Below are positions 1 to 47,118 of a stretch of DNA of 47,118 bases, in pieces. The stretch's first letter is position 1, and every line of letters begins with the position of its first letter. A program made the position numbers and the translations under genes. The notes beneath the pieces are model-generated. The model was not told where the DNA came from. It made no database searches and saw only the letters and a program-made list of their open reading frames with translations. The stretch is from Oscillospiraceae bacterium (GTDB taxonomy: Bacteria > Bacillota > Clostridia > Oscillospirales > Ruminococcaceae). The DNA lies in assembly GCA_016288755.1 (NCBI GenBank), contig JAEELE010000068.1, positions 1 through 47,118 of the forward strand, read 5' to 3'.

Positions 1-158
1 AGGGATACTATCCCTTTGGAATCCCATTTTGTGCGAATTCCACGCTGATACGTTATTTCCGTCATAATGGGATTCTTAAGGGGCAGTGCCCCTTAAGCAG
101 GGGTTTTGGGACAGAGTCCCCAATATAATCCGTCGGAGACACCTTTTTCTACAGCCTG
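1..158 (+). repeat. Family 1 hairpin-rich interspersed repeat, copy A (left part outside window)
   Basis: This matches positions 10959-11116 of copy B at 156 of 158 bases. It carries the same chain of stem-loops and the same right terminus CTTTTTCTACAGCCTG at 143-158. About 75 bp of the left end lies outside the window if it is as long as copy B. Directly after the terminus comes a terminator hairpin (159-186). By analogy with copies B and C, an identical hairpin should lie just left of the missing end. Confidence 0.9.
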
Positions 159-194
159 AGCTCCCGCAGCACAGTCTGCGGGAGCTTTCTGTTT
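159..194 (+). terminator. Intrinsic terminator abutting repeat copy A
   Basis: An 11-bp stem (AGCTCCCGCAG / CTGCGGGAGCT, loop cacagt) is followed by TTCTGTTT on the plus strand. It therefore terminates a rightward gene that would lie left of the window. It starts at the base after the right terminus of repeat copy A. On the minus strand it has no T-tract but may still slow transcription leaving the ExbB/ExbD-like operon. Confidence 0.75.
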
Positions 195-268
195 GCGGAG
201 AAAGGCGTCTCTGATGCGGGATACCGGAATGCCGCCCCCGGTTCACGGTCGGGAGCGGCAGATGCCTG

Positions 269-763
269 TTATTCCTCGATATACGCGATGCCCGCGGTGT
301 CGAGCGCGGCTTTCAGATCGTCATAGGCGTTCTTGGCAGCGTTGTTGTCCGTCAGCTTGACCTTCACGCCGGGATCGAGCTTTTTGAGCTCTGCGGTCAG
401 GTCGTCGAGCTTGACCGGCTTGTTCTGGTAGAGGTATTCGCTGCCGCTGACCGTGACCTCGACGGTCGTCTGCACTTCGGTCGCGAGGGTGGTGACCTCG
501 GCGGTCGTGGTCTCCTCCGCAGCAGTGGTCTGCTCCGCCTTCGACTCCTGCACGACTGCGCTGGAAGCACCGCTCCCCGATTCGGTCGCGCTGTCGGTGC
601 CCTTGCCGCCGCCAAGACCGAACGGCAGACCGAAATTCGCAAAGAGTGCCGCGAGTGCCGCGAGCAGCGCGACGCCGACGCCTGCCGCCGCGGGACCCTT
701 TTTGCTCTTCTTCTCCTTTTTTTCCTCCTGCGGTGCTTTGACCGGTTCCTGTTGCTTGCTCAT
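269..763 (-). CDS. ExbD/TolR-like small membrane protein, third gene of a proton-channel operon
   Basis: A 164-residue protein, start ATG at 763 behind TAAAGGAG. A Lys/Glu-rich cytoplasmic N-terminus (1-23) is followed by one hydrophobic segment (about 25-45), a Ser/Thr/Glu linker (about 55-105) and a 60-residue C-terminal domain. That domain (V-x-V-x-G ... V-K-L-D-D-L ... V-K-L-T-D ... Y-D-D-L ... A-G-I-A-Y-I) follows the strand/helix pattern of the periplasmic domain of ExbD/TolR. The membrane Asp typical of ExbD is absent, so this is probably a peptidoglycan- or partner-facing subunit, with the proton site in the neighbouring protein. It lies 12 bp after that gene. Seen: topology and pattern. 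Inferred: family membership from the C-terminal domain and from context. Confidence 0.6.
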   Translation of the reverse strand: MSKQQEPVKAPQEEKKEKKSKKGPAAAGVGVALLAALAALFANFGLPFGLGGGKGTDSATESGSGASSAVVQESKAEQTTAAEETTTAEVTTLATEVQTTVEVTVSGSEYLYQNKPVKLDDLTAELKKLDPGVKVKLTDNNAAKNAYDDLKAALDTAGIAYIEE

Positions 764-775
764 GATGATGCTCCT

Positions 776-1375
776 TTACTCTGAAATATCCGTTTCCGAT
801 ATGTATAGATGCGGGAAATCCGTCCGCATTGCCGTCAGTGCCGCATGCACGGTCATATAGGATGCTCTGGAGCCGCGCACGCTGCCGTCATAGAGAAAGA
901 CGCAGAGCTGCGTGTCCGTCGGTTTGCAGTGAAATTCGCTGCGCAGCACGGCGGTCAGGCGTTCCGCATTGACATTCCCGGATTCGAGCAGGAAGGGCTC
1001 TGCATCGCCCTGCTGGATACGCAGTGCCCAGTCTGCGTCGTCCTGCAGCAGCGTCAGCCTGAGATTCTGCCCCTCGGAGAAGGCTTCGATCGCGGTGATA
1101 TCCGCCGCATGCTGCGAATCCGCCTCCCGGTAGCGCCGCTCGGCTTCCTCGGCGCGCTCCGCCCTTGCGATCGCCTCGCGCTCGGTGCGTGCCGCATTGT
1201 CCATCATGCTGTCCGCAAGCGCCATCTGTGCGCTCGCCTCATTGCGCATCTGCTCTGCATCGCCCATCGCCCGTTCGGTATCGAGATGACTGAACAGCAC
1301 GAAGAAGAACAGGATCAGCATCATGATATCGAGCAGCGTGGTGAAATCCAGCAGAATCTCCTGCGGGCGTCTCAT
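776..1375 (-). CDS. ExbD/TolR/MotB-like protein with coiled coil
   Basis: A 199-residue protein whose start ATG at 1375 overlaps the stop of the upstream ExbB-like gene (ATGA) behind GGAGGAAGC. The N-terminus has the ExbD signature: a single membrane helix (about 9-29) beginning D-F-T-T-L-L-D-I-M-M, with Asp16 at the place of the conserved proton-carrying Asp. Residues about 32-95 are rich in Ala/Glu/Arg and look like a coiled coil, longer than in usual ExbD. Residues about 105-199 form an alpha/beta extracytoplasmic domain. I see no OmpA-type peptidoglycan motif, so a MotB or ZorB role is not supported. Together with the ExbB-like partner it should form an ion-driven 5:2-type motor; what it drives in a cell without an outer membrane is unknown. 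Confidence 0.65.
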   Translation of the reverse strand: MRRPQEILLDFTTLLDIMMLILFFFVLFSHLDTERAMGDAEQMRNEASAQMALADSMMDNAARTEREAIARAERAEEAERRYREADSQHAADITAIEAFSEGQNLRLTLLQDDADWALRIQQGDAEPFLLESGNVNAERLTAVLRSEFHCKPTDTQLCVFLYDGSVRGSRASYMTVHAALTAMRTDFPHLYISETDISE

Positions 1376-1854
1376 GCTTCCTCCCGCCTTCCGGCTGCGG
1401 CGGGCTCGCGCAGATCGAGAAATCTGCCTGAGCGGGCGAGTGCCTCCTCGGCATCGTGCGCGACCAGCCATGCGTGCAGAATCTTGAAGATGATCGCGAA
1501 GATGATGCCCCATGCGGTCGAGGTCAGCGCCTCGAAAAAATGCTCGCGGACGGCGGTCAGCTCGCCGGAGAGGTCGAGTGCGACCAGTGCCTTCACCGTG
1601 CCGAACATGCCCCAGAGCGGGAAGATCGAGATGAAGGTCGTAAAGAGCGTATAGAGGATGCTCAGACGGCGGCGGCTGGAACGCAGCGCCGTCAGGGAAC
1701 GGTCGGCAGGGGGACCCGCAAACCATGCGGCGATATCCTTTGCCTTGAGGCGGACAAACACCAGCAGCACAGCCGTCACGACTGCCCACACGCCGATATA
1801 CCAGTCGGCGGAGAACAGATGCGGCAGCATTTTGCTCCAGAATTCCGGCTGCAC
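1372..1854 (-). CDS. MotA/TolQ/ExbB-family proton channel protein
   Basis: A 160-residue protein with three hydrophobic segments (about 19-36, 67-94 and 113-136). The middle one reads F-I-S-I-F-P-L-W-G-M-F-G-T-V, and the last carries A-L-T-S-T-A-W-G-I; both match the pore helices of the MotA/TolQ/ExbB family. It is short compared with ExbB (about 240) and lacks the long cytoplasmic insert. The ATG at 1875 cannot be the start because the AAAGGAGGG ribosome binding site lies inside that reading; the GTG at 1854, 7 nt after it, is chosen. It is the first gene of the operon and is coupled to the ExbD-like gene by a 4-bp overlap. A consensus promoter lies just upstream. Confidence 0.7.
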   Translation of the reverse strand: MQPEFWSKMLPHLFSADWYIGVWAVVTAVLLVFVRLKAKDIAAWFAGPPADRSLTALRSSRRRLSILYTLFTTFISIFPLWGMFGTVKALVALDLSGELTAVREHFFEALTSTAWGIIFAIIFKILHAWLVAHDAEEALARSGRFLDLREPAAAGRREEA

Positions 1855-1890
1855 GGCATTCCCTCCTTTCGTCATTTCCGATTACCCCCT

Positions 1891-1919
1891 ATTATACACC
1901 CGTTTGCCTGATCTGTCAA
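1891..1919 (-). promoter_or_regulatory. Sigma-A promoter of the ExbB/ExbD-like operon
   Basis: On the minus strand TTGACA, 17 bp, then TATAAT, a full consensus, ending 37 bp before the GTG start. Confidence 0.85.
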
Positions 1920-2085
1920 GATTCGCGGGAAAGTGACAGCACCGAATCCGCCCCGAAATTGTCTGTACAACCGAAACAGACATGTCAATACCATATTTAT
2001 TATTATTTGCTGTAAAGTTATCATTTTTTGCTTATAGCAATACAAATTCCGTTACAAAATGTCCACAAAAAATGAATAATCTCCA
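1920..2085. other. Divergent intergenic spacer with a short inverted repeat
   Basis: The 319-bp gap between the divergent ExbB-like and GH43 genes holds both promoters. It also has an AT-rich block (about 1985-2085) and an inverted repeat GTCTGT-(9)-ACAGAC at 1961-1981, which could be an operator. I see no ORF or RNA gene in it. Confidence 0.4.
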
Positions 2086-2114
2086 TTGAAACCGTGTTTT
2101 GTTTCTGGTAAGAT
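2086..2114 (+). promoter_or_regulatory. Probable promoter of the GH43 gene
   Basis: TTGAAA (2086-2091), 17 bp, TAAGAT (2109-2114), about 60 bp before the ATG. It is a moderate match; an AT-rich stretch lies directly upstream. Confidence 0.5.
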
Positions 2115-2173
2115 TATAGTAGGGCAGAATTCAGAAGAAACCTGTCCAAACAAATATATAGGGGGAACCTCAT

Positions 2174-4609
2174 ATGAAACACGGCTTCAAGCGCCTGCTC
2201 GCAGCGGCATGCTGTTTCCTCATGCTGCCTGTGATGCCACAGATCAGAGAGCCCGCAGCCGAAGCAGCGGCGGCAGACACCATCGCAAACCCGTTCATCT
2301 ATGCAGACGTGCCCGATGACGACATCATCCGCGTCGGCGACACCTATTATATGGTGCACACGACCATGTTCTTCACGCCGGGCGTTCCGATCATGAAGTC
2401 GACCGACCTGTTCTCGTGGGAGATCTGCAACTACGTCTACGACACCTACGCAAACGGCGATGTGCAGAACCTCGCAAACGGAAAGCACGACTACGCACAC
2501 GGGCAGTGGGCGACCTCGCTGCGCTACCACGACGGCATGTTCTATGTCTTCTTCGGCAGCTACGGCACGGGAAAATCCTACATCTATAAAACCGACGACA
2601 TCGAAAACGGCAAGTGGAGCTGCACCGTCTTAAACGGCATGTATCACGATGCGTCCATGCTGTTCGACACCGACGGGCGCAAATACCTCGTCTACGGCAG
2701 CGGCACCATCCACATCAAGGAATTCAACGACGAAATGACCGACTTCAAGTGGGGCGGTCTCGATAAGGACCTCTTCTCGACCGGTCTGTCCGGGCTTGCG
2801 GGCGAGGGCTCGCACATCCACAAGATCGGCGACTGGTACTATGTGTTCGTCATCGCGTGGCCGAGCGGACACCCGAGACTCGAGCTGTGCTACCGCTCCA
2901 AGTCGCTCTCGGGCAGCTGGGAGGGCAAGACCGTCCTCGAATCAGGGCTCGGCACCTACGGCTCCGGCGTCGCACAGGGCGGCATCATCGACACGCCGAA
3001 CGGCGACTGGTATGCGCTGCTCTTCCAGGATCACGGCGCAGTCGGGCGCATCCCCGTGCTCGTGCCCTTCACATGGCAGAATGACTGGCCCGTCATGGGC
3101 GTCAACGGCAAGGCACCGGTCACGCTGGAGGTATCAAGCACCTACACCGGCACGCACCTCGCACACGACGACGATTTCGATTCCGACAAGCTCGCGCTCG
3201 AGTGGCAGTGGAATCACAACCCGGACAACTCCGCATGGTCCCTCACCGAGAACCCGGGTTATCTGAGACTGAAGAACAAGACCGTCACCAACAGATTCTT
3301 CTTCGCACGCAACACGCTGACCATGCGCACCGAGGGTCCGGCATGCAGCGGCTATGTCAAGCTCGATACCTCCGGCATGAAGGCGGGCGACTTCGCGGGT
3401 CTGTCCGCATTCCAGCACCGCTACGGCAATGTCGGCGTCTATGTCGGCGACGACGGAAAAAAGCATGTCTACATGGCGAACAACACCGGCGGCGACAAGG
3501 TCGATCAGGAGCAGCACCACATCGTCGCACAGGCTGACATGCAGGGCGACACGGTCTATCTCAAGGTCGACTTCCAGTTCGCGACGGTCGACGGCAATTA
3601 CAATGTCTCCAACAACATCGACAAGGCAAACTTCTTCTATTCCTTCGACGGCAGCAACTGGACCAAGATCGGCGATCAGCTCAGCATGGGCTATTCGCTG
3701 ACGCTCTTCACCGGCTACCGCTTCGGTCTCTACAGCTACCCGACCAAATCCGGCGGCGGCTATGCGGACTTCGACGCCTTCTACTACGACCGCGCCGACT
3801 GGAACCTGCCGCTCGTCGTGGAGCCCGACCCGGACGGCTACTGGTTCCACTACACCTTCGAGAAGAACACCGAGAGCTTCTCCGGGCGCGCGGGCGAGAC
3901 CATTGCGACCACCGGCACCGAGCATTACGCGGGCAGCCAGGCATTGTCCGTCAGCGGGCGCGAGGCAAGCTGGAACGGCGCGGCGCATTCGCTCAGCGGC
4001 ATGTTCAAGTCCGGCGAGAAGTACAGCTTCAGCGTCGTGGCAAAGTCGACGGGCACCGAGCCGGAGACCTTCCACTTCACGCTGTCCTATAAAAACACGG
4101 AAAACGAAACGCAGTATCTGAAGATCGCGACCGAGACCGCAGCGCCCGGCGAGTGGGTCCAGCTCGCCAACACCGCGTTTGAGATCCCCGCAGGCGCCTC
4201 CTCCATGCAGATCTATGTCGAGACGGCTGAGGGCGACAACGCCTTCTACATCGACGAGATGATCGGCGCGCCGGAGGGCACGGTCATCGACGGTCCCGGC
4301 GGCTCGAAGATCACGACGACCACCGCGCCCGAAACCACCACGACCACGACGACCACCACGCCGGAGCCCGTCTCCGATACGACCGTGAGTGCGCCGGACG
4401 GTCAGACCGTGCTCGGCGACGTCGACTGCAGCAAAGACGTCAATGTCGCTGACGCGGTGCTGCTCGCACGCTTCCTCGCGGAGGACAATGAGGTCACCGT
4501 GACGGCACAGGGCAAGCTGAATGCCAACTGCAACGGCGACGCCGATATCACCAGCGACGATCTGACGGTCATCCTCGAGTTCCTCGCAGGCATCAGAACG
4601 AAGATCTGA
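2174..4609 (+). CDS. Dockerin-bearing GH43 glycosidase (xylosidase/arabinofuranosidase type)
   Basis: An 811-residue secreted enzyme. The signal peptide spans about 1-34. The GH43 five-bladed catalytic domain is about 38-320. The base is Asp48 in the V-P-D-D-D-I-I-R-V-G-D motif (usually P-D-P), the pKa-tuning Asp is Asp159 in H-D-A-S-M, and the acid is Glu211 in G-E-G-S-H. A beta-sandwich typical of GH43 C-termini follows (about 325-550), then a CBM22/CBM4_9-like module (about 560-705), a Thr-rich linker, and a type I dockerin (746-811) with two calcium loops (D-V-D-C-S-K-D-V-N and N-A-N-C-N-G-D-A-D). It should be carried on a cellulosome and act on xylan side chains or xylo-oligosaccharides; which of the two cannot be read from sequence alone. 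Start ATG at 2174 behind AGGGGGA. Confidence 0.9.
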   Translation: MKHGFKRLLAAACCFLMLPVMPQIREPAAEAAAADTIANPFIYADVPDDDIIRVGDTYYMVHTTMFFTPGVPIMKSTDLFSWEICNYVYDTYANGDVQNLANGKHDYAHGQWATSLRYHDGMFYVFFGSYGTGKSYIYKTDDIENGKWSCTVLNGMYHDASMLFDTDGRKYLVYGSGTIHIKEFNDEMTDFKWGGLDKDLFSTGLSGLAGEGSHIHKIGDWYYVFVIAWPSGHPRLELCYRSKSLSGSWEGKTVLESGLGTYGSGVAQGGIIDTPNGDWYALLFQDHGAVGRIPVLVPFTWQNDWPVMGVNGKAPVTLEVSSTYTGTHLAHDDDFDSDKLALEWQWNHNPDNSAWSLTENPGYLRLKNKTVTNRFFFARNTLTMRTEGPACSGYVKLDTSGMKAGDFAGLSAFQHRYGNVGVYVGDDGKKHVYMANNTGGDKVDQEQHHIVAQADMQGDTVYLKVDFQFATVDGNYNVSNNIDKANFFYSFDGSNWTKIGDQLSMGYSLTLFTGYRFGLYSYPTKSGGGYADFDAFYYDRADWNLPLVVEPDPDGYWFHYTFEKNTESFSGRAGETIATTGTEHYAGSQALSVSGREASWNGAAHSLSGMFKSGEKYSFSVVAKSTGTEPETFHFTLSYKNTENETQYLKIATETAAPGEWVQLANTAFEIPAGASSMQIYVETAEGDNAFYIDEMIGAPEGTVIDGPGGSKITTTTAPETTTTTTTTTPEPVSDTTVSAPDGQTVLGDVDCSKDVNVADAVLLARFLAEDNEVTVTAQGKLNANCNGDADITSDDLTVILEFLAGIRTKI

Positions 4610-4634
4610 GACGCCTGACAGCACAGACGACCCG

Positions 4635-4666
4635 AATCCCCCGCGGCTGCCCGGCTGCGGGGGATT
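4635..4666 (+). terminator. Hairpin after the GH43 gene
   Basis: A 10-bp stem AATCCCCCGC / GCGGGGGATT with a 12-nt loop, 25 bp after the stop. The T-tract is poor, so it may be a weak terminator. Confidence 0.6.
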
Positions 4667-4691
4667 TGCCGTCAGCGCCCGCGCGTGCCGC

Positions 4692-4720
4692 TTGACAACA
4701 GGTGCATTTTGTGCTATAAT
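4692..4720 (+). promoter_or_regulatory. Consensus promoter of the SCIFF peptide gene
   Basis: TTGACA, 17 bp, TATAAT, a perfect consensus. The ATG lies 63 bp downstream of the -10 element. Confidence 0.9.
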
Positions 4721-4783
4721 ATATACGAGTGATTGTGTCTGCATGCAGATACGCTCGAAATATACCGTAAGGAGGTTTTTGCC

Positions 4784-4939
4784 ATGCGTCATATTCAGAC
4801 CATCCAGACCCGCGATCTCTGCGAGAGCGCAAAGAAGGGCGGCTGCGGCGAGTGCCAGACGTCCTGCCAGTCTGCCTGCAAGACAAGCTGCGGCATCGCG
4901 AACCAGCAGTGCGAGAAAAAGCAGTCTGAGAAGAAATAA
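4784..4939 (+). CDS. scfA: SCIFF ranthipeptide precursor (six cysteines in forty-five)
   Basis: A 51-residue peptide; the ATG at 4784 follows TAAGGAGG by 8 nt, so the longer in-frame ATG at 4733 is rejected. The leader M-R-H-I-Q-T-I-Q-T and the core G-G-C-G-E-C-Q-T-S-C-Q-S-A-C-K-T-S-C are the SCIFF signature. The six family cysteines are 21, 24, 28, 32, 36 and 43. The radical SAM maturase encoded 1.3 kb downstream would install a Cys-to-Thr thioether. Two oddities: an extra Cys13 in the leader, and Gly37 where the family usually has Thr (T-S-C-T-V-A-N-Q, here T-S-C-G-I-A-N-Q). The gene has its own strong promoter and terminator, so it can be made in excess of the maturase. The biological role of SCIFF peptides is not settled. 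Confidence 0.95.
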   Translation: MRHIQTIQTRDLCESAKKGGCGECQTSCQSACKTSCGIANQQCEKKQSEKK

Positions 4940-4960
4940 TCCGTAAGCACAAGCCGAAAG

Positions 4961-4989
4961 ATGCCGCCTTGAACCGGGCGGCATTTTTC
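4961..4989 (+). terminator. Intrinsic terminator of the SCIFF gene
   Basis: An 8-bp stem ATGCCGCC / GGCGGCAT (4961-4968, 4977-4984) followed by TTTTTC. It separates the peptide gene from the downstream maturase operon. Confidence 0.85.
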
Positions 4990-5044
4990 ATGATAAACGA
5001 TACAGTCGGAAGAGAGACGGAAGAGGAGTCAGGAGGCAGAAAGC

Positions 5045-5214
5045 GGCAGTGAGCAGTGAGGAGTGAGGAGTGAGGAGTTGTTCCGTCACCTTCAGTTCTG
5101 CTGCTGAACGGAAGGCGCACAAGGGGCTTGGGGCACCATGCCCCATTCAAAATCATCCGCGCAAGCGGATACCGCAGCTCCTCACTCCTCACCTCTAATT
5201 TCTAACTTCTAACC
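5045..5214 (+). repeat. Family 2 repeat, copy 1: core flanked by complementary 7-bp arrays
   Basis: The left array has GAGCAGT followed by three GAGGAGT units (5052-5079). The core begins GTTCCGTCACCTTCA and contains a TGGGGCA-cca-TGCCCCA hairpin. The right array (5177-5211) has heptamers GCTCCTC, ACTCCTC, ACCTCTA, ATTTCTA and ACTTCTA. The two arms are complementary over about 15 bp (GTGAGGAGTGAGGAG), so the unit can fold back on itself. It fills the gap between the SCIFF terminator and the hydrolase gene and ends 11 bp before that start codon. I find no clear promoter for the hydrolase operon in it. Confidence 0.8.
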
Positions 5215-5225
5215 GGGGGTGTTTT

Positions 5226-6203
5226 ATGAAGAAGATTCTCAGGCGCATCGGCATTGTGCTGCTTGTGTTTCTGCTGCTCGATGTGCTTGTGCTCTGCGGC
5301 ATCTATCTCTATCACCGCAGTATGCTGAAAAAGGAAGCGCCGCTTCTCACCGAAAAAACCGGCACGCCCGTCACCGTCGACGGCGGCACGATGTATGTCT
5401 ACACCGAGGGCAATGGCGATCAGACCGTCGTGATGCTCTCAGGCTACGGCACACCCTCGCCGATCTATGACTTCAAGCCGCTCTGGAGCCGCCTGACCGA
5501 CGAATTCCGCATTGCGGTCGTCGAGCGCTTCGGCTACGGCTTCAGCGACGAGACCGACCTCCCGCGCGATCTCGACACGATGCTCTCCCAGACGCGCAGA
5601 GCGCTGGAGAGCGCGGGGCTGCAGGCGCCGTATCTGCTGGTCCCGCATTCGATGTCGGGCATGGAGGCGCTCTACTGGGCGCAGCAATATCCCGATGAGG
5701 TCTCCGGCATCGTGTTCTCCGACGCGGCAATTCCCGGCGCATACGACGTCAGCAGCTACAGCGAAAGCGCACCGCTCGACAGGATCATGGCATGGACGGT
5801 CAATGTCGGGCTGTGGCGCCTGCTGCATCCGGAATCGGTGCTCCCGGGCATGACCGACCCGGCGCTGACCGCGGAGGAGCAGCAGGTCTACCGGGCACTG
5901 TTTCAGGCGCGGCGCGGCTCGGAGACGATGATTCACGAGGCACAGTGCGGCGGGCAGAATATGGCAAAGGTCACTGCGGGCGAAGTGCCGCAGATCCCGA
6001 TGATCTTCTTCACCTCGACCGGCTATGAGCCGGAGAATCCCGAGCGCTGGTGCGCACTGCCCGATCAGTATACGGGCGGCACTGCAAAAAATATCCGCTG
6101 CGACTGCGGGCATTATATCCATGTCGAGCGTGCTGCGGAGATGGCGGATGCCGTGCGGGAGATCGCGGCACAGACCGACGAACAGAAAGGGGAAACCGAA
6201 TGA
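5226..6203 (+). CDS. Membrane-anchored alpha/beta hydrolase in the SCIFF maturase operon
   Basis: A 325-residue protein. A single N-terminal hydrophobic segment (about 8-28) acts as anchor or uncleaved signal. The alpha/beta hydrolase fold has the oxyanion region L-S-G-Y-G, the nucleophile elbow P-H-S-M-S-G with Ser142 (G-x-S-x-G with Pro in place of the first Gly), and a C-terminal His in C-G-H-Y-I-H. The substrate cannot be told; esterase, lipase-like or peptidase activities all share the fold. Its stop overlaps the start of the SCIFF maturase (ATGA), so the two are translationally coupled. That placement between the SCIFF peptide and its maturase suggests, but does not show, a part in processing or export of the peptide. 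Start ATG at 5226 behind GGGGGTG. Confidence 0.85.
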   Translation: MKKILRRIGIVLLVFLLLDVLVLCGIYLYHRSMLKKEAPLLTEKTGTPVTVDGGTMYVYTEGNGDQTVVMLSGYGTPSPIYDFKPLWSRLTDEFRIAVVERFGYGFSDETDLPRDLDTMLSQTRRALESAGLQAPYLLVPHSMSGMEALYWAQQYPDEVSGIVFSDAAIPGAYDVSSYSESAPLDRIMAWTVNVGLWRLLHPESVLPGMTDPALTAEEQQVYRALFQARRGSETMIHEAQCGGQNMAKVTAGEVPQIPMIFFTSTGYEPENPERWCALPDQYTGGTAKNIRCDCGHYIHVERAAEMADAVREIAAQTDEQKGETE

Positions 6204-7585
6204 TCCATCAATTTTCGCTCGGCGGCTACAACATCGTGCTGGACGTCTGCTCAGGCGCAGTGCATGTTGTCGACCCGCTCGCTTATGACATGATCGCGCT
6301 CTATGAGGACACCCCGCGCGATGCGCTGATCGCGCAGATGCGTGAAAAATACAGGGATGACCCGGAGCTGGAGCCGAACGATTTCGACGAATGCTATGAC
6401 GATATCACCCGGCTGAAGGACGCGGGCAGGCTCTTTTCGCCCGACACCTTCGAGCCGATGGCGGGGACGCTCAAGGCAAAGACCGCGGGCGTCGTCAAGG
6501 CGCTGTGCATGCACATTGCGCACACCTGCAATCTCAACTGCTCTTACTGCTTTGCATCGCAGGGCAAATATCACGGCGAGCGCGCGGTCATGTCCTATGA
6601 GGTCGGCAGGCAGGCGCTCGATTTCCTCGTCGCCAATTCCGGCACACGGCACAATCTCGAGGTCGATTTCTTCGGCGGCGAGCCGCTGATGAATTTTCAG
6701 GTCGTCAAAGATCTGGTCGCCTATGCGCGCAGCATTGAGGGTGAGACGGGCAAGCATTTCCGCTTCACGCTGACGACCAACGGCATGCTGATCGACGACG
6801 ACGTGATCGACTTTGCCAACCGCGAGTGCAGCAATGTCGTGCTCTCGCTCGACGGCAGAAAAGAAGTGCACGACCGCTTCCGCGTCGACTTCGCGGGCAA
6901 CGGCAGCTGGGAGAAGATTGTGCCGAAATTTCAGAAGCTCGTCAAAGCGCGTGAGGGGAAGAATTACTACATGCGCGGCACGTTCACGCACGCGAACCCC
7001 GATTTTCTCGAGGATATCAAGGTCATGCTTGATCTCGGGTTCACCGAATTGAGCATGGAGCCGGTCGTCGCGGCGGCGGGCGACCCCTCCGCGCTGACCG
7101 AGGAGGATTTCCCCGTCGTCTGTCAGCAATATGAGGCGCTTGCGATGCTGATGCTCGAGCGTTCGCGCGCGGGCAAGCCCTTCACGTTCTATCACTACAT
7201 GCTCGACCTGACCGGCGGTCCGTGCATCTACAAGCGGATTTCGGGCTGCGGCTCGGGCACCGAGTACATGGCAGTGACCCCGTGGGGCGATCTGTACCCG
7301 TGTCACCAGTTTGTCGGCGAGGAGAAATTCCGGCTCGGCGATATCTGGCATGGCGTTGAAAACAAGCCCGTGCAGGACGATTTTGCCGCATGCAATGTCT
7401 ATGCGCGCGCCGAATGCCGGGACTGCTGGGCGCGGCTCTATTGCTCCGGCGGCTGCGCGGCGAATGCCTATCACGCGACCGGCTCGGTGCGCGGCGTCTA
7501 CGAATATGGCTGCCGGCTCTTCCGCAAGCGCATGGAGTGCGCGATCATGCTCGCCGTCGCAAAGCAGCTCGGAGATGACAAATGA
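6200..7585 (+). CDS. scfB: SCIFF thioether-forming radical SAM maturase (SPASM)
   Basis: 461 residues; the ATG at 6200 overlaps the hydrolase stop and follows AAAGGGG. The N-terminal about 95 residues are the peptide-binding (RRE-like) part. The radical SAM motif C-N-L-N-C-S-Y-C places Cys110, Cys114 and Cys117 on the SAM-binding 4Fe-4S cluster, followed by F-F-G-G-E-P for SAM binding. The C-terminal SPASM/twitch region carries the auxiliary-cluster cysteines (G-P-C-I-Y, G-C-G-S-G, Y-P-C-H-Q, A-C-N-V, E-C-R-D-C, L-Y-C-S-G-G-C, Y-G-C). Length and motifs fit the SCIFF maturase family, and the matching peptide lies upstream. Its stop overlaps the next gene's ATG as well, so three genes are coupled in a row. 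Confidence 0.95.
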   Translation: MIHQFSLGGYNIVLDVCSGAVHVVDPLAYDMIALYEDTPRDALIAQMREKYRDDPELEPNDFDECYDDITRLKDAGRLFSPDTFEPMAGTLKAKTAGVVKALCMHIAHTCNLNCSYCFASQGKYHGERAVMSYEVGRQALDFLVANSGTRHNLEVDFFGGEPLMNFQVVKDLVAYARSIEGETGKHFRFTLTTNGMLIDDDVIDFANRECSNVVLSLDGRKEVHDRFRVDFAGNGSWEKIVPKFQKLVKAREGKNYYMRGTFTHANPDFLEDIKVMLDLGFTELSMEPVVAAAGDPSALTEEDFPVVCQQYEALAMLMLERSRAGKPFTFYHYMLDLTGGPCIYKRISGCGSGTEYMAVTPWGDLYPCHQFVGEEKFRLGDIWHGVENKPVQDDFAACNVYARAECRDCWARLYCSGGCAANAYHATGSVRGVYEYGCRLFRKRMECAIMLAVAKQLGDDK

Positions 7586-8910
7586 CGACCCCAATCGCCG
7601 ATTTTGTCAGCAGATACGCCGATTCCGGACCGATTCGGATGCACATGCCCGGGCACAAGGGCATCGGCGCGGACTGCGCGCGCGACCTGACCGAGATCAG
7701 CGGCGCCGACGAGCTCTTTCACCCGACCGGCATCATCGCGGAGAGCGAGGCAAATGCGTCGGCGCTCTTTGGCTGCCGCACGCTCTATTCGGCGGAGGGC
7801 TCGTCGCTCTGCATCCGCGCGATGCTGTATCTCGCGGTGCGCTTTGCGGCGGAGCGGGGCTGTGCGCCGGTCATCATGGCGGCGCGCAATATCCACAAAG
7901 CCTATCTGACCGCGGCGGTGCTGCTGGATTTTCAGACGGTCTGGCTGCCGCCGGGGGAGAACTGCCTTTCTGCGCCGTTCGAGCGTGACATGCTGGAAAC
8001 CGCGTATCAGCGTGCAGATGCAAAGCCCTGCGCGCTCTATCTGACCAGCCCGGATTACCTCGGGAATATGTCGGATATTGCGCTTGCCGCCGATTTCTGC
8101 AGGCGGCACGGGATGCTGCTGCTGGTCGACAATGCCCACGGCGCCTATCTGCGCTTCCTGCCCGCGCCCTGCCACCCGACCGCCCTCGGCGCCGACCTCT
8201 GCTGCGATTCCGCACACAAGACGCTGCCCGTGCTCACCGGCGGCGCCTATCTGCATATTGCGGACAGTGCCCCGGCGGTCTGTCATGACGCGGCAAAATC
8301 CGCGATGGCGCTGTTTGCGTCGACCAGCCCGAGCTGGCTGATCCTGCAGTCGCTCGACCGCTGCAACGCGCTGCTCGAACAATCGTTTCCGGCGCAGATA
8401 CGCGCGTTTCTGCCTCTGCTCGACCGCATGAGGCAGCGGCTGACTGCCGCGGGCTGGGCGCTCTGCGGCGACGAGCCGATGAAGCTGACCCTCCAGCCGA
8501 AAGCGCGCGGATACACCGGCACGGAGCTCAGCGATATCCTCAAAAAATCGCGCATCTATGTTGAATTTGCGGATGCGGATTATCTCGTGATGATGCCCGC
8601 GCCCTGTCAGAGCGAGGCGGAGCTCAAGCATGTCTGCGATGTGCTCTGTGTGCTGCCAAAGCGCGAGCCGATCACCGAATGCCCGCCGCCGATCGCGCAG
8701 CCGGTCTTCGGGTGCACGCCGCGTCAGGCGATGCTTGCCCCGCATGAAACGCTGCCGCCCGCGCAGTGTGTCGGGCGCATCTGTGCGGAGACGGCGCTGA
8801 GCTGCCCGCCTGCCGTACCGGTCATAATTTGCGGCGAAGTGCTCACGATGCAAGCTGTTAACGCTTTACATTATTATAATGTAAACGAATGTTCCGTAGT
8901 TGTCCGCTGA
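7582..8910 (+). CDS. Orn/Lys/Arg decarboxylase-fold PLP enzyme
   Basis: A 442-residue fold-type I PLP enzyme. The family hallmarks are H-M-P-G-H-K-G (21-27), G-A-D-E-L near 41, the cofactor Asp183 in L-V-D-N-A-H-G, and the Schiff-base Lys213 in C-D-S-A-H-K-T-L-P. It belongs to the short Bacillus SpeA / YaaO-like branch (about 440-490 residues) rather than the 700-residue inducible decarboxylases. It probably decarboxylates arginine, lysine or ornithine, but the substrate is not readable. The ATG overlaps the maturase stop (ATGA). The last codons are AT-rich and contain a perfect 21-bp palindrome. Whether it serves the SCIFF pathway or only shares the transcript is open. Confidence 0.85.
   Translation: MTTPIADFVSRYADSGPIRMHMPGHKGIGADCARDLTEISGADELFHPTGIIAESEANASALFGCRTLYSAEGSSLCIRAMLYLAVRFAAERGCAPVIMAARNIHKAYLTAAVLLDFQTVWLPPGENCLSAPFERDMLETAYQRADAKPCALYLTSPDYLGNMSDIALAADFCRRHGMLLLVDNAHGAYLRFLPAPCHPTALGADLCCDSAHKTLPVLTGGAYLHIADSAPAVCHDAAKSAMALFASTSPSWLILQSLDRCNALLEQSFPAQIRAFLPLLDRMRQRLTAAGWALCGDEPMKLTLQPKARGYTGTELSDILKKSRIYVEFADADYLVMMPAPCQSEAELKHVCDVLCVLPKREPITECPPPIAQPVFGCTPRQAMLAPHETLPPAQCVGRICAETALSCPPAVPVIICGEVLTMQAVNALHYYNVNECSVVVR
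8865..8885. promoter_or_regulatory. Perfect 21-bp palindrome at the 3' end of the PLP-enzyme gene
   Basis: Arms TTTACATTAT and ATAATGTAAA flank a single T. It lies inside the last 16 codons of the PLP-enzyme gene and about 200 bp upstream of the xylanase promoter. The form is that of a repressor or activator site. It shares the core ATTAT-N-ATAAT with the candidate NrtR operator at 20687. No T-tract follows, so it is not a normal terminator. Confidence 0.45.
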
Positions 8911-9087
8911 GCAATTTTGATTTGTATTGTGCAATAACAATCAACTATATGATTTTGCCTATAACATTATAAGTTTTCCATAGGCTATTATCAATAAAGA
9001 CAACGTTAATTTTCCAGCCGTTTTTTGACAAAAACATAAAAAATGGGAAGAAACCGCAATTATTGGTTAGAATCGCAACAAAGACGC

Positions 9088-9116
9088 TTGACACAGCCCA
9101 AAATTTGTGGTAAACT
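9088..9116 (+). promoter_or_regulatory. Promoter of the GH11 xylanase gene
   Basis: TTGACA, 17 bp, TAAACT, leaving a leader of about 90 nt. The 299-bp gap 8911-9209 is AT-rich and holds this promoter. I see no terminator with a T-tract for the upstream PLP-enzyme gene in it. Confidence 0.8.
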
Positions 9117-9209
9117 AAAATTGTGCAAAGGTGTGAGGGGGAATCCGCATCGTGCACTTGTTTTGGGTAAATCACATAGGGCCACATGAAAAAACGGAGG
9201 GGAATTATC

Positions 9210-10841
9210 ATGAAGAAGAATCTGATGGGTCTTTTGGCGGCGACTGCATTCGCATTCACGTCCATGACCGCACTGCCCGGCAATGCCGCATCCGGCGATG
9301 TGTTCAGTGTCGGCAACGGCAGAAACCAGTACAAGGGCGAATCTGAAGGCTACAGCTACGAGATCTGGCTCGACAACACCGGCGGCAGCGGCTCGATGAC
9401 ACTCGGTCCGGGCGCTACCTTCAAGGCTGAGTGGAGCGCATCTGTCGCGCGCGGCAACTATCTCGCACGCCGCGGTCTGTCCTTCGGCTCGACCAAGGTC
9501 GCGACCGATTACGAGTATATCGGCATGGACTACGAAGCATCCTACCAGCAGACCGGCAGCGCACAGGGCAACTCCCGTCTCTGCGTCTACGGCTGGTTTG
9601 AGAATAAGGGTGCTCCCGGCAACCCGCCGCTCGTTGAGTATTACATCATTGAGGACTGGGTCGACTGGTGCCCGGATTCCAACAACTACAAGATGTACAC
9701 AATCGACGACGCACAGTACAAGGTCTTCCAGATGGATCACACCGGTCCGGATATCCACGGTCAGAACTCCACCTTCAAGCAGTATTACAGCGTCCGTCAG
9801 CAGAAGAGAAAGTCCGGTCACATCACCGTTTCCGATCACTTCAAGGCTTGGAAGGAGCAGGGCTGGGGCATCGGTCTTCTCTATGAGGTCGCACTGAACG
9901 CGGAAGGCTACCAGAGCAGCGGCGTTGCAAACGTCACCAAGCTGGATGTCTACACCAAGGATCCGGGTTCGACCGGCTCGAATCCGTCCACCGGCACGAC
10001 CGTTCCGACTGAGCCGGCACCGACGATCGAGACTTCCAGTCCGAAGAGCGGCGACGGCAGCCTCACCGACAACTTCGACAACGGCAGCTCCGACTGGGCA
10101 GGCCGCGGCGAGAGCGTCAGCGTCGGCGTCACGAAAGACTTTGCACACAGCGGCGATTCCTCGCTCTATGTCTCCGGCAGAACGGACACATGGCAGGGCT
10201 TCAGCGGCAAGAGCGATGAGCTCAAGGCAGGCGGCACCTACGACATCTCCGCCTATGTCGGCTACAACGACCCGAATTATTCGTCGATCTCCTTCACGAT
10301 GGGTCTGCAGTACACGGCAAACGGCAAGGAGAATTACGACAATCTGTTCAAGGCAGAGACGACAAGCGGCAAGTGGACAGAGCTCGGCGGCACCTTTGAG
10401 GTTCCGGCGGGTGCGACCGATATCAGCATCTACATTCAGACGGACTACGACGACAGCTCGACGGCAAAGCTCCCGTTCTTCCTTGACGATGTCAAGCTGA
10501 CCGGCGATTCGATCCACGACGTCACCACCACAACAACCACCACGACCACAACGACCACCACCACAACGACCACCACGACGACTCCCGAGACCACGACCAC
10601 GACCTCTTCGACCCCGTCTACGCCCGGTCCGGAGATCGGTCTGGCAGGCGACGTTGACCTGAGCGGCGACGTGAACGTGGCAGACGCTGTTCTGCTGGCG
10701 CGTGCACTTGCTGAGGATAAGGACGTTGTTGTGAGCGCACAGGGCAGAGCCAATGCGAATGTCAACGGCGACAGCAATGTTGACAGCGACGACCTGACCA
10801 TGATCCTCGAGTATCTCGCAGGCATCAAGCAGTCCCTGTAA
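9210..10841 (+). CDS. Dockerin-bearing GH11 endo-1,4-beta-xylanase
   Basis: A 543-residue secreted enzyme. The ATG at 9210 follows GGAGGGG by 7 nt; the upstream ATG at 9186 contains that site and is rejected. The signal peptide ends near G-N-A-A (about 26). The GH11 jelly-roll is about 30-250 with nucleophile Glu143 in P-L-V-E-Y-Y and acid/base Glu232 in A-E-G-Y-Q-S-S-G. A CBM22/CBM4_9-like module follows (about 283-440), then a linker of about 20 consecutive Thr (10524-10585, a repetitive ACN-codon tract prone to length change), and a type I dockerin (478-543). The dockerin and CBM resemble those of the GH43 enzyme at 2174, so both should dock on the same scaffoldin and attack xylan together. 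Confidence 0.95.
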   Translation: MKKNLMGLLAATAFAFTSMTALPGNAASGDVFSVGNGRNQYKGESEGYSYEIWLDNTGGSGSMTLGPGATFKAEWSASVARGNYLARRGLSFGSTKVATDYEYIGMDYEASYQQTGSAQGNSRLCVYGWFENKGAPGNPPLVEYYIIEDWVDWCPDSNNYKMYTIDDAQYKVFQMDHTGPDIHGQNSTFKQYYSVRQQKRKSGHITVSDHFKAWKEQGWGIGLLYEVALNAEGYQSSGVANVTKLDVYTKDPGSTGSNPSTGTTVPTEPAPTIETSSPKSGDGSLTDNFDNGSSDWAGRGESVSVGVTKDFAHSGDSSLYVSGRTDTWQGFSGKSDELKAGGTYDISAYVGYNDPNYSSISFTMGLQYTANGKENYDNLFKAETTSGKWTELGGTFEVPAGATDISIYIQTDYDDSSTAKLPFFLDDVKLTGDSIHDVTTTTTTTTTTTTTTTTTTTTPETTTTTSSTPSTPGPEIGLAGDVDLSGDVNVADAVLLARALAEDKDVVVSAQGRANANVNGDSNVDSDDLTMILEYLAGIKQSL

Positions 10842-10851
10842 TCATTCAGAC

Positions 10852-10884
10852 AAATCCCCGTCCTGTGCGCAGGACGGGGATTCC
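10852..10884 (+). terminator. Xylanase terminator hairpin, proximal copy
   Basis: AAATCCCCGTCCTG and a facing CAGGACGGGGATT form a strong stem 11 bp after the stop codon. The T-tract is replaced by the left end of repeat copy B. The identical 33 bp recur at 11117-11149 on the other side of the repeat. Confidence 0.8.
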
Positions 10885-11116
10885 AGTTTGTCGATAAAGT
10901 GCTTTTGATGTGCCTGCGGCACATTTTTGCGGGGACGCTGTCCCCGCACCCCTGCCAAAGGGATACTATCCCTTTGGAATCCCGTTTTGTGCGAATTCCA
11001 CGCTGATACGTTATTTCCGTCATAATGGGATTCTTAAGGGGCAGTGCCCCTTAAGCAGGGGTTTGGGGACAGAGTCCCCAATATAATCCGTCGGAGACAC
11101 CTTTTTCTACAGCCTG
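10884..11116 (+). repeat. Family 1 hairpin-rich interspersed repeat, copy B (complete, 233 bp)
   Basis: Termini CAGTTTGTCGATAAAG (10884-10899) and CTTTTTCTACAGCCTG (11101-11116) are inverted repeats matching at 12 of 16 bases. Inside is a chain of perfect stems: GTGCC/GGCAC, GCGGGGAC/GTCCCCGC, CAAAGGGAT/ATCCCTTTG, CTTAAGGGGC/GCCCCTTAAG and TGGGGAC/GTCCCCA. No ORF of note. It is flanked on both sides by the same 33-bp terminator hairpin. Size, inverted ends and lack of coding capacity are those of a MITE-like non-autonomous element. Confidence 0.9.
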
Positions 11117-11155
11117 AAATCCCCGTCCTGTGCGCAGGACGGGGATTCCTGTTTC
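11117..11155 (+). terminator. Xylanase terminator hairpin, distal copy with tail
   Basis: Identical over 33 bp to 10852-10884, followed by TGTTTCTG. This copy keeps the tail and is probably the original end of the terminator. Confidence 0.75.
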
Positions 11156-11246
11156 TGTGCGCGGATTGAGGCGCCTGCGGATTTTGCGGGGGCTGTCCGG
11201 GCGCCCCTGCCCTCTCGCGTCGACGGGTCTCCGGGCACGCAGACGT

Positions 11247-12263
11247 TCATCTGCCGCGGATACGCTGCGCAAGAAAGCGGAGGGCTGCTGTTTTCAAAAG
11301 CAAAGCCCCGCACATGCAGAGCAGATCGGATGCGGATGCGAAGCGCAGCGCGTTCATGCTGGAAAGCGGCGAATACAGAAACCACGCTGCGAACGCCGGA
11401 TATGCTCCGCTGAGAAACGCACCGATGCCGACCAGCAGTACCGCCGCCGAAATGACCGCGGGCGTTCTGCGCAGCAGCACCGAAAGCGCGCAGACCACCA
11501 TTGCAAATGCTGCTGCCGCCAGCATCCGGAGCACGGCGCAGAGGAGCATACCCGACCGCACGGTGAGATCGAGCGCGCACTGCTCAAATCCGGTCAGGCT
11601 CTGGATCGGTACATCCAGCGCGCCGAAATCCCAGCGATACGCGAAAACCGCAAACTGTAAGCCGGAGCATACCGCTGTCAGAAAGACGGAGAGCAGGACC
11701 GCATTCAGCAGCTTTGCCGAAATCAACTGTTTTCTGCCGATTGCCGCGGGGCAGAGAATCTGCTCCATGCCGCACTGTGCGTCGCCGAGCATCAGCATCG
11801 GCAGCAAAAACAGCAGCCCGAGCAGCGATGCCCAGTTCATGCCGAATTTTCGCAGATAATCGGTCAGCTCAAGATCATAGGTCAGCACCGGATGCTTCTC
11901 CCTGCAGGACGCAAGGCGGCTGTACTTGGATTCCAGTTCCGCGAGCGCATTGTGCCGCAGAGAGGCAAGCAGACGCTCTTTCCGCGATTCCTCCGTATAT
12001 ACGCCGTCGCCGGGCTGCATCTGCTCGGCGGCTTTTTGCTGTTCCGCGCGGATTGCCTGCGCGGTCTCCTCCGAATATGCCCCCGCGTATTTTTCGATGT
12101 ATTCCGCATAGAGCTGCGCATCGAAGGTGTATTGCTTTGCAGGCTGCGCAAAACAGGCAATGCCGAGCTGAAGCAGGAGCGCACAGAGAATCAGAAGCCA
12201 GCCTCTTCCGGCAATCAGCAGCTTCTGCCGCTCCCATCTGCAGCAAACAGACAGTCTGCTCAT
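11247..12263 (-). CDS. ABC-2 type transporter permease, last gene of the exporter operon
   Basis: A 338-residue membrane protein. A first hydrophobic segment (about 20-40) is followed by a long extracytoplasmic loop rich in Glu/Ala/Gln (about 42-140). Five or so hydrophobic segments then follow up to the end (L-L-G-L-L-F-L-L-P-M, L-L-S-V-F-L-T-A, M-L-L-C-A-V-L-R-M-L-A, V-I-S-A-A-V-L-L-V-G). This is the ABC-2 permease layout. Its start overlaps the ATPase stop (ATGA). It pairs with the permease at 13105 around the shared ATPase. The substrate is unknown. Confidence 0.75.
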   Translation of the reverse strand: MSRLSVCCRWERQKLLIAGRGWLLILCALLLQLGIACFAQPAKQYTFDAQLYAEYIEKYAGAYSEETAQAIRAEQQKAAEQMQPGDGVYTEESRKERLLASLRHNALAELESKYSRLASCREKHPVLTYDLELTDYLRKFGMNWASLLGLLFLLPMLMLGDAQCGMEQILCPAAIGRKQLISAKLLNAVLLSVFLTAVCSGLQFAVFAYRWDFGALDVPIQSLTGFEQCALDLTVRSGMLLCAVLRMLAAAAFAMVVCALSVLLRRTPAVISAAVLLVGIGAFLSGAYPAFAAWFLYSPLSSMNALRFASASDLLCMCGALLLKTAALRFLAQRIRGR

Positions 12264-13126
12264 ACGCCGTCGCCCCCGAACAGATACAGATACACATCCT
12301 CGAGATTCGGCGTGCGGGGCTGCGCGTCCGGTGCGGGCGGTGTATCGGTTGCAATACGCACCGCAGTCTGTCCGCTGCGGCTGACCAGACAGGAGCGCGG
12401 GTATTGATCGAGCAGTGCTTCGAGTGCATCCGCATCGGGCATGACCTCCCAGACCCTGCCCTCCATCTGCTGCACCAGCGCCGGAACGGTATCCTTGGCG
12501 AGCAGTCTGCCGTGATGCAGCAGCAGCACCTCCTTGGCGATCGTCTCAATATCGGAAACGATATGCGTGCAGAAAATGACTGTGATCGCATCGGAGAGCC
12601 GCCGCACCAGATTGCGGAAGCGCACGCGCTCCTTCGGGTCAAGCCCGGCGGTCGGCTCGTCCAGCACGAGAATGTTCGGCTGATTGATCAGCGCCTGCGC
12701 CAGCCCGAGCCGCTGCCGCATGCCGCCGGAAAAGGTTCTGATCTTCCGGTTGCGGTGCTCCGTGAGATTGACCGATTCGAGCAGCGATGCACAGCGTTCC
12801 GCCTGCTCCTTGCGCGGCACGCATTTCATGTCACACAGATAACGCATCAGCTCCGCCGCCGTAAACTCCGGATAAAACCCCGGATGCTGCGGCATATAGC
12901 CGATCTGTGCGCGGAAGCGTTCGCCCATTTCGGCGGTGTGTTCACCGTTGAACAGAATCTCACCGTCTGTCGGCGCAAGCAGTCCGACCAGCATATGCAT
13001 CATCGTGCTTTTTCCCGCGCCGTTGGGTCCGAGCAGCGCGTAGATGCCGCTGTCCAGCTCCGCGCTGAAGTGATCGAGCGCGCAGAATTTTCCGTAGTAT
13101 TTTGTCAGACCTTTGAAGCAGAGCAT
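12260..13126 (-). CDS. ABC transporter ATP-binding protein
   Basis: 288 residues with a complete nucleotide-binding domain: Walker A G-P-N-G-A-G-K-S (33-40), Q-loop Y-M-P-Q, signature F-S-G-G-M-R-Q-R, Walker B I-L-V-L-D-E-P-T-A-G-L-D, and switch His in F-C-T-H-I-V-S-D. It is of the CcmA/drug-exporter type and energises the two permeases that flank it. The gene overlaps the upstream permease by 22 bp and the downstream one by 4 bp. The C-terminal about 70 residues, after the ATPase core, are a small accessory domain. Confidence 0.92.
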   Translation of the reverse strand: MLCFKGLTKYYGKFCALDHFSAELDSGIYALLGPNGAGKSTMMHMLVGLLAPTDGEILFNGEHTAEMGERFRAQIGYMPQHPGFYPEFTAAELMRYLCDMKCVPRKEQAERCASLLESVNLTEHRNRKIRTFSGGMRQRLGLAQALINQPNILVLDEPTAGLDPKERVRFRNLVRRLSDAITVIFCTHIVSDIETIAKEVLLLHHGRLLAKDTVPALVQQMEGRVWEVMPDADALEALLDQYPRSCLVSRSGQTAVRIATDTPPAPDAQPRTPNLEDVYLYLFGGDGV

Positions 13127-14247
13127 GATTTCACCCGCTTTCGTTCATGGATCGGTGCGGTACAGACCGCGAAGGCAGCAGCCAGCAGCAGCAATGTGAT
13201 GCCGACCGTGCAGCCGACCGATAAAAAGACCCGATCGACCGGATACCCGAGCACATTGACCGTTTCATACTGTGCGAAATAGTCAATGGGATAGGACAGC
13301 CGGATCAGCCCGATCTGTTTCAGCAGCAGCGCCGCAGACGGCACCGTTTCACCGAGCTCACACAGCATGACCGGAACCGCGGCGAACAGGCAGGTCACGC
13401 CGAACACCGCCCCCGATCTGCGCAGAAAGCAGGAGGTGAGCGCGGTCAGCGACACGGCCCATGCGCCGATCAGCGCACGCATCATTGCCGTGATCACGGC
13501 AAATCCGAGCAGCGTCATCGCATAGGGGCAGCTCCGACAGGACATCACGCACTGCACGGGCGCGAGAAACAGCCGGAAGCTCAGCCCGGTGCGAAGCCAG
13601 ACGAGCAGGTAGTTCAGCGCGGTATCGATCACGGAAAGCAGCGCCGCGCAGAGCATGCCGCCCGCGATCTTGCGCAGGAACAGCCCGCTTTTGCCGCGCT
13701 GCGTACAATACAGCACCTGATACATGCCGCTCTCATGCTCTGCCGCAAAGAGCGGGGAAAGCATCGTGCAGAGGATCAGCAGCCAGAGATACTGCATCGG
13801 CTTGTCATCATTGACATTGAGGCAGGCGAGCTCCAGCCTGCGCGCATCGGTGACGCGGTATTCCCGCTTCCGGTTATAGAGCTTCAGCGCTCGTGTGATA
13901 TCGCGCCGTTCGTATTCTGTGTGCGCGTTTTCCAGATCACGGTACATCGTTTTGACATGCGCCCGGAGCGTGTCCTCATGCTCGCGGTACATGCCGACCG
14001 ATTTCAGCATGACCGTGAGCACCGCCTGCTCTGCGGGTTCCGCAGAATCAAGCCGCTGTGTCATGTCTGCCTCGGCTTCGTCAAGCGGCAGATCGAAATA
14101 TGCTGCGGTCAGCGTTCGCTCCGCGCGCCGTGTGTCTGCGTCCGCCCAATCATTGCGCAGGCTGAGCAGCACGACCGCCAGCAGCGACAGCCCGAAGACG
14201 ATCCACAGCTCTTTGCGCATCAGCAGCTTTTTCAGCTCGTATCTCAT
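13105..14247 (-). CDS. ABC-2 type transporter permease
   Basis: 380 residues. A first hydrophobic segment (about 14-29) precedes a charged extracytoplasmic region (about 32-155, D-W-A-D-A-D-T-R-R-A-E-R and following). Five or more membrane segments follow from about 157 to 368. The topology and the overlap with the ATPase gene identify it as an exporter permease. Its start lies 4 bp inside the lipoprotein gene before it, so the lipoprotein, permease, ATPase and second permease are made together. Confidence 0.75.
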   Translation of the reverse strand: MRYELKKLLMRKELWIVFGLSLLAVVLLSLRNDWADADTRRAERTLTAAYFDLPLDEAEADMTQRLDSAEPAEQAVLTVMLKSVGMYREHEDTLRAHVKTMYRDLENAHTEYERRDITRALKLYNRKREYRVTDARRLELACLNVNDDKPMQYLWLLILCTMLSPLFAAEHESGMYQVLYCTQRGKSGLFLRKIAGGMLCAALLSVIDTALNYLLVWLRTGLSFRLFLAPVQCVMSCRSCPYAMTLLGFAVITAMMRALIGAWAVSLTALTSCFLRRSGAVFGVTCLFAAVPVMLCELGETVPSAALLLKQIGLIRLSYPIDYFAQYETVNVLGYPVDRVFLSVGCTVGITLLLLAAAFAVCTAPIHERKRVKSCSASKV

Positions 14248-15365
14248 TGCAGCACCGCCCTTCCGCTGCGGTCAAAGACCGTGATGTCGTCCGTGCCGTC
14301 CGGTTCCGGGTCGAGATACAGCAGATATTCCCGCACTGCCGCACAGGGAACCTTTTCCATATCCGGCAGCGCAGTCACGGCACCGGTATCTATATCTATG
14401 CAGCATACCGTGCCGTTTGATCTGTAATACATGCGGTTTTCCGTGCCGAAGAGCGCATAGGGGTTTTCCGCGTCGGGCGGGTCGGTCGCCGTGACCGTGC
14501 GCAGCGCAAATGTATCGGCATCGAGCGCATAGACCGTGCCGCCCTGCGCAAAGAACAGCTCGTTTCCGTATGCAAAGGCAGAATCCGGAAAGCCCGCTTC
14601 TGTGATGCCGGAAACGGGGAGCCCTGTCAGAATGCCGGTCTCGGTCTTGCCGGTGTCGAGATGCACGCAGCGAAGATCGCCGCTCAGACCCAGCCAGAAC
14701 AGCCTTCTGCCGGCGATCAGCGGGTAGGTCAGACCGCTGCCCGGAAACGAAAACAGATCGTGCATGTCGCTGTCAAACACATGCATTTCGTTGTTCCAGC
14801 CGATCAGAATGCGGTCGTCGGTCAGGCGCAGCGCCTCATTGAAAAAGCTCTCGTATCTGCCGGTGAGCCCTTCGCTGTCCGAGAGCGTCAGATACGGCGG
14901 AAGCTCCAGAATGACCTCGGTGCAGTCGGTCAGCGGCTCCCAGCGGATGATCTGCAGGCTGCTTTTTGTGCGGTGCGGCGCGATGAACGCACTGTCGATC
15001 AGATTCCAGCAGCCCTTCGGGTCGCCGGACTGATAGAGCGGATGCAGTGCACAGGCGGCGGTTTCGTGCGTGCAGGAGATCCGCTTGCAGACCGCGCTGC
15101 TCTGCCCCGATGCAAAATCATAGGCGTACACTGTACGCGTCAGGGTCGAATAGGCATCCCACGACACATCACTGACCGGATAATAAAAGGCGGTGTCGTC
15201 GTAATAGAAGCGATTTGCCGGATTTCCTGTGCTGTGTATCTGCCCGAAGCCGCCGAACGCATTTTGTCCGGGCTGCCGCCTGTCATCGGAGAGCGCGCCG
15301 AACGATGCGAGCATACAGCCCGCACAGAGCACCGCAGCAAGCAGCGGAATCATCATCCGTTTCAT
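14244..15365 (-). CDS. Putative lipoprotein with beta-propeller-like repeats
   Basis: 373 residues. The signal sequence ends V-L-C-A-G-C, with Cys17 as candidate lipidation site (the residue at -3 is Cys, not ideal). The body has repeated strand pairs with aromatic and Asp/Gly turns (R-F-Y-Y-D-D-T-A-F-Y-Y, R-L-F-W-L-G-L-S-G-D-L-R-C-V-H-L-D, T-V-Y-A-L-D-A-D-T-F-A-L, R-M-Y-Y-R-S-N-G-T-V-C-C-I-D-I-D), the pattern of a WD/PQQ-type propeller. It probably sits outside the membrane as a sensor or substrate-binding part of the ABC system. The start is 3 bp after the stop of the preceding lipoprotein gene. Confidence 0.7.
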   Translation of the reverse strand: MKRMMIPLLAAVLCAGCMLASFGALSDDRRQPGQNAFGGFGQIHSTGNPANRFYYDDTAFYYPVSDVSWDAYSTLTRTVYAYDFASGQSSAVCKRISCTHETAACALHPLYQSGDPKGCWNLIDSAFIAPHRTKSSLQIIRWEPLTDCTEVILELPPYLTLSDSEGLTGRYESFFNEALRLTDDRILIGWNNEMHVFDSDMHDLFSFPGSGLTYPLIAGRRLFWLGLSGDLRCVHLDTGKTETGILTGLPVSGITEAGFPDSAFAYGNELFFAQGGTVYALDADTFALRTVTATDPPDAENPYALFGTENRMYYRSNGTVCCIDIDTGAVTALPDMEKVPCAAVREYLLYLDPEPDGTDDITVFDRSGRAVLQ

Positions 15366-15368
15366 TGT

Positions 15369-16412
15369 TCAGTCCTTGATTGTGCAGTTCAGAATGTACC
15401 AGTAATGGAACGTCGCGTAGAGCGTGCTGCTGTCAACCTTGTCAACTTCCGTTTCGGAATACAGCAGCAGGACAGCGTGCTTCTCGCCCGCCTGAAACGC
15501 GGTCGGAAAAGCAAATTCCTTCCGGTATTCCTTGTCTGTCAGGGAAACAGCACCGTACATACAGCCGTTGAAGCAGGTCTGCGGCTTGCCGTCAACGAAA
15601 ATCAGCATGATGCCGGAGCGGTTGCACGGGTCATCCTGATTGCCTATATTGCGGGCATTCACATAAAAGGTGGGATTCGGATGCAGCTGATAATTCAGCC
15701 CTTTGGAATCAATGACAGACTCTTCGCTGACAAGCTGGGCATAATTGGCTTCGCCCCGATCCGTCACGACGGTGATCTGACCAGGTTCCAGCTCAGATTC
15801 AGCGGCTGCTTTGACCGGCTCACGCCCCGGGCGTGCCTTCTCTGCACGGAAATGTCCCTCATACCGCTGCGGTACTGGGTATTTACCGGTCTTTTCCCCG
15901 TAAAACACGCTGCTGAAATAGAAGGTGTTGTTTCCCTCACGCACTGGCAGATCGTTCACTTCAAAGGGAATGACATAATCCTTGTCGTCCTTGACCTCCA
16001 TTGTGATCATGCCGTCCGTGCTCTGTTTGCCGTCCAGCGTGAAATCATAGACCTCCCCGTTCCAGAAGAGAAAGAAGGTCGCTGTCAGGGGCTTTGACGT
16101 ATACGCCAGCACATTGAGATACATTCTCAGGCTGCCGTCCTCCACAGGGAGCGCCGTTCTGTCAATCTCCGTCAGATTTTTGGCGTCGTCCGATTCATAG
16201 GTGAAGGTCAACATACCGTAGCCTTCTCCGTTCTCCCCGCGATCCTTCTCCTCTGCACGAAGCGGGTATTTTTTGTATGAACCCGCTTCGGATACTGTAA
16301 CGGAGCTGTCGGGCGAATAGAGCGGCGAGGCGCCCGGTGTACAGCCTGTCAGCAGCAGGCATGCGGTCAGAACAGTGCAGATGCGGTGCAGTTGCTTTTT
16401 GATACAGTTCAT
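15369..16412 (-). CDS. Lipoprotein of unknown function, first gene of the ECF-linked ABC operon
   Basis: 347 residues. The ATG at 16412 follows AAAGGAG; the frame stays open upstream but without another ribosome binding site. The lipobox is L-L-T-G-C with Cys24. The mature part is beta-rich with no motif I recognise; pairs of long strands (M-L-T-F-T-Y-E-S, A-T-F-F-L-F-W-N-G-E-V-Y-D-F, N-T-F-Y-F-S-S-V-F-Y) suggest Ig-like or jelly-roll domains. It begins an operon with a second lipoprotein and the ABC exporter. It lies behind a promoter-like motif shared with the anti-sigma gene, so it probably belongs to the ECF regulon. Confidence 0.7.
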   Translation of the reverse strand: MNCIKKQLHRICTVLTACLLLTGCTPGASPLYSPDSSVTVSEAGSYKKYPLRAEEKDRGENGEGYGMLTFTYESDDAKNLTEIDRTALPVEDGSLRMYLNVLAYTSKPLTATFFLFWNGEVYDFTLDGKQSTDGMITMEVKDDKDYVIPFEVNDLPVREGNNTFYFSSVFYGEKTGKYPVPQRYEGHFRAEKARPGREPVKAAAESELEPGQITVVTDRGEANYAQLVSEESVIDSKGLNYQLHPNPTFYVNARNIGNQDDPCNRSGIMLIFVDGKPQTCFNGCMYGAVSLTDKEYRKEFAFPTAFQAGEKHAVLLLYSETEVDKVDSSTLYATFHYWYILNCTIKD

Positions 16413-16443
16413 GGCAGGGGACTCCTTTCGTCTCATCTGCTCA

Positions 16444-16471
16444 TATATGCTTTTTTCGGGGGTATTTCTTA
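16444..16471 (-). promoter_or_regulatory. Candidate ECF-sigma promoter of the lipoprotein/ABC operon
   Basis: On the minus strand TAAGAAAT (16471-16464), 14 bp (acccccgaaaaaag), CATATA (16449-16444), 31 bp before the ATG. The same octamer, spacing and hexamer occur before the anti-sigma gene. It does not match the sigma-A consensus used elsewhere in the window. Confidence 0.6.
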
Positions 16472-16545
16472 CGCGCTCGTGCGAAGTTTGTAGCATTGCA
16501 CAATCGCGCGGCTGATCATGGCGCACTGCTTGTGTACCACAACCA

Positions 16546-16573
16546 AAACAAAAAGCGCCGCAGAAACGGCGCT
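16546..16573 (-). terminator. Intrinsic terminator after the anti-sigma gene
   Basis: On the minus strand a 7-bp stem AGCGCCG / CGGCGCT (loop tttctg) is followed by TTTTGTTTT. It separates the sigma/anti-sigma pair from the lipoprotein/ABC operon. Confidence 0.85.
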
Positions 16574-16577
16574 GATG

Positions 16578-17390
16578 TTATGAAAACATGGATGCGAGCA
16601 CAAGCTGGCATTCGTCGAAATCCAGCCCGTTTGCCTCGAGTGTATACTGTGTCTGCCCGATCTGGAATGCGGCGGTGTAATGCTGCTTTTCCTTCACCGT
16701 GTATACGGTCACATCACCGATCTGCTGCACGGTCGTGTTGAAGTCATCGGAATCCGTCTCAACATAATACATCTCCGGATTCCCGGTAAACTGTCTCGCC
16801 GTGATCTGCAGCGTTTGCCGCGCGCGTGCAAAGCGGAACACGATCTCCGTGAACCGCTCCGTGCGGTCGGCTTCGGAAAAGGGCGTTTCAGGCAGAAAGC
16901 CGACCGGGAGATAGGCCGGGACACGCGGCACAATGCCGAGCTCTGCGTATTTCTGCTGCATGTCGTCGGCGCAGGGATTCTGAGCTGGCATTACGGGGAT
17001 ATCATCCAGCTGCAAAACAATGCCGGTACTCCGGTGTTCCTGAAATCCGGCAAAGACGCTCTTGCCCTGTGCCAGATACGACCAGAGATTGACCGCAAGC
17101 AGCAGCCCGCAGACAGCCGCCGCTGCGCGCATGATATGCCGGATGCACCGCCGCCTCTTTTCGGCGCGGATATTCTGTTTCAGCCGACGGATTCCCTGCT
17201 GCGACTGCATCGCGGTCGCCTGCTCGCGGTCTGTCAGCCGGTCGATTTCGGCAGTGAGCGCATTGATCTGCTCCGCATCCAGCTCAGCGTCCGGCTGCGC
17301 CAGTGCAGATTCGAGCTCTTCCTGCAGAGCCGCCAGCCGTTCCTGCCGGTTTTCCGCTGCGATGGCTTCCAGCAGCTCACGGTCTGTCAT
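16578..17390 (-). CDS. Membrane-bound anti-sigma factor (DUF4367-like)
   Basis: 270 residues. A charged, helical cytoplasmic N-terminal part (1-85, E-L-L-E-A-I-A-A-E-N-R-Q-E-R and following) would hold the sigma factor. One membrane helix lies at about 88-107. The extracytoplasmic domain (about 110-270) contains V-P-A-Y-L-P-V-G-F and I-T-A-R-Q-F and ends I-G-Q-T-Q-Y-T-L-E-A-N-G-L-D-F-D-E-C, which matches the DUF4367-type sensor domain of Firmicute anti-sigma proteins. It follows the ECF sigma gene by 77 bp, and that gap carries the candidate ECF promoter, implying autoregulation. Signal and release mechanism are unknown. Confidence 0.8.
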   Translation of the reverse strand: MTDRELLEAIAAENRQERLAALQEELESALAQPDAELDAEQINALTAEIDRLTDREQATAMQSQQGIRRLKQNIRAEKRRRCIRHIMRAAAAVCGLLLAVNLWSYLAQGKSVFAGFQEHRSTGIVLQLDDIPVMPAQNPCADDMQQKYAELGIVPRVPAYLPVGFLPETPFSEADRTERFTEIVFRFARARQTLQITARQFTGNPEMYYVETDSDDFNTTVQQIGDVTVYTVKEKQHYTAAFQIGQTQYTLEANGLDFDECQLVLASMFS

Positions 17391-17412
17391 GGTATCACAC
17401 CCCTTCTGACTG

Positions 17413-17440
17413 TATATGTTTTTTTGCGGGCGATTTCTTA
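17413..17440 (-). promoter_or_regulatory. Candidate ECF-sigma promoter of the anti-sigma gene
   Basis: On the minus strand TAAGAAAT (17440-17433), 14 bp (cgcccgcaaaaaaa), CATATA (17418-17413), 22 bp before the ATG. The motif, spacing and A-rich spacer match 16444-16471. Confidence 0.6.
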
Positions 17441-17467
17441 GCCGCTTATGAAAATCTGTGCAGTCTG

Positions 17468-17929
17468 CTATATTTTGAGCTTTGATTTGATATTGTGAAT
17501 ACGCTGATACAACGTGTTGACGGAGATGCCGAGCTCTGCGGCAAGTGCCTCCCGCTCCGTGCTGTCGGCGGAATAATAGCGCAGCAGGAGCGCGTATTCC
17601 TCGTCGGTCAGCGCCGCGAATACCGGTGAGCGCGCCTCGGCTTCGGCAGAGCGGTCCGCGATCCTGTCGACGCCGTCTGTCTCTGCGGCGGCACGCTCCG
17701 CCTTTTCCCGCAGATACTTTTTTGTGATCCGCGATGCAGCCGCGATCAGCCAGTTTCCGATCTGTCCCTCCAGATCGAGCTCGTCCGCTTTCCGGAGCAG
17801 CAGCAGAAACACCTCATGCGTACACTCGGACGCGCCGTCATCGTCGTTCCGGAGCCTCGCCCTGCAGAAGCGAAGAACCGCTGCGTAGTTTTCTTCAATG
17901 ATCTGTTCACACCGTCTGATCCGCCGCAC
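17468..17929 (-). CDS. ECF-type RNA polymerase sigma factor
   Basis: 153 residues from the GTG at 17929, which follows GGAGG by 7 nt. An upstream in-frame start (18001) would place the promoter and the ribosome binding site inside the gene. Region 2 (about 8-75) reads I-E-E-N-Y-A-A-V-L-R-F and H-E-V-F-L-L-L-L-R-K, then N-W-L-I-A-A-A-S-R. Region 4 (about 107-153) ends in the helix-turn-helix A-A-E-L-G-I-S-V-N-T-L-Y-Q-R-I-H-N-I. No region 1 or 3 is present. It is expected to be held by the anti-sigma gene product downstream and to direct the two TAAGAAAT/CATATA sites. Confidence 0.88.
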   Translation of the reverse strand: MRRIRRCEQIIEENYAAVLRFCRARLRNDDDGASECTHEVFLLLLRKADELDLEGQIGNWLIAAASRITKKYLREKAERAAAETDGVDRIADRSAEAEARSPVFAALTDEEYALLLRYYSADSTEREALAAELGISVNTLYQRIHNIKSKLKI

Positions 17930-17959
17930 AGCAATTCCTCCCTTCCTGAAACCGAGAAC

Positions 17960-17988
17960 ATTGTACCACAGCGGACAGGAAAAGTCAA
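17960..17988 (-). promoter_or_regulatory. Sigma-A promoter of the ECF sigma gene
   Basis: On the minus strand TTGACT, 17 bp, TACAAT. The sigma gene therefore has a basal housekeeping promoter apart from the ECF-type site. Confidence 0.8.
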
Positions 17989-18029
17989 GCAAGGATATCA
18001 CTGCAACAGCTCAGACTGTCCGCAAAGCC

Positions 18030-18195
18030 ACAAACCCCATTGGAGCCGCAGGATTTCTGTAAAACAAGGGGCATGGGGCGTTAGACCCATTCAGAATCCG
18101 TCCGCGACAGCGTCAGGTTTTACGCATCAAAACTGACCTGTTTGCTTGCAAACATGGGACACACATCTCATTCCGCATTCCGCATTCTTCGCTGC
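18030..18195 (+). repeat. Family 2 repeat, copy 2 (partial)
   Basis: The core part AAAACAAGGGGCATGGGG ... ACCCATTCAGAATCCGTCCGCG matches the core of copy 1 at 5113-5155. A heptamer array follows further right (CTCATTC, CGCATTC, CGCATTC from about 18167). The left array and the GTTCCGTCA start are missing. It fills most of the gap between the sigma and TetR promoters; the rest of that 404-bp gap holds only those promoters. Confidence 0.6.
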
Positions 18196-18276
18196 AGCAC
18201 AATTCCAAAAAGGGACTTTCACCAAGCGCAATATAATTATAATTTCTGATGATCCCCTCCCCTGCGCTGTGCGCGC

Positions 18277-18319
18277 TTGACAAATACTGTAACATGTGTT
18301 ATAATAACAAGTGTTACAG
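18277..18319 (+). promoter_or_regulatory. Consensus promoter inside a 33-bp TetR-type operator
   Basis: TTGACA (18277-18282), 17 bp, TATAAT (18300-18305). A 33-bp inverted repeat (18287-18319) is centred on the -10 element: outer arms CTGTAACA / TGTTACAG, inner TGTTAT / ATAACA, with 14 of 16 positions paired. Binding here would block RNA polymerase, so the TetR gene just downstream very likely represses itself and the CPBP gene. Confidence 0.88.
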
Positions 18320-18333
18320 AAGGGAGGCGCACC

Positions 18334-18921
18334 ATGCCGACAACATCACGCATCACAGAGGACATGATCCTCGACGCGGGAATCGCGCTGCTGCGGCGCG
18401 CGGGAGAGCAGGCGGTCAGTGTCCGCAGTGTTGCCGCAGAGCTGCACTGCTCCACCCAGCCGGTCATGTATCATTTCCGCTCGGTCGGAGCGCTGAAGGA
18501 TGCCCTCTATTCCCGCGCGGACGCTTTGCACACGGCGTATCTCAGCGAGCCCGATGACACCGGCGACCCGCTGCTCGCCGTCGGGCTGCGGTATATCCGC
18601 TTCGGCGCCGAGGAACGCCATCTGTTCCGGTTTCTGTTTCAGTCCGACCGTCTCGGCGGGCGCGGGCTCCGGGCACTGACGACCGACCCCGCGCTCGCAC
18701 CGGTCATCGCGCTGGCGGCGCAGGAGGCGCAGCTCCCGCCCGAACAGGCGGCGGAGGCATTCGGGGCGCTGGCGCTCGCCGTGCACGGCTATGCAAGCCT
18801 GCTGGCAAACAATTCCATGCCGTTTGATGCGGCAGACGCGGCGCACACACTGCAGCTGATTTTCTTTGGCGTGATCGGTGCGCTGCAGACAGGAGGGACA
18901 CAGCATGAAGAAGCTCTTTGA
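18334..18921 (+). CDS. TetR/AcrR-family repressor
   Basis: 195 residues. The ATG at 18334 follows GGGAGG; the longer frame from 18277 would run through the promoter and is rejected. The N-terminal helix-turn-helix (about 8-55) reads I-T-E-D-M-I-L-D-A-G-I-A-L-L-R-R-A-G, then V-S-V-R-S-V-A-A-E-L-H-C-S-T-Q-P-V-M-Y-H-F, which is the TetR signature. The ligand-binding part (about 60-195) is helical with no recognisable specificity. It overlaps the CPBP protease gene by 17 bp, forming a two-gene self-regulated unit. Confidence 0.9.
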   Translation: MPTTSRITEDMILDAGIALLRRAGEQAVSVRSVAAELHCSTQPVMYHFRSVGALKDALYSRADALHTAYLSEPDDTGDPLLAVGLRYIRFGAEERHLFRFLFQSDRLGGRGLRALTTDPALAPVIALAAQEAQLPPEQAAEAFGALALAVHGYASLLANNSMPFDAADAAHTLQLIFFGVIGALQTGGTQHEEAL

Positions 18922-19642
18922 CGAAAAGCCGGTTCTGTTCGCGGTCATCTGGATCGTGGTCTATGTGGTCGGCACCGGAACACTCGGCTCCGTGTCGGAG
19001 CATGACAGCGTGAACTACGCCGCCATGCTCGGCGCGTGCATCGCGATCGCGGCGGTGCTGCTGATCTTTGCGAAAAAGCACGGGCTCATGCAGGAATGGT
19101 ATCTGCAGGGCTATCGCGGCGACGTGAAGCGGGCGCTGTATTTTCTGCCGCTGGCTGCCGCAATGACCGAAAACATCTGGACCGGGACCGCGCTGCCGGA
19201 GGAACCGGCAGGGACCGTGCTGCTCGGCATCGCGGCAAAGGGCGTGCTCGCGCCGTTTCTGGAGGAGCTGATCCTCCGTGCGATGCTGTACCGCGCGATC
19301 GCGAAGGAGAGCACCCGCCGCGCATTCTGGATCACGACGGTGACCTTCGGGGCGGGGCATATTGTCAATCTGGTGTTCGGCAGGGGTTCGCTCGAGACGC
19401 TGGTGCAGGTGGGCTATGCGCTCTGCATCGGGTTTGTGTTCACGGTCATCATGGTGACGGGCAAGAGCATTCTGCCGACCGTGATCGCGCATATCGTGTT
19501 CAATACGCTCTCGTTTTTCGCGCGGGAGCCCGAACAGGCATGGGTCGGATATGCCTGCATTGCGGTGCTCTGCGCAGTCTGCGTCGGATACGGCGTGTAT
19601 CTGCTGCGCGTTTCCGGCGGTATCCCGGAGCGGGCGGACTGA
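18905..19642 (+). CDS. CPBP-family intramembrane metalloprotease
   Basis: 245 residues; the ATG at 18905 follows CAGGAGGG and lies inside the end of the TetR gene. Six to eight hydrophobic segments. The CPBP/Abi motifs are intact: E-E-L-I-L-R at 120-125 (EExxxR), G-H-I-V-N with His152, and H-I-V-F-N with His196 and Asn200. In Gram-positives such proteins mature or degrade peptides in the membrane, or give self-immunity to bacteriocins; no bacteriocin gene is next to it, so the substrate is unknown. Confidence 0.88.
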   Translation: MKKLFDEKPVLFAVIWIVVYVVGTGTLGSVSEHDSVNYAAMLGACIAIAAVLLIFAKKHGLMQEWYLQGYRGDVKRALYFLPLAAAMTENIWTGTALPEEPAGTVLLGIAAKGVLAPFLEELILRAMLYRAIAKESTRRAFWITTVTFGAGHIVNLVFGRGSLETLVQVGYALCIGFVFTVIMVTGKSILPTVIAHIVFNTLSFFAREPEQAWVGYACIAVLCAVCVGYGVYLLRVSGGIPERAD

Positions 19643-19680
19643 ATTTTCCCGCATCCGCAGAGTATCACCGAAATCTGCCC

Positions 19681-19709
19681 TTTACTTTTTTCGGGAAATG
19701 CGGTATAAT
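19681..19709 (+). promoter_or_regulatory. Promoter of the HAD hydrolase gene
   Basis: TTTACT, 17 bp, TATAAT, about 30 bp before the ATG, giving a very short leader. Confidence 0.7.
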
Positions 19710-19740
19710 GGAAGAAAACCGCGAACCGAAGGAGACAGAT

Positions 19741-20307
19741 ATGCAGGTATTTGATTTCGACAACACACTCTATCACGGCGAAAGCGCCGTCGATTTTGCA
19801 CTCTGGATGATCCGGCATAACCGCAAAGTATTGCTCTGGCTGCCGCGTATTATCTGGAATCTGCTGAAATATAAGCTGTGTCTGATCAACCTGAAAAGCC
19901 TCATGCAGCCTGCCAACGCGTTTCTCAGGACGATCATCCGCGATGAGAAGCAGATGCAGCGCGCCGTTGCATGCTTCTGGGAGACACACCGGCGCTTTCT
20001 CAACCGGGAGATGATCGCGAAAATCCGCCCCGGTGATGTGATCATCACGGCGGGACCCTCCTTTCTGTTTGCGCCGATCCGCGCAGAGCTGAAAGATGTC
20101 CGCATGATCTGCACGGAAATCGACCTTCGGCGCAAACAGCTCATCTATATCAACATGCACGACAACAAGACAAAGCGCTTCCGCGAGGAATTCGGGCAGA
20201 CGCCGATCGCGCGGTTTTTCACGGATTCCTTCAACGACCGCGCCATGATGGAGATCGCAGAGCGCGTGTATCTCGTGAAGCGCAGCCGCATCAGACGCAT
20301 CAAATAG
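19741..20307 (+). CDS. HAD-superfamily hydrolase (subfamily IB-like)
   Basis: 188 residues; the ATG at 19741 follows AAGGAG, and the long open frame upstream (to 19036) only shadows the CPBP gene. Motif I is F-D-F-D-N-T-L with Asp5 and Asp7, motif II is I-T-A-G-P-S, a Lys is available in D-N-K-T-K-R-F, and motif IV is T-D-S-F-N-D-R. The helical cap between motifs I and II is as in SerB-like phosphatases. It probably removes phosphate from a small molecule; the substrate is unknown. It is a single-gene unit with its own promoter and a terminator that has been duplicated by repeat copy C. Confidence 0.85.
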   Translation: MQVFDFDNTLYHGESAVDFALWMIRHNRKVLLWLPRIIWNLLKYKLCLINLKSLMQPANAFLRTIIRDEKQMQRAVACFWETHRRFLNREMIAKIRPGDVIITAGPSFLFAPIRAELKDVRMICTEIDLRRKQLIYINMHDNKTKRFREEFGQTPIARFFTDSFNDRAMMEIAERVYLVKRSRIRRIK

Positions 20308-20332
20308 AGCCGGAGCTTTCGGGGCTCCGGCT
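20308..20332 (+). terminator. HAD-gene terminator hairpin, proximal copy
   Basis: AGCCGGAGC / GCTCCGGCT starting immediately after the stop codon. The T-tract is missing because repeat copy C begins at 20333. It matches 24 of 25 bases of 20548-20572. Confidence 0.8.
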
Positions 20333-20547
20333 CAGGCTGTAGAAAAAGGTGTCTCCGACGGATTATATTGGGGGCACTGCCCCTTAAGAATCCCATTATG
20401 ACAGAAATAACGCATCAGCGTGGAATTCGCACAAAACGGGATTCCAAAGGGATAGTATCCCGTCGCTTCGCTAGGGCAGGGGTGCGGGGACAGCATCCCC
20501 GCAAAAATGTGCCGCAGGCACATCAAAAGCACTTTATCGACAAACTG
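20333..20547 (-). repeat. Family 1 hairpin-rich interspersed repeat, copy C (215 bp, inverted)
   Basis: Same termini as copy B in the opposite orientation: CAGGCTGTAGAAAAAG at 20333-20348 and CTTTATCGACAAACTG at 20532-20547. Compared with B it has lost about 26 bp between stems 4 and 5, fusing the left half of one to the right half of the other (GGGGGCACTGCCCC). It has gained about 9 bp near CGTCGCTTCGCTAGGG. The same 25-bp terminator hairpin flanks it on both sides. Being inverted relative to B but in the same place relative to the gene, it shows insertion is not orientation-bound. Confidence 0.9.
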
Positions 20548-20580
20548 AGCCGGAGCTTTCGGAGCTCCGGCTTTCTGTTT
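20548..20580 (+). terminator. HAD-gene terminator hairpin, distal copy with tail
   Basis: AGCCGGAGCT / AGCTCCGGCT followed by TTCTGTTT. One base differs from the proximal copy; here that base extends the stem to 10 bp, so this is probably the original sequence. Confidence 0.8.
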
Positions 20581-20663
20581 ACCTATGCTGTTACGCGCCC
20601 GATCACATGCTGCGGGGAAAGGCTCATCCAAAATGTTAAATGATAAAAATTAATGCAAACCCC

Positions 20664-20699
20664 TTGACAAGTTATTCTTTTTGTGATATTATCATAATA
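20664..20699 (+). promoter_or_regulatory. NAD-salvage promoter with candidate NrtR operator
   Basis: TTGACA (20664-20669), 17 bp, TATTAT (20687-20692). The -10 element is one arm of a perfect palindrome TATTAT-C-ATAATA (20687-20699). Binding of NrtR here would block its own operon. Confidence 0.75.
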
Positions 20700-20722
20700 G
20701 CAATAACACAGGAGGCGATCAC

Positions 20723-21538
20723 ATGGACAGTGAAAAGGAATTCCTGGCGGGCTATTCGATCGACAAATACGAGCGCCCGTCCGTCACCGCAGATGTGGCT
20801 GCGTTCACGATCTCGACCGAGGAGAGCGGGAGCTATCGCCGCAGCCCGGAGAACAAGCTGCGGCTGCTGCTCATCAGGCGCGGCGGGCATCCCTATAAGG
20901 ACTGCTGGGCGCTGCCCGGCGGCTTCCTGCAAAAGGGCGAGACGATCGAGCAGTGCGCCCTCCGCGAAATCTTTGAGGAGACAAACGTGCAGCCGGTCTC
21001 GATCATGCCGGTCGGAGTTTTCAGCGAGCCCGGGCGCGACCCGCGCGGCTGGATCATCTCCAATGCCTATGTCTCGGTCATCAGCGAGGAGTCGGTCAGG
21101 CAGGTCGGCATGGACGATGCCGCGGATGCGCAGTGGTTCTGCGTCAGCTTTGACTGCACCGAGACCGGCGCGCACCGCCTGACGCTGACCTGCGGCGAGA
21201 TCGCGCTCTCCGCGCTGCTCGCGGCGGAGAAAACGAGCTTCGGGCGCACACAGTACCGCATCCTCGACAGCGGCGGGCTCGCCTTCGATCACGCGGCGAT
21301 CATCGCGACAGGGCTCTCGGCACTGCGCACCGAGGCAAAGAGCTTTGACACGATCTTCGATTTCCTGCCCGAGACCTTCACGCTCTCGCAGCTGCAGAAG
21401 GTGCAGGAGACGATCATGAATGTGTCGGTGCTGCCTGCGAATTTCCGGCGCATGGTCAGCAGCTATGTCGAGGAAACCGACGAATTTCTGCGCGGCGAGG
21501 GGCACCGTCCCGCGCGGCTCTACCGCAGAAAGGTCTGA
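20723..21538 (+). CDS. nrtR: NrtR-type Nudix repressor of NAD metabolism
   Basis: 271 residues. The N-terminal Nudix domain (about 20-160) holds the box G-F-L-Q-K-G-E-T-I-E-Q-C-A-L-R-E-I-F-E-E-T-N, which fits the consensus except that the Gly after E-E-x is Asn; hydrolase activity may be reduced, as in many NrtR proteins that only sense ADP-ribose. The C-terminal winged helix (about 190-270, F-T-L-S-Q-L-Q-K-V-Q-E ... N-F-R-R-M-V) is the NrtR DNA-binding domain. It heads an operon of NAD salvage genes, which fixes the assignment. The start ATG follows AGGAGG. Confidence 0.88.
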   Translation: MDSEKEFLAGYSIDKYERPSVTADVAAFTISTEESGSYRRSPENKLRLLLIRRGGHPYKDCWALPGGFLQKGETIEQCALREIFEETNVQPVSIMPVGVFSEPGRDPRGWIISNAYVSVISEESVRQVGMDDAADAQWFCVSFDCTETGAHRLTLTCGEIALSALLAAEKTSFGRTQYRILDSGGLAFDHAAIIATGLSALRTEAKSFDTIFDFLPETFTLSQLQKVQETIMNVSVLPANFRRMVSSYVEETDEFLRGEGHRPARLYRRKV

Positions 21539-21561
21539 CAGCACCGGAAGGAGGGCTTTGC

Positions 21562-21786
21562 ATGGAATATGTCATTGAAACCACCGACGGCGGCTTCTTT
21601 GTCGAGAACGGGCTCGTCTTTCAGGATGAGCGCGGCTCCACGATGCTGATTGCCCGGTTTGACAGCGATCAGAAGGCAGAGCAGTATCTGCGCAAAAAGA
21701 TGAGCGACTCCGCAAAGCCGAAAACAAAGAAAACGAAAAAGACCTCCGGAAAATATGAGCAGAAAAAGCGGAGGCATCACAGGTAA
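21562..21786 (+). CDS. Small basic-tailed protein of unknown function, paralogue 1
   Basis: 74 residues; the ATG follows GGAGGG. The first about 47 residues (M-E-Y-V-I-E-T-T-D-G-G-F-F-V-E-N-G ... Y-L-R-K-K-M) form a small beta-rich unit ending in a helix; the rest is a Lys/Arg tail (K-T-K-K-T-K-K, K-K-R-R-H-H-R). The next gene encodes a clear homologue, so this is a tandem duplication. I do not recognise the family. The basic tail would suit binding to nucleic acid, ribosomes or acidic partners. The gene sits tightly inside the NrtR operon (23 bp on each side), so a role tied to NAD is possible but unproven. Confidence 0.8.
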   Translation: MEYVIETTDGGFFVENGLVFQDERGSTMLIARFDSDQKAEQYLRKKMSDSAKPKTKKTKKTSGKYEQKKRRHHR

Positions 21787-21809
21787 AGCACAGAACGGGA
21801 GGTGCACAG

Positions 21810-22040
21810 ATGGGACTGTATATTCAGGATTCTGACGGTGCTGTTTATGTGAAAGACGGCATGGCGATCCACGACAACCGGGGACACAAGGAGATCATGA
21901 AGCAGTTTCGCAGTGATGCGGAGGCGGAGGAATATCTGCTCAGGCTCATGGGCAGAGACCTCCCGAAACGGAATTCTCCGGTCACGCCGGAGATGAACGG
22001 CAAGCACAAGAAATCGCACAGACGGAGGAAACCGAAATGA
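21810..22040 (+). CDS. Small basic-tailed protein of unknown function, paralogue 2
   Basis: 76 residues; the ATG follows GGGAGGTG. It aligns along its length with the preceding protein: G-L-Y-I-Q-D-S-D-G-A-V-Y-V-K-D-G against Y-V-I-E-T-T-D-G-G-F-F-V-E-N-G, then D-N-R-G against D-E-R-G, and F-R-S-D-A-E-A-E-E-Y-L against F-D-S-D-Q-K-A-E-Q-Y-L. The tail K-H-K-K-S-H-R-R-R-K-P-K is again basic. The stop overlaps the NMN adenylyltransferase start (ATGA), so its translation is tied to an NAD enzyme. Function unknown. Confidence 0.8.
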   Translation: MGLYIQDSDGAVYVKDGMAIHDNRGHKEIMKQFRSDAEAEEYLLRLMGRDLPKRNSPVTPEMNGKHKKSHRRRKPK

Positions 22041-22519
22041 TCTACGGCTTCTACGGCGGCAAATTCCTGCCGATGCACAAGGGACATCTCTACTGCATCG
22101 ACACGGCAGCGCGGATGTGCGACCATGTGACCGTGCTGATGTTTCACGGCGGCAATGATGAAATGCGAATCTGTGCGGAGGGCAGTCAGCCGTTCCTTGC
22201 GCTTGATTTCCGTGAAGCACAGATGCGGCGCGTGTGTGCGCTCTATCCGAATGTCGAATGCCACACGGTTGACATCACCGCGCTCAAACTGCCCGACGGC
22301 ACCGAGGACTGGGACGCCGAAACCCCGCTGGTCCGGCAATATGTGCCGAAAATGGACTATGTCTATTCCAGCGAGCCCTCCTACGGCGCGTATTTCGCGC
22401 GCGCCTACCCGGAGGCACAGCATATCATCGTCGACGCAGAGCGCAGGACCTATCCGATCAGCAGCACGCTGATCCGGGCAATGCAGGAAACGGAGGAACA
22501 GCAAAGATGGATGGTCTGA
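22037..22519 (+). CDS. NMN adenylyltransferase (NadR-type nucleotidyltransferase domain)
   Basis: 160 residues. The nucleotidyltransferase signature G-G-K-F-L-P-M-H-K-G-H (HxGH at 14-17) and the C-terminal Y-P-I-S-S-T-L-I-R (ISSTxxR) are intact. The best match is the NadR N-terminal enzyme domain, without the kinase or the helix-turn-helix of full NadR. It would join ATP and NMN (or nicotinate mononucleotide) to make NAD or its deamido form. It overlaps the small gene before it and PnuC after it (13 bp). Since PnuC imports nicotinamide riboside, a ribosyl kinase is expected elsewhere in the genome. Confidence 0.82.
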   Translation: MIYGFYGGKFLPMHKGHLYCIDTAARMCDHVTVLMFHGGNDEMRICAEGSQPFLALDFREAQMRRVCALYPNVECHTVDITALKLPDGTEDWDAETPLVRQYVPKMDYVYSSEPSYGAYFARAYPEAQHIIVDAERRTYPISSTLIRAMQETEEQQRWMV

Positions 22520-23259
22520 AAAAGATCGGCAGGGCTTTTGCCTCACTGAAATGGTACGAAATACTCATGTGCGCGGTCATGTTCGTCATCGCGGTCTACT
22601 ACGCGATCCAGCCGCAGGAGGACACCCCGCAGTGGCTCGCGGTCATCAACTTCGTCTCGGGACTGTGCGGCATCATGTGCGTGTTCCTGACGGCAAAGGC
22701 AAACCGCATGAACTTCCCCTTCGCGATCGTGAACACCACCGTGTTCATCATCTACCTCGGATACTTCGGCATCTGGGCGACCTTCTGGCTCGAAACGGCG
22801 GTCTACTTCCCGCTGAATATCATCTCGTGGGTCAAATGGTATCAGCACAAGGACGAGGATGACGCCCTGCTGGCAAAGTCGAAGAAGCTGTCCGCGGCGC
22901 AGCATGTTCTGGTGACCGCAATCATCGTTGCGCTGACCGTTCTGGTGCATCTGACGCTCTCGAAGCTCGCGGGCGACACATGGATGAAATTCGCACAGCA
23001 GTTCGGCTGGAATACGGCAGTGATGAAGTGGCTCGATTCCGCGATCTTCGCGATCGGCATCACCGCCAGCGTGCTGGAGCTGCTGCGATACAAGGAGCAG
23101 TATATCTGGTGGCTGATCACCGACGTGTTCGCCGTCGTGCAGTATTCGCTCAAGCGCGACCCGGTCTACACGACCAAAAAGGCGATCTATCTGATCGAGG
23201 CGATCGTGGGACTGCGCAACTGGCACAGGCTCTCGCAGAAGAACAAAACCAACGAATAA
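22507..23259 (+). CDS. pnuC: PnuC-type nicotinamide riboside transporter
   Basis: 250 residues with about seven to eight hydrophobic helices in two similar halves. Each half has the Asn/Trp-rich substrate-site helices of PnuC: N-F-P-F-A-I-V-N-T-T and P-L-N-I-I-S-W-V-K-W in the first, W-W-L-I-T-D-V-F-A-V-V and A-I-Y-L-I-E-A-I-V-G-L in the second. It carries out facilitated uptake of nicotinamide riboside across the cytoplasmic membrane. The position after an NMN adenylyltransferase inside the NrtR operon supports the substrate. The start is inside the preceding gene. Confidence 0.88.
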   Translation: MDGLKKIGRAFASLKWYEILMCAVMFVIAVYYAIQPQEDTPQWLAVINFVSGLCGIMCVFLTAKANRMNFPFAIVNTTVFIIYLGYFGIWATFWLETAVYFPLNIISWVKWYQHKDEDDALLAKSKKLSAAQHVLVTAIIVALTVLVHLTLSKLAGDTWMKFAQQFGWNTAVMKWLDSAIFAIGITASVLELLRYKEQYIWWLITDVFAVVQYSLKRDPVYTTKKAIYLIEAIVGLRNWHRLSQKNKTNE

Positions 23260-23274
23260 CAGGAGGATACGGAC

Positions 23275-23799
23275 ATGAAACAGTTTCTGATCGTTGTGGA
23301 TATGCAGAAGGACTTTGTGGACGGGGCACTGGGCTCCGCGGAGGCCTGCGCGATCGTGCCCGCAGCCGCCGAAAAGATCCGGGGCTTCGCGGGCGAGGTT
23401 TTCGCGACGCTCGACACGCACTCTGACAATTACATGGACACCGCCGAGGGCAGAAAGCTCCCCGTGCCGCACTGCATCAAAGGCACAGAGGGCTGGCAGC
23501 TCGACGCACAGATTGCGGCGGCGCTGAACGAAAAGGGCTATACGCCGGTCGAGAAGCACACCTTCGGCTCTGTCGATCTGCCCGGGCTGATCCTGAAAGC
23601 AGCCGGCGACGAGGAATTCACGCTCGAGCTGATCGGGCTCTGCACCGATATCTGCGTCGTCAGCAATGCGCTGATGCTCAAGGCGGTCTTCCCCGAGGTG
23701 CCGATCGCCGTGGACGCCGCCTGCTGCGCCGGTGTCACGCCGGAAAAGCACGAGGCAGCGCTCGAGACCATGCGCAGCTGCCAGATCGACGTGAAATGA
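23275..23799 (+). CDS. pncA: Nicotinamidase (isochorismatase family)
   Basis: 174 residues; the ATG follows AGGAGG. The catalytic triad is visible: Asp9 in V-V-D-M-Q-K-D-F, Lys94 in V-E-K-H-T-F-G-S, and Cys127 in C-T-D-I-C-V. Metal ligands appear in D-T-H-S-D-N-Y. It hydrolyses nicotinamide to nicotinate, which the pncB product downstream would use. It is somewhat shorter than E. coli PncA (about 213). The operon context makes nicotinamidase far likelier than another isochorismatase-like amidase. A GC hairpin without T-tract (23800-23829) follows the stop and may be a weak terminator. Confidence 0.85.
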   Translation: MKQFLIVVDMQKDFVDGALGSAEACAIVPAAAEKIRGFAGEVFATLDTHSDNYMDTAEGRKLPVPHCIKGTEGWQLDAQIAAALNEKGYTPVEKHTFGSVDLPGLILKAAGDEEFTLELIGLCTDICVVSNALMLKAVFPEVPIAVDAACCAGVTPEKHEAALETMRSCQIDVK

Positions 23800-23870
23800 A
23801 GCTGCGTGCGCCCGGTGATGCGGGCAGCTGACCGTCCGGAATCCCGCGGCGGAGAATCTGCACAATCCGG

Positions 23871-23899
23871 TTGACAACTGCCGAAAAATGCAATATAAT
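23871..23899 (+). promoter_or_regulatory. Consensus promoter of pncB
   Basis: TTGACA, 17 bp, TATAAT. The palindrome seen at the nrtR promoter is not repeated here, so NrtR control of this unit is uncertain. Confidence 0.85.
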
Positions 23900-23970
23900 A
23901 AAGATATGCAGACCGCATGTCAAAAAAAACGGCTGCCGCCGTTTGCGCCGAAACAGAAAGGAGCATTGCC

Positions 23971-25176
23971 ATGAAACTCAAACCGATCGTGGTGTCGCTG
24001 CTGGACACCGACCTCTACAAATTCAACATGAATCAGGTGATCTTCCACAAGCACACCGATCTCTGCGGACAGTATTATTTCAAGTGCCGCAACAGGGACG
24101 TCGTGTTCACGCAGGAGATGGTGCAGGAGATCAACGAGCAGATCGACCACCTCTGCACCCTGCGCTTCAAGAAGGAGGAGCTCGACTACCTGCGCTCGAT
24201 CCGCTTCATCAAGCGCGATTATGTCGAATTTCTGCGCCTGTGGCATCCGATCCGCGACTATGTGACCGCGGCGCTCCTCGAAAACGGCGAGCTGCGCATC
24301 ATCGTCGACGGTCCGCTGTTCTCCGCGATGCAGTTTGAGATCTACCTGCTCGAGATCGTCAATGAGGTCTACTTCCGCATGAAGTATGACTATGCCAAGC
24401 TGCTGAAATCCGCGGAGGAGCGGCTCGACGAGAAGATCAGAAAGCTCAACGACGGCACCTATACATTCCGGTTCGCCGAATTCGGCTGCCGCAGACGCCT
24501 GTCCCGCGAGTGGGAGGACGTCGTCGTGCGCCGGCTCTGCACCGAGACCGACAAGTGTGTCGGCACCTCGAATGTGTATCTCGCGATGAAGTATCATGTC
24601 ACGCCGGTCGGCACCTATGCGCATGAGTTCGTGCAGATGTATCAGGGCATCGACGAGATTCCGCTCGCCTTCACGAACCACTACGCCATGCGCGACTGGT
24701 ACGACGAATATCAGGGCGACAACGGCACCGCGCTGACAGATACCGTCTCGACCGACCTGTTCCTGCTCGATTTCAACCGCGCGATGGTCAACAACTACAC
24801 CGGCGTGCGCCACGACAGCGGCGACCCCTACGCATGGGGCGAAAAGATGATCGCGCACTATAAAAAATACGGCGTCGACCCGAAGACGAAGCTGCTGCTG
24901 TTCAGCGACAGCCTCGACTTTGACCGCGCGCAGAAGCTCTACGAGTATTTCTGTGACAAGACGAAGGTCTCCTTCGGCATCGGCACCTTCTGCACGAATG
25001 ACACCGAGGAGCAGGCGCTGAATATCGTCATCAAGCTGCAGTATGTCAACGGCAGACCTGTCGCAAAGCTCTCCGACGACATCGGCAAGGCGATGTGCCG
25101 CGAGCCCGAGTATCTGGAATATCTGAAAAATGCCGTCGCATTCCGGCTGGAGCGCGACGCAAAGAAGAGCAAGTGA
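23971..25176 (+). CDS. pncB: Nicotinate phosphoribosyltransferase
   Basis: 401 residues from the ATG at 23971, which follows AAAGGAG; the frame is open from 23917 but lacks a ribosome binding site there. The N-terminus S-L-L-D-T-D-L-Y-K-F-N-M is the family signature. G-T-Y-A-H-E-F contains the His that is phosphorylated in the ATP-coupled reaction, and R-H-D-S-G-D-P belongs to the phosphoribosyl site. The length fits the about 400-residue bacterial PncB class. It makes nicotinate mononucleotide from nicotinate and PRPP, completing the salvage route that pncA begins. It has its own promoter and a strong terminator. Confidence 0.95.
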   Translation: MKLKPIVVSLLDTDLYKFNMNQVIFHKHTDLCGQYYFKCRNRDVVFTQEMVQEINEQIDHLCTLRFKKEELDYLRSIRFIKRDYVEFLRLWHPIRDYVTAALLENGELRIIVDGPLFSAMQFEIYLLEIVNEVYFRMKYDYAKLLKSAEERLDEKIRKLNDGTYTFRFAEFGCRRRLSREWEDVVVRRLCTETDKCVGTSNVYLAMKYHVTPVGTYAHEFVQMYQGIDEIPLAFTNHYAMRDWYDEYQGDNGTALTDTVSTDLFLLDFNRAMVNNYTGVRHDSGDPYAWGEKMIAHYKKYGVDPKTKLLLFSDSLDFDRAQKLYEYFCDKTKVSFGIGTFCTNDTEEQALNIVIKLQYVNGRPVAKLSDDIGKAMCREPEYLEYLKNAVAFRLERDAKKSK

Positions 25177-25196
25177 TCCTTGCAGCGAACAATAAC

Positions 25197-25236
25197 AAAA
25201 AGCGGGAATCGGTCAGAAGCCGGTTCCCGCTTTTTG
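25197..25236 (+). terminator. Intrinsic terminator of pncB, directly followed by repeat copy D
   Basis: AAAAAGCGGGAA / TTCCCGCTTTTT stem with extra pairing in the loop, then GTTTGTCGAT. The tail merges into the left end of the family 1 repeat. Confidence 0.88.
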
Positions 25237-25424
25237 TTTGTCGATCATGTGGGATCGATGTGCCTGCGGTTTTTTTGTGGGGACTCCATCCCCACGCCCC
25301 TGCCAAAGGGTCAGTGACCCTTTGGAATCCCATTTTGTGTGATTCTGACGCTGAATCATAATGGGATTCTTAAGGGCTGGCAGCCCTTAAGCGGGGACTT
25401 GGGGGCAAAGCCCCCAATATGATC
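25236..25424 (+). repeat. Family 1 hairpin-rich interspersed repeat, copy D (divergent, right end lost)
   Basis: It begins GTTTGTCGAT as in copy B and keeps the order of the stems, but their sequences have changed in a paired way: GTGGGGA/TCCCCAC, CAAAGGGTCA/TGACCCTTTG, CTTAAGGGCT/AGCCCTTAAG and TTGGGGGC/GCCCCCAA. It stops at CCCCAATATGATC; the last about 35 bp and any right-hand hairpin are absent. The stop codon of the convergent cyclase gene begins at the next base. Confidence 0.85.
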
Positions 25425-26006
25425 TCACCGCATAAGAAAGGCACGGCAGGGGGCGCCGTCGGCACCGCCGAGATTGAGCGGGGCGGCACTGAGCAGCCAT
25501 TTTCCCTCCGCAGCGGCGCTGAGCACGATGCCCTCGAGCAGCACCGTGCCGGCACCGAGCAGAATCCGGTGCACCTCTGCGGGGGCATCCTCCGGACCGA
25601 CCGTCTGGCTCTCGTTGCCCAGCAGCAGAATTCCCGCCTGCGCAAAGACCCGCGCAGCATCTGCGGTCACGACGGCTTCTCCGGCGATCAGGATGCGCTC
25701 CTGCGCGTTCTCCGCCCGTGCGCGCGCCATGATCGCTTCGGCGTCTGCTGCGGTGACATCGCCGCTGTGCCGCACGACAAAGCAGTCGCCGACAAACACC
25801 GACAGCTCGAGCGCGCCGACAGGCTTGCCGTCGGGGAGAAAGTGAAACGGCGCATCAATATGCGTGCCGTTGTGCGCACACATCGAGAAGGCGGTCAGAT
25901 TGTATTCTGCGCCCTCTGCCGTGCTGCTGAGACGCTCACAGCGGGGGGCGGGATCGCCGGGAAACACCCGGCACGAAAAGACCTCCTGCGAAATATCGAG
26001 AATCAT
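25425..26006 (-). CDS. Cyclase / kynurenine-formamidase-like family hydrolase
   Basis: 193 residues from the ATG at 26006 (after CGGAGG); the longer frame to 26078 covers the promoter. The family motif H-N-G-T-H-I-D-A-P-F-H (45-55) supplies the metal ligands, preceded by V-F-P-G-D-P. The family (PF04199) includes KynB arylformamidases and cyclase-like hydrolases with other substrates. No other kynurenine-pathway gene is in the window, so the KynB label is not claimed. The reading frame ends against repeat copy D, but the ending A-F-L-M-R looks natural in length. Confidence 0.8.
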   Translation of the reverse strand: MILDISQEVFSCRVFPGDPAPRCERLSSTAEGAEYNLTAFSMCAHNGTHIDAPFHFLPDGKPVGALELSVFVGDCFVVRHSGDVTAADAEAIMARARAENAQERILIAGEAVVTADAARVFAQAGILLLGNESQTVGPEDAPAEVHRILLGAGTVLLEGIVLSAAAEGKWLLSAAPLNLGGADGAPCRAFLMR

Positions 26007-26049
26007 GCCTGTACCTCCGTTTGTTCTGCACTGCCGCAGTATTATGCTC

Positions 26050-26078
26050 AGTATACCATATCCGGCGAAAAAAAGCAA
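26050..26078 (-). promoter_or_regulatory. Promoter of the cyclase-family gene
   Basis: On the minus strand TTGCTT, 17 bp, TATACT, about 40 bp before the ATG. Confidence 0.6.
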
Positions 26079-26269
26079 CGGTGCCGCCGGTTCAGCCCTT
26101 ACGGGAATGCCGAAAAAAACTTTTTTTGAAAATCATAAGGAATTCTTCCGTGTGCAGCGTATCATAGGTGAAGCGGGTAAGGCGCTGCCCGCAGAAGCAG
26201 AGAGAGATACCGGACACATCCGCACGAAAAATCACGCTGATACAGCGAAATAATACGGAGGTAACTGAT

Positions 26270-27868
26270 ATGAAACACAATGCAATGAAGCAGGCACTGA
26301 CCCTGATGCTCGCGGCGGTCCTGATGACCGGCTGCGGGGAACGGCAATACGCGAATACTGCCGACCAGGGGCTGCAGATGAACGGCGGCATGAACTATTA
26401 CAAAACAGAGGCGGGCGTCGCAGCGGAGGAAGGCGACATCGGCATGCGTCCCGACCTCGGCGACCCGGAATTCAACACGGAGGAGTACAGCGCAATCACG
26501 GAGAACAGCTTCAAGAGCACCGTCTCCGACCCGCTCTCGACCTTCTCCGCGGATGTGGACACCGCGTCCTATTCCAATCTGCGCCGGATGATCCGGCAGG
26601 GCGACAACATCCCGACCGACGCCGTGCGCATCGAGGAGATGATCAACTATTTCCACTATGACTACCCCGAGCCGGCAGCGGGCGAGCCGTTCTCCGTCAC
26701 GACGGAAATCGCGCAGTGCCCGTGGAACCGCGACACCAAGCTGCTGATGATCGGCATGAAGGCGGAGGAGATCGACCTTACTGACCGCCAGCCGATGAAT
26801 CTGGTCTTCCTGATCGACGTCAGCGGTTCGATGTATTCCGCGGACAAGCTGCCGCTCGTGCAGAAATCCTTCGGCATGCTGACCGAGCAGCTCAACAAGA
26901 ACGACCGCGTCTCGATCGTGACCTATGCCAGCGGCGACGCCGTTCTGCTGGAGGGCTGCGCGGGCAATGAGGGCAGCCGCATCCGCGAGACGATCGAATC
27001 GCTGACGGCGGGCGGCTCGACGGCAGGCGCAGCAGGCATCAAAACCGCCTATGAGATCGCGAAGAAGTACTACATTGACGGCGGCAACAACCGCGTCATT
27101 CTCGCAACGGACGGCGACCTCAATGTCGGCATTTCGAGCGAGGCGGACCTGAAAAAGCTGGTCGAGAAGCAGCGCAAAAAGGGCGTGTTCCTCTCCGTGC
27201 TCGGCTTCGGCACCGGCAATATCAAGGACAACAAGATGGAGACCCTCGCCGACAGCGGCAACGGCAATTATTCCTATATCGACAGCGAGCTTGAGGCGCG
27301 CAGAGTGCTCGTCGAGGAGATGGGCGGCACGCTGGTCACCGTCGCGAAGGACGTCAAATTTCAGGTGGAGTTCAATCCGGCATATATCAAGGGCTACCGG
27401 CTGATCGGCTATGAGAACCGGATGCTCGCCGCCGAGGATTTCGCGGACGACACCAAGGACGCCGGCGAGATCGGCGCGGGACACACCGTCACGGCGCTCT
27501 ATGAGATCGCGGAGAACGACAGCGCGATGACCTTTGATTCGGCGTCGCTCAAATACAGCGACGGGAACCGCGGCACCGAAAACGGCGAATTCTGCACGGT
27601 CTCCGTGCGCTACAAGGCGCCCGACGGCGACGAGAGCCGGCTGCTGAGCTATCCGGTCACGCAGGCGGCGAAGCAGGCAGAAATGTCCGACGATCTGCGC
27701 TTTGCTTCGGCGGTTGCGGCATTCGGGCTGACGCTGCGGGACAGCGCCTACAAGGGCAGCGCAGACAGATCGCTCGTGCTGAGCCTGCTGCGCGAGAGCG
27801 ACAGCGCCGACAGCTACCGCGCGGAATTTGCGGAGCTGGTGCAGGAGGCAAGGTTCACGGCTGACTGA
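26270..27868 (+). CDS. von Willebrand factor A domain lipoprotein (YfbK-like)
   Basis: 532 residues; the ATG at 26270 follows ACGGAGG. The lipobox is L-M-T-G-C with Cys22. An N-terminal YfbK-type domain (about 70-150, F-S-A-D-V-D-T-A-S-Y-S-N) is followed by a vWA domain whose MIDAS is complete: D-V-S-G-S-M (Asp183, Ser185, Ser187), T-A-G-G-S-T and A-T-D-G-D. A C-terminal DUF3520-like part follows. It is surface-anchored and would bind protein or matrix ligands through a divalent metal. It stands alone between a promoter I cannot place with confidence (26079-26269 shows no clear -35/-10 pair) and a hairpin terminator. Confidence 0.88.
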   Translation: MKHNAMKQALTLMLAAVLMTGCGERQYANTADQGLQMNGGMNYYKTEAGVAAEEGDIGMRPDLGDPEFNTEEYSAITENSFKSTVSDPLSTFSADVDTASYSNLRRMIRQGDNIPTDAVRIEEMINYFHYDYPEPAAGEPFSVTTEIAQCPWNRDTKLLMIGMKAEEIDLTDRQPMNLVFLIDVSGSMYSADKLPLVQKSFGMLTEQLNKNDRVSIVTYASGDAVLLEGCAGNEGSRIRETIESLTAGGSTAGAAGIKTAYEIAKKYYIDGGNNRVILATDGDLNVGISSEADLKKLVEKQRKKGVFLSVLGFGTGNIKDNKMETLADSGNGNYSYIDSELEARRVLVEEMGGTLVTVAKDVKFQVEFNPAYIKGYRLIGYENRMLAAEDFADDTKDAGEIGAGHTVTALYEIAENDSAMTFDSASLKYSDGNRGTENGEFCTVSVRYKAPDGDESRLLSYPVTQAAKQAEMSDDLRFASAVAAFGLTLRDSAYKGSADRSLVLSLLRESDSADSYRAEFAELVQEARFTAD

Positions 27869-27899
27869 CCGCGCGCCGCATGATATCACAGAATCAGAT

Positions 27900-27939
27900 G
27901 AGGGGAAGCACGCCGGGAACAATCGGCGGGCTTCCCCTC
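27900..27939 (+). terminator. Hairpin terminator of the vWA lipoprotein gene
   Basis: GAGGGGAAGC ... GCTTCCCCTC outer stem with an inner CGCCG/CGGCG pairing, followed by a weak T-tract (AGTGTTATT). Confidence 0.7.
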
Positions 27940-28006
27940 AGTGTTATTCGTTTCGGCAGAAGGCAGCAGGAAAGAAAAAGAATAAAGAAAAAAGAATAAT
28001 GGCGGT

Positions 28007-28173
28007 ATGCGCTTCGCACATGATTCAGAATGGGGGGAACTCCAAGCCCCGCAGTGCGACCTTCGTTTCAGCAGAAGCAGTGAAGATGACGGAACAACTC
28101 CTCACTCCTCACTTCTAACTTGCCATTTCTCATTTCTCATTTCTCACTTCTCGCTTTCCGTTTCCCACTTCAT
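28007..28173 (-). repeat. Family 2 repeat, copy 3, with an 11-unit heptamer array
   Basis: On the minus strand the core begins GTTCCGTCATCTTCA and runs through CTTCTGCTGAAACGAAGG and GGGGCTTGGAG to CCCCATTCTGAATCAT, matching copy 1 in order. Its array on the plus strand (28097-28173) is a run of 7-bp units: ACTCCTC twice, ACTTCTA, ACTTGCC, ATTTCTC three times, ACTTCTC, GCTTTCC, GTTTCCC, ACTTCAT. The last 30 bp lie inside the EAL gene. Confidence 0.8.
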
Positions 28174-29883
28174 GCCCTTTGATGCGGTGAAGGCTCTGGT
28201 CTCCTCGAGCGGCATCGGCTTGCCGAAGTAATAGCCCTGTGCGCGCTCGCATCTGATCTCCTTGAGGAACTGATAGTGCGCCTCACTCTCGACGCCCTCG
28301 CAGAGCGGCGAGACGCCCATGGCGTTCGCGCCCTTCATGATGTACTTCATCAGTGCGGCGGTCTTGGGATTGCTGTCCCAGCTCCGCAGAAAGACCAGAT
28401 CGAGCTTGAGTACGTCGAAATCGTATTCCGCGATCGTGTTGAGCGAGGAATAGCCGCTTCCGAAATCGTCGAGCCAGATGTGGAACCCGAGCCGGCGCAT
28501 CCGGTCGCACTCGCTCTTGATATAGCCGACATTGTCGTTGAGCGCGCTCTCGGTGATCTCCAGATCGAGCATGTGCTTAGGCACAGAAAACTGGCGGCAC
28601 ATCTCCTCGACATAGCCGAAGATATCGCAGAGCTCAAAGTCGAGCCGCGAGATGTTGACCGAGACCGGAACGACCGGCTTGCCCGCGTCGGCGAGCTGCC
28701 GGTGATCGGCACAGACCTGCCGGATCACATACCGGTCGACCAGATGGATCAGGTGGAACTGCTCCAGCGTCTCGATGAAATCGCCCGGAGAGAGCATCCC
28801 CATCATCGGGTCGATCCAGCGCACCAGTGCCTCATAGCCGCAGATCTCGTCGGTCTGCACGCGGATCACCGGCTGATAGAACACGCGGATATAGCCGTAT
28901 TCGATCGCCTCCTCCACATGGTCGACCACATACTGCTGCTTGCGCAGGCGTTCGCGCAGCAGCTCGTCATAGATGCAGTAGTTGACGTCGTGGCGGCGCT
29001 TGATGCTGCTGCATGCCAGACGCGCGTGGTCGCAGGCAAGCCCGACCTCGGCGCGTTTTCCGTCCTGAAAAAAGATGCCCGCCTTGATGCGCACCTTCTT
29101 GTTGATATCGTCGGCGAGCAGCATCGCCTTATAGACGCTCTCGACCTTCGCGATGATGGATTCCCGCGAGCCGGTCGCGCAGACGAAAAAGCGGTCGTCG
29201 CTGAACCGCGCGGCGGTCGCCCCCGGGAAGGTCACGCGGATGACCTTTGCCAGATTGCAGAGCAGCTCATCGCCGAGCTTGAAGCCGTGGCGCTCGTTGT
29301 AGAGCTTGAAATTCGGGATATCGAAATACACAAAGGCGATATGCAGCCGCCAAGCCTCGGGCTGCGCCAGCATCATCTGGATCCGGTAGTAGAAGAAGGA
29401 CATGTTGAACAGCCCCGTGAGCGTGTCCGTCTCCTGATTGCGCGAGAGCAGCTCCGCCTCGGCGAAGGAATTGCGGTTGACATTCAGATATTCGTTCTGG
29501 TCGACATCGACGATGAACACATAGAAGACGCTCTTGCCGTTCTCCATGTGCAGCAGATGCCCGAAATCCTCGATATAGCGTATCTCGCCCTGCTTGGTGA
29601 TGATGCGGTAGCGCACATAGTCGTGGCGCTTTTCGCCGAAGAGCGTCTGCGCCTGAATCTGGTTCTCGATCTTGTGCAGATCCTCCGGATGCACCATGCC
29701 CTGAAAGGACCCGCGGACATATTCCATGAATTCCTCAAATGACGTGCAGCCGAAGAGCTGGACGATATTCTGTTCAGCAAAGAGAATCTTCTCGTCGCCC
29801 TCCGCCTCGTAGACGAAGAAGCCGCCGGGCAGTCCGGTCGGGATGCTGCCGCAGCCGTTCATCGGCATCATTGCCTGCTCCAT
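28144..29883 (-). CDS. PAS-GGDEF-EAL protein; probable c-di-GMP phosphodiesterase with degenerate GGDEF
   Basis: 579 residues from the ATG at 29883, which follows TAAGGAG; the GTG two codons upstream overlaps that site. A PAS-like sensor (about 15-130) contains M-V-H-P-E-D and G-E-I-R-Y-I-E-D. A GGDEF domain (about 150-305) has S-D-D-R-F (228-232) at the active site instead of GGDEF, so it should not make c-di-GMP; it may still bind GTP as a regulator. The EAL domain (about 315-560) keeps its catalytic residues: E-A-L-V-R-W (351), V-N-I-S, L-E-I-T-E-S, D-D-F-G-S-G, L-K-L-D and E-G-V-E. Soluble and cytoplasmic, no membrane helix. The last nine residues are encoded by the family 2 heptamer array. 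Confidence 0.92.
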   Translation of the reverse strand: MEQAMMPMNGCGSIPTGLPGGFFVYEAEGDEKILFAEQNIVQLFGCTSFEEFMEYVRGSFQGMVHPEDLHKIENQIQAQTLFGEKRHDYVRYRIITKQGEIRYIEDFGHLLHMENGKSVFYVFIVDVDQNEYLNVNRNSFAEAELLSRNQETDTLTGLFNMSFFYYRIQMMLAQPEAWRLHIAFVYFDIPNFKLYNERHGFKLGDELLCNLAKVIRVTFPGATAARFSDDRFFVCATGSRESIIAKVESVYKAMLLADDINKKVRIKAGIFFQDGKRAEVGLACDHARLACSSIKRRHDVNYCIYDELLRERLRKQQYVVDHVEEAIEYGYIRVFYQPVIRVQTDEICGYEALVRWIDPMMGMLSPGDFIETLEQFHLIHLVDRYVIRQVCADHRQLADAGKPVVPVSVNISRLDFELCDIFGYVEEMCRQFSVPKHMLDLEITESALNDNVGYIKSECDRMRRLGFHIWLDDFGSGYSSLNTIAEYDFDVLKLDLVFLRSWDSNPKTAALMKYIMKGANAMGVSPLCEGVESEAHYQFLKEIRCERAQGYYFGKPMPLEETRAFTASKGMKWETESEK

Positions 29884-29973
29884 AATCACTCCTTACTCCA
29901 TGCACGGACAAACAGGCGAAATCCGGATTCCGCCGTTTTTTACTGCGATCTTTGGAAAGCGCCTGCGAACAAT

Positions 29974-30115
29974 CAAGTGAGGGGCGAGCAGTGAGGAGTG
30001 GTTCCGTCACCTTCACTTTCTGTAGTGAATCGGAGTCTGTGGCAGAGACCTGCTTTCCATCCAAGCACACCCGACCTCCTACCTGCTCCCTGCTCCCTGC
30101 TCCCTCCTACCTCCG
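29974..30115. repeat. Family 2 repeat, copy 4
   Basis: The left part has GTGAGGG, GCGAGCA and GTGAGGA, then the core start GTTCCGTCACCTTCA (30001-30015). The right array (30074-30115) has 7-bp units ACCTCCT, ACCTGCT, CCCTGCT twice, CCCTCCT and ACCTCCG. The middle is more diverged than in copies 1 and 3. It lies between the EAL gene and its promoter, so it is transcribed as part of that leader. Nothing else is seen in the 328-bp gap apart from the promoter at 30168. Confidence 0.75.
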
Positions 30116-30167
30116 CATTTTCCTCCTGTCTGCTGTTCCGGCAGCACGGTTTCCAAAAGCTATTGAT

Positions 30168-30196
30168 ATTATAACAGATTCAAACGGAAAATGCAA
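30168..30196 (-). promoter_or_regulatory. Probable promoter of the EAL-domain gene
   Basis: On the minus strand TTGCAT, 17 bp, TATAAT. It would give a leader of about 280 nt that includes family 2 copy 4. Confidence 0.6.
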
Positions 30197-30211
30197 TGGG
30201 TGCGGAACCGA

Positions 30212-31432
30212 TTACGACAGCTCCGAGCCGGAATCGTCTGCGAAGAACGAAATCTGCACGCCGTCCTCCAGCGCGAACACATAGATCATCGTGCCGCTGC
30301 CGACCGGGCTGCCGCTCCACGCGGCATAGTCCGGCTGCTCGGTGTCGGGCGCTCCGTAAATCTCCGCCAGCTCCGCCGTCCAGTCGTGAAAGCGCTCCCT
30401 GTCCGCATCAAAATAGCTGACGCCGACCAGCCCGCGGCTTGTATAGCACAGCACCGCATCGCAGCGCCGCCCGAGATAGGGCACATCGCGGTATTCCATG
30501 ATCAGCTCCCACGGCTCCCCGGGCTCCTCCGTGCGGTATTCGTAGAGCTGGGTGTATTCCGCCATCGCCCGGTGCCCGTCGGCGGGTTCGCCGTAAAACT
30601 GCAGACTGCCGGGCAGAAAGTCCCGCGTGTGATCCTCCGGCGGCTGCGCGCTGCCGGAATCCGCCGTGCTGAGATCGGTCTGAACGGCTTCGGCGGTCGT
30701 CTCTGTTTCGTCGGTGAATGCCGTGCCCCCGTCCGTTTCCGTTCGCTCCCCTGCCGCCGAACGCAGCGAGGTCGCGCGCCAGCCGATGCCGACGCGGGCT
30801 GCGGTCGTCACCGTTGTGGTCACGGTGCTGCTCCCGGTTTCGGGCGGCGCTGCGGTCGTCTCTCCGGGCGGCTCGTCCGTATCGCGCACCGGCACGATCG
30901 GCGTGCGGATCTCCGGTGACGGCACATGTCCGTCCTGCTCCTTCTCGTAGCTCTTGTCCGGCGAATCCGCCGTGACGTAGATCGAGACCTGCACACCCTC
31001 CTTGAGGTTAAAGAGGTAGACCGCCGTGTTTTTGCCGACCGGATTGTCGTACCACGACGCCATGCCGCTGCCCTCCTCGGTCGGCAGACCGTACTGCGCC
31101 TCAAGCGTCTGCTGCCATGCCTGATAGCTCTGATGCTGCGCCACATCGTGATAATTGAGCCCGATCAGACCGCTGTCGGTGAAGCAGAGCGTCAGATCGC
31201 AGCTGACCGAAAACAGCTCGACATTTTCGTAATCCTGCATTTTCTGTGCGACCGTGCCCGCAGATTCGCGCTCGTCCAGCAGCGTGTAATCCTGCATGCC
31301 GTCCTTGACCGCGTCGTAGGTCATATACCACTGCAGCCCGATCATCGGCACGGCTGCGCTGCCGGCACTGCCCGCGCAGGACGTCAGACAGACGGCACAG
31401 GCGGCTGCGGACAAAAGCCAAGTCGTTTTCAT
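30212..31432 (-). CDS. Lipoprotein with two copies of one domain, end of the pilus operon
   Basis: 406 residues; the ATG at 31432 overlaps the sortase stop (ATGA). The lipobox is C-L-T-S-C (Cys19). Two homologous domains are joined by a Pro/Thr/Glu-rich linker (about 175-275). Compare L-I-G-L-N-Y-H-D-V ... S-G-M-A-S-W-Y-D-N-P-V-G-K-N ... L-K-E-G-V-Q-V-S-I-Y in the first with L-V-G-V-S-Y-F-D-A ... P-D-Y-A-A-W-S-G-S-P-V-G-S-G ... L-E-D-G-V-Q-I-S-F-F in the second. The domain is unknown to me. Co-translation with a sortase suggests a helper in pilus assembly or a membrane-side sensor of it. Confidence 0.8.
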   Translation of the reverse strand: MKTTWLLSAAACAVCLTSCAGSAGSAAVPMIGLQWYMTYDAVKDGMQDYTLLDERESAGTVAQKMQDYENVELFSVSCDLTLCFTDSGLIGLNYHDVAQHQSYQAWQQTLEAQYGLPTEEGSGMASWYDNPVGKNTAVYLFNLKEGVQVSIYVTADSPDKSYEKEQDGHVPSPEIRTPIVPVRDTDEPPGETTAAPPETGSSTVTTTVTTAARVGIGWRATSLRSAAGERTETDGGTAFTDETETTAEAVQTDLSTADSGSAQPPEDHTRDFLPGSLQFYGEPADGHRAMAEYTQLYEYRTEEPGEPWELIMEYRDVPYLGRRCDAVLCYTSRGLVGVSYFDADRERFHDWTAELAEIYGAPDTEQPDYAAWSGSPVGSGTMIYVFALEDGVQISFFADDSGSELS

Positions 31433-32076
31433 TGCACGCCCTCCTCTGCCCGGACCGCGCGGACCGTCACTCTGCTCTGTCCGCCGAGCGTGCAGGTGAA
31501 CAGCGTGAGGTCCCAGTCGTCGGCATTCCCGAACTGCATGTCCTCGACCGCAGTGCCGGGCAGCTGCTCGATGTTGATGACGGAAAAGCTGTGCGCCTGC
31601 CCGTGCACATCGGTGAAGATGATCGGGTCGTCGGTGTGCAGCCTGCCGATCCTGCCGAAATGTGTGGTGTAATTGTGCGCACAGAGAATGAGATCGTTCT
31701 CGGAGAGATTCCCGACATAGCGGCAGGGCGACGATTTCAGGTTCTGATAGCTCCACTCCGCCTGCACCGGGAGCTCGATCCCGACCGTCGGCACGGACAC
31801 ATAGCCGATATACCGCCTGCCGTCCACCTCGACCGTGTCTGTCTGCGGCACGGTCTGTTCCTCATATTCGGAAAACAGATCGTATACCTCCTGCGCAGGG
31901 AGTGCCGGCTCGGCGGCGCTGTATTCCGGGATCTCGCGTTTCAGTGCGCGCAGCACGGTCTCTGCCTGCTGCCCGCCTTTTCTGTCCTCCGCCGTGTTAT
32001 ACAAAACAAGGAACAACGCCGCCAGCAGCAGCGCTGTCCCCAGTGCAAAACAGCAGATTCTGACTGCTTTTCTCAC
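31429..32076 (-). CDS. Sortase (second sortase of the pilus locus)
   Basis: 215 residues from GTG at 32076, which overlaps the minor pilin stop (GTGA) and follows AGGAAGG; the frame is open further but only within the pilin gene. One membrane helix (about 8-27) precedes the sortase barrel. Catalytic His134 is in L-C-A-H-N, Cys195 in L-F-T-C-T and Arg202 in Q-S-R-V-T-V. It is smaller than the class C enzyme next door and has no C-terminal helix, so it is more like a housekeeping, class B- or class D-like enzyme. It may join the finished pilus or the IPQTG protein to the wall. Confidence 0.88.
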   Translation of the reverse strand: MRKAVRICCFALGTALLLAALFLVLYNTAEDRKGGQQAETVLRALKREIPEYSAAEPALPAQEVYDLFSEYEEQTVPQTDTVEVDGRRYIGYVSVPTVGIELPVQAEWSYQNLKSSPCRYVGNLSENDLILCAHNYTTHFGRIGRLHTDDPIIFTDVHGQAHSFSVINIEQLPGTAVEDMQFGNADDWDLTLFTCTLGGQSRVTVRAVRAEEGVQ

Positions 32077-33185
32077 GGATTTCCTTCCTTCCTCAGCAGC
32101 AGCCCGACGCCCAGCAGCAGCAAGCCGCCCGCCGCGAGCACGGGCACGGGCCACCAGAGCTGCCCGGTCTGCGGAATCCCGTCGGTTGTGGACGTGACGG
32201 AGGATTCCGGCGGCGGCGGGGTGGTCGCCGAGGTGGTGCCGGTCGTATCCGCGCCGGTGTCGCCGGTCCCGCTCGCGGTCGTTTCCGTCTGATCGTCCGT
32301 CTGCGTATCGCTGAATTTGTCGTTGGTCTGCTCGGTGGTCGATGTTGCCGTCACGGTTTCGGTGGATTCGTCGGCCGAGTCGTCCTCATAGGTGTTGACG
32401 ATCAGATACTGCGTGAAATTCGACCGGTAAGCGACGGTGTAATTCGCCGGAATGACCTTCTCGACCGCAAACCAGATGTGATCGTCGGTGCCGTTCCATT
32501 CAAAGGTCCAGTTGTTCTCCTCGTTCAGCGTGACCTCCTGATAGAATTCGTTGTCCATGTAGATATCCGCCGTGATGAAGACCGAGCGGTCCTGCGGCTG
32601 ATTTTCGTCGTTGAGCCAGACCTTGCGCACGGAGTAATTGTACGTTCTGCCGCTCAGACGCGCAAGCACGATCTTCGGGTAGGCGTTCAGCACGGCAGCG
32701 TCTTCGCCGTTCATCTCAAAGAAGATCGCGCCGGGGAAATAGGTGACCTCGCCGAGGTCGAGCACATCGCCCCAGACCAGATACAGACCGTCCTCCAGCC
32801 CGCCGAAGGTGAGCGAGCCGGCGCTGTCGGTTTTGCCGCTGTCACGGCTCGGAATTTTGTCGGTGATCGTCCTGAGCTTCAGGGTCTCGCCGGCAGCCGC
32901 AACGGTGTCCGAATCCCATTCGAGCATCGGCTTGGTGCGGTCGCCGAGGGTCGCGCGGCAGTCCGCAAAGGCGCCCTCGAAGACATAGTCATTCGCCTCG
33001 CGGTGTCCGACGCGGTAGAGCTGCCAGTGCATCCCGACGACAATATCGTCGTCCTTCACGCACCAGAGCGTCAGGGAGCCCTCCGCCTCATCGGCAGAAG
33101 CAATGCTGAGCAGCCCTGCCATGCACCAGAGAATCGCAGCCAGCGCACAGAGCACTGTGCCGGCACGCCTGCGGATCGTCGTCAT
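32073..33185 (-). CDS. Minor (basal) pilin with Cna-B domain and IPQTG sorting signal
   Basis: 370 residues. The signal peptide spans about 1-31. A first domain (about 35-175) ends with a Y-P-K (169-171) that could be a pilin-type lysine motif. A Cna-B domain (about 182-268) has the V-R-K-V-W start whose Lys188 would form the isopeptide with the Asn of V-N-T-Y-E. A Ser/Thr-rich stalk follows, then the sorting signal I-P-Q-T-G (337-341), a hydrophobic segment and a short positive tail. The non-LPxTG signal suggests recognition by its own sortase, perhaps the one that overlaps it. The ATG follows AAAGGAGG. Confidence 0.85.
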   Translation of the reverse strand: MTTIRRRAGTVLCALAAILWCMAGLLSIASADEAEGSLTLWCVKDDDIVVGMHWQLYRVGHREANDYVFEGAFADCRATLGDRTKPMLEWDSDTVAAAGETLKLRTITDKIPSRDSGKTDSAGSLTFGGLEDGLYLVWGDVLDLGEVTYFPGAIFFEMNGEDAAVLNAYPKIVLARLSGRTYNYSVRKVWLNDENQPQDRSVFITADIYMDNEFYQEVTLNEENNWTFEWNGTDDHIWFAVEKVIPANYTVAYRSNFTQYLIVNTYEDDSADESTETVTATSTTEQTNDKFSDTQTDDQTETTASGTGDTGADTTGTTSATTPPPPESSVTSTTDGIPQTGQLWWPVPVLAAGGLLLLGVGLLLRKEGNP

Positions 33186-33203
33186 GCCTCTGCCTCCTTT
33201 CTT

Positions 33204-34079
33204 TCAGTTCTCCGGACCCCTCGGGAGCCCGCGGACGGTATAGCGGTCAATGCGGATGCGCCGTCTCCGCCTGCCTGTGATATTCCAGTAGATCAGCAGC
33301 AGCACAAGCAGCGGGAGAAAGACCGCCGGAATGACCTTCATCGAATCGACCTGCAGCGCATCGGCACCGACCTTGATCTTCCGGTCGTAAACCGTCTCGA
33401 TGCGGTGCCCGCGGATCAGCAGGCGGTGCGTGTTGACGCCGTAGGGCGTGCAGGTCATCAGCGTGACGATATCCTCGCCGGGGAAGATCGCCAGCTTTTC
33501 GGTCTCGGTCGGGAGGATGATCAAAATCCGCTCGACCTCGTAGGTGTAGACCTCGTTGAGCACGTTGATCGTGAAAATATCGCCCTCGACAATTTTGTCA
33601 AGATCGGTGAAGAGCCGCGCAGAGGGCAGCCCGCGGTGTCCGGAGATCACGGCGTGCGTGGAGGCGCCGCCGACCGGCAGGCTCGAGCCCTGAATATGCC
33701 CGGCGGCGATCTGCAGAACGCCCTCGTCGGTGCCGTGATAGATCGGCAGCTCGACGTTGATGCTCGGGACGGACACATAGCCCATGATGCCGGTGCCGGA
33801 GATATTCAGAATGTCGTCGTAGCCTGTGAGCGTATCAAAGCTGACAAAGGGCGCCGACAGCGCGGCGAGCCGTTCGTTGTAGGCGCGGGCTTCGCGCAGG
33901 AGCTGCTCGTATTCGGTCGTTTCGATCTGGGCGACCGTTTCCTTATAGGTGGAAACGGTGTGCGATGCCATATTCTGATTCCACCAGTTGGAAAAGGTCG
34001 GGTACAGCATCACGGAGAGACCCGCAAGAAAGAGCAACCCAAAGACCGCTGTGGAGATGATATCGCGCTTCTTTTTCAT
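33204..34079 (-). CDS. srtC: Class C (pilus-polymerising) sortase
   Basis: 291 residues. It has an N-terminal membrane helix (about 8-27) and a C-terminal one (about 249-267), the topology of class C sortases. The catalytic residues are His148 in V-I-S-G-H-R-G, Cys210 in L-M-T-C-T-P-Y and Arg219 in N-T-H-R-L. The T-C-T-P-Y-G-V-N-T-H-R-L motif is characteristic of pilin polymerases. It should link major pilins through their pilin-motif lysine and LPSTG threonine. It lies between major and minor pilin genes. Confidence 0.93.
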   Translation of the reverse strand: MKKKRDIISTAVFGLLFLAGLSVMLYPTFSNWWNQNMASHTVSTYKETVAQIETTEYEQLLREARAYNERLAALSAPFVSFDTLTGYDDILNISGTGIMGYVSVPSINVELPIYHGTDEGVLQIAAGHIQGSSLPVGGASTHAVISGHRGLPSARLFTDLDKIVEGDIFTINVLNEVYTYEVERILIILPTETEKLAIFPGEDIVTLMTCTPYGVNTHRLLIRGHRIETVYDRKIKVGADALQVDSMKVIPAVFLPLLVLLLIYWNITGRRRRRIRIDRYTVRGLPRGPEN

Positions 34080-34110
34080 GGCTCGGGCTCCTTGTGGGTT
34101 TCTCCCTGAC

Positions 34111-34138
34111 CGCCTCCGGAGGACAGCCCCCGGAGGCG
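34111..34138. other. GC-rich hairpin between major pilin and sortase genes
   Basis: A 9-bp stem CGCCTCCGG / CCGGAGGCG with a 10-nt loop in the 131-bp gap, without T-tract. It could lower read-through from the highly expressed pilin gene into the sortase genes, or protect the pilin mRNA 3' end. Confidence 0.45.
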
Positions 34139-34210
34139 CAGGAATTCGGTTTCAGCTCAGAGGGCAGACCCTCCGGGCGTTCGGTTCAGTTGTGCTGTGT
34201 GCGGGGGAAA

Positions 34211-35914
34211 TCACTCTTCGGTCTCGTCCTTCGCTCTCTTCTTCGAGACGAGGTAGATGCCCGCTGCCGCTGCCGTCAGGCTGCCGCAGACGATGAAGAG
34301 CTTCGTGCCCATGCCGCCGGTGCTGGGAAGGGTGGAGCCGGAGGTATCCACAACTGTGTTGGACATATTCTTGGTAGCTGCTTCCATCGTCACCTGTGCA
34401 GCAGAACCTGTTGTATCAGTTTCTGCATGAGTTGCACTGATTACGACCTCGACAGTATCAGCAACCTTATAGCCGCTCGGTGCCTCTGTTTCAACCAAGT
34501 AATATGTACCGGTATCCAGACCCTTGATATTAAATATACCGGTCGTAGCAGCGGATACCATCTCGGTCACGAAACCAGTTGTAGCTGTCTGGTTCGCCAC
34601 AGTATATGTCCCGTCATTATTGTCAATCAGCTTAACCTCACCGGAATAAGTGTCAGGATCGGAGCCGGTTCCTGCCGTTTTAGTTGTAAAGAGCTTGAAT
34701 TTTGCACCCGCCAGATTATCACCGGACGTGGAATCCTTCTTCTTCACGTTGTCAACGGAATAGGTGAACACCCAGACATGATCGTTCGGTGTATTACCTG
34801 TTGACGGCGTACCGGAGCCGGTATAATTCGGGTTATTAGAATACTCCAGATAAACGCCGTTCACGTTATCATAGCCGGTATTCGCCACAGCATTACCTGC
34901 GGTCAGCGCTGCATCTGCATTCAGATGTGCATTGTAGGTAATCGTAACAACCGCGCCGTCACTCAGCTTTTCAGTGCCTGTCAGTGCAGCTTTCAGGTCA
35001 TCAATGGTGATCGTAAGCGTGGTGACACCCGTCGTAGCATCTGTAGAGGAAACGATCTTCTCCGCAGCAATTGTCAATGTTCTTGCATCACCAGTGCCGA
35101 ACTTCACCGTTGCCGCAACACCGCCGTCATAAGTGATGCCCTTGTTCAGCGTGTCATGGAAGACCATTTTGTAAGACAAATAGTCGTCATACTTCGCATC
35201 AGCAGTCAGCGTACCAATCAGCTTGAACTGGAAAGTCTCGTTGATAGCATGGTCAGCAGTCTCGCCCCAGCCATCCGTTGACCCTTCTTCGGCATCATCA
35301 GTCTCGTCCAATACCTGCTTATCAACTGTCGGAACAGTAGACTTTGCGTTAATGTCTGCACCCTCAGAAGCATCGTACTGCGCCAGAATGTAACTGGTGA
35401 TTGCAAAATCAGTCTGAGTATCTGCCGGAACATCCTCAATGATCACATAGTAGCCGTCTGTTGTCAGCGGAATTGTATTCTCGCTGCCCTCTGTCGTGCT
35501 GGACTCAACAGCAGCAGCGACCTTATCGGTATTCATAGCCACAAACTTTGCAAATGCCTTCGCTTCAGCACTGTCATTCGTGTAGGTTGCGAGCTGTGCT
35601 GCAACACCGGCAACATCGGTTACGCTGGTAAAATCCGATCCAATCGTGGTATCAGCCTTCAATGCTGTGAGAAATGCACTAAAATCACTGCCTCCAAAGG
35701 TGATGTTCTTCAGCTGACTGTCTGCAACTTCGCCTCCGAAAATCTTGTATGCCTTGTAGCTGTGTGTCTTAGCACTGGATGTGCCTTGTTCACTGGTAAT
35801 CGTAACAGTGTTCTCAGTCGCCGCACTCGCCGACATCATCATGCTCGGCACTGCCAGGGTGGCTGCGAGAGCCATTGCTGCGGCCATCGCCGCGATCTTA
35901 CTCGTCTTTTTCAT
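34211..35914 (-). CDS. Major pilin backbone subunit (SpaA/FimA-like, LPSTG)
   Basis: 567 residues; the ATG follows AAAGGAG. The signal peptide ends near A-S-A-A (about 32). The N-terminal domain (about 35-190) ends with the pilin motif V-P-T-V-D-K, where Lys199 is the likely cross-linking residue. Central isopeptide domains follow, then a Cna-B/SpaA domain (about 385-515) with the E-box Y-Y-L-V-E-T-E-A-P-S-G-Y. The sorting signal is L-P-S-T-G (529-533), then a membrane helix and a charged tail. The coding sequence is visibly richer in A/T than the flanking sortase genes, as often seen in antigenic or recombining surface genes. It is polymerised by the class C sortase downstream. Confidence 0.93.
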   Translation of the reverse strand: MKKTSKIAAMAAAMALAATLAVPSMMMSASAATENTVTITSEQGTSSAKTHSYKAYKIFGGEVADSQLKNITFGGSDFSAFLTALKADTTIGSDFTSVTDVAGVAAQLATYTNDSAEAKAFAKFVAMNTDKVAAAVESSTTEGSENTIPLTTDGYYVIIEDVPADTQTDFAITSYILAQYDASEGADINAKSTVPTVDKQVLDETDDAEEGSTDGWGETADHAINETFQFKLIGTLTADAKYDDYLSYKMVFHDTLNKGITYDGGVAATVKFGTGDARTLTIAAEKIVSSTDATTGVTTLTITIDDLKAALTGTEKLSDGAVVTITYNAHLNADAALTAGNAVANTGYDNVNGVYLEYSNNPNYTGSGTPSTGNTPNDHVWVFTYSVDNVKKKDSTSGDNLAGAKFKLFTTKTAGTGSDPDTYSGEVKLIDNNDGTYTVANQTATTGFVTEMVSAATTGIFNIKGLDTGTYYLVETEAPSGYKVADTVEVVISATHAETDTTGSAAQVTMEAATKNMSNTVVDTSGSTLPSTGGMGTKLFIVCGSLTAAAAGIYLVSKKRAKDETEE

Positions 35915-36086
35915 GATAATTCTCCTTTATCAATCAATTTCGGTTGTGTCCGGGGTTTGGGTGATTCACGGCGGAAAGCCGGTGCTGTCGCCGCAGAACG
36001 CGGCTTCCGCCTCTCCCACGCCCCGGACCGGGCTTCTGATTCGTCTTCGGTTTCTGCGCTTGATCGTATCGCGTGCCGACAGGTGT

Positions 36087-39000
36087 CTATCCATTCGACC
36101 ACCTCCGGCGCCTGACCGTGACATATCCGGCTGCGGAGAGCAGCAGCAGCATCCCGCCCACGGTGTAGTAGATGCGCGTGCCTGTGCCGCCGGATTCGGG
36201 GAGCTCGACTGCGTTGGACTGCAGCGCGGCGTTTGTCAGCGCAAGCTGTGTCAGCGCCCCGCTCAGCTCCGCACCCTGCGAGCCTGTTGAGTAGGAAACC
36301 GGAATAAATGCGCCTGTCGCGGTTTCCCTGATGAAGTAGCGGTAGGTGTGTCCGCGCCCGTCCGTCTTCGGCAGGTCGGATACCGTTGCGCTCAGCCAGC
36401 TTGCCGCTGCCGAGACCGTGATATCCTGCACCTTTTCGGCTGTTGCGGGCACATTGGCATTTGCTTCGGTGACCGTCGTCTGGACCGTGAAGGTCACACT
36501 GCCGCCGCCTTCATCCGTGATTGTGATTTCCGTGGTGCCGACCTTTTCGCCGGTGACAATGCTGTGCGTTGCCGGGTCGTAATACGCTACAGCCGCATCG
36601 GTGGTCGATTGATTCGCAGTGCCGACGATATTCAGCACCGGGTAGCTGCTTCCGACATTCAGTGTGAGGAGGTTCTCCGGCACAATGTCGCCGAGGTCGC
36701 AGCGCACCCGAATGGAATCAATATTCAGCGTGACCGTGCTGCTCTCCGTGCCGCGCGTTCCGATCAGAACCACTGTGCCTATGTGGGTCGCTGTCACTAT
36801 GTTTCCGCTGATCTCCACCTCGCCGCTGCTGTTCGCGGTATCGACGCTCCATGACTCAACGCTGAGGATATTGCCGTCGGCATCTTCTGCCGACAGAGTC
36901 GCGGTCCCGCCGACATGCAGCACGTCGCGGTCAATGAGTGCCGTGAAGGCTTTGCTGGAAACTGTGAATATCACTGTATCCGCCGCACCGCCGTGCGTTG
37001 CGGTGATCGTGACAGTACCGTTTCCGGTGAATGTCACCTCGCCGTTTGCATTGACTGTTGCTACATTCGTATCACTGCTGCTCCAGTTTGCGCTTGCGTT
37101 TGCATCAAGGTCAACCGTGTCGCCCTCTGTCCGATCGGTCGTGATAGTTGCTTTGTCGGTAATGGAGAAGGGCGTTACTGTGTAAGTCACAGAATCGGAA
37201 TTGGTTGTTCCTGCGTCTGTTGCACTTGCAGTAATTGTGACCTCTGAAACGGCACTGACTTGCTTGAATGTAATATTGCCATTATTGTCAACGGTTGCAA
37301 CATTACTGTCGCTGCTTGCCCAGCTGATCATGTCGGCGGATGTCGTTGCAGTAAGTGTGGCTGTGTCGCCGGAAATAACGCTTGTGTTGTCCGGCTTGTT
37401 CGTGATTGAGACTGTGGGACCAACGGGGGTGTAGTAGAAGCGGATTTCTTTGATCCATATTTTAGTATTCTGTGCGTTATATGCAGTGTTTTCTGTTACC
37501 GAAACGCCCTGAATCGGGCTAGGAATGCCATCATAGTATACATTATTCGTCCAACCTTGATAGCTTGTCAAGTCATAATACAGTTCAGAAGAAGTGAGAT
37601 AACCGGAATTTAAATAGAATTCTCCGAATGTCACATTTGATGCCTTGATATATGTTTTAATACCATAAAAGTGCACTGGTGCTTCCTCGAATACATACCC
37701 AATTCCAGTAATATCATAACCACTGCATAGGCTTTGAACGTTGCCTTTTTCCAAAGTTAGCAACTCAGAATTAACATCTAGCGATACATAATTCCCATGT
37801 GAATCTGTCCCGCTCCCCATCAACCGTATCTTGCCTTTGGAATTCGTCAAAGGTCTTCCCAAAGGCATCTGAACGGGTGTTTGCTCTACCACCTCCGTCT
37901 GAGCATTGGAAATATCCGTCTGCGCCTGTGCCAGAGCAGCCTGCACTCTCCGCATGGAGAACATGCCCCGCGGGAGGCTGCTGACGCTCTGCGTCTGCGC
38001 GGATTGTGTGTTTGCGTTTGCCGCGGCGCCGGTGTAGGGCTCATCGCCGTTATACGCCTGCCGCCACAGCTCGACCGTCACCTGCGTCGTGCCGCCGGTT
38101 TCATTTGCAAGCCAGCTCTTTTGGACATTCAGCGCGCCGGTGTCCAGCTCATTCGTCACCGTGTAGCTGCGGACCTCCGTTTCACCGGTCGTATCCACGG
38201 TCGCTGTCTGACCGCCGCTTGCGATCCAGCCTGCGGGCACATCCTCGATGACCTGATACTGCTTCGATGCCGGAAGACCGGTCCACACCGCCTCCCAGCC
38301 CGAGCCGCTTTCCGCGGTCACGGTCTGCGAGCTGACGGTCACATACTGATGTGTCGCCGTGTCATACTGCTGCAGCAGCAGCGTCACGGAATCCGGCGGA
38401 CTGACTGTGCCGTTGCCGGGTGTGTAATCCCAGACCTTCTGTGCCCGGATCTCGACCGTCTCGCCCTCGACGAAGTTATCGACCGTCATGATCGTGTCGC
38501 TGCCGGGAATCTGTCCCTCGTTGGCATACTGCGGTGTGTAGCTTTCGACCGTATAGCCGTTGCCGTCGGTCTCGACGATGTAGTAGCAGTATCCTTCGTC
38601 CAGTCCCTTCAGCGAAACCGTCCAGCCGGTGCTCCTGCTGAGCGTGACCGTGCCGTCCGTGCCGAGCCCCGGAACATTTTCGATGCCCGTCACAAGATTG
38701 GTCGCGTCCAAGCCGTATTTTGTCATGATGTCGGTCGCTTCTGCATTGACGAGCTGCGTCTCGCTCCGCGCCTTCCGGTAGAGCTGCACCTGCACATCTG
38801 CGTAATTCACATTGGAGATCAGCGGGTTATCCTGCTGGTTCTTGTCGCGCCATTGCTTCTTGACCACCAGAACGCCCGGCTGCTTGTTGGTGACATCCAG
38901 CGTGCGGTCCGCCTTATAGGCCGTGTTGCCGTCGAGCGTGTACACCGCGATATAATCGCCGCTTGTGCTTTCGGACTGCTCCTCGAGCACGAAATACTGC

Positions 39001-42000
39001 AGCTTCGCGTTGTCCGTGCCGCCGCGGAACGGCAGATTCTGCCATGTGTACTGCCACGGGTCGGTCTCCGTTCCGTTGAGCGTGACCGGGTTGGTGATCC
39101 CGGTGACCTGCGAAACGCCGTTGTAGACCTTGCCCTTGCTGATAAAGCTCTCGATAAACGCCTGATCGACGGTCTGCTTGCCGGTGAACTGATACAGCGT
39201 GAATGTCACCGCATCGCCCTCGCCGTGAATCTCGTTGCCGTCCGCCCATGTCTTGGCGGCGTGCACGTCGACGCTGGTCGGGTTGGTGTTCTTGTTGATG
39301 AGGTACATCACACCGGTGTTGCCGTTGAGTGCGTACACATCACTGACGATATAGTCCTCGAGCGCTGTGACCTCCTCCACAAGGAACTTGGTGTAGTTGA
39401 TCCCGTCGCCGCTGATCAGGTCCTGCGGCACCTCGATCTCCCAGTTGGGAGCGGTCAGCCGCTGTCTGTCGTCCGGCAGCGTGATCTTGACCGCGGTGCC
39501 GTCCGGCGTAATGCCGTAGAGGTTGAAGTCGACCGCACTGACCGGCGGATTCGCGATCGGGTTGCCGTTCTTGTCCTGCCACTGCTTTTTCACGAGCAGC
39601 TTTCTGGAGTTCACGATTTTGATCACGCCGCTGCTGCTGATCGCGTCATCCGTGTAGGAGGGCTTATACTCGGCACTGTTGTTCGATGCATCGTGCCAGA
39701 CCGCTCCGTTGCAGTTGACGTATTTGCCGCAGGTCGCACTGTTTTCATCGGCATCGTAAACATACCATGTCGGATCGGCATTTACGGCTTCTCCGTTGGA
39801 ATTGCCGATCTTGTAGGCGACCTCCCGGACGAAATAGTAGTAGGGCTTGCCGGTTGCCATGTCGCCGTTCGGGAGGTTCCGCCAGATCTCGCTCTGCCGG
39901 AAGGAATCCTCCTTGCTCAGGATATAGGCTTCAAGCGTCTCGTCGTATTTCGCCTGATCGGCTGCTGCGAGCAGGTCGCTCTGGTTTTCAACCGGCGCTG
40001 CATCATTGATATCCATTGTGTCCGAGCGCAGAAGCTGCACGGCGACCTTCACATCGTTAATCGCGGAATTGGGGTCCTGTTCCCATGTCTTTTCCGCGCC
40101 GATGTTGATCTGTCTGACATTCTGCACGATCAGGCTCGACGCCTTGCTGCTGCGCTCCTGTACACTTGCGGCGGGAACCCCCGCGCTCGCAGCCAGTGCC
40201 TCGATCTGCTCCTGCGTCATTGCCGGAGACGGATTTGTTCCGGTATTGGGCTCATTGTAGATGAAATAGGTCGTGTTGTCCGCGTTGCCCTCGACCGTGT
40301 GATCGTTGTCCGGCGCTTCGTAGGGCACCTTCGGGTAGTTGAAATCCGCGTGATTGTCCGGCGCCTTCACCTCTATGATCTTGTAGAGCACCTGATTTTC
40401 CAGCTCGATCTCAAAATTGCCCGCGAGCTCCATTTCGGCAGCGCTCTCCGGGATGATGTGATTCTCGCCCGATTCGGTTTCCGTCAGCCCCTGCGAGAAG
40501 CCTGCGGTGTGCAGGGTATCTGACAGCAAGCCGTCATTGCCGATTGGCGCGAACGAGAATGCATCTGCGTACACCCACTGTTGCAGATCGGCGTCGTATT
40601 TTGCCAGCTTGAAGCGGGCATTCAGGTCGTCGATGGAGTGATTTCCGATATCGACCTTCACGATCTCGAAGTTCTGCCCGACGCGCACCGACATGTTCGA
40701 TTTCTGCACGCAGTATTCGGTCTTGCGGGATTCATCCGTCTTGTCGCCGCCGGAGGTGTGCACGCTCGCTTCGTTCTGCAGGGAGAGAATGGAGTCGTCC
40801 TGCAGAATGCTGCCGTCCGGATTCTTGATCACATAGTCGTACATGATCACATAGTGACCGCCGTCCGGAAGCGTGAATTTGGCGTTGTAGTTCGTGCAGG
40901 GGGTGGAGGTTTTCTGAATTGCGCTCTCGACAGTTACCTCCTTGTTGTCATCGGAACCAACCATCTTAAATTTTGCGCTTGTATTCGGCTCCATCGGCTG
41001 CTTAAAGACTATTTTAATTTGAAGTTTGCCCGAACTGTCGAATGAATCGCCTTCCCATGAAATATCAGCATAATTTTTTAGCGATTGATCCGCCCAACTC
41101 TCATATTGGACAGGAGCGTTTGCTGTACCATGGTAATTAATGATTAGCTCAAAGCCTTTTTTGATGCCTTCACTTCCAGATGAAATTGTCGTTCCGCTGC
41201 CATCATTCCATAAATTCAGATTGGTGAACTTGTCTGAATAGTCCTCAACTGTTACATATTTTCCGTCTTTTGATTCGGTGGAATAAGAGTACAGGCTCGG
41301 GTCAACCGGAGACCGCTTTCCGTCCGTATCATAGTAGTAGACGGAGACATTGGAAAGCGTCGGTATTACGGTGACATCTGTTCCGTCCTGCTTCTCGCCG
41401 CCTGCCGGTGTATACTCCAGAATGCGGAACGTATCGGTGACACTGAATGTATTGCCGCTCGAAAGATACTTGCTGTCCTGATTGACATCCAGCGTATAAT
41501 GTGCCGTGCCGTCCCGGATGACCGCATACTGCTTCGTTTCGCCCCCCTGCGTGAGCGTCCTCGGATTACCGTATGCCGTACTGTTGATCTTGTCAATGTA
41601 GCCGACATTATCGCCGCCGGAAACATGAAAATCGACCGCTTGCGGCGCATGCTCACTTTCTTCCTGAATACGGTTTGTAAGAATAAACTCCCCGGTGGCT
41701 TCGAGTGCTTCATCCACAACCGATTTCGGTGTTGCAGTATAATAGGTTATATATGATACTCTTAAACCTTGAGGCGGAGTAATCATATCGAAAATGGCTG
41801 TGGTATTATCATTCAGATACTGCAGATTCAAATGATTTGTATCCGAATAACCATTATAGGAGTTTTCATCATAATACTCACTCCAAATATACCGCCAATA
41901 TACACCGTCATTACCGCCGCCATTCGCCTCGATTCGCACGCCGTGCTTGCCGCAATCATTATAGAAGACTGAGCCGTCGGTCAATACATCAGTAAACTTA

Positions 42001-45000
42001 TACCCGACATTGCCATTTTGCGTTTGGTTCGTGAGCATATCTATGCGCCACTTGAACAAATAGCATTCTGTGGGAACTCCATTGATATCTACAATCGCAG
42101 TATCCACCTTGCCGATATCATCGGACGAAAGTGTATTATTCTGCAGAATTCCGTCATTCGCTGTGTCCCATGACATTCCGTTCAGCGTGCGGTGAATTAC
42201 ATTACCGTCTTCATCCTTGTCCTCAGTCACATTAGGAATGATACTTGGCACAGGATTCGCCGCCTTTTTGGTATACGGCGCATTCTCCGTATTCGTGATC
42301 GTGATCGTGGAATTCGACGAAACCGCATCAGCGCTGTACTCCGTGGAGTACCCCGGCTTCTCCGCCTCGACGAGCTTATAGATCACATCGCGCTCAACGC
42401 CGTTGACGGTCGCCTTTGTCGGGAGATTCTCCCACGCTGCATTCAGATCATTGGCACCGTCCACGTCGATCGTCTTGACCGCAGTGATGTTGTTGTCAAG
42501 CTGATCTGCCGTGACCCATGATGCGCCGCCGTTGGTCGAAGCCATCAGCGTGACCGTAATTGTTCCGGTCGGGGTTTCCTGATTCACCACCCAATGCTTC
42601 ACCATGCCGACCGTGATCCTCTTGGGCGTGTTGGTCACCACGGAATCGCCGGTCACGTTGATGCCGGACGCATCGGGTCTGGTGTAGAAATCCTCGCTCT
42701 CCGCTATGGTGATCGGCTGCGTGGCGGTGATTCTGGTCCGGCTGATCTCCTTCGCGCGGTATCTGACGGGCTGCTCCGTTCCGTCGATCCATTCCGACGT
42801 CGGCAGGCTGTCCCATGCGTTCGTGAGCTTCCAGCCGCCCGTCCCCGTGAGCTGTCTGTCCTGTTCGGCAACGGGCTCCCAATCACCTTCGCCGACCTTC
42901 TTCATCAGCTGCAGCGTGATTGCGGTATACTGCGACTTGTCTTCGCCGCTCGCCCACGTCTTTTCCACGGACAGGCTGCTCTGCTGCACGCCCTCCGCGC
43001 TCGGATAATAAATCGCGTCCGTGACGGTCTCCTGCTCCGTTGCAGTGATCTTCTCCGCACTTACCTCAACCGCGCGGTAATAGATTTTCTGCCCGTTCTC
43101 CGTCTCACGCGGGAGCTTTGTCCATGCGTCATCCAGACGCCAGTTGTTCACAGCGGTCACGGTTTTGGTTTCCGTCGCACCCGGGACACCATCCTGCCAG
43201 ACGCCGTCCTCGCCGATCCTGCGCTGCAGCTTCATGGTGACGCTTGTGTAGCCCTCGGTGTTGGTGCCGTCCTCCCAGACCTTGCTGACGGAAACATTGA
43301 TCTTCTTCCATGTGTTCTTCACCGTGACGGTCTGGTTCAGGTCGACCACATCTCCGAAGGTCACCTGCGTATCGAATTCATCCTGTCTGTCGACCGTGTA
43401 CTGTTCCAGACCGGAATTATCCGGCGCATTCTGCGGAAGATCAGACATCCTGATTTCCCGGAGCCCGTAGTGCAGCGGATTGCCGTTTTCGGCCTTTGTC
43501 AGCATCCATGTCCAGTAGATCGTGTCCGATTCGCCGGATGCCGTGAGGAATGCGTACTTATCCGAGAATTTGTAATCGTCTTCGTGATACTTCTGCTCCT
43601 CGGTCAGCGTGCTGAACTGCTCATCCGTCCATTTGTACAGCCGGTAGCCGACCACGCCGGTGCGGTAGGCGGGCGGAACGCCCTCCCAGACCTTATCGAC
43701 GCGAATGGTGATCATGTTGGACTGATTGATCAGGAGTGCGTTGCGCGCCTCAGTGCTGCCCGTGCTGGAGAGCTCGGTCGGGTCCTGATTGCCGATCCAG
43801 CCGTAATAGGTGTCGTAGCCGGTGTCGGTATTGCCGGTCTCAGCGCCGGTGTTGGTGCTGCCGCGCTTGCGCTCGAGCATTCTCACCTCGACGACCCGGT
43901 AGCGGACATTGTCGCCGGCATCCAGATTCCTCCATGTGTAGGACGCGCTCGCCGGAAGATTGTCGGGGTTCGGGTCAGGTGCGAAATTGCCGGTGCCGTC
44001 GTTGACGAGCTTCACCGTATTCGTATCCAATGCGACCCAGTCGCCGTAATTGGTGCTCTTTTCCAGCTGCAGCACGATGTTCGGGCGGAAGAATTCGTTG
44101 CCGTTGTCACCCTGCCACTGCTTCGTGACGGTGATATTGGTTTTCCGCCAAGTGTTTGTCACGTCGATCGTTCTGGAGCCGTTCGGTGCATAGACATAGT
44201 AACCGTTCCCGTAGCGCTCGTGATACACCGCCGTGAATTCCTGCGCTTCTTCGGCTGTCTGAATCTCGACCACCTTGTAATAATACGGGTGATTCTCCGA
44301 ATCGTATTTCGGCAGATCATGCCATTTCAGAATACTCGCGCTGTTGGCATAGTCGCCGTTGTCCTTGTTGAGTGTGATCGTCTCCGCACCCGGGACATAT
44401 TCCCACGACGAATCCAGCTCCGGGTCTCCCGTCGTTCGCATCAGCCGGAATGTGAGGGATGCGGGCTTGTCGCTGTCCGAATCGTAGCGCGCCCAGAATT
44501 TCTCTGCGGAAACGGTCATCAGGTCGTAGACATTCGTGACGGTGTTGTAGCTGCTCTGCGCTTTCTGCGTATACCCATCCGGTACCGTGGCTTCCTCCAC
44601 GCGGTATTCCAGCTCCTGACCGCCTGCGTTGTACTTCGGCAGATTGTTCCACACTGCCTGCCAGTTGGTCGCAGCCGATGCCTCGACCGGATTGGCAACG
44701 CCCTCCGCGCTGACCGTCACCCATTCATCATTCGAGTTTTTGACACGCTGCTTCAGCGTCAGCTGGACAGCCGGGCGCTCGCTCTCGTGCCCCTCGTCAT
44801 CCTCCCACAGCTTGATGCCGGTGAAGTTCATGCCCTGCCATGTGTTGGTAAAGCCGAAGCTCGGGTTGTCGATGCCCTTGACGCCGTTGGTCTGATCGCC
44901 GGAAACGGTCTGTTCGTAGCGGTTGACAACACCGGACGGCATCGTCATCGTTTCCTCGACCTTGTAATAGATCGGCAGTCTGTCGTTACCGTCAGTAATG

Positions 45001-47117
45001 TGATAGGCAGGGAGCTCTGTAAACTGCCTGCTTTCGGACTGTGTGCCGTTCAGCGTGATCGTGTCCGTATAATCGGAATAGCCGGGATATTCATGGAACG
45101 GCAGCCAGTCGCCGCTGCCCTGATATTTATAGTACAGTGTAAACGTCGCAGTTGTCTGTGCGCGGTTCATGTCGTCGTTGTTGTTCCATGTCTTGCCGAC
45201 ATTGACGGTCGCCTGACCTGCAAGCGAGGGGATATCGACCGTGACTTCCGTCGGCGTTTCATCTTCAATGCCGTAGCTGTTCGTCACGGTGCCGGGGGTG
45301 GTCGCATCTCTGCCCGCAACCGTACCGAGCGGAACCCGGTAGGTCACGGTGAGCTTATCCATCTCGGGAACCCCGTTCGACGCAGCCTTGATCCGCAGCG
45401 TATGGTCGCCGGCATTCTCAAACAGACCGGCGATATTATCAATCGTGACCGACTGATAGTTGTTTTCAGCCGTTGCGCTGATCCACTGGAAGCCGTCGGT
45501 ACCGAACGCGCTGTCGAAGATTTTGTAGCCGTTCAGCTTTTCTGTCGCCCTCGGAACGGTATTGACCGAGATCGTCCAGTCGACATATTCCCTTGATTCG
45601 CCGTTGACCTCCTCGGCGTAATAAACGCCGGTCTTGCTCGACTCACGCTGATGTGTCTTATCGTATGTTACATCCGGCGTACTCGGCGTGCTGCCGTCGA
45701 TCGTGACCGAATTGGTATATGAACCGTCGCCGGAAACCCTGGACCGGAAAACCAGCTTCACCTTGTCCTCGGTTGTTGCATTGAAGGTCCATGTCGAGGT
45801 GCTGCCGCTTTCCGAGGTCTTGGAAATCAGCGCCGAAGCATCCAGTGCCGTGTGGTCTTCATCCTCGGCGTGGATAAGCGTCAGATCGCTCAGACCGCTG
45901 CCGAGTGTTTCCGTCAGCGTGCACCCCGCAAGCGAAAGCCCGTAATTCCGCGTGACATCCACCGTCCAGTAGATGTAATCCTCGCCGACGGCTTCCCCGC
46001 TGCGGTCGCCCTGATACTGGTAATCCGGCACACCGGTTTTTGTCGCATGCGGCACGGAATCCGGCGTGATCGTCTCAGTCGCCGTATCCTGCACGACGCC
46101 GTTGATCCTGACGGAGTTGGAAACGTCAAACGGATCAGTTCTCGTCCGCAGCTCCTCCGCGGAAATCTTCGTCTGATAGGTGATCGTGAAATCCTTCACG
46201 CGGTTGATATTCTCGTTGAACATGATCTGACCGTCCTGCAGAAAGCAGACGCCGTCCGGGTTCGTCGAGAAATTATAGGCACCGGCGAGCATATCATCCG
46301 TAATGGTGTAATTGTTCGTCTCGTAGAGATCGTGCACGGTGATCGTCCATGTCAGCACCGGGCAGCCGATCTCATCCGTGCTCGGGTGAACCGATTTGCT
46401 GGCTGAGGGCTCTCTGTCGTCGAAATCCACCGTGATGCTCGCACTGCCGAGCGTGATCGTCTTGTCGCTGATCTGCGCGGCATCGCGGTTGACCAGACCG
46501 TTGAATTGCAGCGAGCCGGTCACAACGCCGCTGCTCTGCTTGATATAACTAATGTATTCCTGATTGAACTCCAGAACAATATAGCCGTAGTCGCCGTCGT
46601 CGGTGGGGTAAATTGTATATACACCCGTCGATAATGCCTCAAAAGAACCGTATTGCTCGAAGCAATAATTCTTCCAACCGATTGAATCATCTGTCGCATT
46701 ACCCTTATCCGATGCACCTGCTGCAAGAAAAACGCTCAGTTCATCCTTGGAAACCGGAAGATAGATATACGGCTTACTGGTATCGATCTTATCGTGCGTT
46801 CTGTCATTGATCACGAAATCGGCAGTCAGCGTGAACGAAACGGCATCCACGCCCTGACCGCCCGTAATGGTCGTGCCGCTGGATGTGCCGCCCGACACAT
46901 CATTGCCGATCTCGACACCCGTCACGTCATTCTCGATGGAGTATGCACCGGCAGGCACCACATCCGGCGTTGCAGCAGCACCCGGGCGCGCCAGACTCAG
47001 CGGAACGATGAATGCGCACAGCAGACTGAGCACAACCGTCAGCGCGGTCAGTCTGTGATACCATTTGCGCGCAAACAGCTTCTCTTCGATCAGACTGTTT
47101 CTTTTCACTGCTGTCAC
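36087..47117 (-). CDS. Giant Cna-B-repeat adhesin / pilus tip protein with LPESG sorting signal
   Basis: About 3676 residues; the 5' end is at the window edge. GTG at 47117 or 47108 can start it, but a start further upstream cannot be excluded. The signal segment is at about 23-48. Residues about 55-630 are tandem adhesin domains. Eight Cna-B repeats follow to about 1610, each opening with a K-x-W-type strand (for example V-N-V-G-K-T-W, I-K-L-W-E-D, V-S-K-V-W-E). A non-repeat domain spans about 1620-2200, then six more Cna-B repeats. The last repeat is split by about 520 residues (about 3030-3550) holding a beta-sandwich-like module and Big_2-type Ig repeats. L-P-E-S-G (3639-3643), a hydrophobic segment and R-R-R-R end the protein. 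Sortase should attach it to the pilus or wall; the ligand, perhaps plant fibre or host glycan, is unknown. Confidence 0.9.
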   Translation of the reverse strand: MTAVKRNSLIEEKLFARKWYHRLTALTVVLSLLCAFIVPLSLARPGAAATPDVVPAGAYSIENDVTGVEIGNDVSGGTSSGTTITGGQGVDAVSFTLTADFVINDRTHDKIDTSKPYIYLPVSKDELSVFLAAGASDKGNATDDSIGWKNYCFEQYGSFEALSTGVYTIYPTDDGDYGYIVLEFNQEYISYIKQSSGVVTGSLQFNGLVNRDAAQISDKTITLGSASITVDFDDREPSASKSVHPSTDEIGCPVLTWTITVHDLYETNNYTITDDMLAGAYNFSTNPDGVCFLQDGQIMFNENINRVKDFTITYQTKISAEELRTRTDPFDVSNSVRINGVVQDTATETITPDSVPHATKTGVPDYQYQGDRSGEAVGEDYIYWTVDVTRNYGLSLAGCTLTETLGSGLSDLTLIHAEDEDHTALDASALISKTSESGSTSTWTFNATTEDKVKLVFRSRVSGDGSYTNSVTIDGSTPSTPDVTYDKTHQRESSKTGVYYAEEVNGESREYVDWTISVNTVPRATEKLNGYKIFDSAFGTDGFQWISATAENNYQSVTIDNIAGLFENAGDHTLRIKAASNGVPEMDKLTVTYRVPLGTVAGRDATTPGTVTNSYGIEDETPTEVTVDIPSLAGQATVNVGKTWNNNDDMNRAQTTATFTLYYKYQGSGDWLPFHEYPGYSDYTDTITLNGTQSESRQFTELPAYHITDGNDRLPIYYKVEETMTMPSGVVNRYEQTVSGDQTNGVKGIDNPSFGFTNTWQGMNFTGIKLWEDDEGHESERPAVQLTLKQRVKNSNDEWVTVSAEGVANPVEASAATNWQAVWNNLPKYNAGGQELEYRVEEATVPDGYTQKAQSSYNTVTNVYDLMTVSAEKFWARYDSDSDKPASLTFRLMRTTGDPELDSSWEYVPGAETITLNKDNGDYANSASILKWHDLPKYDSENHPYYYKVVEIQTAEEAQEFTAVYHERYGNGYYVYAPNGSRTIDVTNTWRKTNITVTKQWQGDNGNEFFRPNIVLQLEKSTNYGDWVALDTNTVKLVNDGTGNFAPDPNPDNLPASASYTWRNLDAGDNVRYRVVEVRMLERKRGSTNTGAETGNTDTGYDTYYGWIGNQDPTELSSTGSTEARNALLINQSNMITIRVDKVWEGVPPAYRTGVVGYRLYKWTDEQFSTLTEEQKYHEDDYKFSDKYAFLTASGESDTIYWTWMLTKAENGNPLHYGLREIRMSDLPQNAPDNSGLEQYTVDRQDEFDTQVTFGDVVDLNQTVTVKNTWKKINVSVSKVWEDGTNTEGYTSVTMKLQRRIGEDGVWQDGVPGATETKTVTAVNNWRLDDAWTKLPRETENGQKIYYRAVEVSAEKITATEQETVTDAIYYPSAEGVQQSSLSVEKTWASGEDKSQYTAITLQLMKKVGEGDWEPVAEQDRQLTGTGGWKLTNAWDSLPTSEWIDGTEQPVRYRAKEISRTRITATQPITIAESEDFYTRPDASGINVTGDSVVTNTPKRITVGMVKHWVVNQETPTGTITVTLMASTNGGASWVTADQLDNNITAVKTIDVDGANDLNAAWENLPTKATVNGVERDVIYKLVEAEKPGYSTEYSADAVSSNSTITITNTENAPYTKKAANPVPSIIPNVTEDKDEDGNVIHRTLNGMSWDTANDGILQNNTLSSDDIGKVDTAIVDINGVPTECYLFKWRIDMLTNQTQNGNVGYKFTDVLTDGSVFYNDCGKHGVRIEANGGGNDGVYWRYIWSEYYDENSYNGYSDTNHLNLQYLNDNTTAIFDMITPPQGLRVSYITYYTATPKSVVDEALEATGEFILTNRIQEESEHAPQAVDFHVSGGDNVGYIDKINSTAYGNPRTLTQGGETKQYAVIRDGTAHYTLDVNQDSKYLSSGNTFSVTDTFRILEYTPAGGEKQDGTDVTVIPTLSNVSVYYYDTDGKRSPVDPSLYSYSTESKDGKYVTVEDYSDKFTNLNLWNDGSGTTISSGSEGIKKGFELIINYHGTANAPVQYESWADQSLKNYADISWEGDSFDSSGKLQIKIVFKQPMEPNTSAKFKMVGSDDNKEVTVESAIQKTSTPCTNYNAKFTLPDGGHYVIMYDYVIKNPDGSILQDDSILSLQNEASVHTSGGDKTDESRKTEYCVQKSNMSVRVGQNFEIVKVDIGNHSIDDLNARFKLAKYDADLQQWVYADAFSFAPIGNDGLLSDTLHTAGFSQGLTETESGENHIIPESAAEMELAGNFEIELENQVLYKIIEVKAPDNHADFNYPKVPYEAPDNDHTVEGNADNTTYFIYNEPNTGTNPSPAMTQEQIEALAASAGVPAASVQERSSKASSLIVQNVRQINIGAEKTWEQDPNSAINDVKVAVQLLRSDTMDINDAAPVENQSDLLAAADQAKYDETLEAYILSKEDSFRQSEIWRNLPNGDMATGKPYYYFVREVAYKIGNSNGEAVNADPTWYVYDADENSATCGKYVNCNGAVWHDASNNSAEYKPSYTDDAISSSGVIKIVNSRKLLVKKQWQDKNGNPIANPPVSAVDFNLYGITPDGTAVKITLPDDRQRLTAPNWEIEVPQDLISGDGINYTKFLVEEVTALEDYIVSDVYALNGNTGVMYLINKNTNPTSVDVHAAKTWADGNEIHGEGDAVTFTLYQFTGKQTVDQAFIESFISKGKVYNGVSQVTGITNPVTLNGTETDPWQYTWQNLPFRGGTDNAKLQYFVLEEQSESTSGDYIAVYTLDGNTAYKADRTLDVTNKQPGVLVVKKQWRDKNQQDNPLISNVNYADVQVQLYRKARSETQLVNAEATDIMTKYGLDATNLVTGIENVPGLGTDGTVTLSRSTGWTVSLKGLDEGYCYYIVETDGNGYTVESYTPQYANEGQIPGSDTIMTVDNFVEGETVEIRAQKVWDYTPGNGTVSPPDSVTLLLQQYDTATHQYVTVSSQTVTAESGSGWEAVWTGLPASKQYQVIEDVPAGWIASGGQTATVDTTGETEVRSYTVTNELDTGALNVQKSWLANETGGTTQVTVELWRQAYNGDEPYTGAAANANTQSAQTQSVSSLPRGMFSMRRVQAALAQAQTDISNAQTEVVEQTPVQMPLGRPLTNSKGKIRLMGSGTDSHGNYVSLDVNSELLTLEKGNVQSLCSGYDITGIGYVFEEAPVHFYGIKTYIKASNVTFGEFYLNSGYLTSSELYYDLTSYQGWTNNVYYDGIPSPIQGVSVTENTAYNAQNTKIWIKEIRFYYTPVGPTVSITNKPDNTSVISGDTATLTATTSADMISWASSDSNVATVDNNGNITFKQVSAVSEVTITASATDAGTTNSDSVTYTVTPFSITDKATITTDRTEGDTVDLDANASANWSSSDTNVATVNANGEVTFTGNGTVTITATHGGAADTVIFTVSSKAFTALIDRDVLHVGGTATLSAEDADGNILSVESWSVDTANSSGEVEISGNIVTATHIGTVVLIGTRGTESSTVTLNIDSIRVRCDLGDIVPENLLTLNVGSSYPVLNIVGTANQSTTDAAVAYYDPATHSIVTGEKVGTTEITITDEGGGSVTFTVQTTVTEANANVPATAEKVQDITVSAAASWLSATVSDLPKTDGRGHTYRYFIRETATGAFIPVSYSTGSQGAELSGALTQLALTNAALQSNAVELPESGGTGTRIYYTVGGMLLLLSAAGYVTVRRRRWSNG

Positions 47118-47118
47118 A

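Follow-up and report, generated by a model that had tools for sequence, protein, structure and literature searches.

The short noncoding repeat that lies behind a xylanase gene of an Oscillospiraceae bacterium is best explained as a MITE of the IS1182 branch that duplicates whole terminator hairpins. For the full explanation, which includes mobilization in trans and a folded target, we estimate a probability of about 0.88. Judged from sequence comparison, the MITE very probably uses an IS1182-family enzyme, which would act on it in trans.

The window, by which we mean the whole 47,118-nucleotide stretch of DNA that was analyzed, is contig C91 of a draft assembly that comprises 141 contigs and 3,467,209 bases. 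Copy B of the MITE occupies 10884..11116 on the plus strand (233 bp), with the ends CAGTTTGTCGATAAAG at 10884 and CAGGCTGTAGAAAAAG at 11101-11116 on the minus strand and with CAGNYTGTMGANAAAG as its imperfect terminal inverted repeat. On its 5' side lies a plus-strand gene (9186..10841) encoding a GH11 xylanase with CBM_4_9 and dockerin domains, the terminator of which was hit. The first-pass annotation had described copy B as 233 bp long and flanked by a 33-bp perfect repeat identical to the xylanase terminator hairpin, and its coordinates proved right: the flanks read AAATCCCCGTCCTGTGCGCAGGACGGGGATTC(C) twice, at 10852-10884 and 11117-11149. One base of this repeat is shared with the element, the last C of the left-hand hairpin being element base 1, and the duplication thus amounts to 32 bp plus one shared base. 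The proximal (left) hairpin at 10852..10884, plus strand, lacks a T-tract, and the distal (right) copy at 11117..11149, plus strand, retains the tail TTCCTGTTT.

Copy C (215 bp) lies in the inverted orientation at 20333..20547 on the minus strand, and the gene on its 5' side (19036..20307, plus strand) encodes a HAD-like hydrolase domain. A 25-bp hairpin adjoins its right end (20308..20332, plus strand) and a second adjoins its left end (20548..20572, plus strand, with the tail TTTCTGTTT), the two being identical at 24 of 25 positions; the repeats reported earlier for this copy, as the hairpin of a different gene, were thereby confirmed. By eye, the hairpins at copies B and C have no evident sequence in common. 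Copy A (1..158, plus strand) is a MITE copy of which the contig start leaves only the right part, and it is followed by a 28-bp hairpin (159..186, plus strand). On contig C34 the same hairpin, in direct orientation, adjoins an element left end that lies at the contig start. Copy D is a decayed relative with 74% identity over the match (25239..25424, plus strand) that lies 3' of a nicotinate phosphoribosyltransferase gene and has a hairpin on its left side only. The window also contains a second inverted-repeat family (GAGTGAGGAGT-like) at 5023-5115 and 28060-28152, the two members being 76% complementary over 93 nt, as well as a 3676-codon open reading frame on the minus strand (36087-47117) that reaches nearly to the contig end.

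Assignment of the repeat to the MITEs rests on its small size (215-233 bp in the window), the lack of a transposase gene, its many copies, a target site duplication of 23-35 bp at 13 end pairs, and terminal inverted repeats similar to those of an autonomous element, namely the insertion sequence (IS) of genome G007 described below and the IS ends in the bacterium's own genome. A search of the whole draft (3.47 Mb) with copy B returned 59 matches, which fall in 40 separate places (40 of the 110 candidates scored). Many of the matches lie where a contig ends, and in some cases two of them are halves of a single copy. With at most one mismatch allowed, 75 instances of the end pattern CAGNYTGTMGANAAAG are present in the draft, versus 13 for a reversed control. 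DNA relatives of copy B, mostly partial matches, were found in 32 of 61 genomes searched, and within the genus in 29 of 30 genomes searched, its own included.

Several further features of the draft bear on the assembly and on related repeats. Its contigs often break inside elements, as in C2, C6, C10, C11, C26, C34, C91, C100, C106 and C132, and matching hairpins on two contig edges could be used for contig ordering. The same end pattern also bounds short repeats with different interiors (L077, L080, L136 and L137), which likewise lie beside hairpins; by their ends, several MITE families may share one transposase. On contig C102, a 58-bp palindrome with a 25-bp stem (L003, 1436-1493) consists of two IS right ends (CAGCCTGTCCACAAAGCCCCTCTGC...) and adjoins a terminator hairpin and a MITE copy; it is possibly the smallest derivative. 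On contig C17 (L009, 1728), the right hairpin is apparently shortened, as judged by eye, at a point where the hairpin loop and the element end share a stretch, which seems to resemble a microhomology deletion.

Hairpins lie at the element ends more often than expected by chance. The claim of a mobile element that sits at terminator hairpins and duplicates them whole holds across the genome: 48 of 62 distinct element ends have a hairpin (stem score of at least 8, no more than 3 nt away), versus 7 of 2202 other CAG positions in the window that pass the same hairpin criterion, and 13 pairs of ends carry the hairpin as a direct repeat. In the set of 62, duplicates were merged and ends with less than 20 nt of flank were excluded; it includes three IS left ends, relics of IS right ends, and the ends of further repeats that share the end pattern. 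The remaining 14 ends fell below the threshold of a hairpin score that misses stems with loops of more than 10 nt (e.g. L138). Beyond the hairpin, the flank is A-rich (at least 4 A in 8 nt) at 39 of the 48 ends, as against a window background of 8.1%. An A-rich flank is T-rich on the terminator strand, and the targets are therefore mainly terminators. Some hairpins have an element on each side, which is what a second insertion at a duplicated hairpin would produce.

It had been proposed that only the distal hairpin keeps its tail and that a shared motif is found there in copies A, B and C. The first of these points holds; the TTTCTGTTT/TTCCTGTTT tail was rejected both as a shared feature and as a general target motif: TTTCTGTTT or TTCCTGTTT occurs at 4 of the 48 hairpin-bearing ends, at the hairpin foot in three of them (A, B and C) and a few bases off in the fourth. 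The tail is at times also present in related terminators free of the element (L223 and L233).

The first-pass annotation had further suggested searching for a full-length relative whose matching ends enclose a transposase or recombinase gene, and one with a transposase and ends of this kind was found. The IS1182 transposase model gave matches in 11 of the 30 genomes of the genus, two of them over the cut-off. The best match, L103 in genome G007 of the same genus, is a 1636-bp IS with the ends CAGCTTGTCGAAAAAG and CAGACTGTCCATAAAG, flanked by 28-bp whole-hairpin repeats. Its protein scores 426 bits against NF033551 (cut-off 270) and also matches PF13751, PF05598 and PF01609; L142, from an Oscillospiraceae genome of water-buffalo rumen, has the identical protein and the identical 28-bp flanking repeat. 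Membership in the IS1182 family is thus indicated by a DDE transposase together with ends and a type of target similar to those of the MITE. Beyond about 16 bp of the end, MITE and IS have little in common by eye.

Within the bacterium's own genome, NF033551 had no match and the assembly contains no complete transposase gene; with the L103 protein as query, two contig-edge pieces were the sole hits at E up to 1. Contigs C6, C104 and C127 each start with an IS left end at a hairpin; of the L103 protein, C104 encodes the first 16 residues and C127 the first 19. Contig C97 terminates in an IS right end whose hairpin is that of C127 in direct orientation, so that C127 and C97 probably border one IS copy. 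Another IS right end, on C123, is without a hairpin.

The same hairpin was found on both sides of the element at 13 end pairs, 5 within one contig and 8 on two contig edges, which presumably face each other; a 14th pair was excluded as a single hairpin between two elements. When the loops of the 13 pairs are compared as direct repeats, there are no mismatches in 11 and one mismatch in 2, and the same pairs read as inverted repeats give 3 to 9 mismatches. The repeats at MITE copies are 23-35 bp long and are centered exactly on the dyad of the hairpin in 13 of 13 cases. Repeats at IS copies range from 19 to 39 bp (n = 43), with 39 centered exactly and 42 no more than 1 nt off. In shuffled versions of four of the repeats, which control for the tendency of the dyad score to favor centers near the middle, the offset was exactly 0 in 86 of 2000 and within 1 nt in 439 of 2000. 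ISfinder gives direct repeats of 0-60 bp for IS1182. Neither the 13 MITE pairs nor 39 of the 80 best of 584 related IS loci had the IS1272-type outcome, in which the hairpin is deleted without duplication. As had been argued from copies B and C, the duplicated sequence comes from the target and not from the element, since the hairpins differ by locus and are of variable length.

A T-tract is absent from the proximal hairpin and present on the distal copy only. The gene was earlier thought to keep a terminator on both sides of the insertion; instead, the proximal hairpin is severed from its T-tract, so that the gene is left with a full terminator only on the distal side. Before reaching it, transcription may enter the element.

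In the mechanism that we propose, an IS1182-family DDE transposase would bind the CAG...AAAG ends and move the MITE in trans, selecting rho-independent terminators by the shape of the inverted repeat and not by its sequence. At predicted points of attack, each strand would be joined to one transposon end at the hairpin's 5' foot. Repair of the gaps would copy the whole hairpin, leaving the element between two hairpins with the T-tract on the distal one. If the target were folded as a cruciform, both attack points would lie together at its base for any stem length. The borders of the repeats suggest that the target is probably bound in this folded form, which is the simplest reading because the stagger varies with the hairpin (19-39 bp) and is symmetric.

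The transposase might instead read the arms of the palindrome as half-sites in linear duplex DNA, one subunit on each, and cut outside them with no cruciform being formed. A symmetric dimer on an inverted repeat would also give dyad-centered repeats. Such an arrangement sits less easily with repeats that range from 19 to 39 bp and with arms that by eye have no common sequence; moreover, DDE transposases normally cut the target with a fixed stagger. We consider linear half-sites possible but rather unlikely, and favor the folded target.

Hairpin duplication extends well beyond the genus. Among the related IS loci, taken from genome contigs as the best 80 of 584, a direct repeat of the whole hairpin with both ends recognized was found at 38, and L177 was added as a 39th by another method. 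These 39 loci of the best 80 of 584 come from the Oscillospiraceae, other Clostridia, the Selenomonadales, the Bacillaceae and others. The IS end pattern is loose, and a locus scored as having both terminal repeats and no direct repeat need not be a true pair of ends. We inspected 15 of the 42 loci without a repeat (best 80 of 584): at L177 the two sides carry the same hairpin; 11 of the 15 have different hairpins on the two sides (L146, L149, L150, L156, L171, L173, L175, L176, L184, L188 and L211); at L144 and L202 just one of the two sides has a hairpin; and at L160 a single side could be read. In each of the remaining 27 of the 42, the sequence extends no more than 261 bases past the matched protein on one side. 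Where the two sides differ in their hairpins, the cause could be recombination between copies, chimeric assemblies, or another outcome of transposition. On plasmids, the whole hairpin is duplicated at 4 of 7 loci, in Acetoanaerobium (L272), at ISEfa7 of Enterococcus faecium (L273), in E. casseliflavus (L318) and in Salinivibrio (L317). The other three (L271, L315 and L319) are without the duplication: the Exiguobacterium plasmid locus L271 has a different hairpin at each end, and L315 and L319, more distant IS1182 members, gave no clear hairpin duplication by a simple end search.

Sites that lack the element were sought by comparing three IS sites (L194, L219 and L200) with orthologous loci of Mesobacillus and Bacillus relatives, which yielded nine matches. 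In 6 of the 9 comparisons the IS is absent and a single similar hairpin with a T-tract is present. For the L194 site, the hairpin of L266 is identical at 28 of 30 positions by eye, on the basis of the right flank only; six other genomes were searched for this site, of which three gave no match, and the matches of L265 and L267 start beyond the hairpin. At the L219 site, L305, L306 and L307 are empty, with both flanks matching and no match there to the L219 IS query. At the L200 site, L310 and L311 are empty with one hairpin, and L312 has a different terminator. The single hairpin at six empty sites implies that insertion turns one hairpin into two, in a comparison that concerns autonomous IS relatives and not the MITE copies themselves. 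Orthologs of the genes beside copy C, copy D and the G007 IS gave no strict empty site; the readable terminators, from the copy D and G007 comparisons, were unrelated in sequence, in a set of which several loci were misread with respect to orientation or choice of open reading frame.

These data also bear on whether the second hairpin could be a later product of slippage or of recombination between elements, formed once the element was in place, and not a target duplication. Rearrangement probably does occur, given the different hairpins at 11 of the 15 inspected repeat-less IS loci and the hairpins that lie between two elements. As a general origin of the second hairpin, however, it is very improbable: it must account for the same hairpin in direct orientation, with borders centered on the dyad, at 39 of 80 IS loci (best 80 of 584) and 13 MITE pairs, and the empty sites hold one hairpin. 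The occurrence of the hairpin on both sides in 13 matched pairs would also be seen if the hairpin were part of the element, as in a MITE carrying its own terminator at both ends, but the hairpins vary by locus while the element is conserved, and the empty sites of the related IS retain the hairpin without the element; locus-specific hairpins and IS empty sites together refute this reading, to which we give almost no credence. The duplication of a target hairpin by the inserting element is thus the reading that we retain.

Equally little credence can be given to a retroelement or single-strand transposon, such as a group IIC intron or an IS200/IS605 or REP-type element, for although these also prefer hairpins or terminators, the present repeat is bounded by terminal inverted repeats and a duplicated target, and ends of its kind belong to an element with a DDE transposase. 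The likeness to group IIC introns, IS200/IS605 and attC-using elements that had been raised at first consequently falls away, and the element belongs with the IS1182 family. IS200/IS605 elements have neither terminal inverted repeats nor a target duplication; both are present here, and this candidate was rejected. For positions 10700-11300, Rfam gave five matches at E up to 1, none of them a group II intron and none at the gathering score, and a known structured RNA was rejected for want of such a match. Group IIC introns and REP- or terminator-targeting ISs resemble the MITE in hairpin preference and differ from it in their enzymes, and we know of no whole-hairpin duplication by any of them.

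Closer parallels are found within the IS1182 family. ISEfa7 and its relatives (CAGACTGTAGACAAA ends) have the same kind of ends as the MITE, and one annotated ISEfa7 copy (L273) and an E. casseliflavus relative (L318) likewise lie between whole-hairpin repeats; ISEfa7 is autonomous, whereas the MITE has no transposase gene. According to the accessible part of PMC5678879, IS1272 of the staphylococci, also of the IS1182 family, targets inverted repeats and deletes or replaces the hairpin without duplication. The model given there explains this deletion by attack at the 3' feet (pathway a) and draws duplication of the whole stem-loop as a possible pathway b (PMC5678879, same part). TnSha1 is described, in the available portion of PMC4923244, as hitting hairpins, several of them confirmed terminators, and as deleting the target sequence; some IS1182 members target palindromes (Siguier et al. 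2015, as cited in that portion of PMC4923244). As far as these partial texts go, IS1272 and TnSha1 resemble the partner of the MITE in their IS1182 transposase, their inverted-repeat targets without primary sequence consensus, and insertion in both orientations. They differ from the present elements in that the hairpin is deleted or replaced there and duplicated here.

Two other MITEs have likewise been attributed to ISs of the IS1182 family, MITEPye1 of Paracoccus yeei (PMC11578231) and the ISMac2-related MITEs (PMC3852290), going by the sections of the two papers at hand. Those sections make no mention of terminator targeting or hairpin duplication for either, and in a table row for the ISMac2 MITEs the repeats appear to be listed as 4 and 0 bp (PMC3852290). 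A description of whole-hairpin duplication as an observed outcome was not found in the texts searched in one open-access library, PMC10969869 among them. The kind of element is thus known, and its duplicating outcome, size range and dyad symmetry were not found described in those texts; ISfinder may hold data on the direct repeats.

It is about an even chance, in our estimation, that the DDE transposase of this IS1182 branch recognizes the extruded cruciform of a terminator, with attack on both 5' feet giving a duplication set by the hairpin and not by the enzyme, and that IS1272 works with the opposite polarity and so deletes the hairpin. If this is true, one fold would have two mirror-image outcomes, and derivatives without a gene would have spread through many terminators by the duplicating mode. 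The present elements are a duplicating counterpart to the hairpin-deleting IS1272. Because the duplication varies in length, is centered on the dyad and covers the hairpin, recognition of the target through DNA shape can be put directly to the test. The ends used here would assist in locating and annotating elements of this type in other drafts, where contigs can break inside them. For the bacterium, the finding suggests how such a MITE can occupy dozens of places per genome, since its insertions fall behind genes and spare the last terminator.
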